NCBI GenBank assembly: GCA_944322625.1
Contig: CALUPN010000012.1
Location: forward strand, 1 to 36,180
DNA length: 36,180 bases
Direction of reading: 5' to 3'
Source of the DNA: Candidatus Gastranaerophilales bacterium
GTDB lineage: Bacteria; Cyanobacteriota; Vampirovibrionia; Gastranaerophilales; Gastranaerophilaceae
Below are positions 1 through 36,180 of this stretch, in pieces. Every line of letters begins with the position of its first letter. Positions within the stretch are counted from its first letter, which is position 1. Below the pieces are notes generated by a model. That model was not told where the DNA came from and made no database searches. It saw only the letters and a list, made by a program, of their open reading frames with translations. Both the position numbers and the translations under genes were made by a program.

Positions 1-2
1 AT

Positions 3-116
3 ATTGCCTTCAAGGGTAGACCTTACTACAACAAGCAATTCCATCTGGCACCTCAAACTTACCGGAACAGCGAGACTGTTGAAGAAGGTAAAAAGCTTTC
101 GATAGTTGCAAAATAA
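3..116 (+). CDS. C-terminal fragment of an unknown protein (5' end outside window)
   Basis: An open frame runs in from the left edge and ends at TAA 114-116. It encodes 37 residues ending in GKKLSIVAK. The stop overlaps the next start by one base (TAATG), which is typical of translational coupling and supports this being a real gene end. The tail is basic and aromatic (FKGRPYYNKQF). I do not recognise the family. An alternative is that this frame is spurious, because only 37 codons are visible. Confidence 0.45.
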   Translation: MAFKGRPYYNKQFHLAPQTYRNSETVEEGKKLSIVAK

Positions 117-913
117 TGGGGACTAATGTTAAAATATGTAACCATATTATGCCGGAAGCCCGTCTTACGTTTTCCAGAATAAGGGGCTCCGTTTCTGTCC
201 GAAATAGGCTGGCTGCAGGATATAATGCCCGATTTTACAAAGAACTAAATAAGCATTGTCCAAATGAAATTTGCGATATTGAACAATTTAAAAAGGTTCT
301 GGATAGTGTACTTTATCCTGACAAAATTCATTATGTTGTAAAAAATGAAACAGATGAAAGGTTTAGCGGTGGCTTAAATTCAATTATAAGTCTTAGTCCA
401 AAGAATGCAGAAGGTGATATTCAAATAAATCATACCGGATATGAAATAAAAATAAAAAATTTACATCCTGATAAATATACATTAATCCATGAGACAAGCC
501 ACTTATTTGATCATCTTTGTAACCCCAAATATAACATATTTCGCTTCCAAAATCTTATAAATAGCCCTAAAGACGAAAAACTTTATGACAAAATCAATGA
601 TATGTTCCTTATTAATCTTAATAAACCGGTAAAAATGAAAAAATTAAAACAAGAGAGTAATAAACTTCTTGCAAAATTATCACCGGAAGCTGCAATCGAC
701 GTATTACAGCGCTTAAGATACAAGTTAACCACAGAAATAAATGCTTACAAAAATGAACTCAAAGCCCGTTTTAAAGATAAACCTTTAAATTCAATAAATC
801 TGTTTATACTAATTTGCAGGAATTTCAAATTCAAGTCAAAGTTAAACTATGTAAACAATGCTCTGAAAACACAACTTGCAGATGCAAGAAAAATTTATCC
901 CTCAACTGATTGA
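116..913 (+). CDS. Unknown protein with HExxH zinc-metallopeptidase-like motif
   Basis: This is a 265-residue protein without a signal peptide or membrane segment. The visible landmark is HETSH at residues 125-129, inside the hydrophobic-flanked helix YTLIHETSHLFDH, which matches the zincin consensus HExxH. A downstream helix with TEINAY (E207) is a plausible third zinc ligand of gluzincin type, but that is inference. The C-terminal third is lysine/asparagine-rich. The start is the ATG of a TAATG overlap with the preceding frame, so the two are probably coupled. The 3' end overlaps the convergent ldpA-like gene by 19 bp. I do not recognise a named family. Proteolytic activity is suggested by the motif only. 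Confidence 0.75.
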   Translation: MGTNVKICNHIMPEARLTFSRIRGSVSVRNRLAAGYNARFYKELNKHCPNEICDIEQFKKVLDSVLYPDKIHYVVKNETDERFSGGLNSIISLSPKNAEGDIQINHTGYEIKIKNLHPDKYTLIHETSHLFDHLCNPKYNIFRFQNLINSPKDEKLYDKINDMFLINLNKPVKMKKLKQESNKLLAKLSPEAAIDVLQRLRYKLTTEINAYKNELKARFKDKPLNSINLFILICRNFKFKSKLNYVNNALKTQLADARKIYPSTD

Positions 914-1812
914 ACCAGTGCTCTTGCAGCTTCAACAGCTTTTGTTCTCTTATTTTCATCCTCCCAAAAATCCGGAGCTGTAATATAAGGTTTGATAATC
1001 TTTCTTGCCCAGGAGCCGATTGCAATACCCCAATAATTTATTCCGCAGAGTTTTGCGAGTTCTGCGGTTTTTGCGTTCGTTCCGCCGGATAAAACTATAT
1101 GTACCGGTAAATTTGCGTTTTGTATGATTTCAGCCATAGCAACGGCTTGTAATGTGGTTTTGTAGCTGTCGTCAGACCCGCTCATCGGTATCCCGTCAGC
1201 CTGAACGATTGTTGTATAAGGCTTGCGGTGAGCAATCATGTTTCTTATACGTTCTATGACCTCTTTATTTCCGTAAATTTCTCTATCAATGCAAATAGAA
1301 GCATATTTAGGATTACATTCATTTATAACGTTCCACTTGTATTCCAAGTCTTTCTTGTCATGTCCCATAATATGCAGTTCCAGAATTTCAACTCCGTTTT
1401 CAACCATATAAGGAAGAATTTCTTTTACATTAACATCTTTTTCAAACATGGTAATTGCACCTGTCGGACATTTTTTTGCGCAGGTTCCGCATCCGATACA
1501 GCGTTTTTCGTCTATCATTATTGAAGATAAAACTGCATCATTGGGACAATTCCTGTAACAATTGCCGCATTTAATACAAACAGACTCTTTAATCCTTGCT
1601 TTTGTAATATGCGGGTCGCCTTTAATTCCGATACTTACGCAATAATGGCAATCTTTTGCACCGGTCATGCCGACAGCAGTTTTTGCAGTCTCTAAAATAT
1701 CTTTTCTGGCTGAAATGTCAAAATACTTACATCCGGCAAGAGCATATATATATACAAGTCTTTTTACGCTTTCACAATCTTCATTACCGGCACCGCATAC
1801 TAATTTAAACAT
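895..1812 (-). CDS. ldpA: LdpA-like iron-sulfur protein (4Fe-4S ferredoxin domain)
   Basis: The 305-residue product begins FKLVCGAGNEDCESVKRL, then YALAGCKYFDISA, which resembles the opening of cyanobacterial LdpA, the 'light-dependent period' protein that senses redox state for the circadian clock. Two CxxCxxCxxxCP clusters at C79/82/85/89 and C105/108/111/115 should bind two [4Fe-4S] clusters. The C-terminal 180 residues form an LdpA-type TIM-barrel-like domain. It is the last gene of the lptB-led minus-strand operon, only 3 bp after the ftsL-like gene. Because this lineage has no photosynthesis, a clock-input role is unlikely; redox sensing or catalysis is more plausible, but that is inference. 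The family call rests on the N-terminal pattern and ferredoxin motifs. Confidence 0.8.
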   Translation of the reverse strand: MFKLVCGAGNEDCESVKRLVYIYALAGCKYFDISARKDILETAKTAVGMTGAKDCHYCVSIGIKGDPHITKARIKESVCIKCGNCYRNCPNDAVLSSIMIDEKRCIGCGTCAKKCPTGAITMFEKDVNVKEILPYMVENGVEILELHIMGHDKKDLEYKWNVINECNPKYASICIDREIYGNKEVIERIRNMIAHRKPYTTIVQADGIPMSGSDDSYKTTLQAVAMAEIIQNANLPVHIVLSGGTNAKTAELAKLCGINYWGIAIGSWARKIIKPYITAPDFWEDENKRTKAVEAARALVQSVEG

Positions 1813-1815
1813 AGC

Positions 1816-2355
1816 CTAAAAACCTATAGCGTTATTAAAAATCTTTTTCTTTACGGAACGCTTTGCTAACGCTTGCGTATCAACGGTAACTTCCGGAGTT
1901 TCAATCACCTGCCCCGCTCTTTGAAGCATATTGTTCTGCTGCAAGGTTTTATCCACATTATTGAAGGATTTTAAACTGTCAAGTTTATTTTGAAGTTCTT
2001 CATTTTCATTATTTAAAATAATGGTTTGTCTGCTTAAATCGTTGAGTCTCATTTCGCAGGAGATTACAAAATAGTAGCTAACAACAACAACGGTTATAAG
2101 CAGGCCCAATATGACACATAAAGTTTTATTAACTCTTTTAATTGCCATGTCTCTGACTAAATTCTCCTTTGGAAAGTACCCTTCTATTATACTATTAACA
2201 GCCAAATTTTGAATAGATTTGTCAACAAAAGATTTTTCTTTTGCAGAACCGTTTGTAGTATATTTGCTTTTAGTTTCATCAGATATTTTTTTTATAAAGC
2301 TGTTTAAGTTATTTTCTCTCTTGTTGTTGATTTTTAAAGCCGAAACCAATCTCAA
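1816..2355 (-). CDS. ftsL: FtsL/DivIC-like septum protein (single TM plus coiled coil)
   Basis: A 179-residue protein with the bitopic layout of FtsL: about 78 cytoplasmic residues, one membrane segment at about 79-99 (VILGLLITVVVVSYYFVI), then a predicted extracytoplasmic coiled coil at about 101-135 rich in N/E/L/Q heptads. Sequence identity in this family is always poor, so the call rests on topology plus position directly downstream of rsmH (mraW), the classic location of ftsL. FtsL bridges FtsB and FtsQ in the divisome. The cytoplasmic tail is longer than in Escherichia coli, and the C-terminus is basic (KRSVKKK). It could instead be an unrelated lineage-specific bitopic protein. Confidence 0.6.
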   Translation of the reverse strand: MRLVSALKINNKRENNLNSFIKKISDETKSKYTTNGSAKEKSFVDKSIQNLAVNSIIEGYFPKENLVRDMAIKRVNKTLCVILGLLITVVVVSYYFVISCEMRLNDLSRQTIILNNENEELQNKLDSLKSFNNVDKTLQQNNMLQRAGQVIETPEVTVDTQALAKRSVKKKIFNNAIGF

Positions 2356-2392
2356 TCACTCCTTATACCCAAAACTGAAATTTAACCAGCGC

Positions 2393-3322
2393 CTACCTTA
2401 TTTTTTTAGCTATTCTTAATTTAGCACTTCTCGACGGCGGATTTTCTTTAATTTCCTCCTCGCTCGCCATAATTGGTTTTTTATTCACCAGCTCTATTCT
2501 TGGCGGCGGACATTTGCAAATCATATCATTGCACCTGCACCTGGCGCTCTCATACTTGAAGATTCTCTTAACTATCCGATCCTCCAAAGAATGAAAACTT
2601 ATTACAGAAATTATACCACCAATATCGAGTAAATCCAATATATCATTAAGAACAATATTTACATTTTTTAACTCATTATTTACTTCTATGCGAACAGCTT
2701 GAAATACTCTTGTAGCAGGGTGTATATTAGACTTAATATGAGGAGTCGCTTTGATAACAATATCAGCAAGTTCTTTCGTTGTTCCAACAGGTTTAATTTT
2801 TCTAGTTTCAACAATCTTTTTTGCAATACGTTTTGAAAATCTTTCTTCACCATATTCACTAAATATCCTTACTAATTCATCTTCTGAGTATTTATTAATC
2901 ACATCATAAGCGGAAAAATCGCTGTCCATATCAAATCTCATATCTAAGGGAGCTTCTTTTGAAAATGAAAAACCTCTTTCCGCTTTTGTAAGTTGATGAT
3001 ATGAAGCACCCAAATCAATAATTACTCCGCCTGTAATCTTATCTATGCCGAGTTTCTTTAATTCTGTTTTTATATTTGTATAAGAGGATTTAATTATTGT
3101 CAGATTTGAGTAATTTTTTAATCTTTCACCGGCATGTCTTATTGCTTCATCATCAATATCAAAGGCAATAAGTTTTCCGTTAGGAGAGATTCGTTTTAGG
3201 ATTAATTCACTGTGGCCGCCTCCGCCAAGCGTGCAGTCAACATATATCTTACCGTCCCGGCATTCAAGAGCATCTACAGCTTCATTTAACATTACCGTAT
3301 GGTGCTTAAAATCATCAGTCAT
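2393..3322 (-). CDS. rsmH: 16S rRNA (cytosine(1402)-N4)-methyltransferase
   Basis: RsmH (MraW) methylates N4 of C1402 in the 16S rRNA P-site using S-adenosylmethionine. The 309-residue length is normal for the family. The N-terminus HHTVMLNEAVDAL and the SAM-binding loop DCTLGGGGHS (residues 29-38) are diagnostic. So are GASYHQL, LDMRFD, RVFQAVRIEVN and ISFHSLEDRIVK further on. It overlaps the dtd stop by 8 bp and precedes the ftsL-like gene, so the mraW-ftsL pair of the dcw cluster is retained inside an otherwise envelope-oriented operon. Confidence 0.97.
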   Translation of the reverse strand: MTDDFKHHTVMLNEAVDALECRDGKIYVDCTLGGGGHSELILKRISPNGKLIAFDIDDEAIRHAGERLKNYSNLTIIKSSYTNIKTELKKLGIDKITGGVIIDLGASYHQLTKAERGFSFSKEAPLDMRFDMDSDFSAYDVINKYSEDELVRIFSEYGEERFSKRIAKKIVETRKIKPVGTTKELADIVIKATPHIKSNIHPATRVFQAVRIEVNNELKNVNIVLNDILDLLDIGGIISVISFHSLEDRIVKRIFKYESARCRCNDMICKCPPPRIELVNKKPIMASEEEIKENPPSRSAKLRIAKKIR

Positions 3323-3764
3323 TGTTTTTCACCTCAAGCATAAAAGTAACGGGGCCGTCATTAATTAATTCTACATCCATCATAGCTCCGAAGCTGCCTG
3401 TAGAAGTTTTGATGCCGTACGAGGCAACTTCTTTAATAAAAGTTTCATATAACTCATTTGCAATGTCAGGAGCTGCGGATTTATCAAAGCTGGGTCGTGT
3501 TCCTTTTTTGCAATCTCCGCATAATGTGAATTGAGAGACTATCAGCATTTCTCCGTAAATATCAATAAGCGATTTATTCATTTTATCGTTTTCATCCGGA
3601 AAAATCCTTAAATTTACGACTTTTTTAGCCAGTTTCTCAACAATATCTTTCGTATCGCCTCTTTCAATTCCGATAAGAGCCAAAATCCCTTGATTTATAG
3701 AAGAATAAAGTTTGCTGTTTATTGTTACGGATGCTTTTTTTACTCTTTGTATAAGTACTTTCAT
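3315..3764 (-). CDS. dtd: D-aminoacyl-tRNA deacylase
   Basis: DTD hydrolyses D-aminoacyl-tRNA (and Gly-tRNAAla), proofreading chirality before translation. The 149-residue size is typical. The two signature motifs are present: SQFTL (residues 77-81) and NDGPVT (135-140), the latter carrying the Gly-cisPro dipeptide that gates the active site. The N-terminus MKVLIQRVKKASVTI is also typical. The start ATG overlaps the stop of the DUF115 gene by 4 bp, and its own end overlaps rsmH by 8 bp, so it is translationally coupled on both sides. Confidence 0.97.
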   Translation of the reverse strand: MKVLIQRVKKASVTINSKLYSSINQGILALIGIERGDTKDIVEKLAKKVVNLRIFPDENDKMNKSLIDIYGEMLIVSQFTLCGDCKKGTRPSFDKSAAPDIANELYETFIKEVASYGIKTSTGSFGAMMDVELINDGPVTFMLEVKNND

Positions 3765-5659
3765 TTTAAGTCCTCACAAGTTTTTAGTAACAGTGCAGAA
3801 ACGTAAGCAAGCCGTTTTTCTGCATTTGTGTAATAAATATTAAGTTTTTCTGAAAGATTTTCGACGGTTTGTACTGTAAATTCTTTTGTCATTTTCATTT
3901 CATAATCTAAATCAATACGCTCGGCGGTAGTTATAAAATCAAAAAGTAAATTCTTTTTAGCAAAAACCGTACTTAGATTAACATAATTAAGAGAAAGTTT
4001 TTTTAGTGTTTTTAAAATTTCTGAATTTATTGTTCTGTAACGTTTTAAATCATTATTTAGAGTTTTTACTAATCTCTGTCCTTCTTTAAGCTGTTTTTCA
4101 CCGTCGGCAAGCCCGTCAATAGAAGCTTTAATGTTTGTTTTTATTTTATCAATGTTGTATCTGAAATTGCATTTAAGCTCTCTGTTGTTTATTTTTTGAG
4201 TATCAGCCAGCGCTTCTTCCAGCGGCATATTTTTATATCCGTCAATTTGCGCGCCAATAAGCGACGTATTGATATATTCTCTGTCATTAAAGTGTTCGGC
4301 AAATTCTTTCAGAGGTTTTATGAAAGCAGCATAAACAGACTCTGTAGGTATCATATCGCCATTTATACCTTTTACGTAATATAGTGAATTGTTTAAATCG
4401 GCAAGTCTTTTTTTAGCTGTTTTTATCCTGTTTTCCTCATTTGGAGAGTTACTTAAAGATGCACAAAAATTATCAAAATCTCTTGCTGTTATTTCCCACT
4501 TCTTTGTTTCTTCGTTAAAACGGCATTCCAAATCCTTATAAGCAGAATCTTTACTATAGCACTGACCTTCTATATAGGCTAAGTCCTGACCGACTAAGAC
4601 AATTTTTGAGCAGCCTAAAATCCTGGCGCAATTTAATGCGGCATATGAAACGGTTCCTTTTGACCAGTATTCCGAAATATCAATTTCTGCTATATCTTTC
4701 CAGAAAAAATTAACCGGCTGGTTTGCAGAAATATGTGTATAAATATTTTTAAACTCAAATTTTCTTAAATTAGGGTGTGAAAACGCTTCGGTTATAAAGT
4801 TAATATTGCTAACATCAAGCCCTGTAATTTGTTTTGAGCAATCATTTGCTTCAATTATGCATAGAAAATCCGGCGTAATATTATGCCTTGCAATTGTTTT
4901 CATTGCAGTGCCTACAACAAATAACACAATATTATCTCTATACTTTTTAATGGTTTCTATGTTTCTGTCAAGTGTCGGCCCGGCAGATACCACAACAGCT
5001 GTCTTACCTTTATAGAAGTCTTTAAATTCAGCAAGCGGGGTTTCTTGAATAAGAGCGGGCATATTTATAATCAGCTTCTTCAGCAAGGGATAAAATTTAT
5101 CTTTTGTATATCTTAAATCCATTCCGTATGAACCGACCATTCTTTGAAGTTCTGCAACCAGTTCATTAAATCCGGTTTCGTTAAGTTTTCTGTAGGCTGT
5201 TGTAGTCAGCATAAGAGGGATATTTTTAATATTAGACTTCTGATATATATATTCTCCGGCTTTATCCAAAGAATCCGTAATGTATACATTCTTTTTTAAA
5301 ATGTCTTCAGAAAAATCTACAAGAGTAAATGCTGTTTTAAGGATATTCAAATCCGGTTCATATAGGATAATTGTTCCCAAGGAGTTTTTTGCCGCAACTT
5401 GAAATAAATATCCCAGGCCTATTCCGTATATGAGATGTATGGCTACGGGTTCATTTTGTGCTTTTGAAAATATTTCCAAAGCTTCTCCCAAAGGATTTTT
5501 AGGATTGTGAAGAGGAATTTTTTTATAAATCAGATTGTAAAATCCGTTTTCCTGTACGAGCTGAGGAATTTCGGTAATGATGTGAGATGTTAATTTTAAA
5601 GCAAGCTCATTGTCCTTTAGAGCTAAAGCTTCAATGTTTTTCTTAAAAATATTACTCAT
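3761..5659 (-). CDS. DUF115 / motility-accessory-factor-like protein (MptE-like domain)
   Basis: This 632-residue protein has the architecture of the Maf/DUF115 family: an N-terminal Rossmann-like region (YGIGLGY at 78-84, IILYEPD near 97-103) followed by a 6-hydroxymethylpterin-pyrophosphokinase MptE-like domain beginning GKTAVVVSAGPTLD (218-231), with VVGTAMK and PDFLCIIEAND after it. In flagellated bacteria Maf proteins transfer nonulosonic acids to flagellin. Here the gene sits between an Lpt-linked glycosidase and dtd, with no flagellar gene in view, so modification of another surface glycan or protein is more likely (inference). The C-terminal 150 residues look helical/coiled-coil. No signal peptide is seen. 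Confidence 0.85.
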   Translation of the reverse strand: MSNIFKKNIEALALKDNELALKLTSHIITEIPQLVQENGFYNLIYKKIPLHNPKNPLGEALEIFSKAQNEPVAIHLIYGIGLGYLFQVAAKNSLGTIILYEPDLNILKTAFTLVDFSEDILKKNVYITDSLDKAGEYIYQKSNIKNIPLMLTTTAYRKLNETGFNELVAELQRMVGSYGMDLRYTKDKFYPLLKKLIINMPALIQETPLAEFKDFYKGKTAVVVSAGPTLDRNIETIKKYRDNIVLFVVGTAMKTIARHNITPDFLCIIEANDCSKQITGLDVSNINFITEAFSHPNLRKFEFKNIYTHISANQPVNFFWKDIAEIDISEYWSKGTVSYAALNCARILGCSKIVLVGQDLAYIEGQCYSKDSAYKDLECRFNEETKKWEITARDFDNFCASLSNSPNEENRIKTAKKRLADLNNSLYYVKGINGDMIPTESVYAAFIKPLKEFAEHFNDREYINTSLIGAQIDGYKNMPLEEALADTQKINNRELKCNFRYNIDKIKTNIKASIDGLADGEKQLKEGQRLVKTLNNDLKRYRTINSEILKTLKKLSLNYVNLSTVFAKKNLLFDFITTAERIDLDYEMKMTKEFTVQTVENLSEKLNIYYTNAEKRLAYVSALLLKTCEDLK

Positions 5660-5679
5660 ACCTTCCTCGTCATTTAATA

Positions 5680-6501
5680 TTATTTTTTATTAATAATCAT
5701 AAAAGATTTTAAGCCTCTTCCGGTACCGCCGTTATCTTCCGTAGAGACAACATTAATTTTTTTGTAATTGAAAGAAGTTGAACTGCCGCCGTCAAAGGCC
5801 ATAGCGCTGTCTAAACCGAAACTTGCACATAAATCTCTGGCTTCGTATATGTCCATGGGATGCTCATTTGTTACAATGAAAATGTGTGCTTCCTGCTTGC
5901 TATCGGGAAGATTTTTTATTCCGATTAACGTTCTTGGGGTTTTATGTAAAACAGAGGCTGTTTCTCTTATAATATTTCCTTCTTTATCTTTGACGATAAA
6001 AAACTCTTCTTCAAGTCTTAAGTTCGGTAAAAGCTGAGGGCCTCCCTGTGCGGATGTTTCAATAGAACAGAGAAAATCAATTTTTGAATTATGCTGCGCG
6101 ATTTCATATTTTAGTTTGCTGTCGCAATCAAGTATTCGGAATTCTGTTCTGTTCAAAATTTTACTCATATTTTGTCTTAAAATAGGATTAGACATAATAT
6201 TTTCATTGAATATGGGATCTTCTACGGTTTGAGATTCGTTTACAATATATGACATACTTTTTTGATTATTTGGGTCAAAAAATCCCGTATTTATTGTTAA
6301 AATTGAGTTTCGTGTGTTATGTGCTTCTCTGTTTGTTATTAGGTTTGGTGAAGAAACAAATTGTATTTGTTTTTTTATTTTATCACCGGATAAAGTAATA
6401 TGATAAATCCCGTCATTATATTCGACATTAATGGGAGCTGCAGCAAAAACAACTCCTGTCATAAGTAATAAAAAGCATAATGATATTAGTAATTTTTTCA
6501 T
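5680..6501 (-). CDS. Exported phosphodiester glycosidase family protein (NAGPA-like)
   Basis: A 273-residue protein with an N-terminal signal peptide (MKKLLISLCFLLLMTGVVFA, cleavage expected near residue 20-22). The mature part contains TINTGFFDPNN and the family hallmark DGGSST at 237-242, with GGPQLL and TPRTLIGI between. This is the phosphodiester glycosidase (NAGPA/DUF2233) fold, which removes sugars from phosphodiester-linked glycans, as in the human uncovering enzyme. It probably acts in the periplasm on a surface polymer. It starts 2 bp after the lptF/G gene, so it is co-expressed with lipopolysaccharide export. The exact substrate cannot be read from the sequence. Confidence 0.85.
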   Translation of the reverse strand: MKKLLISLCFLLLMTGVVFAAAPINVEYNDGIYHITLSGDKIKKQIQFVSSPNLITNREAHNTRNSILTINTGFFDPNNQKSMSYIVNESQTVEDPIFNENIMSNPILRQNMSKILNRTEFRILDCDSKLKYEIAQHNSKIDFLCSIETSAQGGPQLLPNLRLEEEFFIVKDKEGNIIRETASVLHKTPRTLIGIKNLPDSKQEAHIFIVTNEHPMDIYEARDLCASFGLDSAMAFDGGSSTSFNYKKINVVSTEDNGGTGRGLKSFMIINKK

Positions 6502-6503
6502 AA

Positions 6504-7628
6504 TTAAAGATCCCTTGATTTGTAAAACATAACTATTGCCGCTAAAAATGCCATCGGAGGAAATGCCGCTGTTATAAGAGGAGGTAATACTCCTTTTTCT
6601 GCAAGCAAATCAAAGAATGGCAGAGTAATATAATAAACAAAGATACATCCGATTGCAATTGTAAACCCTATTAATCTTTGTTCTCTTGGTTTGCTGAAGC
6701 CAAGCAGGCACCCCATTATTGCTAAGAGTACGCATACGAAAGGATGAAAAAATCTTTGGTAATACTTGTTTTGCATTAATCTATAGTCTTCATCAAGATT
6801 TTCTTTTTTTAGCAGAGTCACATAATGTTTTAAGTCTTTGTTATTAATATCCCTGTCTCTTTTAGTGGAGTTAATCATAATTGTGTATGCGTCTTCTGCG
6901 TCATCTCCGTTTAGGATATCTACTCTGTCTTTTTGTGTAATTCTTTTAAAAATGCCTTCTTCATTAATATCATATGATGTAACATCTCTTAAAACCCAGC
7001 TGGGTTCACCTTTTATATTTGTTCCTTTATATCCGGTTTTGGCAACAAGAATATTCTCAAGACCGTGTAAGTCATCAAAAACTTGCTTTGAAAAATTCAT
7101 AACAATAACATCTGTCATTTCGTTTTGAAAGAATCTTGATACAACAACAGCTTGTTCAGGATAATTATTTTCATCCTTTTTGGTATATATGTATTGCGTG
7201 AGCATTTCACCGCCTTTAATTTCATTAAGTTTTTGGCAGGAATACGGTATCCATTTATCGTAAGTCACAAAACAAAGGTAAGTGACAATAAAACTTAAAA
7301 CCAAAAGAGGCGCTAAAATTCGGTTAAAAGACATACCTACGGCCCGAAATATTGTAAGTTCCGAATCTTTGCTCAATTTGTCAAAAGTGAATAATGAGCC
7401 GAGTAAAAGTCCGACCGGGAAAGCTTTCCCGAGAATTTTAGGTAATTCATATATTAAGACAAGAACTCCGGTTTTAACGGTATAAACTCCTTCAAGAATT
7501 TTTTTAATAGTATTTAAAAGCATTTCAGGCGCAATCCATACAATTGTAAATAAAAGAATTGCAACAATTGTAGTTATAAGCACCTGCGTAAAAATATATC
7601 TGTCATATACGGTAAAAAGCTTTTTCAT
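6504..7628 (-). CDS. LptF/LptG-family LPS export permease
   Basis: The 374-residue protein has the LptF/LptG (YjgP/YjgQ) layout: membrane segments near residues 12-32, 55-80 and 95-120, a roughly 170-residue periplasmic beta-jellyroll domain, then three C-terminal membrane segments (from about 290). The N-terminus YDRYIFTQVLITTIVAILLF is typical. It lies one base after lptB, so the two should form the inner-membrane LptB2FG motor that extracts LPS. Only one permease is encoded here. Either the partner is elsewhere or the protein homodimerises, and the sequence does not decide which. I do not assign F versus G. Confidence 0.92.
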   Translation of the reverse strand: MKKLFTVYDRYIFTQVLITTIVAILLFTIVWIAPEMLLNTIKKILEGVYTVKTGVLVLIYELPKILGKAFPVGLLLGSLFTFDKLSKDSELTIFRAVGMSFNRILAPLLVLSFIVTYLCFVTYDKWIPYSCQKLNEIKGGEMLTQYIYTKKDENNYPEQAVVVSRFFQNEMTDVIVMNFSKQVFDDLHGLENILVAKTGYKGTNIKGEPSWVLRDVTSYDINEEGIFKRITQKDRVDILNGDDAEDAYTIMINSTKRDRDINNKDLKHYVTLLKKENLDEDYRLMQNKYYQRFFHPFVCVLLAIMGCLLGFSKPREQRLIGFTIAIGCIFVYYITLPFFDLLAEKGVLPPLITAAFPPMAFLAAIVMFYKSRDL

Positions 7629-7629
7629 A

Positions 7630-8355
7630 CTAGAGTTTGAAATCCTTTCCTAGATAAAATTCTTTAGCAACAGGATCGTTAGCAACATCAACACTCTTAC
7701 CCTGAATTTTAATTTTGCCGTCAAATATTACATATGCTCTATCCGTAATAGAAAGAGTTGCTTTAGGGTTGTGGTCTGTAATTAATACCCCTAAGCCCTT
7801 ATCTTCAGAAATTTTTCTGATATTATCCTTAATTTCTCCAATCGCAATCGGGTCAATACCGGCAAAAGGTTCATCCAGAAGCATGAAATCAGGGCTTGCC
7901 GCAAGCGCACGGGCAATCTCAACACGCCTTCTTTCTCCGCCTGATAATGCAACTGCCGGAGATTTACGCAGTTTCATGACCCCGAATTCCGTTAAGAGTT
8001 CTTCAAGTTTCCTTTTTTTCTCGTCAACAGTCAATTTATCATTCATTTCTAAAACTAACTGTATATTTTCTTCTACGGTAAGTTTTCTGAAAATAGAATT
8101 TTCCTGCGGTAAGTATCCGATACCGGCTTTTGCCCTTAAGTTCATTGGCCAGGTTGTAATTTCTTTATCATCAATATAAACAGAACCCGTATTAGGTTTT
8201 ACAAGTCCTACAATCATATAAAAAGTTGTAGTCTTCCCGGCTCCGTTTGGGCCTAAAAGACAGACAACTTCACCTTTATCCATATAAAAAGTAACATCGT
8301 TAACTACGCTTCTGTCACCATAAATCTTAATTAAATTTTTCGCTTCTATCCTCAT
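7630..8355 (-). CDS. lptB: LPS export ABC transporter ATP-binding protein
   Basis: LptB is the cytoplasmic ATPase that drives LPS extraction. The 241-residue length matches the family. Walker A GPNGAGKT is at 35-42, the Q-loop lies in GYLPQE (80-85), the signature LSGGE is at 137-141 with the LptB-typical ERRR that follows, Walker B is FMLLDEP (157-163), and the switch His is in ITDHN. A strong ribosome site (GGGGAG) lies 5-6 bases upstream of the ATG. This is the first gene of the eight-gene minus-strand operon; the promoter must lie in the 169-bp divergent gap to the 8525 gene. Confidence 0.96.
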   Translation of the reverse strand: MRIEAKNLIKIYGDRSVVNDVTFYMDKGEVVCLLGPNGAGKTTTFYMIVGLVKPNTGSVYIDDKEITTWPMNLRAKAGIGYLPQENSIFRKLTVEENIQLVLEMNDKLTVDEKKRKLEELLTEFGVMKLRKSPAVALSGGERRRVEIARALAASPDFMLLDEPFAGIDPIAIGEIKDNIRKISEDKGLGVLITDHNPKATLSITDRAYVIFDGKIKIQGKSVDVANDPVAKEFYLGKDFKL

Positions 8356-8420
8356 CTTTGCTCCCCGAAACAGTATATCTTATATGATACAACAAAATAA
8401 GCCCGGAATAAATTGTAAAC

Positions 8421-8432
8421 TTTTGTAACAAT
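8421..8432 (+). promoter_or_regulatory. Conserved upstream motif copy 1 (TTTTGTAACAAT)
   Basis: A 12-base near-palindrome 92 nt upstream of the 8525 start codon. The identical 12-mer recurs on the minus strand at 18555-18566, and variants lie at 33443, 33794 and 36134. A transcription-factor site is inferred. Confidence 0.35.
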
Positions 8433-8524
8433 AAGTTGTTTAAAAAGGCAATTTCTGCAAATAGAAATACTTTATTTATATGTAAGGTTAAAAAAGGTTA
8501 AAAATTTGTAGGAGGTATCTAACG

Positions 8525-9364
8525 ATGTTAGGTTACGGCATATCAGGAATAAGTCCATATACAAGCCCGCTTGGAATGTTCGGACTCGGTGGTTACAACT
8601 CATACAGTTCATATTACAATCCTGCAATGATGGGAATGGGTATGGGAATGTTAGGTGGATATTATAATCCGACTTTTATGGCGAACCAGATGCAGCAGGT
8701 CGAGAAGTCACAATTGCAACATGCAAGTGCAATGCATGAGATGATGTTGCAGAAAGAGACCAGCGCTTTTACGGCTAACGACAGAGCGTTATTTGAAAAA
8801 GCAATGGTAGATGCTGCTGTTAATAAAGGGGTGCAAAACCTTGCGGCAAAGATTGAAGAAGGAGATCAAGACGGTATTTGCGAAGAGTTTGATGCTTTAA
8901 AACATACTCTTTATACAAAATACAGTGATTATTTTAAAGCCAACAGTGATAAAATGGATGCTCGCGATAGCGTTACCAATTGGATTGAAATTTTATATAG
9001 TCAAATTGTTTCAAAGCAAAGAGGTGATGTTGCTGATTTAAGAACCGATATTAAAAAATATGGACAAACGCCGTTTGAGCATGGTTTTTGGAAGAATTTT
9101 CACGGAAAAGATTATCATGACAAATATACAGAAGAAACTTTAAGTTACTTGTATGATACAAGAGTTGATAATAAAGCCGGAAAAGACCGTATGGAAGGAT
9201 ATGGTGCTGTATGCTCAAAGGTTGCGGAAGCAGGTATCGCAGGTGTTGTAGGTGGTGGCATAGGACGGATTCTGGCTTCTGGGACTAAAAAACCTGGCAA
9301 ATATGCTTGGGCTGCAGCAATAGGAACTGCTATAGCCGATTTAATGTGGCAGCATTCAAGATAA
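8525..9364 (+). CDS. Unknown Gly/Tyr/Met-rich protein with C-terminal glycine-rich helix
   Basis: A 279-residue protein I cannot place in a named family. Residues 1-55 are low-complexity and rich in Gly, Tyr, Met, Ser and Asn (GMGMGMLGGYYNP), predicted disordered. Residues 56-215 are charged and helical. Residues about 222-275 contain a glycine-zipper-like hydrophobic stretch (AGIAGVVGGGIGRILASG, then AWAAAIGTAIADLM) that could insert in a membrane. There is no signal peptide. AGGAGG ends 8 bases before the ATG, an excellent ribosome site, so high expression is plausible. It is monocistronic, flanked by a divergent lptB operon and a strong terminator at 9395. A conserved motif lies 92 nt upstream. 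Confidence 0.85.
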   Translation: MLGYGISGISPYTSPLGMFGLGGYNSYSSYYNPAMMGMGMGMLGGYYNPTFMANQMQQVEKSQLQHASAMHEMMLQKETSAFTANDRALFEKAMVDAAVNKGVQNLAAKIEEGDQDGICEEFDALKHTLYTKYSDYFKANSDKMDARDSVTNWIEILYSQIVSKQRGDVADLRTDIKKYGQTPFEHGFWKNFHGKDYHDKYTEETLSYLYDTRVDNKAGKDRMEGYGAVCSKVAEAGIAGVVGGGIGRILASGTKKPGKYAWAAAIGTAIADLMWQHSR

Positions 9365-9394
9365 AAAACAAAAATTCCTCCTCTAATCTTATAT

Positions 9395-9424
9395 AGTCCG
9401 GTCTGTATTCAGACCGGACTTTTT
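9395..9424 (+). terminator. Rho-independent terminator after the 8525 gene
   Basis: A perfect 11-bp stem, AGTCCGGTCTG (9395-9405) with CAGACCGGACT (9410-9420), has a TATT loop and is followed by TTTT. It ends the 8525 transcript before the tRNA promoter. Confidence 0.93.
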
Positions 9425-9439
9425 GAAATTACGAAAATC

Positions 9440-9467
9440 TTGACATTAAATCTTGATATCATATTAT
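9440..9467 (+). promoter_or_regulatory. Sigma-70-type promoter of tRNA-Gln
   Basis: A consensus -35 TTGACA (9440-9445) and -10 TATTAT (9462-9467) are separated by 16 bp. Transcription would start near 9474, about 5 nt before the mature tRNA, giving a very short leader. Confidence 0.8.
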
Positions 9468-9478
9468 AGTAAATGCAA

Positions 9479-9551
9479 TGGGGCGTCGCCAAGTGGTAAG
9501 GCAGCTGGTTTTGGTCCAGCCATCCCGGAGGTTCGAATCCTTCCGCCCCAG
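9479..9551 (+). tRNA. tRNA-Gln (anticodon TTG)
   Basis: A 73-nt cloverleaf can be folded by eye. The acceptor stem is TGGGGCG (9479-9485) with CGCCCCA (9544-9550) and discriminator G9551. The D-loop contains AAGTGGTAAGGC, the anticodon stem is GCTGG/CCAGC with loop TTTTGGT giving anticodon TTG, and the T-arm has GGTTCGAATCC. CCA is not encoded. It should decode CAA and, by wobble, CAG. It is transcribed alone from the promoter at 9440. Confidence 0.96.
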
Positions 9552-9575
9552 AATTTATAGAATTAAGAATTGAGC

Positions 9576-9604
9576 ACCCTCCGGATTTTGTATCAGAGGG
9601 TTTT
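9576..9604 (+). terminator. Probable terminator of the tRNA-Gln transcript
   Basis: ACCCTC (9576-9581) pairs with GAGGGT (9596-9601) around a 14-nt loop, and is followed by TTTAATTTTT. The stem is short, so this is weaker than the 9395 terminator. Confidence 0.55.
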
Positions 9605-9612
9605 AATTTTTA

Positions 9613-12216
9613 TTAAATACTTATTCTTATTCCAAACAACAGAGCAATACCGTTTCGACCTCCATTTCTTATCATTCCTTCTATAAATCCTGTTAATCTG
9701 TCGCCCCAGCGCTTTTGAATGCCAAGTCCGTATTCTACAAATGGTTTAACCGAAAGAGATGGTATATAAACATCATTAGCTTGAAAATTAGTGTGGTCTA
9801 TTAAATTCCAAACCATTGATACTGAAATATACGGCTGCAGGTAATTCTTAAAATTTCCGATAATTTTTATCTGCGGCTCTATATGGATTGCATGCAGCGG
9901 AGCGGCGTTTATTGAGACATTATAATCTGTTTTATAGCTAAAAGTATTAATAAAGCTGTATGACATTAAAAAACTTGGCTGGAGTATAAGTTTTCGGTTT
10001 AAAATCTCCCAATTATACCCTGTTTTTTCCGCAATACCGGTATTAAACATTACAAAATCCTGACTGCCGAATTTTGTCGAGGCTTCTGCGGCGTTAGCAC
10101 CTGCGTTTGCCGTCCAGATTGTAAAGAAATTCCCTTTATAAAAAGCGGCATCAATACCTGCTAAGCCTCCGTTATTATAAATACCGTTCCCGCTAAATGT
10201 TTGATGCGAACCGTTATATGAAACATAAGCTCCGTATAGAGAATACCAGCCGCGCTTTAATGCTTGAATTTCGCTTTCGCCTCCCAGAATTGTACCATAG
10301 CTTACATTAGAAACATTTTCCCCTCCTTTCAATTGTACATTTTCGAAAAGTGCGTAAGGTTTAAACCAGACCCCTTTTTGTTCTTCCGGCATGCTAAAGG
10401 GGACAAATTTAAAAAGTTTGTCAGTACTGGCTATTTTGTTTTTCATTGTATAGCCCGTTTTTATATCCGGAGGAGCTATCATAACCATATCAAGATTAGA
10501 AAAAACGCGTTTATAAGTGTCTAATTGGGTTAGATATCCTGCAATTTGCGCTGATACAGCGGGGATAAATACTGAAGAATTAAAATTACCTCTTAAAAAA
10601 TTAATATTTCCGTTTGCTGAGTTGTAATTTGAGTTGTAGTTGTAAATAGGAGTTTCTATTATTTGAGAAGAATATTTGACATAATCTTTAAGAACATTAT
10701 CTGCAAACGGTATCGAAACAGACGCTGCTTGCGGAGTTCCTTCTAAATTCAGCGGCTTAAGATATAAATAACCGTTTCCCGTAACGCTGTCTGCGGAAAT
10801 TCTGTCCATTGTGTTATTATTTAAGTTGATATCAGCGTATATATCTGAAGTACCGTTAAGAGTCAGATTCCCGAAATTTATATTGTTTATTTCACCGTTT
10901 TGCATGTCGAAGCTTGTGTTATTACTAAAAGATGTATTTTGCGCATTAAAATAAGAGCTTCCGTTCAACAATTTTATGCTTCCTTCTTGTAAGTTAAAGT
11001 TTCCCGTAAAATTATCGTTTTCGCCGCCAAGATTTAGTATGCCGCTTCCGTTTTTATTAATTGTCCCCAAGCCGGATATTCCGCTCAATACGTTATTAGC
11101 ACCGCTTCCCGTAAAAACAACGGTTCCCGAAGAATAGTTATAAATATCATTTTTTTTATTATCTTTTCCGTAATTGTTTTGAAGGGTACTGTTTTCAATA
11201 ACCACGGTCCCTTCATTTGCGATTCCTCCTCCTTCGGAATAGCCGGAAGTTGAATTAATCTTGTTATTTTCAATAAGAGAATTTCTGATAGTTGTTGTAG
11301 CTCCGGAAGCATTATAAATCGCGCCTCCGTCACCGTAAAAATCAGCCGATATTGTATTACCGCTCAATGTCGAATTTTCAATGGTAAGCTTTCCGCTGTT
11401 ATACATAGCTCCGCCGCGTACGAAAGATTGTCCATCACCGGAACTTGAATTATCGGAAATTATTGAATTCGTAAAAACTGCATTTCCGGTATTATAAAGA
11501 ACTCCGCCATAAGAAGCCAGGCTGTCATTTCCTATAGTCCGGTTATTATAAAAAGCAGAATTATTTACCTGCAGCTCTCCGGTATTATATATAGCCCCGC
11601 CTGTCGGAAGGACACTGCCTTCCGAGTAATTATCCCTGAATACGGAATTATTAATTGTCATAACGGTTGGAGTTTCTGTTGTTGTGTCATTTGCAACGGC
11701 ACCGCCGTAAGAACTTGCTCCGCTTGTGTAATTGTTTTCAAACAAAGCACGTTCAATATTGATATTTCCTCCGTTAATATTGTAAATTGCACCACCGCTT
11801 CCGAGATTCAGACCGTTTGCGTTCACGAAGTTATCATTAAAAGCCGATTCGGTAATGTTAAGTATGCCGCTGTCGTTGTATATGGCTCCTGCATAGCTAT
11901 AACCGCCGTATCGCTGTCCGCGGCAATTTCTTATATCGACTTGATTAAATCCCGTTCTGTTATTGAATGTAAAACCGCTAAAAGTATTATTGCCGTTAAT
12001 ATAATAGTTATTCCCCTCAAAATTAATATTTACATCCTCAAAATGAGTTCCTATAGAAGAATTTGAAGTTAAATTGCGGGTAATTGTAAAAGTATCTCCG
12101 TTTTGCGGAGCTGAATTTATTAAATCATCGAAAGTGTTTATTAATATATCATTTGCGAAAGCACAAGGTGTAATGTACAAAATTATAAAAGACAGTATAT
12201 ATTTAAATTCTTTCAT
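9613..12216 (-). CDS. Autotransporter-like adhesin: beta-helix repeats plus C-terminal beta-barrel
   Basis: This 867-residue protein has a signal peptide (YILSFIILYITPCAFA, cleavage near residue 21). From about residue 105 to 350 there are roughly eight repeats of about 30 residues with the pattern GGAIYN..G....I..S.F..N, the Chlamydia Pmp/beta-helix type, predicted to form a right-handed parallel beta-helix. A second Asn/Gly-rich helix portion follows to about 560. The last 270 residues alternate aromatic and hydrophobic residues and end FGIRISI, consistent with an autotransporter beta-barrel, although the terminal residue is Ile rather than Phe. It is monocistronic and divergent from the GT8 gene. 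An adhesion or surface role is inferred. Confidence 0.85.
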   Translation of the reverse strand: MKEFKYILSFIILYITPCAFANDILINTFDDLINSAPQNGDTFTITRNLTSNSSIGTHFEDVNINFEGNNYYINGNNTFSGFTFNNRTGFNQVDIRNCRGQRYGGYSYAGAIYNDSGILNITESAFNDNFVNANGLNLGSGGAIYNINGGNINIERALFENNYTSGASSYGGAVANDTTTETPTVMTINNSVFRDNYSEGSVLPTGGAIYNTGELQVNNSAFYNNRTIGNDSLASYGGVLYNTGNAVFTNSIISDNSSSGDGQSFVRGGAMYNSGKLTIENSTLSGNTISADFYGDGGAIYNASGATTTIRNSLIENNKINSTSGYSEGGGIANEGTVVIENSTLQNNYGKDNKKNDIYNYSSGTVVFTGSGANNVLSGISGLGTINKNGSGILNLGGENDNFTGNFNLQEGSIKLLNGSSYFNAQNTSFSNNTSFDMQNGEINNINFGNLTLNGTSDIYADINLNNNTMDRISADSVTGNGYLYLKPLNLEGTPQAASVSIPFADNVLKDYVKYSSQIIETPIYNYNSNYNSANGNINFLRGNFNSSVFIPAVSAQIAGYLTQLDTYKRVFSNLDMVMIAPPDIKTGYTMKNKIASTDKLFKFVPFSMPEEQKGVWFKPYALFENVQLKGGENVSNVSYGTILGGESEIQALKRGWYSLYGAYVSYNGSHQTFSGNGIYNNGGLAGIDAAFYKGNFFTIWTANAGANAAEASTKFGSQDFVMFNTGIAEKTGYNWEILNRKLILQPSFLMSYSFINTFSYKTDYNVSINAAPLHAIHIEPQIKIIGNFKNYLQPYISVSMVWNLIDHTNFQANDVYIPSLSVKPFVEYGLGIQKRWGDRLTGFIEGMIRNGGRNGIALLFGIRISI

Positions 12217-12280
12217 AGGATTTATAGTATTTTATAAATAATGTTAATCTATTACCTAATCGTCTGAAATTTAAATTTTA

Positions 12281-12289
12281 TGCTAGAAT
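12281..12289 (+). promoter_or_regulatory. Extended -10 promoter upstream of the GT8 gene
   Basis: TGCTAGAAT fits the extended -10 pattern TGnTAnnAT. Transcription would start near 12296, and GGAG at 12324-12327 places a ribosome site 5 nt before the ATG at 12333. No convincing -35 is seen. Confidence 0.5.
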
Positions 12290-12332
12290 ATAAATGTCTG
12301 AAGTGATTTTTTAACAATAAAATGGAGTTTGA

Positions 12333-13115
12333 ATGACAAGAATAAATATAGCATTGGGTTTTACGCGGGATTGGGTTTTATATGCAGCAACAACGGTAAC
12401 TTCAATTTTATCGAATGCGGCAGCTGATGACAGCTATTATTTTTATCTGATGTCAGACGGATTTTCGGACAAAGAAAAAAATGTTTTTTATAATTTGAAT
12501 AAGATTCAAAAATCTGAATTTAATTTTATAATTATGGATAATTCGGAATTTGACGGAGCAATTCATGATTGGCTCGGAGTTTCTTCATCATACAGGCTGA
12601 AACTTTCATCACTTGTTAATGAAGATAAAATTCTTTATGTAGACTCTGATATTATGGCCTTGGAGGATGTGAAATCATTATATTCTTATGATGTGTCGAA
12701 ATATTATGTTGCTATGATAGAGGACAAATGCGGTTTTTATATGAGGCGTAGTGTAGGCCTGAAAGATAATGAAATATATTTTAACGGCGGAGTCCAATTG
12801 ATAAATCTCAAGAAATTTCGAGAAGATGAGCTGGAACAAAAAATCTTTGATAAATTAAGAAAATGTGATTTTTATACAGATCAGGATGTTATAAATGATG
12901 TATGTCGCGGTAAAATTTTGTCGCTGCCGCTCAAGTATAATATAGTTCCACATGCGATAAATCATTATAAAAGCAGAGAGAACGAAAGAGATGAAGCTAT
13001 AAAACATCCGGTATTGGTGCATTTTACGCATAAATCTTGGGGGGTAGGAGAGTATTCGGAAGATTGGTTGAAATACAATAATATAGCCACTGAAAACGGC
13101 AGTATAAGTTTATAA
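12333..13115 (+). CDS. Glycosyltransferase family 8 (LPS-type)
   Basis: The 260-residue protein has the GT8 fold features: an N-terminal nucleotide-sugar strand (INIALGFTRDWVLYAATTVTSIL), YRLKLSSLV, the metal-binding DxD as VDSDIMAL (D104-S-D106), FNGGVQLINL, and the C-terminal HFTHKSWG motif. GT8 enzymes are retaining UDP-glucose/galactose transferases, frequently building the LPS core. It lies divergent from the adhesin, so it could modify either LPS or the adhesin. That partnership is inferred from position only. No signal peptide or membrane segment is seen, consistent with a peripheral cytoplasmic enzyme. Confidence 0.9.
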   Translation: MTRINIALGFTRDWVLYAATTVTSILSNAAADDSYYFYLMSDGFSDKEKNVFYNLNKIQKSEFNFIIMDNSEFDGAIHDWLGVSSSYRLKLSSLVNEDKILYVDSDIMALEDVKSLYSYDVSKYYVAMIEDKCGFYMRRSVGLKDNEIYFNGGVQLINLKKFREDELEQKIFDKLRKCDFYTDQDVINDVCRGKILSLPLKYNIVPHAINHYKSRENERDEAIKHPVLVHFTHKSWGVGEYSEDWLKYNNIATENGSISL

Positions 13116-13143
13116 ATTTAATATTTGCCCCTTTGCCCCTTTA

Positions 13144-14427
13144 TTAGCCCCAGATTTCATCATCATAGTACGCTAATTCTAAATGGCCTAAAATTACCGT
13201 GTCACCGTTTTTAAGTCCATATTCGTGCAGCTTGTCAAATACTCCCATACTTTTTAAAATGTTTTGAAGCCTTACAACTTGCTCTGTATTTCTTGCATCG
13301 GTAACTTTTGCAAGTCTGTTAATTTTGCCTCCTGAAATAAGATAAGTTTCTTTATCAAGCTTTGTAATTTCAAAATCGCTGTCATCATTGTCATAAGCAC
13401 CCAAATCTTCTTCCACGTCAATATCAAATTCAGGTTTCGGAATTTCGTCAACTTTTTGAGAAATAAAATGTAATAAATCATTTACCCCATCTTTTGTAAC
13501 TGCCGAAATGGGGTATATATCTTTAGAGTATGGTTTAAAATCATCCAGCAGTTTATTTAAATCTGCCTTTTGAACGGCGTCTGTTTTATTCAGAACAAGA
13601 ATTTGATATAACTCAGCCAAGCCTTTTGAATGTTTTTTTAGTTCATTATTGATAATTTTATAGTTTTCAAGCGGATTTTCAGAAGTTAAATCAACAATAT
13701 GAACAAGAAAACGGCATCTCTCTACATGACGCAAAAATTCATGTCCGAGCCCGATTCCTTCAGAAGCTCCCTCTATAAGCCCCGGAATATCTGCTATAAC
13801 ATAAGAACCGCCATCATCCTTTTTTACTACTCCTAAATTCGGGACCAGAGTCGTAAACGGATAGTCTGCAATCTTTGGTTTTGCGGAACTTACAGCGCTT
13901 ATGAAGGTCGACTTTCCTGCATTTGGCATTCCAAGAAGCCCGACATCGGCAATCAGTTTTAATTCTAATTCTAAAATCCTTTCGATTCCCGGTTCTCCCG
14001 GTTCACAAAATTGCGGTGCTCTTTTTTGAGCAGTTGCAAATCTTGCATTCCCGCGTCCGCCGCGTCCGCCTTTTGCAATTAAAACTGTTTGTTCATTTTG
14101 GGTAAAATCAGCTATAATTTTTCCTGTTTTAGAATCTCTAACCATTGTGCCAAGCGGAACTTTTATATATAAATCTTTGGCGCAGGCTCCATGCATACCT
14201 TTTATACCGCCGTTTTCACCGGACTGTGCTTTGAATACGGATTTTAATTTGAAATCTAATAACGTTGACATATTTTCATCAGCTACAAAATAAATATCTC
14301 CGCCTCGTCCTCCGTCACCACCGGCCGGCCCGCCTTTATCTACATACTTTTCCCTACGCCAGGCTACCATTCCGTTACCGCCATGGCCTGATATGATTCT
14401 GATCTTTGCTTTATCTAAAAATTTCAT
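13144..14427 (-). CDS. obg: Obg family GTPase (ribosome assembly)
   Basis: A 427-residue Obg/CgtA. The glycine-rich Obg fold occupies residues 1-158 (GHGGNGMVAWRREKYV, KGGPAGGDGGRGG). The G domain has G1 GMPNAGKS (166-173), switch region DYPFTTLVPNLG, G3 DIPG (213-216) and G4 NKTD. The C-terminal OCT domain runs to the end (ISGGKINRLAKVTD). Obg binds the 50S subunit and links GTP/ppGpp levels to ribosome maturation. It is convergent with the GT8 gene and divergent from tsaD with only 37 bp between start codons. The ribosome site is CAGGTG before the ATG. Confidence 0.98.
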   Translation of the reverse strand: MKFLDKAKIRIISGHGGNGMVAWRREKYVDKGGPAGGDGGRGGDIYFVADENMSTLLDFKLKSVFKAQSGENGGIKGMHGACAKDLYIKVPLGTMVRDSKTGKIIADFTQNEQTVLIAKGGRGGRGNARFATAQKRAPQFCEPGEPGIERILELELKLIADVGLLGMPNAGKSTFISAVSSAKPKIADYPFTTLVPNLGVVKKDDGGSYVIADIPGLIEGASEGIGLGHEFLRHVERCRFLVHIVDLTSENPLENYKIINNELKKHSKGLAELYQILVLNKTDAVQKADLNKLLDDFKPYSKDIYPISAVTKDGVNDLLHFISQKVDEIPKPEFDIDVEEDLGAYDNDDSDFEITKLDKETYLISGGKINRLAKVTDARNTEQVVRLQNILKSMGVFDKLHEYGLKNGDTVILGHLELAYYDDEIWG

Positions 14428-14449
14428 GTTTCACCTGCTGTTTTTCCGG

Positions 14450-14455
14450 TATAAT
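14450..14455 (+). promoter_or_regulatory. -10 element of tsaD, very close to the start codon
   Basis: A consensus TATAAT lies 9 bp upstream of the preferred ATG at 14465. Transcription would start at about 14462-14465, which would give a leaderless or nearly leaderless mRNA. A -35 is unclear (TTTCAC at 14429, 15-bp spacing). Confidence 0.4.
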
Positions 14456-14464
14456 AATGTTACT

Positions 14465-15493
14465 ATGAACAAGATAAAAAAAACATTATTTAGCGAAAAA
14501 CCTGTTACATTAGATAAAAATTCTCTTATTATGGCAATAGAATCCAGCTGTGATGAGACAGCCTGTGCTATAGTAAAAGGAGGAAGGGAAGTTATTGCAA
14601 ATGTTGTTGCTTCACAAATTAAAATACATCAAGCCTACGGTGGTGTAATTCCCGAAATAGCCGCAAGAGAACATCTTGAAGCTATAAATGTTGTAATAGA
14701 TGAAACTTTTAAGCAAGCAGGAGTAAAAGGCAGTGATATTACCGCTTTTGCCGGAACAGTGGGGCCGGGATTGGTCGGATGCCTTTTAGTCGGAATGAAT
14801 GCCGCTAAGACTTTGTCATTAGCCTATGATAAGCCATTTATCGGGGTAAATCATCTCAATGCTCACCTTGCGGCAAACTTCATTGATACTAAACTTGAAC
14901 CGCCTTTTATTGCGCTTCTTGTAAGCGGCGGACATACACAAATAATAAAAGCAGATTCTTATTCGAAGATGGAAATTATAGGAGAAACTATTGATGATGC
15001 GGTCGGTGAAGCTTATGATAAAGTGGCGCGTCTGATAGGACTCCCGTATCCCGGCGGACCAAAGCTCGACAAGATGGCTCAAGAAGGCAATCCATTTGCA
15101 TTTAAACTCCCGGAAGCACGTGTCGGCGGATATGATTTTAGTTTTAGCGGGCTTAAAACGGCCGTATTGAGACTTGTTAAAAGCTTTGATGAAAGCGAAA
15201 TGCCGGTTAAAGATATTTGCGCAAGTTTTCAGGAGTGTGTATCAACTACATTGTTAAAGAAAGTTAAACACGCGCTTGAAGAAACAGGATATAAACAAGT
15301 TGTATTAGCAGGCGGAGTCGCTGCAAATTCTGAAATAAGACGAAAAATTTTTAATTTGAAAGATGAAGGTTATGATGTCTACGCTCCGGTTATGAAGTAC
15401 TGTACTGATAATGCTTCAATGGTTGCTTCTTCTGCATATTTTTTCAACAATACATTTGATAATATTGATGTTGAAGTATTTTCAAGAGCGTGA
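14465..15493 (+). CDS. tsaD: tRNA N6-adenosine threonylcarbamoyltransferase
   Basis: TsaD transfers the threonylcarbamoyl group to A37 of ANN-decoding tRNAs. Diagnostic stretches are AIESSCDETACAIV, the metal-binding PEIAAREHLEAI and NHLNAHLAA, PFIALLVSGGHTQ, YDFSFSGLKTAV, and GGVAANSEIRR. The open frame extends up to 14393, but the first 24 codons lie in the obg/tsaD promoter region. The ATG at 14465 is preferred because ATG 14531 would cut off the first beta strand (SLIMAIESS). That gives 342 residues, normal for the family. There is no ribosome site before 14465, which fits the leaderless possibility. The 3' end overlaps murI by 12 bp. Confidence 0.97.
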   Translation: MNKIKKTLFSEKPVTLDKNSLIMAIESSCDETACAIVKGGREVIANVVASQIKIHQAYGGVIPEIAAREHLEAINVVIDETFKQAGVKGSDITAFAGTVGPGLVGCLLVGMNAAKTLSLAYDKPFIGVNHLNAHLAANFIDTKLEPPFIALLVSGGHTQIIKADSYSKMEIIGETIDDAVGEAYDKVARLIGLPYPGGPKLDKMAQEGNPFAFKLPEARVGGYDFSFSGLKTAVLRLVKSFDESEMPVKDICASFQECVSTTLLKKVKHALEETGYKQVVLAGGVAANSEIRRKIFNLKDEGYDVYAPVMKYCTDNASMVASSAYFFNNTFDNIDVEVFSRA

Positions 15494-16294
15494 ATGTTCG
15501 ATTTTGGGTAATAAGCAGCATTCTTTTACATTATAAAATATTTTTGAATGTTCTTTGAAGCTTTCCGGGGAAGCGCTTACATATATGGCCTCGTTGCCGG
15601 GGGAATCAGTACAATTTAAATCTATATGATTTTTTATATATTCTGCGAAAATCTCTGCCGGGTCAATAAATTTTTCTGCCGGTGCAAATTTCTTTAAAAT
15701 ATTAATAAGATATGGGTAATGAGTACAGCCGAGAATTATCTTTTGCGGATTAAAGCTAAGCATTGCCTGCATATGAGATTTTATGTCCTCAAATGCATAG
15801 TTTGAGTTTATACTCCCGCTTTCGACAAAAGAAACCCAATTAGGACAGGCTATTTCAAATATTTCAAGTCCGGGATTATATTTTGTCAGTTCTTTTGCGT
15901 ATGCATGAGAATTTACGGTTGCTTCGGTTGCAAAAACTCCAATGTTACCGCAGCTCTGTTCGGCAATAATTTCTGCACACGATTGTATTATAGGAAAAAT
16001 TTGAAAATCATATTCATTTTTTACCGTTTCATACGCTTGTGCAGATGATGTATTACAGGCAATAACGACTGCTTTCACATTTTTTGCTTTATAAAAATCT
16101 AGTATGTTCCTTGCAAATCCGATGAGTTCGGCTTTTGATTTATTTCCGTAAGGCAGATTTGCTAAATCCCCGTAATATAAGGTGTTTTCGTTCGGAAGTA
16201 ATTTTTTAAATCTTGAATAAACAGATAATCCGCCTACTCCGGAATCAAAGAATCCTACAGGATTATTATTTAGATTGTGATTTACAGTACTCAA
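15482..16294 (-). CDS. murI: Glutamate racemase
   Basis: MurI makes D-glutamate for peptidoglycan. In the 270-residue product the N-terminal FFDSGVGGLSV carries the catalytic Asp region. The two catalytic cysteines are in IACNTSSAQ (C80) and LGCTHYPYL (about C193), and YYGDLANLPYGNKS is also typical. The start overlaps the 3' end of the amidase gene by 29 bp, so murI is translated as the second cistron of an amidase-murI operon devoted to cell-wall metabolism. No other start codon is usable before FFDSG, so the long overlap seems real. Confidence 0.97.
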   Translation of the reverse strand: MSTVNHNLNNNPVGFFDSGVGGLSVYSRFKKLLPNENTLYYGDLANLPYGNKSKAELIGFARNILDFYKAKNVKAVVIACNTSSAQAYETVKNEYDFQIFPIIQSCAEIIAEQSCGNIGVFATEATVNSHAYAKELTKYNPGLEIFEIACPNWVSFVESGSINSNYAFEDIKSHMQAMLSFNPQKIILGCTHYPYLINILKKFAPAEKFIDPAEIFAEYIKNHIDLNCTDSPGNEAIYVSASPESFKEHSKIFYNVKECCLLPKIEHSRS

Positions 16295-18170
16295 TTATTC
16301 CCTCAGCTATTGCTTTTGCCGTTTTCTGTTTTCTTTTGTCAGAAATTAATTCGGCACGTTCTTCTTCGTTTGATATAAATCCCATTTCGACTAAAATTGC
16401 CGGAACTGTAGTATGATTTATAACATAAAATTTTGATTTTACCAATCCTCTGTCTTTTGTATCAATATCTTTTATTAAATGAGAATGGATAACCTTTGCC
16501 AAATCTTTGCTGTAATCGTGATAATAATGTGTTTCAATACCTTTAGGCTCCGTAGCCACGGCTGAATTTACGTGGATACTCACAAAAATTTCCGGTGCTT
16601 CATTCTCAGAAAAATCAACTCTGTCTTGAAGAGAGACATATGTGTCATCATTTCTTGTCATCGCGACTTTATAACCTTTTGATTTAAGTATTGAGGAGAC
16701 ACGCTCTGAAACATCAAGAGTAATGTCTTTTTCATTTATTCCTTCTCTTATAGCTCCGTAGTCACTTCCTCCGTGTCCGGGGTCAATTACAACTTTACCT
16801 TTCGTAGCATTTTTCTTAATTACGGCTTTTTCTTCCGGTTTGTCGGAAATGCCTTGTTTAATCGTTATTTTTAAAGCTTTTCCGTCGATACTCTGATCAA
16901 TTTTTACAATATCCGTATTATTAATAGCTAAAGAGCCTCTGACACCGATTTGCGGTAAAAGAGACAGTGTAAACGGTTTATAATAAGTGTTATTAAAAGT
17001 TTTAATTAAATCCTGTTCATTATAACTTTTAACATTAAACATATATAGATTCAAAGCATTATCGGTTCTGATAACTGAATGTACTACCGGTGCTGTAAAA
17101 GACAGTATCAGCTCGTTAGTTTTGTTATTAATTTTTCTTACAAAAGCTTTATTGATATTTGAAACAGAGCTGATTAAGTCGGTATGTTTGAGTTTGTCGG
17201 AGTTAATAAAAAACAACGATTGCGAATCCGCTGAAAAAATCGGGATATATTTTTCCGCAGTGTCTGAAGTTACAACCACTCTGGCTTTATTATATTCAAA
17301 TTGTCCGATTTTTAACGTGTCTTTACAACTGTTATCAGAACAGAGCTTTATTTCTTTGTTTCTTAAATTATTTTCTACATAAGTGTTTGGCAAATCAATA
17401 ACGGCTCGTTTGGGGGAATCTAAGAAAAACATTTTGTCTGCTGTTATCTGTCCGATACCGTTAATTAAAAAACCGTTGTTTTTTGTTCTTGCATTGTTAA
17501 TGTGATACTTTGTTCTCAATTTCAAGTTTGAAGATAAATCAACTGAAATTACGGAATCAAAAGTTTTTCCATCAGAATTATTCAGAGTGGAATTTTCAAA
17601 TGCCTGTTGAATATCAGCCATAACAGATGACGAGATATTGGAGTTTTCTAAATTGTTAATAGGGACTTTTTGTACTGCTTGAGAGTTTACTGCAATACTC
17701 GAGTATGTTAAATTTTCCGTATTATCATTATAAACGGTATTAAAGTAGTCATTTGTAATCTGAGGAACGGCGCATCTTACTATAATATATCCGTTTAGAT
17801 AGAATAACGTAACTTTAGAAACATCAAAACCTTCTTCAAATGTTATAACGGTTCTTACAACATCCGGCTCGGTTGTAAACTGCGATAATCTGATTTCTTT
17901 AATATTACTTTTACCAAAAATCAACTGCTGCTTATCACCGATAAGCACGGCATTATCTATATCAAAATAAATTCGATTGGGATTTTGCAGTTTTGAAATT
18001 TTAAAACTCTTCTGAATGCCTTCCGAAGATTCAATTGTGTTAATAAAAATCAATGATGAAGAATCATCATAGTTCATTGACATTATTTTAGAAGGCTCCG
18101 CCTTGCAAGACAGTGTCCCGAATATAAGAAAAAAGATAAAATATATTATTAGAAAAAATATTCGCTTCAT
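16266..18170 (-). CDS. N-acetylmuramoyl-L-alanine amidase with N-terminal AMIN-type region
   Basis: A 634-residue exported amidase. Residues 1-24 form a signal peptide (FFLIIYFIFFLIFGTLSCKA). Two or more AMIN-like beta domains fill about residues 30-430 (PNRIYFDIDNAVLI, PKRAVIDLPNTYVE), which usually bind peptidoglycan or the septum. The C-terminal Amidase_3 domain contains the zinc ligands and catalytic Glu: VVIDPGHGGSD, EGINEKDITLD, FVSIHVNSA and ILVEMGFISNEEE. It cleaves the amide between MurNAc and L-Ala during daughter-cell separation. It heads an operon with murI, driven by the promoter at 18207-18235. An AmiC-type role is inferred from the domain order. Confidence 0.95.
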   Translation of the reverse strand: MKRIFFLIIYFIFFLIFGTLSCKAEPSKIMSMNYDDSSSLIFINTIESSEGIQKSFKISKLQNPNRIYFDIDNAVLIGDKQQLIFGKSNIKEIRLSQFTTEPDVVRTVITFEEGFDVSKVTLFYLNGYIIVRCAVPQITNDYFNTVYNDNTENLTYSSIAVNSQAVQKVPINNLENSNISSSVMADIQQAFENSTLNNSDGKTFDSVISVDLSSNLKLRTKYHINNARTKNNGFLINGIGQITADKMFFLDSPKRAVIDLPNTYVENNLRNKEIKLCSDNSCKDTLKIGQFEYNKARVVVTSDTAEKYIPIFSADSQSLFFINSDKLKHTDLISSVSNINKAFVRKINNKTNELILSFTAPVVHSVIRTDNALNLYMFNVKSYNEQDLIKTFNNTYYKPFTLSLLPQIGVRGSLAINNTDIVKIDQSIDGKALKITIKQGISDKPEEKAVIKKNATKGKVVIDPGHGGSDYGAIREGINEKDITLDVSERVSSILKSKGYKVAMTRNDDTYVSLQDRVDFSENEAPEIFVSIHVNSAVATEPKGIETHYYHDYSKDLAKVIHSHLIKDIDTKDRGLVKSKFYVINHTTVPAILVEMGFISNEEERAELISDKRKQKTAKAIAEGIIEYCKSQSK

Positions 18171-18206
18171 CTCTTATAAGGCTTCCGCCCCCAAGTCCTT
18201 AATAAA

Positions 18207-18235
18207 ATCTTAGCAAAAATATTATTAAATGTAAA
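18207..18235 (-). promoter_or_regulatory. Promoter of the amidase-murI operon
   Basis: On the minus strand, TTTACA (18235-18230) and TAAGAT (18212-18207) are separated by 17 bp, with TGC directly before the -10 (extended -10). The start point is near 18200, giving a leader of about 30 nt. Confidence 0.7.
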
Positions 18236-18286
18236 TGAAAATACACCTTTTAATATTTTAAATCTTGCAGTTTTGTCGCAAAATAA

Positions 18287-18310
18287 AAGCTTGCCAATCC
18301 GAGCAAGCTT
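18287..18310 (-). terminator. Terminator of the 42-residue small gene
   Basis: An 8-bp stem AAGCTTGC/GCAAGCTT with an 8-nt loop, read on the minus strand, is followed by TTATTTTG. It lies 40 bp beyond the stop of the small gene. Confidence 0.75.
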
Positions 18311-18349
18311 ACTAATTTAACGAGAGAAAGAGAGATTTATAACAAAAGT

Positions 18350-18478
18350 TTAACCGTTTAACAGTCTGTCTAATTCATATATCTTTAAAACTAATGCTTC
18401 TGTTTGTTCTTTTATCCAGAGGGCAAAAAGTTTGATTTCGTCTCTAAAGCTGTAACATCCGGGCCACATGGAATACAT
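18350..18478 (-). CDS. Small unknown protein, 42 residues
   Basis: ATG at 18478-18476, stop TAA at 18352-18350. The product starts MYSMWPGCYSFRDEIKLF and ends ELDRLLNG. A strong ribosome site (AAGGAG) sits 8 nt before the ATG, a terminator follows 40 bp downstream, and the 12-base upstream motif shared with the 8525 gene is 77-88 nt upstream. Together these make a complete transcription unit. After a Trp/Pro/Cys start, residues 11-41 have helical, amphipathic character (FRDEIKLFALWIKEQTEALV). I do not recognise a family. It could be a small regulator or a membrane-peripheral peptide. A hybrid of coding and RNA function cannot be excluded. Confidence 0.65.
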   Translation of the reverse strand: MYSMWPGCYSFRDEIKLFALWIKEQTEALVLKIYELDRLLNG

Positions 18479-18554
18479 AATAATTACTCCTTATTAATAT
18501 CTTTACATGATGTATAACGGCATATTTTTGAAAAACTTTAGTGTTTTTAATAAT

Positions 18555-18566
18555 ATTGTTACAAAA
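18555..18566 (-). promoter_or_regulatory. Conserved upstream motif copy 2 (TTTTGTAACAAT, minus strand)
   Basis: Identical to the 8421-8432 motif, here 77-88 nt upstream of the 42-residue gene's start codon and in the same orientation relative to the gene. Confidence 0.35.
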
Positions 18567-18626
18567 CTTCACAAAATCTCTTCGGTGGACTCAAATAAAA
18601 GCATTTTAGGTAATGTATGAAAATTA

Positions 18627-18651
18627 TACAGAGTTCTATAAAATCTCTGTA
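18627..18651 (-). terminator. Possible terminator of the 54-residue small gene
   Basis: A 7-bp stem TACAGAG/CTCTGTA with an 11-nt loop lies 36 bp beyond the stop. On the minus strand it is followed by TAATTTTC, a weak T tract. Confidence 0.4.
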
Positions 18652-18686
18652 TTTATCGTAATCAGGGAGGATGCAGAGTCGATAAG

Positions 18687-18851
18687 TCAGCTTGCGCGAC
18701 GCATCAGGTCTGAAAGTTTAACATCCTTGTTTTTAATTGAAGGTTCCGATTTTTTTGGCGCAACAGGCTCTTTTAGTTGTGACAACCCGATTTTTTGCGG
18801 TTCTTTCTCAAATATTAGTATTTTTTGAATTATTGTTTCAAATATATTCAT
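18687..18851 (-). CDS. Small unknown protein, 54 residues
   Basis: The frame is open from 18905, but the ATG at 18851 is chosen because AAGGAG sits 7 nt upstream and a TATAAT lies at 18876-18871, inside the longer frame. The product has a hydrophobic N-terminal helix (NIFETIIQKILIF), then a Pro/Lys/Glu-rich middle (EPVAPKKSEPSIKNK) and a short basic helix ending LSDLMRRAS. It could attach peripherally to a membrane. The family is unknown. It is divergently arranged with the HEAT-like gene and shares about 130 bp of control DNA with it. Confidence 0.6.
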   Translation of the reverse strand: MNIFETIIQKILIFEKEPQKIGLSQLKEPVAPKKSEPSIKNKDVKLSDLMRRAS

Positions 18852-18870
18852 GATAGTCTCCTTAAAGAAT

Positions 18871-18876
18871 ATTATA
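18871..18876 (-). promoter_or_regulatory. -10 element of the 54-residue gene
   Basis: A consensus TATAAT on the minus strand, 20 nt upstream of the ATG and just before the AAGGAG ribosome site. The -35 is poorly conserved. Confidence 0.45.
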
Positions 18877-18978
18877 CAATATTTTCCCTTTCGCTTATCA
18901 TACATTAAAACTATTTTTTATTTCGAATTCATTATACCTTATGCTATGATAATATTATACAATAACAGGGATAAAGAT

Positions 18979-19686
18979 TTGAATACAGGTTTTTATGCAA
19001 ATTTAGATGTTAATTTTTATGAAGCTTGTGAGATGTGTGATAAAGAGTTTTCACATGCCGAATTAGTAGAAATGTTAAAAGAAGGTAATATTCCGCAGAA
19101 ACAAATTGCGGCTTTAAAATTGGACGGTATTTCATCAGCGTATGATGCAAAAGCTCTTGTATCAAATCTTACAGGCTGTGACGGTAAGATTAGAGAGGCG
19201 GTAGCTCTCAAGATTTATCAAATACTGGCAAAAGACGACAGTGCAAAGAAATTAATGAATTTCCCTGAAATTTTTGCGGATGCAACGATTGATATTAATG
19301 CGAATATATGCCGGCTGGTAGTGGATTCTGCATTTTTAATGAAGGATGTACCGGGTTTTGCATTAAAATATACCGAGAAAATTAAACAATTTATATCTGA
19401 AGCTCTGAATGAACTTGACAGATTTATTTTTCGGGACAAAAAATATGTAATAAATAAACAACTGTTTAAGTTGTATTGGTGTCTTGAGACTCTAAAAAAC
19501 TATTATATGTATGTAGATGACAAGTTTCTGTTTGCAACTCTTCGGAAATGTGCTGCTCAAAATGAATATACTATCAGGGAAAAAACGGCTCAGGTATTAT
19601 TAAAAGTGAGTAAATTCCCGGAGTTGGAGGAAAAACTCATGAAAGATGAAAATTATTATGTCAGAGCTGTATTTAATCGGCTTTAA
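18979..19686 (+). CDS. Unknown all-helical, HEAT-repeat-like protein
   Basis: The frame is open from 18850, but upstream codons are AT-rich promoter-like DNA overlapping the divergent small gene. A TTG at 18979 has AGGGA 7 nt upstream and is preferred, giving 235 residues. An ATG at 18946 without a ribosome site is the alternative. The sequence is helix after helix with HEAT-like spacing (IPQKQIAALKLDGISS, KIREAVALKIYQIL, YTIREKTAQVLLKV, YYVRAVFNRL), suggesting a protein-protein scaffold in the cytoplasm. There is no signal peptide. It is followed by mtnA after 56 bp and may be co-transcribed with it. No specific function is claimed. Confidence 0.75.
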   Translation: MNTGFYANLDVNFYEACEMCDKEFSHAELVEMLKEGNIPQKQIAALKLDGISSAYDAKALVSNLTGCDGKIREAVALKIYQILAKDDSAKKLMNFPEIFADATIDINANICRLVVDSAFLMKDVPGFALKYTEKIKQFISEALNELDRFIFRDKKYVINKQLFKLYWCLETLKNYYMYVDDKFLFATLRKCAAQNEYTIREKTAQVLLKVSKFPELEEKLMKDENYYVRAVFNRL

Positions 19687-19742
19687 TTTTTAATTTTGTT
19701 ATGTTATTCTGGTTTTAATATTTGTTATAAAAGAGGTTGGAT

Positions 19743-20813
19743 ATGGATTTTAAATCAAAGATTAAAACAATAGAGTGGGTCGATACTTATTCAAAAATGG
19801 TAGATCAAACGGTTATACCTTATGAATATAAATTTGTGAATATAAAATCAGGTGACGAGATGTTTGAAGCTATCAGAAGTATGATAGTGAGAGGAGCACC
19901 GGCTATAGGTATTGCAGGCGCGCATGGAGTAATTCTTTATGCACAGGAGCTGGAGAAAGAAAATCTTACCAGAGATGAATTTATAACTAAACTTATACAA
20001 AAAGCCGAGTATATGAAAACTTCACGCCCGACTGCAGTTAATCTTATGTGGGCTGTTGACAAACAGGTTGATGTCATAAAAAATTCCGTTTCTGATATAA
20101 GAGGTATTATAGAAGAGCTTAAACAAAACGGTATAAAGCTTGAAAACGAAGACATTGAAATTAATAAGAAAATCGGAGATTTCGGTTCGGAAGCGGTACC
20201 GAAAGGTGCCGGGATTCTTACGCATTGTAATGCCGGTGCACTGGCAACAGTCGGTTATGGTACTGCATTAGGTGTTGTGCGCTCTGCGTATGCTAAAGAT
20301 AATACAATCCGGGTTTTTGCAGACGAGACAAGGCCGCGTCAACAGGGTGCAAGAATCACTACTTTCGAGCTTGCAACGGATGGAATACCGGTTACATTAA
20401 TAACGGACGGAATGTGCTCTTATTTTATGAAAAAAGGTCTGATTGATGTGGTTGTAGTCGGTGCGGACAGAATTGCAGCTAATGGAGATACTGCAAACAA
20501 AATCGGGACTTATACGGTTGCTATAGCAGCTAAATACCATAATATACCTTTCTATATAGCAGCTCCCCTTTCAACAATTGATATTTCAATAAAAACGGGA
20601 GATGAAATTCCGATAGAAGAGCGATCTCACGAAGAAGTTACGCATATAAACGGTAAGCCGATATGTCCGTTAGAAGGAGTTAATATTATTAATCCGGGAT
20701 TTGATGTTACTCCGCATGAGCTGATTGCCGGTATTATTACGGAAAAAGGAATTTTAAGACCAAATTATAACCAATCAATAAAAGAAGCTTTTATCAATAA
20801 AGACAATATTTAA
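19743..20813 (+). CDS. mtnA: S-methyl-5-thioribose-1-phosphate isomerase
   Basis: MtnA converts methylthioribose-1-phosphate to methylthioribulose-1-phosphate in methionine salvage. Diagnostic stretches are MIVRGAPAIGIAGAHG, the catalytic Cys in LTHCNAGALATVGYGTALGVV, RVFADETRPRQQGARIT, and VVVGADRIAANGDTANKIGTY with the catalytic Asp. A TTG at 19737 opens the frame, but AGAGG at 19732-19736 would be too close to it. The ATG at 19743 has the right spacing, giving 356 residues. No other salvage gene is next to it. In anaerobes the product often feeds an aldolase shunt to dihydroxyacetone phosphate instead of full salvage. The 3' end overlaps pdxA by 20 bp. Confidence 0.95.
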   Translation: MDFKSKIKTIEWVDTYSKMVDQTVIPYEYKFVNIKSGDEMFEAIRSMIVRGAPAIGIAGAHGVILYAQELEKENLTRDEFITKLIQKAEYMKTSRPTAVNLMWAVDKQVDVIKNSVSDIRGIIEELKQNGIKLENEDIEINKKIGDFGSEAVPKGAGILTHCNAGALATVGYGTALGVVRSAYAKDNTIRVFADETRPRQQGARITTFELATDGIPVTLITDGMCSYFMKKGLIDVVVVGADRIAANGDTANKIGTYTVAIAAKYHNIPFYIAAPLSTIDISIKTGDEIPIEERSHEEVTHINGKPICPLEGVNIINPGFDVTPHELIAGIITEKGILRPNYNQSIKEAFINKDNI

Positions 20814-21729
20814 TCGCTTCTATCATTGATTCCGGATTTGCCAGGTTTTTCCCTGCAATATCAAAGGCTGTACCATGGCTTGGAGATGTTCTTATTATAT
20901 CCAATCCGATTGTCATGTTTACTGTTTTATTTGCTGCAATAGACTTAATCGGAATTAAACCTTGGTCGTGGTAACAGGCGATGTAACAGTCATAAGGCAT
21001 TTTTTCGTCTTTTAAATATCTTTGGGCGCCATCTATAAATAATGTGTCAGCCGGAAGAGGGTTTGTAATGTTTATTCCCCTGTTTCTCAAGGCTTCTATT
21101 GCCGGTATCATAATATTTTCTTCTTCATTACCGATAAGCCCGTTTTCGCCGGCATGAGGATTTAGTGCGCATATTGCAAAAGACGGTTTCTTTATAAGAA
21201 GTTTATTTTGGAAGTAGCTCCGAAGCCGTTCGATTTTTTCTATAATAATTCCCTTTGTAAAAGAGACGCTGACATCTTTTAATGCGCAATGTCGTGTAAG
21301 AAGAAGTATTCTAAAATCTTTTGAAACAAAAAGCATTTCGGCTTTCTGACCGTCATGTGCTAAAAATTTTTCAAGAACCTCCGTTTGACCGCTATAATGA
21401 TGTTCTGCAAGATTCATGGCTTCTTTAGAGGTCGGAGCCGTTACAATAAATTTAGGTTTAATATCACAAGCTTTTTTCAGTAAGTTGAATGAAAAATCCC
21501 CTGCTGCGGCAGAAATTTCGCCGGGTATTACTTTTTCGGTATAATCGACTTCTATTAATTCATAATTATTATTTAGACTTCCGTATGTATTTAAAATTTT
21601 GGAGTTTGAAATAATAACGATATCTTTAGGCGGAATATTTAATAAATTTAAAGCTTTTATTGTAATTTCCGCACCGATACCGTTCGGGTCTCCTGTTGTT
21701 ATAGCGATTTTGTCAGCGTATTTATTCAT
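20794..21729 (-). CDS. pdxA: PdxA-family 4-phosphate dehydrogenase (PdxA or PdxA2)
   Basis: The 311-residue product has the PdxA motifs: ITTGDPNGIGAEIT near the N-terminus, the metal-binding histidines in RHCALKDVS, NPHAGENGLIG and YHDQGLIPIKS, and PLPADTLF. Classic PdxA oxidises 4-phosphohydroxy-L-threonine in vitamin B6 synthesis. PdxA2 oxidises 4-phospho-threonate/erythronate in sugar-acid breakdown. The gene overlaps a DUF1537 four-carbon-acid-sugar kinase by 8 bp, which is the known PdxA2 context, so the catabolic role is a serious alternative. The sequence alone does not decide. It is slightly short (about 330 is usual). Confidence 0.9.
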   Translation of the reverse strand: MNKYADKIAITTGDPNGIGAEITIKALNLLNIPPKDIVIISNSKILNTYGSLNNNYELIEVDYTEKVIPGEISAAAGDFSFNLLKKACDIKPKFIVTAPTSKEAMNLAEHHYSGQTEVLEKFLAHDGQKAEMLFVSKDFRILLLTRHCALKDVSVSFTKGIIIEKIERLRSYFQNKLLIKKPSFAICALNPHAGENGLIGNEEENIMIPAIEALRNRGINITNPLPADTLFIDGAQRYLKDEKMPYDCYIACYHDQGLIPIKSIAANKTVNMTIGLDIIRTSPSHGTAFDIAGKNLANPESMIEAIKYCLY

Positions 21730-23026
21730 GGCATTTAATATAATTAAGTATTTCTATTAAAGTATTTGTATTGCCCAGATTCCCTGATTTTGTGATAATC
21801 CATCTTTTATTGGCGTCATAGCATATTGAAATTGCCGGTGCGGCTTCGTCAAGAAGCATAAGTTCATTTGAATTTATTGCTTTGCAACATTTATATGATG
21901 TTTCTCCGCCAAGCATTATTAATATTACATTGAGCTGTTCCAGAACACGTTGTGTAAGGATTGCCAAAAAATCAGTAATCATGGTTGTAAGCTTATCTTT
22001 TGTTAATTCGGCATTAAAGGAGTCTTCGGAAAAACCGTCAAAATTAGCAATCAGATGTGAAGTATGTACAACTATCGTTACTCCGCATTTTAAGTTTGTT
22101 GTTATTCTTTCAGTAAGTTCATCTGTTACTCCATTTACGATATCTCTTGTATCAAGCGGTATAAAGTTGATATTATCAAAATCATCCGAATTTTCAAGTT
22201 TTGCGATTTGTTCCGCTGTTATTTGAGTAGCGGTGCCCGAAACAATCAGCTTTGGCAAATTTTCGATTTTTATGGGCTTTCGAGCTCTTTCAAGCCCTGC
22301 AAGCCAAATTTTCCCAAGAACTTGAGCAAAAGCAGCCGTTCCTGCAGGCAGGAGTTTTTTATCAAACTTTTTAACTGCAAGCGCAATTTGCTCTATATCA
22401 GTTATAGACGTTGAATCTGCGACAATAAGCTTCTTGCCTTCTTTTATAAGTTCATTAATTCTGATTAAAATAGGGCCTGCTCCGTTCATCACTGTTTTTA
22501 AATCGATTAAGCCTACAAGATCCTTTTGTTTCTCTTCCAGCTGCGAACGTAAAAGAGTCGGAATATGTGATTCTAAGATAGGAGAATGCGGATCTATAGC
22601 AATTTCAGTTCTTCCTATAGGTACTCCTTTTAAAAGATGGTACCCGCCTACGGTAATTCGACCCTCTTGCGGAAAAGCCGGCACGATAATTGAGGCATCA
22701 TATCCCAATAATTCCATCATTGTTAATGTCTCTGCCGCAATATTTCCTCTGAGTGTAGAATCAATTTTTTTGTAATAATAGTCAAAGGAAAAATTGTCAA
22801 CAAATGACTTTACAGCTTTTTCCAGACGTAAAACAGCTTCATTTCCGTCACAGTTTCTTGATTCGGTAGAAAGAGCCCACACTTCAACGTTTTCTTTATC
22901 AACGGGCACATATCCGCTATCTAAAAGAATTTTAGTATTAGCTCCCCTTAAATGAAATTGAAGTGCAGTGTCATTTGCACCGGTCAAATCATCTGCAATT
23001 ATACCGACTATTTCTGATAAAATCAT
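21722..23026 (-). CDS. Four-carbon acid sugar kinase family protein (DUF1537)
   Basis: The 434-residue protein starts EIVGIIADDLTGANDTALQF, the DUF1537 N-terminal signature. It continues with KKIDSTLRGN, VVPAFPQEGR-type SIIVPAFPQEGRIT, and a C-terminal nucleotide-binding part with MLGGETSYKCCKAI and TKSGNLGN. Family members (OtnK, DtnK) phosphorylate threonate or erythronate at O4. With the overlapping PdxA-family gene downstream this makes a kinase-dehydrogenase pair. The aldolase/decarboxylase and isomerase expected to complete such a pathway are not in the window. The start overlaps the ssb stop (ATGA). Confidence 0.92.
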   Translation of the reverse strand: MILSEIVGIIADDLTGANDTALQFHLRGANTKILLDSGYVPVDKENVEVWALSTESRNCDGNEAVLRLEKAVKSFVDNFSFDYYYKKIDSTLRGNIAAETLTMMELLGYDASIIVPAFPQEGRITVGGYHLLKGVPIGRTEIAIDPHSPILESHIPTLLRSQLEEKQKDLVGLIDLKTVMNGAGPILIRINELIKEGKKLIVADSTSITDIEQIALAVKKFDKKLLPAGTAAFAQVLGKIWLAGLERARKPIKIENLPKLIVSGTATQITAEQIAKLENSDDFDNINFIPLDTRDIVNGVTDELTERITTNLKCGVTIVVHTSHLIANFDGFSEDSFNAELTKDKLTTMITDFLAILTQRVLEQLNVILIMLGGETSYKCCKAINSNELMLLDEAAPAISICYDANKRWIITKSGNLGNTNTLIEILNYIKCHE

Positions 23027-23352
23027 TGTTCTGCGTCTCTTTTAGAACCTAATAACCTTACATTGTTTGCAACAATAAGAAATCTTTCTCTCTCTTCGCC
23101 TGTTTGGTCCGTCCATTTGCTGATTGAAATTCTTCCGTCAACAACGACTTGACGGCCTTTTTTTATATATTCGCCGGCAAACTCGGCTTGTTTATCCCAT
23201 ACTTCTATATTATACCAGTCTGTTACTTCTTCTTTTGTTTTTGAATCCCATCTGTTTACAGCAAGTGAAAATGTTGTTTTGACCTTTCCCGATTCAAAAT
23301 ATTTAATTTCCGCATCCTGCCCTGCGCGCCCTATTATAGTTGCTGTATTCAT
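23023..23352 (-). CDS. ssb: Single-stranded DNA-binding protein (short, no acidic tail)
   Basis: A 109-residue OB-fold SSB with MNTATIIGRAGQDAEIKY, TTFSLAVNRW, DWYNIEVWDKQAEFAGEYIKKGRQVVVDGRI and FLIVANNVRLLG. It ends shortly after the OB fold (GSKRDAEQ) and lacks the linker and DDDIPF-type acidic tip that recruits partner proteins in most bacterial SSBs. It may be an accessory SSB, with the replicative one elsewhere. AAGGAG precedes the ATG, an extended -10 lies at 23390-23398, and the stop overlaps the DUF1537 start (ATGA), so the two are translationally coupled. Confidence 0.93.
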   Translation of the reverse strand: MNTATIIGRAGQDAEIKYFESGKVKTTFSLAVNRWDSKTKEEVTDWYNIEVWDKQAEFAGEYIKKGRQVVVDGRISISKWTDQTGEERERFLIVANNVRLLGSKRDAEQ

Positions 23353-23389
23353 CCGTATCTCCTTATATTAACAATTTAAATTATAGCAT

Positions 23390-23398
23390 ATAATTTTT
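23390..23398 (-). promoter_or_regulatory. Extended -10 promoter of the ssb operon
   Basis: TGCTATAAT on the minus strand (TG at 23398-23397, TATAAT at 23395-23390) matches the extended -10 consensus exactly, about 38 nt upstream of the ssb ATG. Confidence 0.7.
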
Positions 23399-23478
23399 AA
23401 ATATTTGTAAATTTTTACTTAACAACTGGCAAAAAAATATTTTACACGTTTTAATTTAAATAATATTAAGGAGAATCC

Positions 23479-26427
23479 ATGCAAATTCAAAAAGTAAATT
23501 TCGCAAATATAACGCTGCAAAAACCATATACATTAAACAAAGTTCAAGTAAATAATAAAAATAACGAAACAAATAATTGTACAAATGTACTTTTAGATGG
23601 AATTCCAAAAAGTTATATAACTTTTAAAGCTGCAGATAATGAAAATAAGGTAATATTATCGGAAGATGCGGAAGAGCTGCTGGAATTGTCTGTAAAAGTC
23701 GCAAAGGATTCCGGTTCTGATGAAGTCCGCCCGGAGCATGTAATTGAAGCCTCTGTGCAAGCTGTGGAAACAAAATTCTCTGAGCCTGATTGCAATTTGG
23801 CAGCAATAGAGCCTAATGAATTACCGCCGCTCTGCAAAATTGCTAATAATACGGCAAAGAAAAATCTGTTTCAAAAGGACAGTGATATAAGGCAATTTAT
23901 AAAAGCTGTTGAAAAGCTTGCTGATCAGAATCTTGAGCGCTTGAGCAATCAACGGGTGCCGGACATCCCGAATAAAGAAAAGGAAATAAAGCTTTCAGAC
24001 TCTTTGCAGGATGAATTAAATCGCTTAAGCGGGAAAATAGCGTCAGCAGATGCAGGTATGTTGCTCGGTTCCGCTTTTAATGCACTTTCTCATAAAGGGC
24101 TTACTTATCCTTCCGAATTTTTGTTTGTCTTTTCAAAGCTGGCGCTATATAAGAATAAAGAAGATATAAAATCCGACTATTTAAAGCAATATGATGCAAA
24201 AGCTCTGGATGTGTGGAACAAGCTTGCTTTGGGCTCGAACTTATTTATAACATATAACAATGAGATAGAAGCTGACAGATTGACTTCCAGTATGTTAAAA
24301 ACAATAAATGCTCCGAAACACGGTAATTTTAGCAGCAGTAATACTATAGTAAATGTTATGAGCGAAGAGGTTTCTCCGGAAAATCTGATTAATGAAATTC
24401 TGCAAGCACAAGATAAAAATCCGGAAAAGCAAAAAATATACATTGTAAAGATGAATAATTTGATAAATAATATTGAAGATTTTCAAACGAATGGGTTTAT
24501 GAATTCAGATTTTATCAATATGGTGAATCTAAAAGATGCAAATACAAAATTTGTATTTTTACAGAATGAAGATATTTATTATCAATTAATGCGTGAAGAG
24601 TTGACACAAAAAATCTTTTCAGATTTTTTACTGCATTCGCTACCTCCGGTACATAGTTATGAAGCGCAGGAAATTTTGAATAAAAACAGAAAGTTTTTAA
24701 AAGATATTAAAACCCCTTTTACAAAAGAGGCTAAGGCAAAAGCTATTATGTATGCTGATAAGATAAAGGGAGTTTATCCGGATAAAGCTGTTGATTTAAT
24801 GAATCGTATTGCTAACTATTATGGTGAAGAAAAGAAGAAGATTACGTCAAAAGACGTTGATGAATTTGCATTTATTGCGCATAACTTGTTCAATAAAACG
24901 GAAGATAAAACGAATATAATTTATGATACGGGGAAAAATTTGGCCTCTCTTTACGGTAAAGATACTTCCAAAAAAGATGCTGAAGCTCTTGTCAGACAAA
25001 TAAAAACAGGCAGGGCCGGAACAAGAGGAATTATTATATATTCGCAGGATGAAGAAGCCGGCTCCGGACGCAGATATTTAGCTCAGGCAATTGCAGGTGA
25101 GGCAAAAGTTCCGTTTGTGGAAATTAATACTTCTGATTATGCATTGTCATCTGCAGCGGATGACAGCATAAAAAATAATCCCAAGACTGATGTGCATAAT
25201 ATTTTTGTAAAAATAAAGAAAGCTGCGGAACAAAACCCAAATAAAGCTGCAATTGTTTATATAAGTGATTTTGAAGAACTTGCTTTTTCAAATCCTTATC
25301 TGCCGGGTTATAAACAGGCCATGGCACAAATATTAAAAGAAATGGCCTGTGCAGAGGAAGAAGATGTAAGTATTCTGGTACTTGGTGCAACAAGAGAACC
25401 TTATGTTGATTATATACCTCTTGAAATCAGAGGATTTAATCAGTCTATTGCAGTAGATTCTCCTGCCTTTAACAACCGATCCCGCAAAGATATTATTGCA
25501 AACAGAATTAATGAAATAAATCTGCCGTTGGCTTGTAAGACTGCAACTGAAAAAGAGGAGATGCTCAATAAAATTGTGAAATTGACTCAATATATGTCTT
25601 TTGTTCAAATAAAATCTATGATAGAAAAAACAGAACAAATAATGCTGGAGAGAGAAAAAAGCAAAGCTTCGATAGGAGATTTCATTGAGGCATATTTGCA
25701 ATTGTCAACCGGCAGAACATCACGTCCGGAAATGCCTGAGTATAATAAGCGTGCTACAACATCTCACGAGTGCGGTCATGCCGTAAATTTGGAAGTTATG
25801 AATGAAATTCTCAAAGAAAAGGGAAAACCGTGGCATCAATTCAGAGATGTGAATTTTATAACTCTGGACCCAAGGGGGAATTTCTTAGGAGCTGTTTTTG
25901 AAGGTAAGTCTGAAAACTCTGATTATCCGTTTGAAGCGATGTTTACAGGATTGGTTTGTGCATACGGCGGATATTCTTGTGAAAAATTATTCTTTGATAT
26001 GGACGGTTCCAGCGGAATTTCTCAGGATTTAGCGCAGGCTGCTTTGTCTGCTAAAAACGGAATAGAGTACTTCGGTTTTGGGCATAATACCGGTAAAATA
26101 TCAAATGCCGCAGATATTAGGGCTGTTAAATATGATGAAAATGTGTTTAAAGATATGGATATAATACTTACTAATGCTCAGATTGCATCAGATTTAATAA
26201 CGGAAACATATAAACATTTCAATGAATGGTTTACAGATAAATATTCAAAGCTAATCGGGACTGATGATTGTATGATTGACGGTGATACATTCCGTTCCGC
26301 TCTTGCAGCCTGGAAAAAGACGCAGCCGCAAGATGTAAAAGAAGAATTTGCTATTTTAGGAGATATGATTATGGATATAATCAAGTCTTCAAAACAGGGT
26401 AAAATATATGGTAAATTAAAGCTGTAA
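23479..26427 (+). CDS. Large pseudo-AAA M41-type zinc metalloprotease (FtsH-like with degenerate ATPase sites)
   Basis: A 982-residue protein with FtsH-like homology but no membrane segment. Residues about 60-100 resemble a Clp N-repeat (VAKDSGSDEVRPEHVIEA). Residues about 255-450 resemble a Clp-type D1 AAA module: a lid-like region with YPDKAVDL (433-440), a Walker-B-like strand KIYIVKMNNLI (319-329) where the acidic pair is lost, and no visible Walker A. Residues about 515-700 align with the FtsH AAA module: EEAGSGRR (525-532) replaces GPPGTGKT, and YISDFEEL (594-601) replaces FIDEID. The M41 domain looks intact: HECGH at 763-767 and the third zinc ligand D850 in GISQDLAQA. ATPase loss with a retained protease is inferred. 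Start ATG with AAGGAG; monocistronic. Confidence 0.85.
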   Translation: MQIQKVNFANITLQKPYTLNKVQVNNKNNETNNCTNVLLDGIPKSYITFKAADNENKVILSEDAEELLELSVKVAKDSGSDEVRPEHVIEASVQAVETKFSEPDCNLAAIEPNELPPLCKIANNTAKKNLFQKDSDIRQFIKAVEKLADQNLERLSNQRVPDIPNKEKEIKLSDSLQDELNRLSGKIASADAGMLLGSAFNALSHKGLTYPSEFLFVFSKLALYKNKEDIKSDYLKQYDAKALDVWNKLALGSNLFITYNNEIEADRLTSSMLKTINAPKHGNFSSSNTIVNVMSEEVSPENLINEILQAQDKNPEKQKIYIVKMNNLINNIEDFQTNGFMNSDFINMVNLKDANTKFVFLQNEDIYYQLMREELTQKIFSDFLLHSLPPVHSYEAQEILNKNRKFLKDIKTPFTKEAKAKAIMYADKIKGVYPDKAVDLMNRIANYYGEEKKKITSKDVDEFAFIAHNLFNKTEDKTNIIYDTGKNLASLYGKDTSKKDAEALVRQIKTGRAGTRGIIIYSQDEEAGSGRRYLAQAIAGEAKVPFVEINTSDYALSSAADDSIKNNPKTDVHNIFVKIKKAAEQNPNKAAIVYISDFEELAFSNPYLPGYKQAMAQILKEMACAEEEDVSILVLGATREPYVDYIPLEIRGFNQSIAVDSPAFNNRSRKDIIANRINEINLPLACKTATEKEEMLNKIVKLTQYMSFVQIKSMIEKTEQIMLEREKSKASIGDFIEAYLQLSTGRTSRPEMPEYNKRATTSHECGHAVNLEVMNEILKEKGKPWHQFRDVNFITLDPRGNFLGAVFEGKSENSDYPFEAMFTGLVCAYGGYSCEKLFFDMDGSSGISQDLAQAALSAKNGIEYFGFGHNTGKISNAADIRAVKYDENVFKDMDIILTNAQIASDLITETYKHFNEWFTDKYSKLIGTDDCMIDGDTFRSALAAWKKTQPQDVKEEFAILGDMIMDIIKSSKQGKIYGKLKL

Positions 26428-26442
26428 TTATTATTGGGTAAT

Positions 26443-26477
26443 AAAAAAAAGAGCTTCTTTTAATGAAGCTCTTTTTT
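26443..26477. terminator. Bidirectional terminator between the M41-like gene and the parvulin gene
   Basis: GAGCTTC (26451-26457) pairs with GAAGCTC (26465-26471), flanked by eight A's on the left and six T's on the right, so it works in both directions for the two convergent genes. Confidence 0.9.
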
Positions 26478-26482
26478 ATATC

Positions 26483-27586
26483 TTATTTTTTATTTTCAAT
26501 CTTTTTAGGCTCAGGAGTTTTTACAACTCTTTTCGGATTAAACTCTTCGTTCAGATATTCGATTTTAGCATTTTTCATTAAGCCTTCTGTAAGTTTTTTC
26601 AATACTTCAATTTGTTTCTGAGTTTCTAAATAGAATTTAATTTCATCTTTTACTTTTACAAACGGAGTAGAGCCAGCCTCCATTCTGTCTGTTACTTTGA
26701 TTATGTGGAAGCCGTAAGGCGATTTGACAAGAGTTTCGCTTATTGTATTCGGCTTCATGGAAAATGCTGCGTTTGCAAATTCCGGAACCATTGCTTCTTT
26801 CGGGAAGAAACCTAGTTCTCCGCCTCTTTCTGCACTGGCTTTATCGTCAGAGTTCTTCTGAGCAATTTTTTCAAAATTCTCAGGAGATTTTTTGACTTCT
26901 GCTAAAACAGCTTCTGCTTTAGCCTTCTGAGCAGTTATTTGTTCATCGACTTTTTTATTTAAATCGGTCGGATTTATATCAGGATTTTTGGCTTTTATTT
27001 GTTGTATCAGTTCAAGTGTATTAGCTGAAATAAGTATGTGAGAAGCTCTTACCTGTTCTCCATGTGTAAATTCCGCTTTATGCGTATTGTAATAGTTTTC
27101 AGCGTCTTTGTCTGTTATGTTAATTTTTTGAATTGAATTTACAAGTTTTTTGATTTTAATTTGAGTTTTTAAATCTTCCGTAAATTGTGCATTTGAAATT
27201 CCTCTGTCTTTAAGAAGTTTATTCAATTCTTCTTTAGAGCCGACTTTGTCAATAATTGATTTTAATTCATTCTGAACATCTTCTTCTGTAGCAGTAATTC
27301 CGCGTTTTACGATTTCTTCTTCCAATAAGGATTTGACAATTAATTCATTGACTATCTTATCTTTAAATATTCCATACATTGGGTTTTCATCTGATTTTAC
27401 GAAATTTTTTGAGCCTCCAAAGGCTTTTAAAAATGATTTGTCTACGGTTGTATCGAAAGCCTTATCAAATTCTGCCTGTGTAATAACGGTATTATTCACT
27501 TTTACAATACCTTCGGATTTGTTCATTAATGTGCAGCCGGAAAACAGTAACATAGACACTGCCAAACACGCTAATAATTTTTTCAT
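26483..27586 (-). CDS. Peptidyl-prolyl cis-trans isomerase lipoprotein (parvulin, PrsA/SurA-like)
   Basis: The 367-residue product has a lipoprotein signal (MKKLLACLAVSMLLFSGC, lipobox Cys18). A SurA/PrsA-type helical chaperone domain occupies about residues 28-165. A PpiC rotamase domain follows from about 172 (EQVRASHILI) to about 320 (GGELGFFPKEAMVPEFANAAF, SPYGFHIIKVTDR), interrupted by a 40-residue helical insertion after HILI. The C-terminal tail is Lys/Pro/Glu-rich. It should assist folding of outer-membrane or exported proteins, such as the adhesin in this window (inference). The ribosome site is GAGGAG. It is probably monocistronic. Confidence 0.93.
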   Translation of the reverse strand: MKKLLACLAVSMLLFSGCTLMNKSEGIVKVNNTVITQAEFDKAFDTTVDKSFLKAFGGSKNFVKSDENPMYGIFKDKIVNELIVKSLLEEEIVKRGITATEEDVQNELKSIIDKVGSKEELNKLLKDRGISNAQFTEDLKTQIKIKKLVNSIQKINITDKDAENYYNTHKAEFTHGEQVRASHILISANTLELIQQIKAKNPDINPTDLNKKVDEQITAQKAKAEAVLAEVKKSPENFEKIAQKNSDDKASAERGGELGFFPKEAMVPEFANAAFSMKPNTISETLVKSPYGFHIIKVTDRMEAGSTPFVKVKDEIKFYLETQKQIEVLKKLTEGLMKNAKIEYLNEEFNPKRVVKTPEPKKIENKK

Positions 27587-27702
27587 TAGAATATACTCCT
27601 CTTATTTATAAAAATTACTATTTCATAATAAATCAAATATTTTTAAATGTTAAATATTTTTTTACTCTTCTTAATACAGAATAAAAAATTCGGGAAATTT
27701 CG

Positions 27703-28386
27703 TTAATCGAAAAATCTGTACTTTAATAATGCCCAAACCGCTTGCACTCCGTCTTTCCAGGTTATTTTCTTTCCCTCGTGCGATTTGCGTGCATTATAAG
27801 AAATCGGTACTTCCATAAATCTTGCGTTCTTTTTGAGAATTTTGGCTGTAATTTCAGGTTCAAAATCGAATCTGTTGGATTTTATTGTTATATCTTTAAT
27901 AAAATCTGCACGAAAAGCTTTGTAGCAGGTTTCCATATCCGTAAGATAAGTTCCGTACAGGAGTCTTGTTATATAAGTAAGAGTGATATTAGCTAAATAA
28001 CTTAATAACAAAAAGTTTCCGCTGTTGCGTGTATCAGCGAGCCTTGAGCCGTAAACGACATCTGCGGAATCTGTTACTATCATATGGACTAACGGTTTAT
28101 AATCAGCAGGATTATACTCTAAATCCGCATCCTGAATTATTATAATATCGCCCGTTGCAGCATGAAATCCTGTACGAAGAGCCGCACCTTTTCCCATATT
28201 TCGGTTGTGATAGAGTACTTTATACGGAAGGGTTGCATATAAATCTCTGGTTCCGTCTGTAGAGCCGTCATCAATTAATATGATTTCTTTTTCCAGCCCG
28301 AAATCAACACTCTCAATCTGATTTAATATATCAGGCAAAAACTCCTTCTCATTAAAAACCGGTATTAGAATTGAAATCTTTTTCAA
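27703..28386 (-). CDS. Glycosyltransferase family 2 (polyprenol-phosphate sugar transferase-like)
   Basis: A 227-residue GT2 enzyme of the DPM1-like type: SILIPVFNEKEFL, IILIDDGSTDGT (36-45), NMGKGAALRTGFHAATGD, the metal site QDADLEYNP (D86-A-D88), VYGSRL and the conserved CYKAFR. No C-terminal membrane segment is present, so it resembles the soluble dolichol-phosphate-mannose synthase class that charges a lipid carrier with a sugar. The start codon is TTG at 28386-28384, supported by AGGAGG 4 nt upstream; no ATG fits. It is divergent from the HD-GYP operon. Confidence 0.92.
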   Translation of the reverse strand: MKKISILIPVFNEKEFLPDILNQIESVDFGLEKEIILIDDGSTDGTRDLYATLPYKVLYHNRNMGKGAALRTGFHAATGDIIIIQDADLEYNPADYKPLVHMIVTDSADVVYGSRLADTRNSGNFLLLSYLANITLTYITRLLYGTYLTDMETCYKAFRADFIKDITIKSNRFDFEPEITAKILKKNARFMEVPISYNARKSHEGKKITWKDGVQAVWALLKYRFFD

Positions 28387-28404
28387 AACTCCTCCTTTAC
28401 CCCT

Positions 28405-28433
28405 TTGCCAAAATACTGATTTTATTATATTAT
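28405..28433 (+). promoter_or_regulatory. Promoter of the HD-GYP signalling operon
   Basis: TTGCCA (28405-28410) and TATTAT (28428-28433) are spaced by 17 bp. Transcription would start near 28440 and GAGAGG precedes the ATG at 28456. The -35 overlaps a CCTTTACCCCTTTGCC motif. Confidence 0.5.
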
Positions 28434-28455
28434 ATAATAAACAAGAGAGGGTGGA

Positions 28456-30123
28456 ATGACTTTAGAAAATTTTATTTACGAGTCAGTTTCAGAAATACTT
28501 AACGGCAAGTATGAAGAAGTAAAAGAAAGAATTGAAAAACATAAAGAAATTTATCAGGACGATACGGCAATATGTTTTTGCCTGCTTGCCCTCGGGGCGT
28601 TCTGCAAAGGTGATTACAATTGTTTTTATCAGTTTATGAATGATGCTTCTTTTCTTGTCGAACAGTCAAAAGACCCTATTACAAAGATTTTGCATGAAAT
28701 GGTTTTAGGGTATGTTAATTTTAAAGAAAAAAATACAACTCTATATTCCATCAACTATAATCAGGCGCGCAAGCTTTCTATAAAAAATCAAAAGACTGAA
28801 TTTTTTGAAAAATTAAATTCTCTTTTGAAATGTCCGGCTGTAAGCCATTACAGTAATCATAACCAGACAAAAGACCCACTGATTGCGCTTGTAAACATAG
28901 GTCAGGCTGTTGCAGCTGAAAAAAACATTGATTTACTCATAAAAACAATAGCAGAAGAAACAAAAACGGCTATGAATGCGGATAGATGCACTGTTTATCT
29001 TTACGATAAAGAAAACAATGAGCTCTATTCAAAAGTTGCAACAGGTTTAGACACGAAAGAGCTTAGAATTCCTGCTGACAAAGGTATTGCAGGTCATGTC
29101 GTAAAAACAGGCGAAACTATTAATATAAAAGACGCTTATAAAGACAAGCGTTTCAACGCTGATGTTGATAAAAAGACAGGTTACCGCACAAAGACAATAC
29201 TCTGTATTCCGATTAAGAATTTTAATCAGGAAATTATCGGTGTTTTTCAGGTCCTTAATAAATTCGGAGAGTATTTTACGCCTGATGATGAGGATTTGCT
29301 TGTCGCAATAGCATCAAGCGCCGGTATTTCTCTGGAAAACGCGCAGCTCTTTGAAAGACAGCGTAAAATGCTGGAAGAACAGAAAGTTGTTCTTGATAGC
29401 TTTATTGAAACTCTTGCAACTTCTATTGATGCGCGTGACAAGATTACTGCCGGTCATTCTTCAAGAGTAAAAATGTTTGCGACTCTTATTGCGCAGGAAT
29501 TTGGCATGGAGCAGAATGATATCTATATCCTGGAAAAAGCGGCAGCACTTCATGATATCGGAAAAATCGGGATTAGAGATTCTGTTTTACAAAAAGAAGG
29601 CAAGCTTACGCCGGAAGAGTATAAGCATATTCAGGAGCATGTAGAAATTACGCATCATATTCTGGAAAAAATCCATATGTCAAAAGATTTCCAGCAAATA
29701 ACCGAAATTGCCTGCTCGCATCACGAAAAATATGACGGAACCGGATATTACAGGCATTTAAAAGGCGAAGAAATCCCGTTTGGCGGAAGAATTCTGGCAG
29801 TATCGGATGTGTTTGACGCAATAACTTCTAAAAGACATTACCGTGATAAAATGCCTATAGAAAAAGTTATTGATATTATAAAAAATGGTGCCGGAACTCA
29901 TTTCGATCCAAAAGTCGTTGATAAATTCCTCTCTATAAAGTTAAGCAAAATCGTCGGTGTGTTTGTCACAGAGACACATATGACGATTGAAAAAGAGGAT
30001 ATGGAAACTTTAGAAAAATATAACCTACTTGATTTATATTACTCTATAGTAAATAATTGTAGTAATAAGTTATTGCAGGTGTTTAATAAATATTATGTAG
30101 GTGTAGATTTAGAGCATGAATAG
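28456..30123 (+). CDS. GAF domain plus HD-GYP phosphodiesterase
   Basis: A 555-residue cytoplasmic signalling protein. Residues 1-140 form a helical, TPR-like region. Residues about 152-300 are a GAF sensor domain (NADRCTVYLYDKENNELYSKVATG, IPADKGIAGHVVKTGE, LENAQLF). The rest is an HD-GYP domain: the HD pair is H366-D367 in LHDIGKIGI, then HHEKYDGTGYY (422-432), IPFGGRILAVSDVFDAIT and RHYRDKMP. HD-GYP enzymes hydrolyse cyclic di-GMP. Here the GYP Pro is replaced by Tyr432, so activity or specificity may differ, although the metal-binding histidines are kept. It is first in a five-gene operon and overlaps the next gene by 8 bp. Confidence 0.93.
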   Translation: MTLENFIYESVSEILNGKYEEVKERIEKHKEIYQDDTAICFCLLALGAFCKGDYNCFYQFMNDASFLVEQSKDPITKILHEMVLGYVNFKEKNTTLYSINYNQARKLSIKNQKTEFFEKLNSLLKCPAVSHYSNHNQTKDPLIALVNIGQAVAAEKNIDLLIKTIAEETKTAMNADRCTVYLYDKENNELYSKVATGLDTKELRIPADKGIAGHVVKTGETINIKDAYKDKRFNADVDKKTGYRTKTILCIPIKNFNQEIIGVFQVLNKFGEYFTPDDEDLLVAIASSAGISLENAQLFERQRKMLEEQKVVLDSFIETLATSIDARDKITAGHSSRVKMFATLIAQEFGMEQNDIYILEKAAALHDIGKIGIRDSVLQKEGKLTPEEYKHIQEHVEITHHILEKIHMSKDFQQITEIACSHHEKYDGTGYYRHLKGEEIPFGGRILAVSDVFDAITSKRHYRDKMPIEKVIDIIKNGAGTHFDPKVVDKFLSIKLSKIVGVFVTETHMTIEKEDMETLEKYNLLDLYYSIVNNCSNKLLQVFNKYYVGVDLEHE

Positions 30124-31636
30124 GATATTAAATAAATTAATCATACTAATACTCATATTATCCGCACCTGCTGCTACAATGGCGGCAGATGTTAAGCCGT
30201 TGAAAATTAAGGCAGAAACTAATACCGCAAATCTGGATATGGTTATTAAAGATAATTTTGTTAAGGCTAAATATGCTTCGGCGGAAAACCGGTTTGCTCA
30301 AAGCAACGTGAAGGCTTCTTATGATGATTTTAACAGTCTTATACAAAGAACAGCGCATGATGATTATGTGTTTCTGGTATATGGTATGAAGATGGCAGAG
30401 TTTGGCTTTTTTGATCTCTCTGATGCCTTAATAAAAAAGCTTGACACAAACGGTTTTACTGCTGCTTATGTGAATGATATCAGAAGATTTTATTACCCGT
30501 CATCAATCGTAAGCCGGAAAGATTTGCTGTATCTTGCGGATGCTTATTCGAATATTGTTTACAATAATATGGCAATAGAGACAACCTCCGAGCTGATAAA
30601 CAGCAATCAGGCGCCTGAAAGCGATTATAAAAACTACCTTATTGCTCTGGGAAATTACAAATCTAACAATTTACAGCAGGCTTTAAAGTACATAAATAAC
30701 GCAATTACACAGAATGATACAAATGTAAATTATCAAATATTGAAGGCTAAAATTCTTGCTGACTCTAATAAATCCAAGCAAGCCTTAAAACTTCTTGAAA
30801 AAATCAAGAAAGAGCCATTTAAAACAGCAGATTTCCAGAGGAAAATCCGTGCGGCAGAAGAATATATTCTGTATAAGACCGCAAAAGACGAGCCTTTGAA
30901 AGATTATCATTTAGCATATTATTACCATCTGCAGGAAAAGAGCCTTCTTGCGACAAAGGTTCTGCAAACTGCAATTTTGCAGGCAAAACAATACAGCCCG
31001 CTTATATTTTCTCTTTTAGGAAAAATCTTCTACGATAATGATGAACCGTTAAAAGCTCAAGAGTTTGCAGGGCGTGCTTTTAAAGAAGATAATGATAACT
31101 ATCTTGCAGCAATTACGCTTGCGGATTTAAATTATGACAACAGAAAGTATGATGACGCTTTAAAATATTATAAAAAAGCTAAAAGACTGACTAAAGATAT
31201 AGACCCGTCTGTGGGTATGGCAAAAACTTATCTTGCAATGGAAAAAGATAAGAAATCAAAAAAACTTTATGAAAAACTCTTGAAGAAAAATCAATTTGAC
31301 GAGGAATTACTTGTTGATTCTCTGCAGGTATTTCCGCAGAATGCCGATTATTATCTGCCCAGAGTTGCATCTCTTGACATAACCAATAATGATATCTGGC
31401 TCGGTCTGGCTAATCTTGCAATAAGAGATAAGAACTATACAATGGCAGCAACTTATCTAAACAATTCTTATTATATTGACGCAAATAATTTTAAATACTA
31501 TTATTATCTTAGCCTTGTACTCAGGGCAAAAGGCGACATAGAACTGGCAAACCAATCGTTAATAAGGTGTTCAAGACTCAATTCAGATTATGCGGCAGAC
31601 GTAAATCCGGGGCATAGTATATATGACGAAGAATAA
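30116..31636 (+). CDS. Exported TPR-repeat protein
   Basis: The 506-residue product has a signal peptide (LIILILILSAPAATMAA, cleavage near residue 24), so it is predicted to be periplasmic or outer-membrane-facing. The rest is a chain of tetratricopeptide-like helix pairs (ALKYINNAITQNDTN, SPLIFSLLGKIFYDNDEPLKAQEFAGRAF, ALKYYKKAKRLT, NYTMAATYLNNSYYIDANN). TPR solenoids bind partner proteins. It is coupled to both neighbours by overlaps of 8 and 14 bp, so its levels are tied to the HD-GYP protein and a response regulator. It may be the envelope arm of that system (inference). No enzyme motif is seen. Confidence 0.9.
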   Translation: MNRILNKLIILILILSAPAATMAADVKPLKIKAETNTANLDMVIKDNFVKAKYASAENRFAQSNVKASYDDFNSLIQRTAHDDYVFLVYGMKMAEFGFFDLSDALIKKLDTNGFTAAYVNDIRRFYYPSSIVSRKDLLYLADAYSNIVYNNMAIETTSELINSNQAPESDYKNYLIALGNYKSNNLQQALKYINNAITQNDTNVNYQILKAKILADSNKSKQALKLLEKIKKEPFKTADFQRKIRAAEEYILYKTAKDEPLKDYHLAYYYHLQEKSLLATKVLQTAILQAKQYSPLIFSLLGKIFYDNDEPLKAQEFAGRAFKEDNDNYLAAITLADLNYDNRKYDDALKYYKKAKRLTKDIDPSVGMAKTYLAMEKDKKSKKLYEKLLKKNQFDEELLVDSLQVFPQNADYYLPRVASLDITNNDIWLGLANLAIRDKNYTMAATYLNNSYYIDANNFKYYYYLSLVLRAKGDIELANQSLIRCSRLNSDYAADVNPGHSIYDEE

Positions 31637-32273
31637 TATTTTAATCGTAGAAGATCATGAATTAACCCGTTTCGGCCTTAAAACAGCATTTGAAGGCTGT
31701 GATTATGTTGCAGATATTTATGAAGCAGAATCCGCAGAAAAAGGTATTGATATTGTAAACAGAAATGAGATAAATCTTATAATAATGGATTTAGGTCTCC
31801 CCGGAATGGACGGAATTCAGGCAACTCAGAAGATTAAAGGCTTAAACAAAGATATTAAAATTGTGGTTTTAACATCGCATAATGATGAGCAGGAAGTTCT
31901 AAACAGTCTAAAAGCAGGTGCTAATGCCTATTGCTCAAAGGAGATTAATCCTAAAAGGCTGACTCAGGTTGTACAGTCTGTCCTGGACGGAGCAGCATGG
32001 TTTGATCCTTCAATTTCGCACATAGTCCTTGAAGCAGCAACAAAAGGACATGAGAAAGAAACTGCCAAACCTGAAAAAGATTACGGATTAACCGGCCGTG
32101 AAACGCAGATACTTAAACTTATAACCGAAGGTTACAGCAATATTGAAATAGCAAAAGAACTCTTTGTAAGTATTAATACTACAAAAGCTCACGTTGCAAG
32201 CATCTTGCAAAAACTAGAAGTAGATGATAGACTACAAGCAGCACTAAAAGCATTAAAGGAGAAACTTGTATAG
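31623..32273 (+). CDS. NarL/FixJ-type response regulator 1
   Basis: The 216-residue protein has a receiver domain (acidic pair E10-D11, phosphorylation site D56 in IIMDLGLPGMDG, T84, K106), a linker, and a C-terminal LuxR-type helix-turn-helix (about 148-216: LTGRETQILKLITEGYSN, then EIAKELFVSINTTKAHVASIL). All phosphotransfer residues are intact, so it should be controlled by a histidine kinase. None is encoded in this window. It overlaps the TPR gene by 14 bp and abuts the second regulator directly. Confidence 0.95.
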   Translation: MTKNNILIVEDHELTRFGLKTAFEGCDYVADIYEAESAEKGIDIVNRNEINLIIMDLGLPGMDGIQATQKIKGLNKDIKIVVLTSHNDEQEVLNSLKAGANAYCSKEINPKRLTQVVQSVLDGAAWFDPSISHIVLEAATKGHEKETAKPEKDYGLTGRETQILKLITEGYSNIEIAKELFVSINTTKAHVASILQKLEVDDRLQAALKALKEKLV

Positions 32274-32900
32274 ATGGGCGGATTAGCTTCAATATTAGTA
32301 GTGGATGACAATCCAAAATATCTTGCAGATGCGCTTCCTATGTACGGTTATGATGTTACAACTGCAGAGGATGGTATTGAAGCATTAAAGATTTTGACAG
32401 AAAAAGAAGACTCTTTTGATTTAATTCTGCTTGATGTTATGATGCCGAATATGGACGGCTGGGATACTTTAAAGGCTATAAGAAGCAATAAAAAGATTAA
32501 ATATATTCCCGTAATTATGATAACGGCTGTAAGCGAAGACCAGAAAATAGTTTCAGGCTTAAAAATCGGGGCTGATGATTATATCGTGAAACCGTTTATA
32601 CTGCCAAACCTGCTTGCAAGAATTGAGGCTGTTTTAAGACGCTGTAAGTGGCAAAAGGAAGCTTCCGGTAACCAAGAGAAAAAATTAAATAAAGATGTAA
32701 ATCTGGATGCGCTTACACCTAAAGAAAAAGAGGTTTTAGCACTTGTAGCAAAAGGTGCAAGCAATCAAGAGATTGCTGATAAACTCTATGTAAGAGATGT
32801 TACGGTAAAAACACATTTAAACAGTATTTTTAAGAAATTAAAAGTAACAAACAGAACCCAGGCAGTATTGCTTGCTATGGAAGTTAATCTTATAAATTAG
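32274..32900 (+). CDS. NarL-type response regulator 2
   Basis: The 208-residue product has a receiver domain (D11-D12, D54 in LILLDVMMPNMDGWD, T84, K106 in DDYIVKPF) and a LuxR-type HTH (about 145-208: LTPKEKEVLALVAKGASN, EIADKLYVRDVTVKTHLNSIF). Its receiver resembles OmpR/CheY-type more than that of its neighbour, so the pair is not a recent duplication. It begins on the base after the previous stop, with AAGGAG 12 nt upstream, so translation is probably coupled. The two regulators could form a heterodimer (inference). Confidence 0.95.
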   Translation: MGGLASILVVDDNPKYLADALPMYGYDVTTAEDGIEALKILTEKEDSFDLILLDVMMPNMDGWDTLKAIRSNKKIKYIPVIMITAVSEDQKIVSGLKIGADDYIVKPFILPNLLARIEAVLRRCKWQKEASGNQEKKLNKDVNLDALTPKEKEVLALVAKGASNQEIADKLYVRDVTVKTHLNSIFKKLKVTNRTQAVLLAMEVNLIN

Positions 32901-32917
32901 AAATTGAAAGGATAAAA

Positions 32918-33445
32918 ATGTTAACTAAAGAAGAATTGATAAATTTGATATTTACAAATGTAGACGCTTTTAATGATGAAATTAAGCAGGCAAGTGGAGC
33001 TATTGACCTGAGTGAAACAGATTTTTCAGGTATATCTCTTGACGGAATAGAGTTTGTAAATGTGGATTTGACATCATCTTCTTTTGCGGATTCACACCTT
33101 ACAGAAGTTAAATTTGACGGCTGTGATTTGACATCTGTTGATTTTACACGGGCAAATCTGGTTGAGTGTTCTTTCAATGAATCTGTTTTAAACGGTACGG
33201 ATTTTAGCTATTCAAAAACTGATTACTGCAATTTTTCGGATGCAGACCTTGCAGGTGCAATATTTCAGGGAGCTGATTTAACTAACTCGGATTTTTCTGC
33301 TGCAGAGAATTTAAGCGCCTGCAGGTTTGATGAAGAAACCGTCTGGCCGGATAATGAAAATCTGCCTGAAGACTTTGATGCAAGCTATTCTTCAGACTTA
33401 TCATCCCTGCAGGATGAAGATGATTATGAACAGTCTGATTATTAA
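32918..33445 (+). CDS. Pentapeptide-repeat protein
   Basis: A 175-residue protein with about 10 A(D/N)LxX-type pentapeptide units between residues 28 and 128 (LSETDF, LDGIEF, LTSVDFTRANL, LNGTDF, LAGAIFQGADLTNSDF), expected to form a right-handed quadrilateral beta-helix. The C-terminal 45 residues are acidic and Ser/Asp-rich (SSDLSSLQDEDDYEQSDY). It has no signal peptide, so it is cytoplasmic. It is last in the HD-GYP operon, 17 bp after the second regulator, with a GAAAGGA ribosome site. Some relatives mimic DNA or bind gyrase, but nothing here shows that. Confidence 0.93.
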   Translation: MLTKEELINLIFTNVDAFNDEIKQASGAIDLSETDFSGISLDGIEFVNVDLTSSSFADSHLTEVKFDGCDLTSVDFTRANLVECSFNESVLNGTDFSYSKTDYCNFSDADLAGAIFQGADLTNSDFSAAENLSACRFDEETVWPDNENLPEDFDASYSSDLSSLQDEDDYEQSDY

Positions 33446-33454
33446 TTGTAACAA
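33443..33454 (+). promoter_or_regulatory. Conserved upstream motif copy 3 (AATTGTAACAAT)
   Basis: Near-palindrome 79-90 nt upstream of the rpmB start codon, right after the pentapeptide gene's stop. A possible promoter with TTGTAA (33471) and TAAACT (33495), 18-bp spacing, lies between it and rpmB. Confidence 0.35.
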
Positions 33455-33533
33455 TACTTTACGATAAATACTTGTAAAATAAATTCTTTTAAGGTAAACT
33501 TAAACTACACTGGTAGAAAGAAGGAATATAATT

Positions 33534-33725
33534 ATGTCAAAACAATGTGAAGTATGCGGTAAAAAGCCTTTAAAAGCAGCCAAATTAACATTTTCTCATA
33601 AACAAATCGTTAAAAGACAAACTCCTAATTTACAGGAAATCAGAGTTAATGTAAACGGTCAGGCTAAGAAAATGACAGTTTGTACATCTTGCTTAAAAGC
33701 CGGAAAAGTACAAAAAGCTGTATAG
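33534..33725 (+). CDS. rpmB: Large-subunit ribosomal protein bL28
   Basis: A 63-residue bL28 with the zinc-binding CxxC pairs (CEVCGKKP at residues 5-12 and CTSC near 50-53), KLTFSHKQIVKRQTPNLQ and RVNVNGQ. It binds 23S rRNA near the E site. AGAAGGA precedes the ATG. It is monocistronic with its own terminator at 33753. The cysteine-bearing form indicates it is the zinc-dependent version (C+), whose paralogue swap under zinc starvation is known in some bacteria. Confidence 0.97.
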   Translation: MSKQCEVCGKKPLKAAKLTFSHKQIVKRQTPNLQEIRVNVNGQAKKMTVCTSCLKAGKVQKAV

Positions 33726-33752
33726 TAGTTATTTATATTAGAATTATGAATT

Positions 33753-33787
33753 AAAATACTTTAAGTTAGCACTTAAAGTATTTTTTT
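33753..33787 (+). terminator. Strong rho-independent terminator of rpmB
   Basis: AATACTTTAAG (33755-33765) pairs with CTTAAAGTATT (33772-33782), extendable by two more A-T pairs, with a 6-nt loop and a T tract through 33787. Confidence 0.9.
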
Positions 33788-33793
33788 ATTAAG

Positions 33794-33805
33794 TTTTGTA
33801 ACGAT
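33794..33805 (+). promoter_or_regulatory. Conserved upstream motif copy 4 (TTTTGTAACGAT)
   Basis: The same near-palindrome with one base change, 79-90 nt upstream of the ATG at 33884. A plausible promoter (TTGGAT-17-TATAGA) lies between. Confidence 0.35.
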
Positions 33806-33883
33806 TTTTATAAAGATTGAAATTGGATAAAATTTATATACTTTATATAGATGTAAGATGAATAAAACATAAGGAGACAAGAT

Positions 33884-34177
33884 ATGTCAACAGAAGTAAG
33901 CGCAAATGTATTAAAGTCTTTTTTAGCAAATGATTTAGGTATACGTAAACTTGATCGAAATCAGGCTCAAAAATATGATATAGATGCCGATAAATATGCA
34001 GAAGCAGATAAAGATGAAAACGGTATTGAAATAGATGAAATACTTCAAGATAGTGATTTGTATGAACAATTTGCAACACTTTATCTTGAAGAACAAGATA
34101 AAGAGAATTCAGTTAATGCTGAACAAGAGAAAGAAGAAGAGGCTAAAGTAAAGGATAAAGGCGAGAGCAAAGCATAA
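33884..34177 (+). CDS. Small acidic unknown protein
   Basis: A 97-residue, strongly acidic and lysine-containing protein. Residues 1-65 look helical (VLKSFLANDLGIRKLD, LYEQFATLYLEE). DKDENGIEIDEIL near residues 43-55 resembles an EF-hand-like acidic loop but is one residue short of the canonical spacing. The last 30 residues are a charged low-complexity tail (KEEEAKVKDKGESKA). There is no signal peptide. AAGGAGA gives a strong ribosome site, and it has its own promoter region and a terminator at 34205, so it looks well expressed. I do not recognise the family. Confidence 0.8.
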   Translation: MSTEVSANVLKSFLANDLGIRKLDRNQAQKYDIDADKYAEADKDENGIEIDEILQDSDLYEQFATLYLEEQDKENSVNAEQEKEEEAKVKDKGESKA

Positions 34178-34204
34178 AAGAGAATTATAAGGTATTTAAT
34201 TTTC

Positions 34205-34233
34205 AAGCGGGTAATATAATGACCCGCTTTTTT
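34205..34233 (+). terminator. Rho-independent terminator of the 33884 gene
   Basis: AAGCGGGT (34205-34212) pairs with ACCCGCTT (34222-34229) across a 9-nt loop, followed by T's to 34233. Confidence 0.88.
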
Positions 34234-34241
34234 ATTTATAA

Positions 34242-34394
34242 GAATTTGCGGAAAAATTAACATTTTTCTCGCAAATTCTCGGGAACGGTTTCACCTCTGG
34301 CCAGGTGCTATCCCGCACCCGCCCAGAGGTTTACACACCTTGCATCGGGTACGGAAAAACCTCAAAAATCTGTCAATTTTTGGATTTTTCCGCA
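34242..34394. other. Palindrome-rich intergenic element, candidate structured RNA
   Basis: About 150 bp between the 34205 terminator and the promoter at 34423 hold three nested hairpins. Hairpin 1 (34242-34278) is a 9+7-bp stem with one bulged T. Hairpin 2 (34293-34330) has an 8-bp outer stem and a 5-bp inner stem. Hairpin 3 (34352-34392) has 8 bp plus an inner stem with two bulges. Alternatively 34247-34257 pairs perfectly over 11 bp with 34384-34394, closing the whole region. An imperfect 19-base direct repeat occurs at 34279 and 34345. No open frame or known RNA consensus was recognised. The strand is undetermined. Confidence 0.55.
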
Positions 34395-34422
34395 CCCTCA
34401 TAATGTAAAAATCATAATAGTA

Positions 34423-34431
34423 TGTTATAAT
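34423..34431 (+). promoter_or_regulatory. Extended -10 promoter of the Ycf45-like gene
   Basis: TGTTATAAT matches the extended -10 consensus. Transcription would start near 34438, directly at the AGGAG that serves the 13-codon upstream ORF. So the hairpin element would lie upstream of, not inside, this transcript. Confidence 0.6.
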
Positions 34432-34449
34432 AAAATTAGGAGATCAAAG

Positions 34450-34491
34450 TTGAAACGTTGTCCGCCAAATGCGAGAGCAGAAAGGCTTTAA
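34450..34491 (+). CDS. Possible 13-residue leader ORF upstream of the Ycf45-like gene
   Basis: TTG at 34450 has AGGAG 7 nt upstream (34438-34442), and the frame encodes MKRCPPNARAERL before TAA at 34489-34491. It is in the same frame as the main gene, whose ATG follows 9 nt later and has no good ribosome site of its own. It may be a leader peptide giving translational coupling. Alternatively the TAA marks a sequence error or decay, and the protein once started here. Confidence 0.35.
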   Translation: MKRCPPNARAERL

Positions 34492-34500
34492 TATAAAAGA

Positions 34501-36069
34501 ATGATGAACAATTTACAATTTCAAAATGACCTCGAACGATTATTAGCAATAATGCCCCGGAAAGTAGTGTCTAATTTGTCAGCAGACAGATTGGATGATG
34601 TTATAGAAATTGTTTTGGATTTGGGAAGAATTCCGGAAGTTCGGCATGCCGGCGGAAAAATAGAAAAATTACAATCAGATGTTGTTAATGACGAAGATAT
34701 TGCATTTATAACATCACATCTTCAAGAATTTACTCATGACAATCGATCCGGAATTCCGGGGACACTGCACAGAATAAGTGCGATAAGAAACAGACAGGGA
34801 AAAGTGGTAGGGCTTACCTGCCGTGTCGGTCGTGTTGTTACAGGTACAATTGACTGTATAAAAGATATTTGCACACAGGGTAAAAGTATTTTGTTTTTAG
34901 GCCCTCCGGGGGTTGGTAAAACTACAAAATTAAGAGAAATTTCCCGCCTTGTCGCGGATGAATTAGGGAAGCGTGTTGTAATTGTAGATACTTCAAATGA
35001 AATTGCAGGCGACGGTGATGTTCCTCACCCTGCAGTCGGGACTGCAAGAAGAATGCAGGTTCCGCAGCCGGAATTTCAAAAAGACATAATGATTGAAGCT
35101 GTTGAAAACCATACGCCTGAAGTTATTGTTGTAGATGAAATCGGTACGGAGGCGGAAGCGCAGGCTGCCAGAACCATTGCTGAAAGAGGGGTTATGCTCA
35201 TTGCAACCGCACACGGCAACTGCCTTGAAAGTTTAATTAAAAACCCGACACTTTCTGATTTAGTCGGCGGTATCCAATCAGTTACGTTAGGAGATGATGA
35301 AGCTAAGAGAAGGGCTTCACAAAAAACTGTTCTTGAAAGAGAAAAACAGCCTACTTTTGATATTGTTATAGAAATTCTGGACAGAAATACACTTGCAGTT
35401 TACAGAAATACTTCCGAAGCAGTTGACTATATCTTAAGAGGCTGGCCGATAAGACCTGAAATTCGTAAAGTAGAAGAAAAGCACGAAGAAACAATTCAGG
35501 AGCCGGTAAAACAGGATGTGCCCGAACAAGCTCAAGATAACAGTATGAATTTTTCATTCTCCAGACAAAAATATGTTGAGCAGGCAAAACCACTTAAAAA
35601 GCTTTATTTATATGCTGTTTCAAGAACTATTGTTGAAAAATTAATAGAGCGTCTGGATCTGAATTTAGAATTAACAAGAAATATTGAAGATGCGGATATT
35701 GTGATTGCGCATAAAAATTTTGCTAAAGGCGGAGCTAAAATTCTTAATACCGCAAAAGAATACAGGGTTCAGATTTTTTATGTAAAAACAAACTCAATGG
35801 CTCAAATACAGAAGGTTTTGAAAGATGCGCTGGATATACGTCCCGGGGATGTAGAGAGTTTGCAGGGATATACAGACGATACCGAAAAAGCGCTTGATGA
35901 AACAAGAGATGCTATAAAAAGCATTATGGAAGGAGCGGAAGTTATAGAACTGGCTCCGCAGACTCCGCAAATACGAAAACTCCAGCATGAGCTTGTTGAC
36001 CAGTACAATCTGATAAGTACTTCCGTAGGCGAAGGAAACGACAGGCACTTAAGAATTTACAGAAAATAA
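34501..36069 (+). CDS. Ycf45-like protein: SpoIIIAA-type AAA ATPase with C-terminal R3H domain
   Basis: The 522-residue protein has a helical N-terminus, an ATPase core with Walker A GPPGVGKT (134-141), VVIVDTSNEIAGDGDVPHPAVG, Walker B VIVVDEIGTEAEAQAA and IATAHGN, resembling SpoIIIAA and secretion-type ATPases. The C-terminal part (about 365-522) has a linker and an R3H-type nucleic-acid-binding end (ELVDQYNLISTSVGEGNDRHLRIYRK). This is the Ycf45 family, which is encoded in some red-algal plastid genomes and is widespread in cyanobacteria. Function is unknown; single-stranded nucleic acid binding is expected from R3H. ATG-ATG starts the frame without a clear ribosome site. Confidence 0.9.
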   Translation: MMNNLQFQNDLERLLAIMPRKVVSNLSADRLDDVIEIVLDLGRIPEVRHAGGKIEKLQSDVVNDEDIAFITSHLQEFTHDNRSGIPGTLHRISAIRNRQGKVVGLTCRVGRVVTGTIDCIKDICTQGKSILFLGPPGVGKTTKLREISRLVADELGKRVVIVDTSNEIAGDGDVPHPAVGTARRMQVPQPEFQKDIMIEAVENHTPEVIVVDEIGTEAEAQAARTIAERGVMLIATAHGNCLESLIKNPTLSDLVGGIQSVTLGDDEAKRRASQKTVLEREKQPTFDIVIEILDRNTLAVYRNTSEAVDYILRGWPIRPEIRKVEEKHEETIQEPVKQDVPEQAQDNSMNFSFSRQKYVEQAKPLKKLYLYAVSRTIVEKLIERLDLNLELTRNIEDADIVIAHKNFAKGGAKILNTAKEYRVQIFYVKTNSMAQIQKVLKDALDIRPGDVESLQGYTDDTEKALDETRDAIKSIMEGAEVIELAPQTPQIRKLQHELVDQYNLISTSVGEGNDRHLRIYRK

Positions 36070-36133
36070 GGGAGCAATATTTGTCTATCCCCTTTTACCC
36101 CTGCCCAACTGGTTTCTTGATTTGTTTTATGGT

Positions 36134-36145
36134 TTTTGTTACGAT
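36134..36145 (+). promoter_or_regulatory. Conserved upstream motif copy 5 (TTTTGTTACGAT)
   Basis: A fifth related 12-mer near the right edge. By analogy with the other copies it may precede a gene beginning just beyond the window. The rest of 36070-36180 shows no gene. Confidence 0.25.
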
Positions 36146-36180
36146 TATATTCAAAATCGAACATAATACATTAGCTATAT

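Follow-up and report, generated by a model that had tools for sequence, protein, structure and literature searches.

A soluble protein of 982 amino acids, in which two degenerate AAA modules are joined to an M41 protease domain with a complete zinc site, is encoded in the window, that is, the whole stretch of 36,180 nucleotides analysed here (contig C12 of a 2.1 Mb host genome). With somewhat better than even confidence, the protein is predicted to be an ATP-independent zinc protease for unfolded chains, in which the dead rings serve as gate or scaffold. What makes it of interest is that the loss of the motor and the retained zinc site are both strictly conserved. The single gene (23479..26427, + strand) starts with ATG, has orthologues, and is preceded in the sequence by an AAGGAG ribosome-binding site (23468..23473, + strand) 5 nt 5' of the start codon. 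Past the stop, a terminator-like hairpin (26441..26481, no strand assigned), an inverted repeat with 90% complementarity and a T-run, lies between two convergent genes.

Domain layout and predicted folds

An AlphaFold2 model of the 982-residue chain was built with 55 sequences. The mean pLDDT of the whole-chain model was 82.5 and its pTM 0.46, a low value, so the placement of the two halves is not fixed by the model. Residues 56-475 modelled alone reached a pLDDT of 90.9 and a pTM of 0.82, and the top 50 Foldseek matches of this half were all Hsp100/Clp chains (ClpA, ClpB, ClpC, and Hsp104), indicating that the Clp-N-like segment and the Clp-D1-like module proposed in the first-pass annotation hold; residues 255-460, read there as AAA, are predicted to take the AAA fold of an Hsp100 D1. 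The C-terminal half matched FtsH-type proteases, and residues 484-943 aligned to FtsH (3kds_F) with a VIA-align Z of 27.8 and an rmsd of 5.6 over 411 residues. Sequence, predicted fold, and phylogeny all favour the reading of the chain as a Clp/FtsH chimera. No transmembrane segment was found in the protein, whose best 19-residue Kyte-Doolittle mean was 0.85 compared with 2.73 in the host's canonical FtsH used as a control, in agreement with its earlier description as soluble.

The helical Clp-N-like domain (residues 56-220; 23644..24138, + strand) is part of the model with pLDDT 90.9, and full-length Hsp100 alignments begin at model residue 1-6. When VIA-align comparisons to ClpB, ClpA, and ClpC were extended from the N domain onward, the rmsd was much larger than for the D1 part alone, probably because the two domains sit differently. 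The D1-like AAA module (residues 221-475; 24139..24903, + strand) aligned to Hsp104 (5vy8_A) with a VIA-align Z of 17.2 and an rmsd of 3.7 over 235 residues, and many ClpB, ClpC, and ClpA chains scored at Z 14-17.

The chain opens with a predicted disordered leader (residues 1-55; 23479..23643, + strand; pLDDT < 50), which together with the fast-evolving Clp-N domain changes faster than the rest of the protein. The leader carries the motif SYITFKA (residues 45-51; 23611..23631, + strand), seen in the alignments, with F49 nearly invariant in the family. In the host genome, its pattern [VIT][STN]Fx[GA] occurred in 17 of 458 soluble N-termini, compared with a mean of 7 and a maximum of 16 in 300 shuffles, and from this enrichment the motif is a possible lineage-specific signal. 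A disordered leader ending in the same pattern recurs on unrelated soluble host proteins, including AAA, phosphatase, PGI-like, and glycosyltransferase-like proteins (L204:11871-13355, L166:12620-13789, L183:10181-10663, L184:113-1408, L189:11752-13443, and L193:14408-17155).

Two dead AAA modules and a conserved zinc site

A P-loop requires about eight residues. In D1, the expected site is reduced to residues 260-261 (24256..24261, + strand), as seen in the sequence and by DSSP of the model, and since only these two residues link strand 254-259 to helix 262-274, the P-loop is absent. At the end of the D1 Walker B, KMNN (residues 324-327; 24448..24459, + strand) is found in the sequence and the orthologue alignment.

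The FtsH-type AAA module, D2 (residues 476-750; 24904..25728, + strand), was recognised by Pfam AAA at 29.8 bits, above the cut-off, and aligned to FtsH 3kds_F. Here the length of the P-loop is kept, with an eight-residue loop (523-530) between strand 516-522 and helix 531-542, and the degenerate motif DEEAGSGRR (residues 524-532; 25048..25074, + strand) has GxGR in place of GxGK. In the alignment of 55 orthologues, G528, G530, and R531 are kept, with Arg at the Walker Lys position in 54 and Lys in the remaining one. In the degenerate Walker B IVYISDFEE (residues 592-600; 25252..25278, + strand), the Asp position is occupied by Glu (37), Asn (13), Asp (4), or Ser (1), and the catalytic Glu position by N, K, D, or H, with Asn in 49/55 and Glu in none. 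In the second region of homology, LEIRGF (residues 648-653; 25420..25437, + strand) replaces RPGRFD with loss of the arginine-finger pair, which was absent in the alignment rows inspected. The FtsH pore-loop motif FVG was not recognisable in the protein, and FGG near this position in other clades is a candidate counterpart only. The view of the chain as a double pseudo-AAA protein is therefore borne out, since D1 has no space for a P-loop and D2 has Arg in 54/55 and the catalytic Glu in 0/55 orthologues; some distant relatives have canonical Walker motifs but form separate branches.

The M41 zinc-metalloprotease domain (residues 751-947; 25729..26319, + strand) is identified by its fold and by Pfam PF01434 (47.2 bits, cut-off 29.9). 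The motif HECGH (25765..25779, + strand) supplies the zinc ligands H763 and H767 and the general base E764, and D850 (26026..26028, + strand) occupies the position of the third ligand. H763, E764, G766, H767, and D850 are invariant in 55/55 orthologues, confirming that the zinc ligands are intact, and the motifs EEAGSGRR (525-532, with R531 and R532), ISDFEE (595-600), KMNN (324-327), HECGH (763-767), and D850 all stand at the residues first assigned to them.

For dN/dS, the analysis used seven close pairs whose synonymous distances were informative (L073/L075, L073/L089, L125/L129, L127/L134, L130/L138, L130/L142, and L138/L142), and sums over all pairs, which include saturated ones, were left out. 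The values were 0.04-0.09 for D2 and 0.03-0.17 for M41, so constraint on D2 is strong and about that of the protease domain, indicating that D2 still does a job in the protein and is not decaying.

Distribution, locus, and relatives

A single-protein query was searched against 288 genomes of the family Gastranaerophilaceae, of which 101 gave a match; five whose sole match was to other relatives were set aside, leaving 96 carriers of the 982-residue form, about a third of the sample. In the same search, 10 of the 18 sampled genomes of the window's genus had the protein. Two genomes from a second family in the order (G293 and G298) also have it. In the class and phylum samples, matches at E 1e-55 were found only inside the family; in a contig scan of genomes, the single-protein query gave no match and an alignment query gave matches. 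In the samples taken, the protein is thus restricted to Gastranaerophilales, as its suggested lineage specificity would have it.

The neighbouring genes are of a housekeeping kind (ssb, kinase, pdxA, and SurA-like), the ssb-like gene upstream being divergent and the SurA-like gene downstream convergent, and in other genera an enolase gene, recognised by eye, lies beside the orthologue. An operon partner was rejected, as none is conserved among the orthologue loci. In four genomes without the gene (G261, G269, G253, and G024), the kinase, ssb, and SurA-like genes directly adjoin and no remnant was found at the empty sites, indicating a clean presence/absence pattern, which does not separate gain from loss. 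Elsewhere in the window (9613-12216), an 867-residue protein begins with a signal-like segment and contains repeats; by eye it has the look of an autotransporter-type surface protein, and no Pfam family was found in it.

A pseudogene was rejected on the basis of purifying selection, intact frames, and a good ribosome-binding site. A local sequence error was likewise rejected, because the altered motifs are common to all orthologues examined, about a third of the sampled Gastranaerophilaceae carry the protein as one clade, and dN/dS in D2 is as low as given above. In genome G214, the orthologue L067 is broken up into two ORFs (814-3183 and 3239-3871), through either gene decay or faulty assembly.

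After removal of the motif columns, a tree of the AAA and M41 domains places the ATPase-dead proteins in one clade (100/100) and canonical FtsH in another (100/100), and the soluble relatives within the order group with the ATPase-dead clade, not with canonical FtsH. In L156, L157, and L159, which are among these relatives, the FtsH-type AAA module carries canonical Walker and arginine-finger motifs, and the N-terminal part matches the family's D1 (hhalign probability 99.2%, E 2.5e-19, 273 columns), again with no recognisable P-loop. With a P-loop-less D1 present in order-level relatives whose FtsH-type ATPase is still canonical, the simplest order is that D1 probably lost its P-loop first and D2 its ATPase motifs later.

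Other relatives show further combinations. L158, L161, and L162 are half-degenerate: GSGK and the protease motif (HELAH in L161) remain, but the arginine fingers are gone, as is the catalytic Glu. They join the pseudo clade with support of 71/32 only and on long branches, and their ATPase loss may be an independent event. The proteins L052-L065, except L064, are soluble AAA-M41 paralogues of about 760 residues with canonical motifs and an N-terminal part, possibly ankyrin-like, that is unrelated to the Clp half (hhalign probability 0.7%). L064 itself (708-3626, genome G031), found in one genome only, has canonical GPPGCGKT and IDEVD and carries REAGH for HEAGH, a mirror image of the 982-residue protein with ATPase motifs kept and the first zinc His lost.

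Proposed function and comparison with known systems

The chain would assemble, like FtsH and Hsp100, as a hexamer of stacked rings. In the protease ring, the zinc site is complete by sequence. The FtsH-type AAA ring, and above it the Hsp100-D1 ring, lack by sequence and predicted fold the residues for normal ATP binding and hydrolysis, so that folded substrates should not be pulled in. These dead rings would act as a scaffold and as a passive or ligand-controlled gate, the Clp-N domain and the disordered leader might make substrate or partner contacts, and the expected substrates would be peptides and unfolded or partly disordered proteins. By analogy, the protein would work in the manner of LonC, built from FtsH and Clp parts. 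An ATP-independent protease is suggested by the residue counts, in which an invariant zinc site accompanies a D2 catalytic Glu in 0/55 and Walker Lys to Arg in 54/55 orthologues, and by the models, in which both halves are predicted to have the expected folds and D1 to keep its fold without P-loop space. In addition, D2 is under strong constraint, no other soluble M41 protein was found at home to lend an ATPase ring, there is no conserved operon partner, and MtaLonC offers a precedent.

FtsH proteolysis is normally coupled to the AAA ring, and plant FtsH heterohexamers and the Ycf2-FtsHi motor are models for a protein that would draw its force from an active AAA ATPase, either mixed with it or docked on it, with the roles split between subunits; a heteromer of this kind may exist here and would speak against ATP-independent proteolysis. 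In cyanobacteria and organelles, heteromers of FtsH homologues are known (PMC9020784). In the host genome, one AAA protein (G000:C33, 495 aa) carries a leader but no protease, and matches to it in 104/288 family genomes co-occur weakly with the 982-residue protein (odds ratio 2.0, a value that ignores relatedness). However, 51 of the 96 carriers have no match to this type of AAA gene, and it was rejected as partner because the association is weak only. The canonical soluble paralogue of about 760 residues (L052-L065) occurs in few carriers and was not found in the host genome, and was rejected as a fixed partner on that ground; the sole other M41 protein found in the host genome is the membrane-bound FtsH, and no operon is shared. 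A heteromeric subunit, for which gene content points to no consistent partner, is the leading alternative, though considered unlikely.

A ligand-gated protease, whose near-invariant-Arg P-loop would bind a nucleotide or phosphate compound without hydrolysis and thereby open or close the protease, is regarded as quite improbable. G528, G530, R531, and the eight-residue loop are kept in D2, unlike in D1, and from this length and the near-invariant Arg a nucleotide or other ligand may still bind, as in LonC, where nucleotide binding persists in the absence of ATPase activity (PMC3391209). However, the Walker B acidic residues and the arginine fingers are gone from D2, which makes a normal nucleotide pocket there unlikely. 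It is highly improbable that the protein is no protease in practice but a structural or chaperone protein with a zinc site kept for folding only: zinc sites can be structural and the zinc motif is altered in one relative (L064, REAGH), but the general base E764 is invariant together with the ligands in 55/55 orthologues, and a site with a structural role alone would have no need of it.

Beyond the ATP-independent protease favoured here, it is possible, though doubtful, that the protein represents a distinct class of AAA-fold proteases, in which fused Hsp100 and FtsH halves have two non-hydrolysing motors and the Arg-for-Lys P-loop belongs to a gate that a ligand or partner controls and that closes off a live M41 chamber. 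A soluble, conserved M41 protein without ATPase motifs, together with same-order relatives with canonical motifs, forms a natural series, in which it can be asked what role an AAA ring has beyond ATP hydrolysis and whether loss of unfolding turns such an enzyme into a protease for unfolded chains. If true, the LonC case would gain a counterpart in another protease family, unrelated to Lon. In the open literature, no report was found of a Clp-FtsH fusion or of an M41 protein that combines a live protease with dead AAA modules, which is weak evidence, as subscription papers and preprints were outside the scope.

FtsH is the textbook ATP-dependent membrane protease. With FtsH (m-AAA, i-AAA; TIGR01241), the protein shares the order of AAA and then M41 with HExGH and the Asp ligand, and the same fold over residues 484-943, but it differs in having no transmembrane segment, dead AAA motifs, and an added Clp-N and D1 half. 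Its TIGR01241 score of 81.9 bits lies below the curated cut-off of 600, and the N-terminal anchor, functional Walker A and B motifs, and arginine fingers of the FtsH family are all lacking. With the Hsp100 unfoldases (ClpA, ClpB, ClpC, and Hsp104), it has in common the Clp-N and D1 fold of residues 56-475, whereas it has neither the D1 P-loop nor the Hsp100 D2 and is fused to an FtsH-type AAA and M41. L156, L157, and L159 share its leader, P-loop-less D1, and M41 domain, but are shorter, have canonical AAA motifs, and match the profile from about D1, with no Clp-N matched. Plant FtsHi proteins, which are membrane-bound with a mutated or missing protease motif (PMC8197885), are likewise FtsH-derived with one of two activities lost; the loss is the opposite one, since HECGH is intact here. 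The Lon-like protease MtaLonC has a degenerate AAA module that still binds nucleotide without ATPase activity, and it degrades only unfolded proteins, without ATP (PMC3391209). Both proteins combine an intact protease domain with AAA-like modules that lack ATPase activity in LonC (PMC3391209) and ATPase motifs here, proteolysis being predicted here, whereas LonC has a Ser-Lys Lon protease instead of a zinc M41 domain, a single AAA-like module, and no Clp half; the protease domains are unrelated, and the likeness, as far as it goes, would be one of mechanism only.
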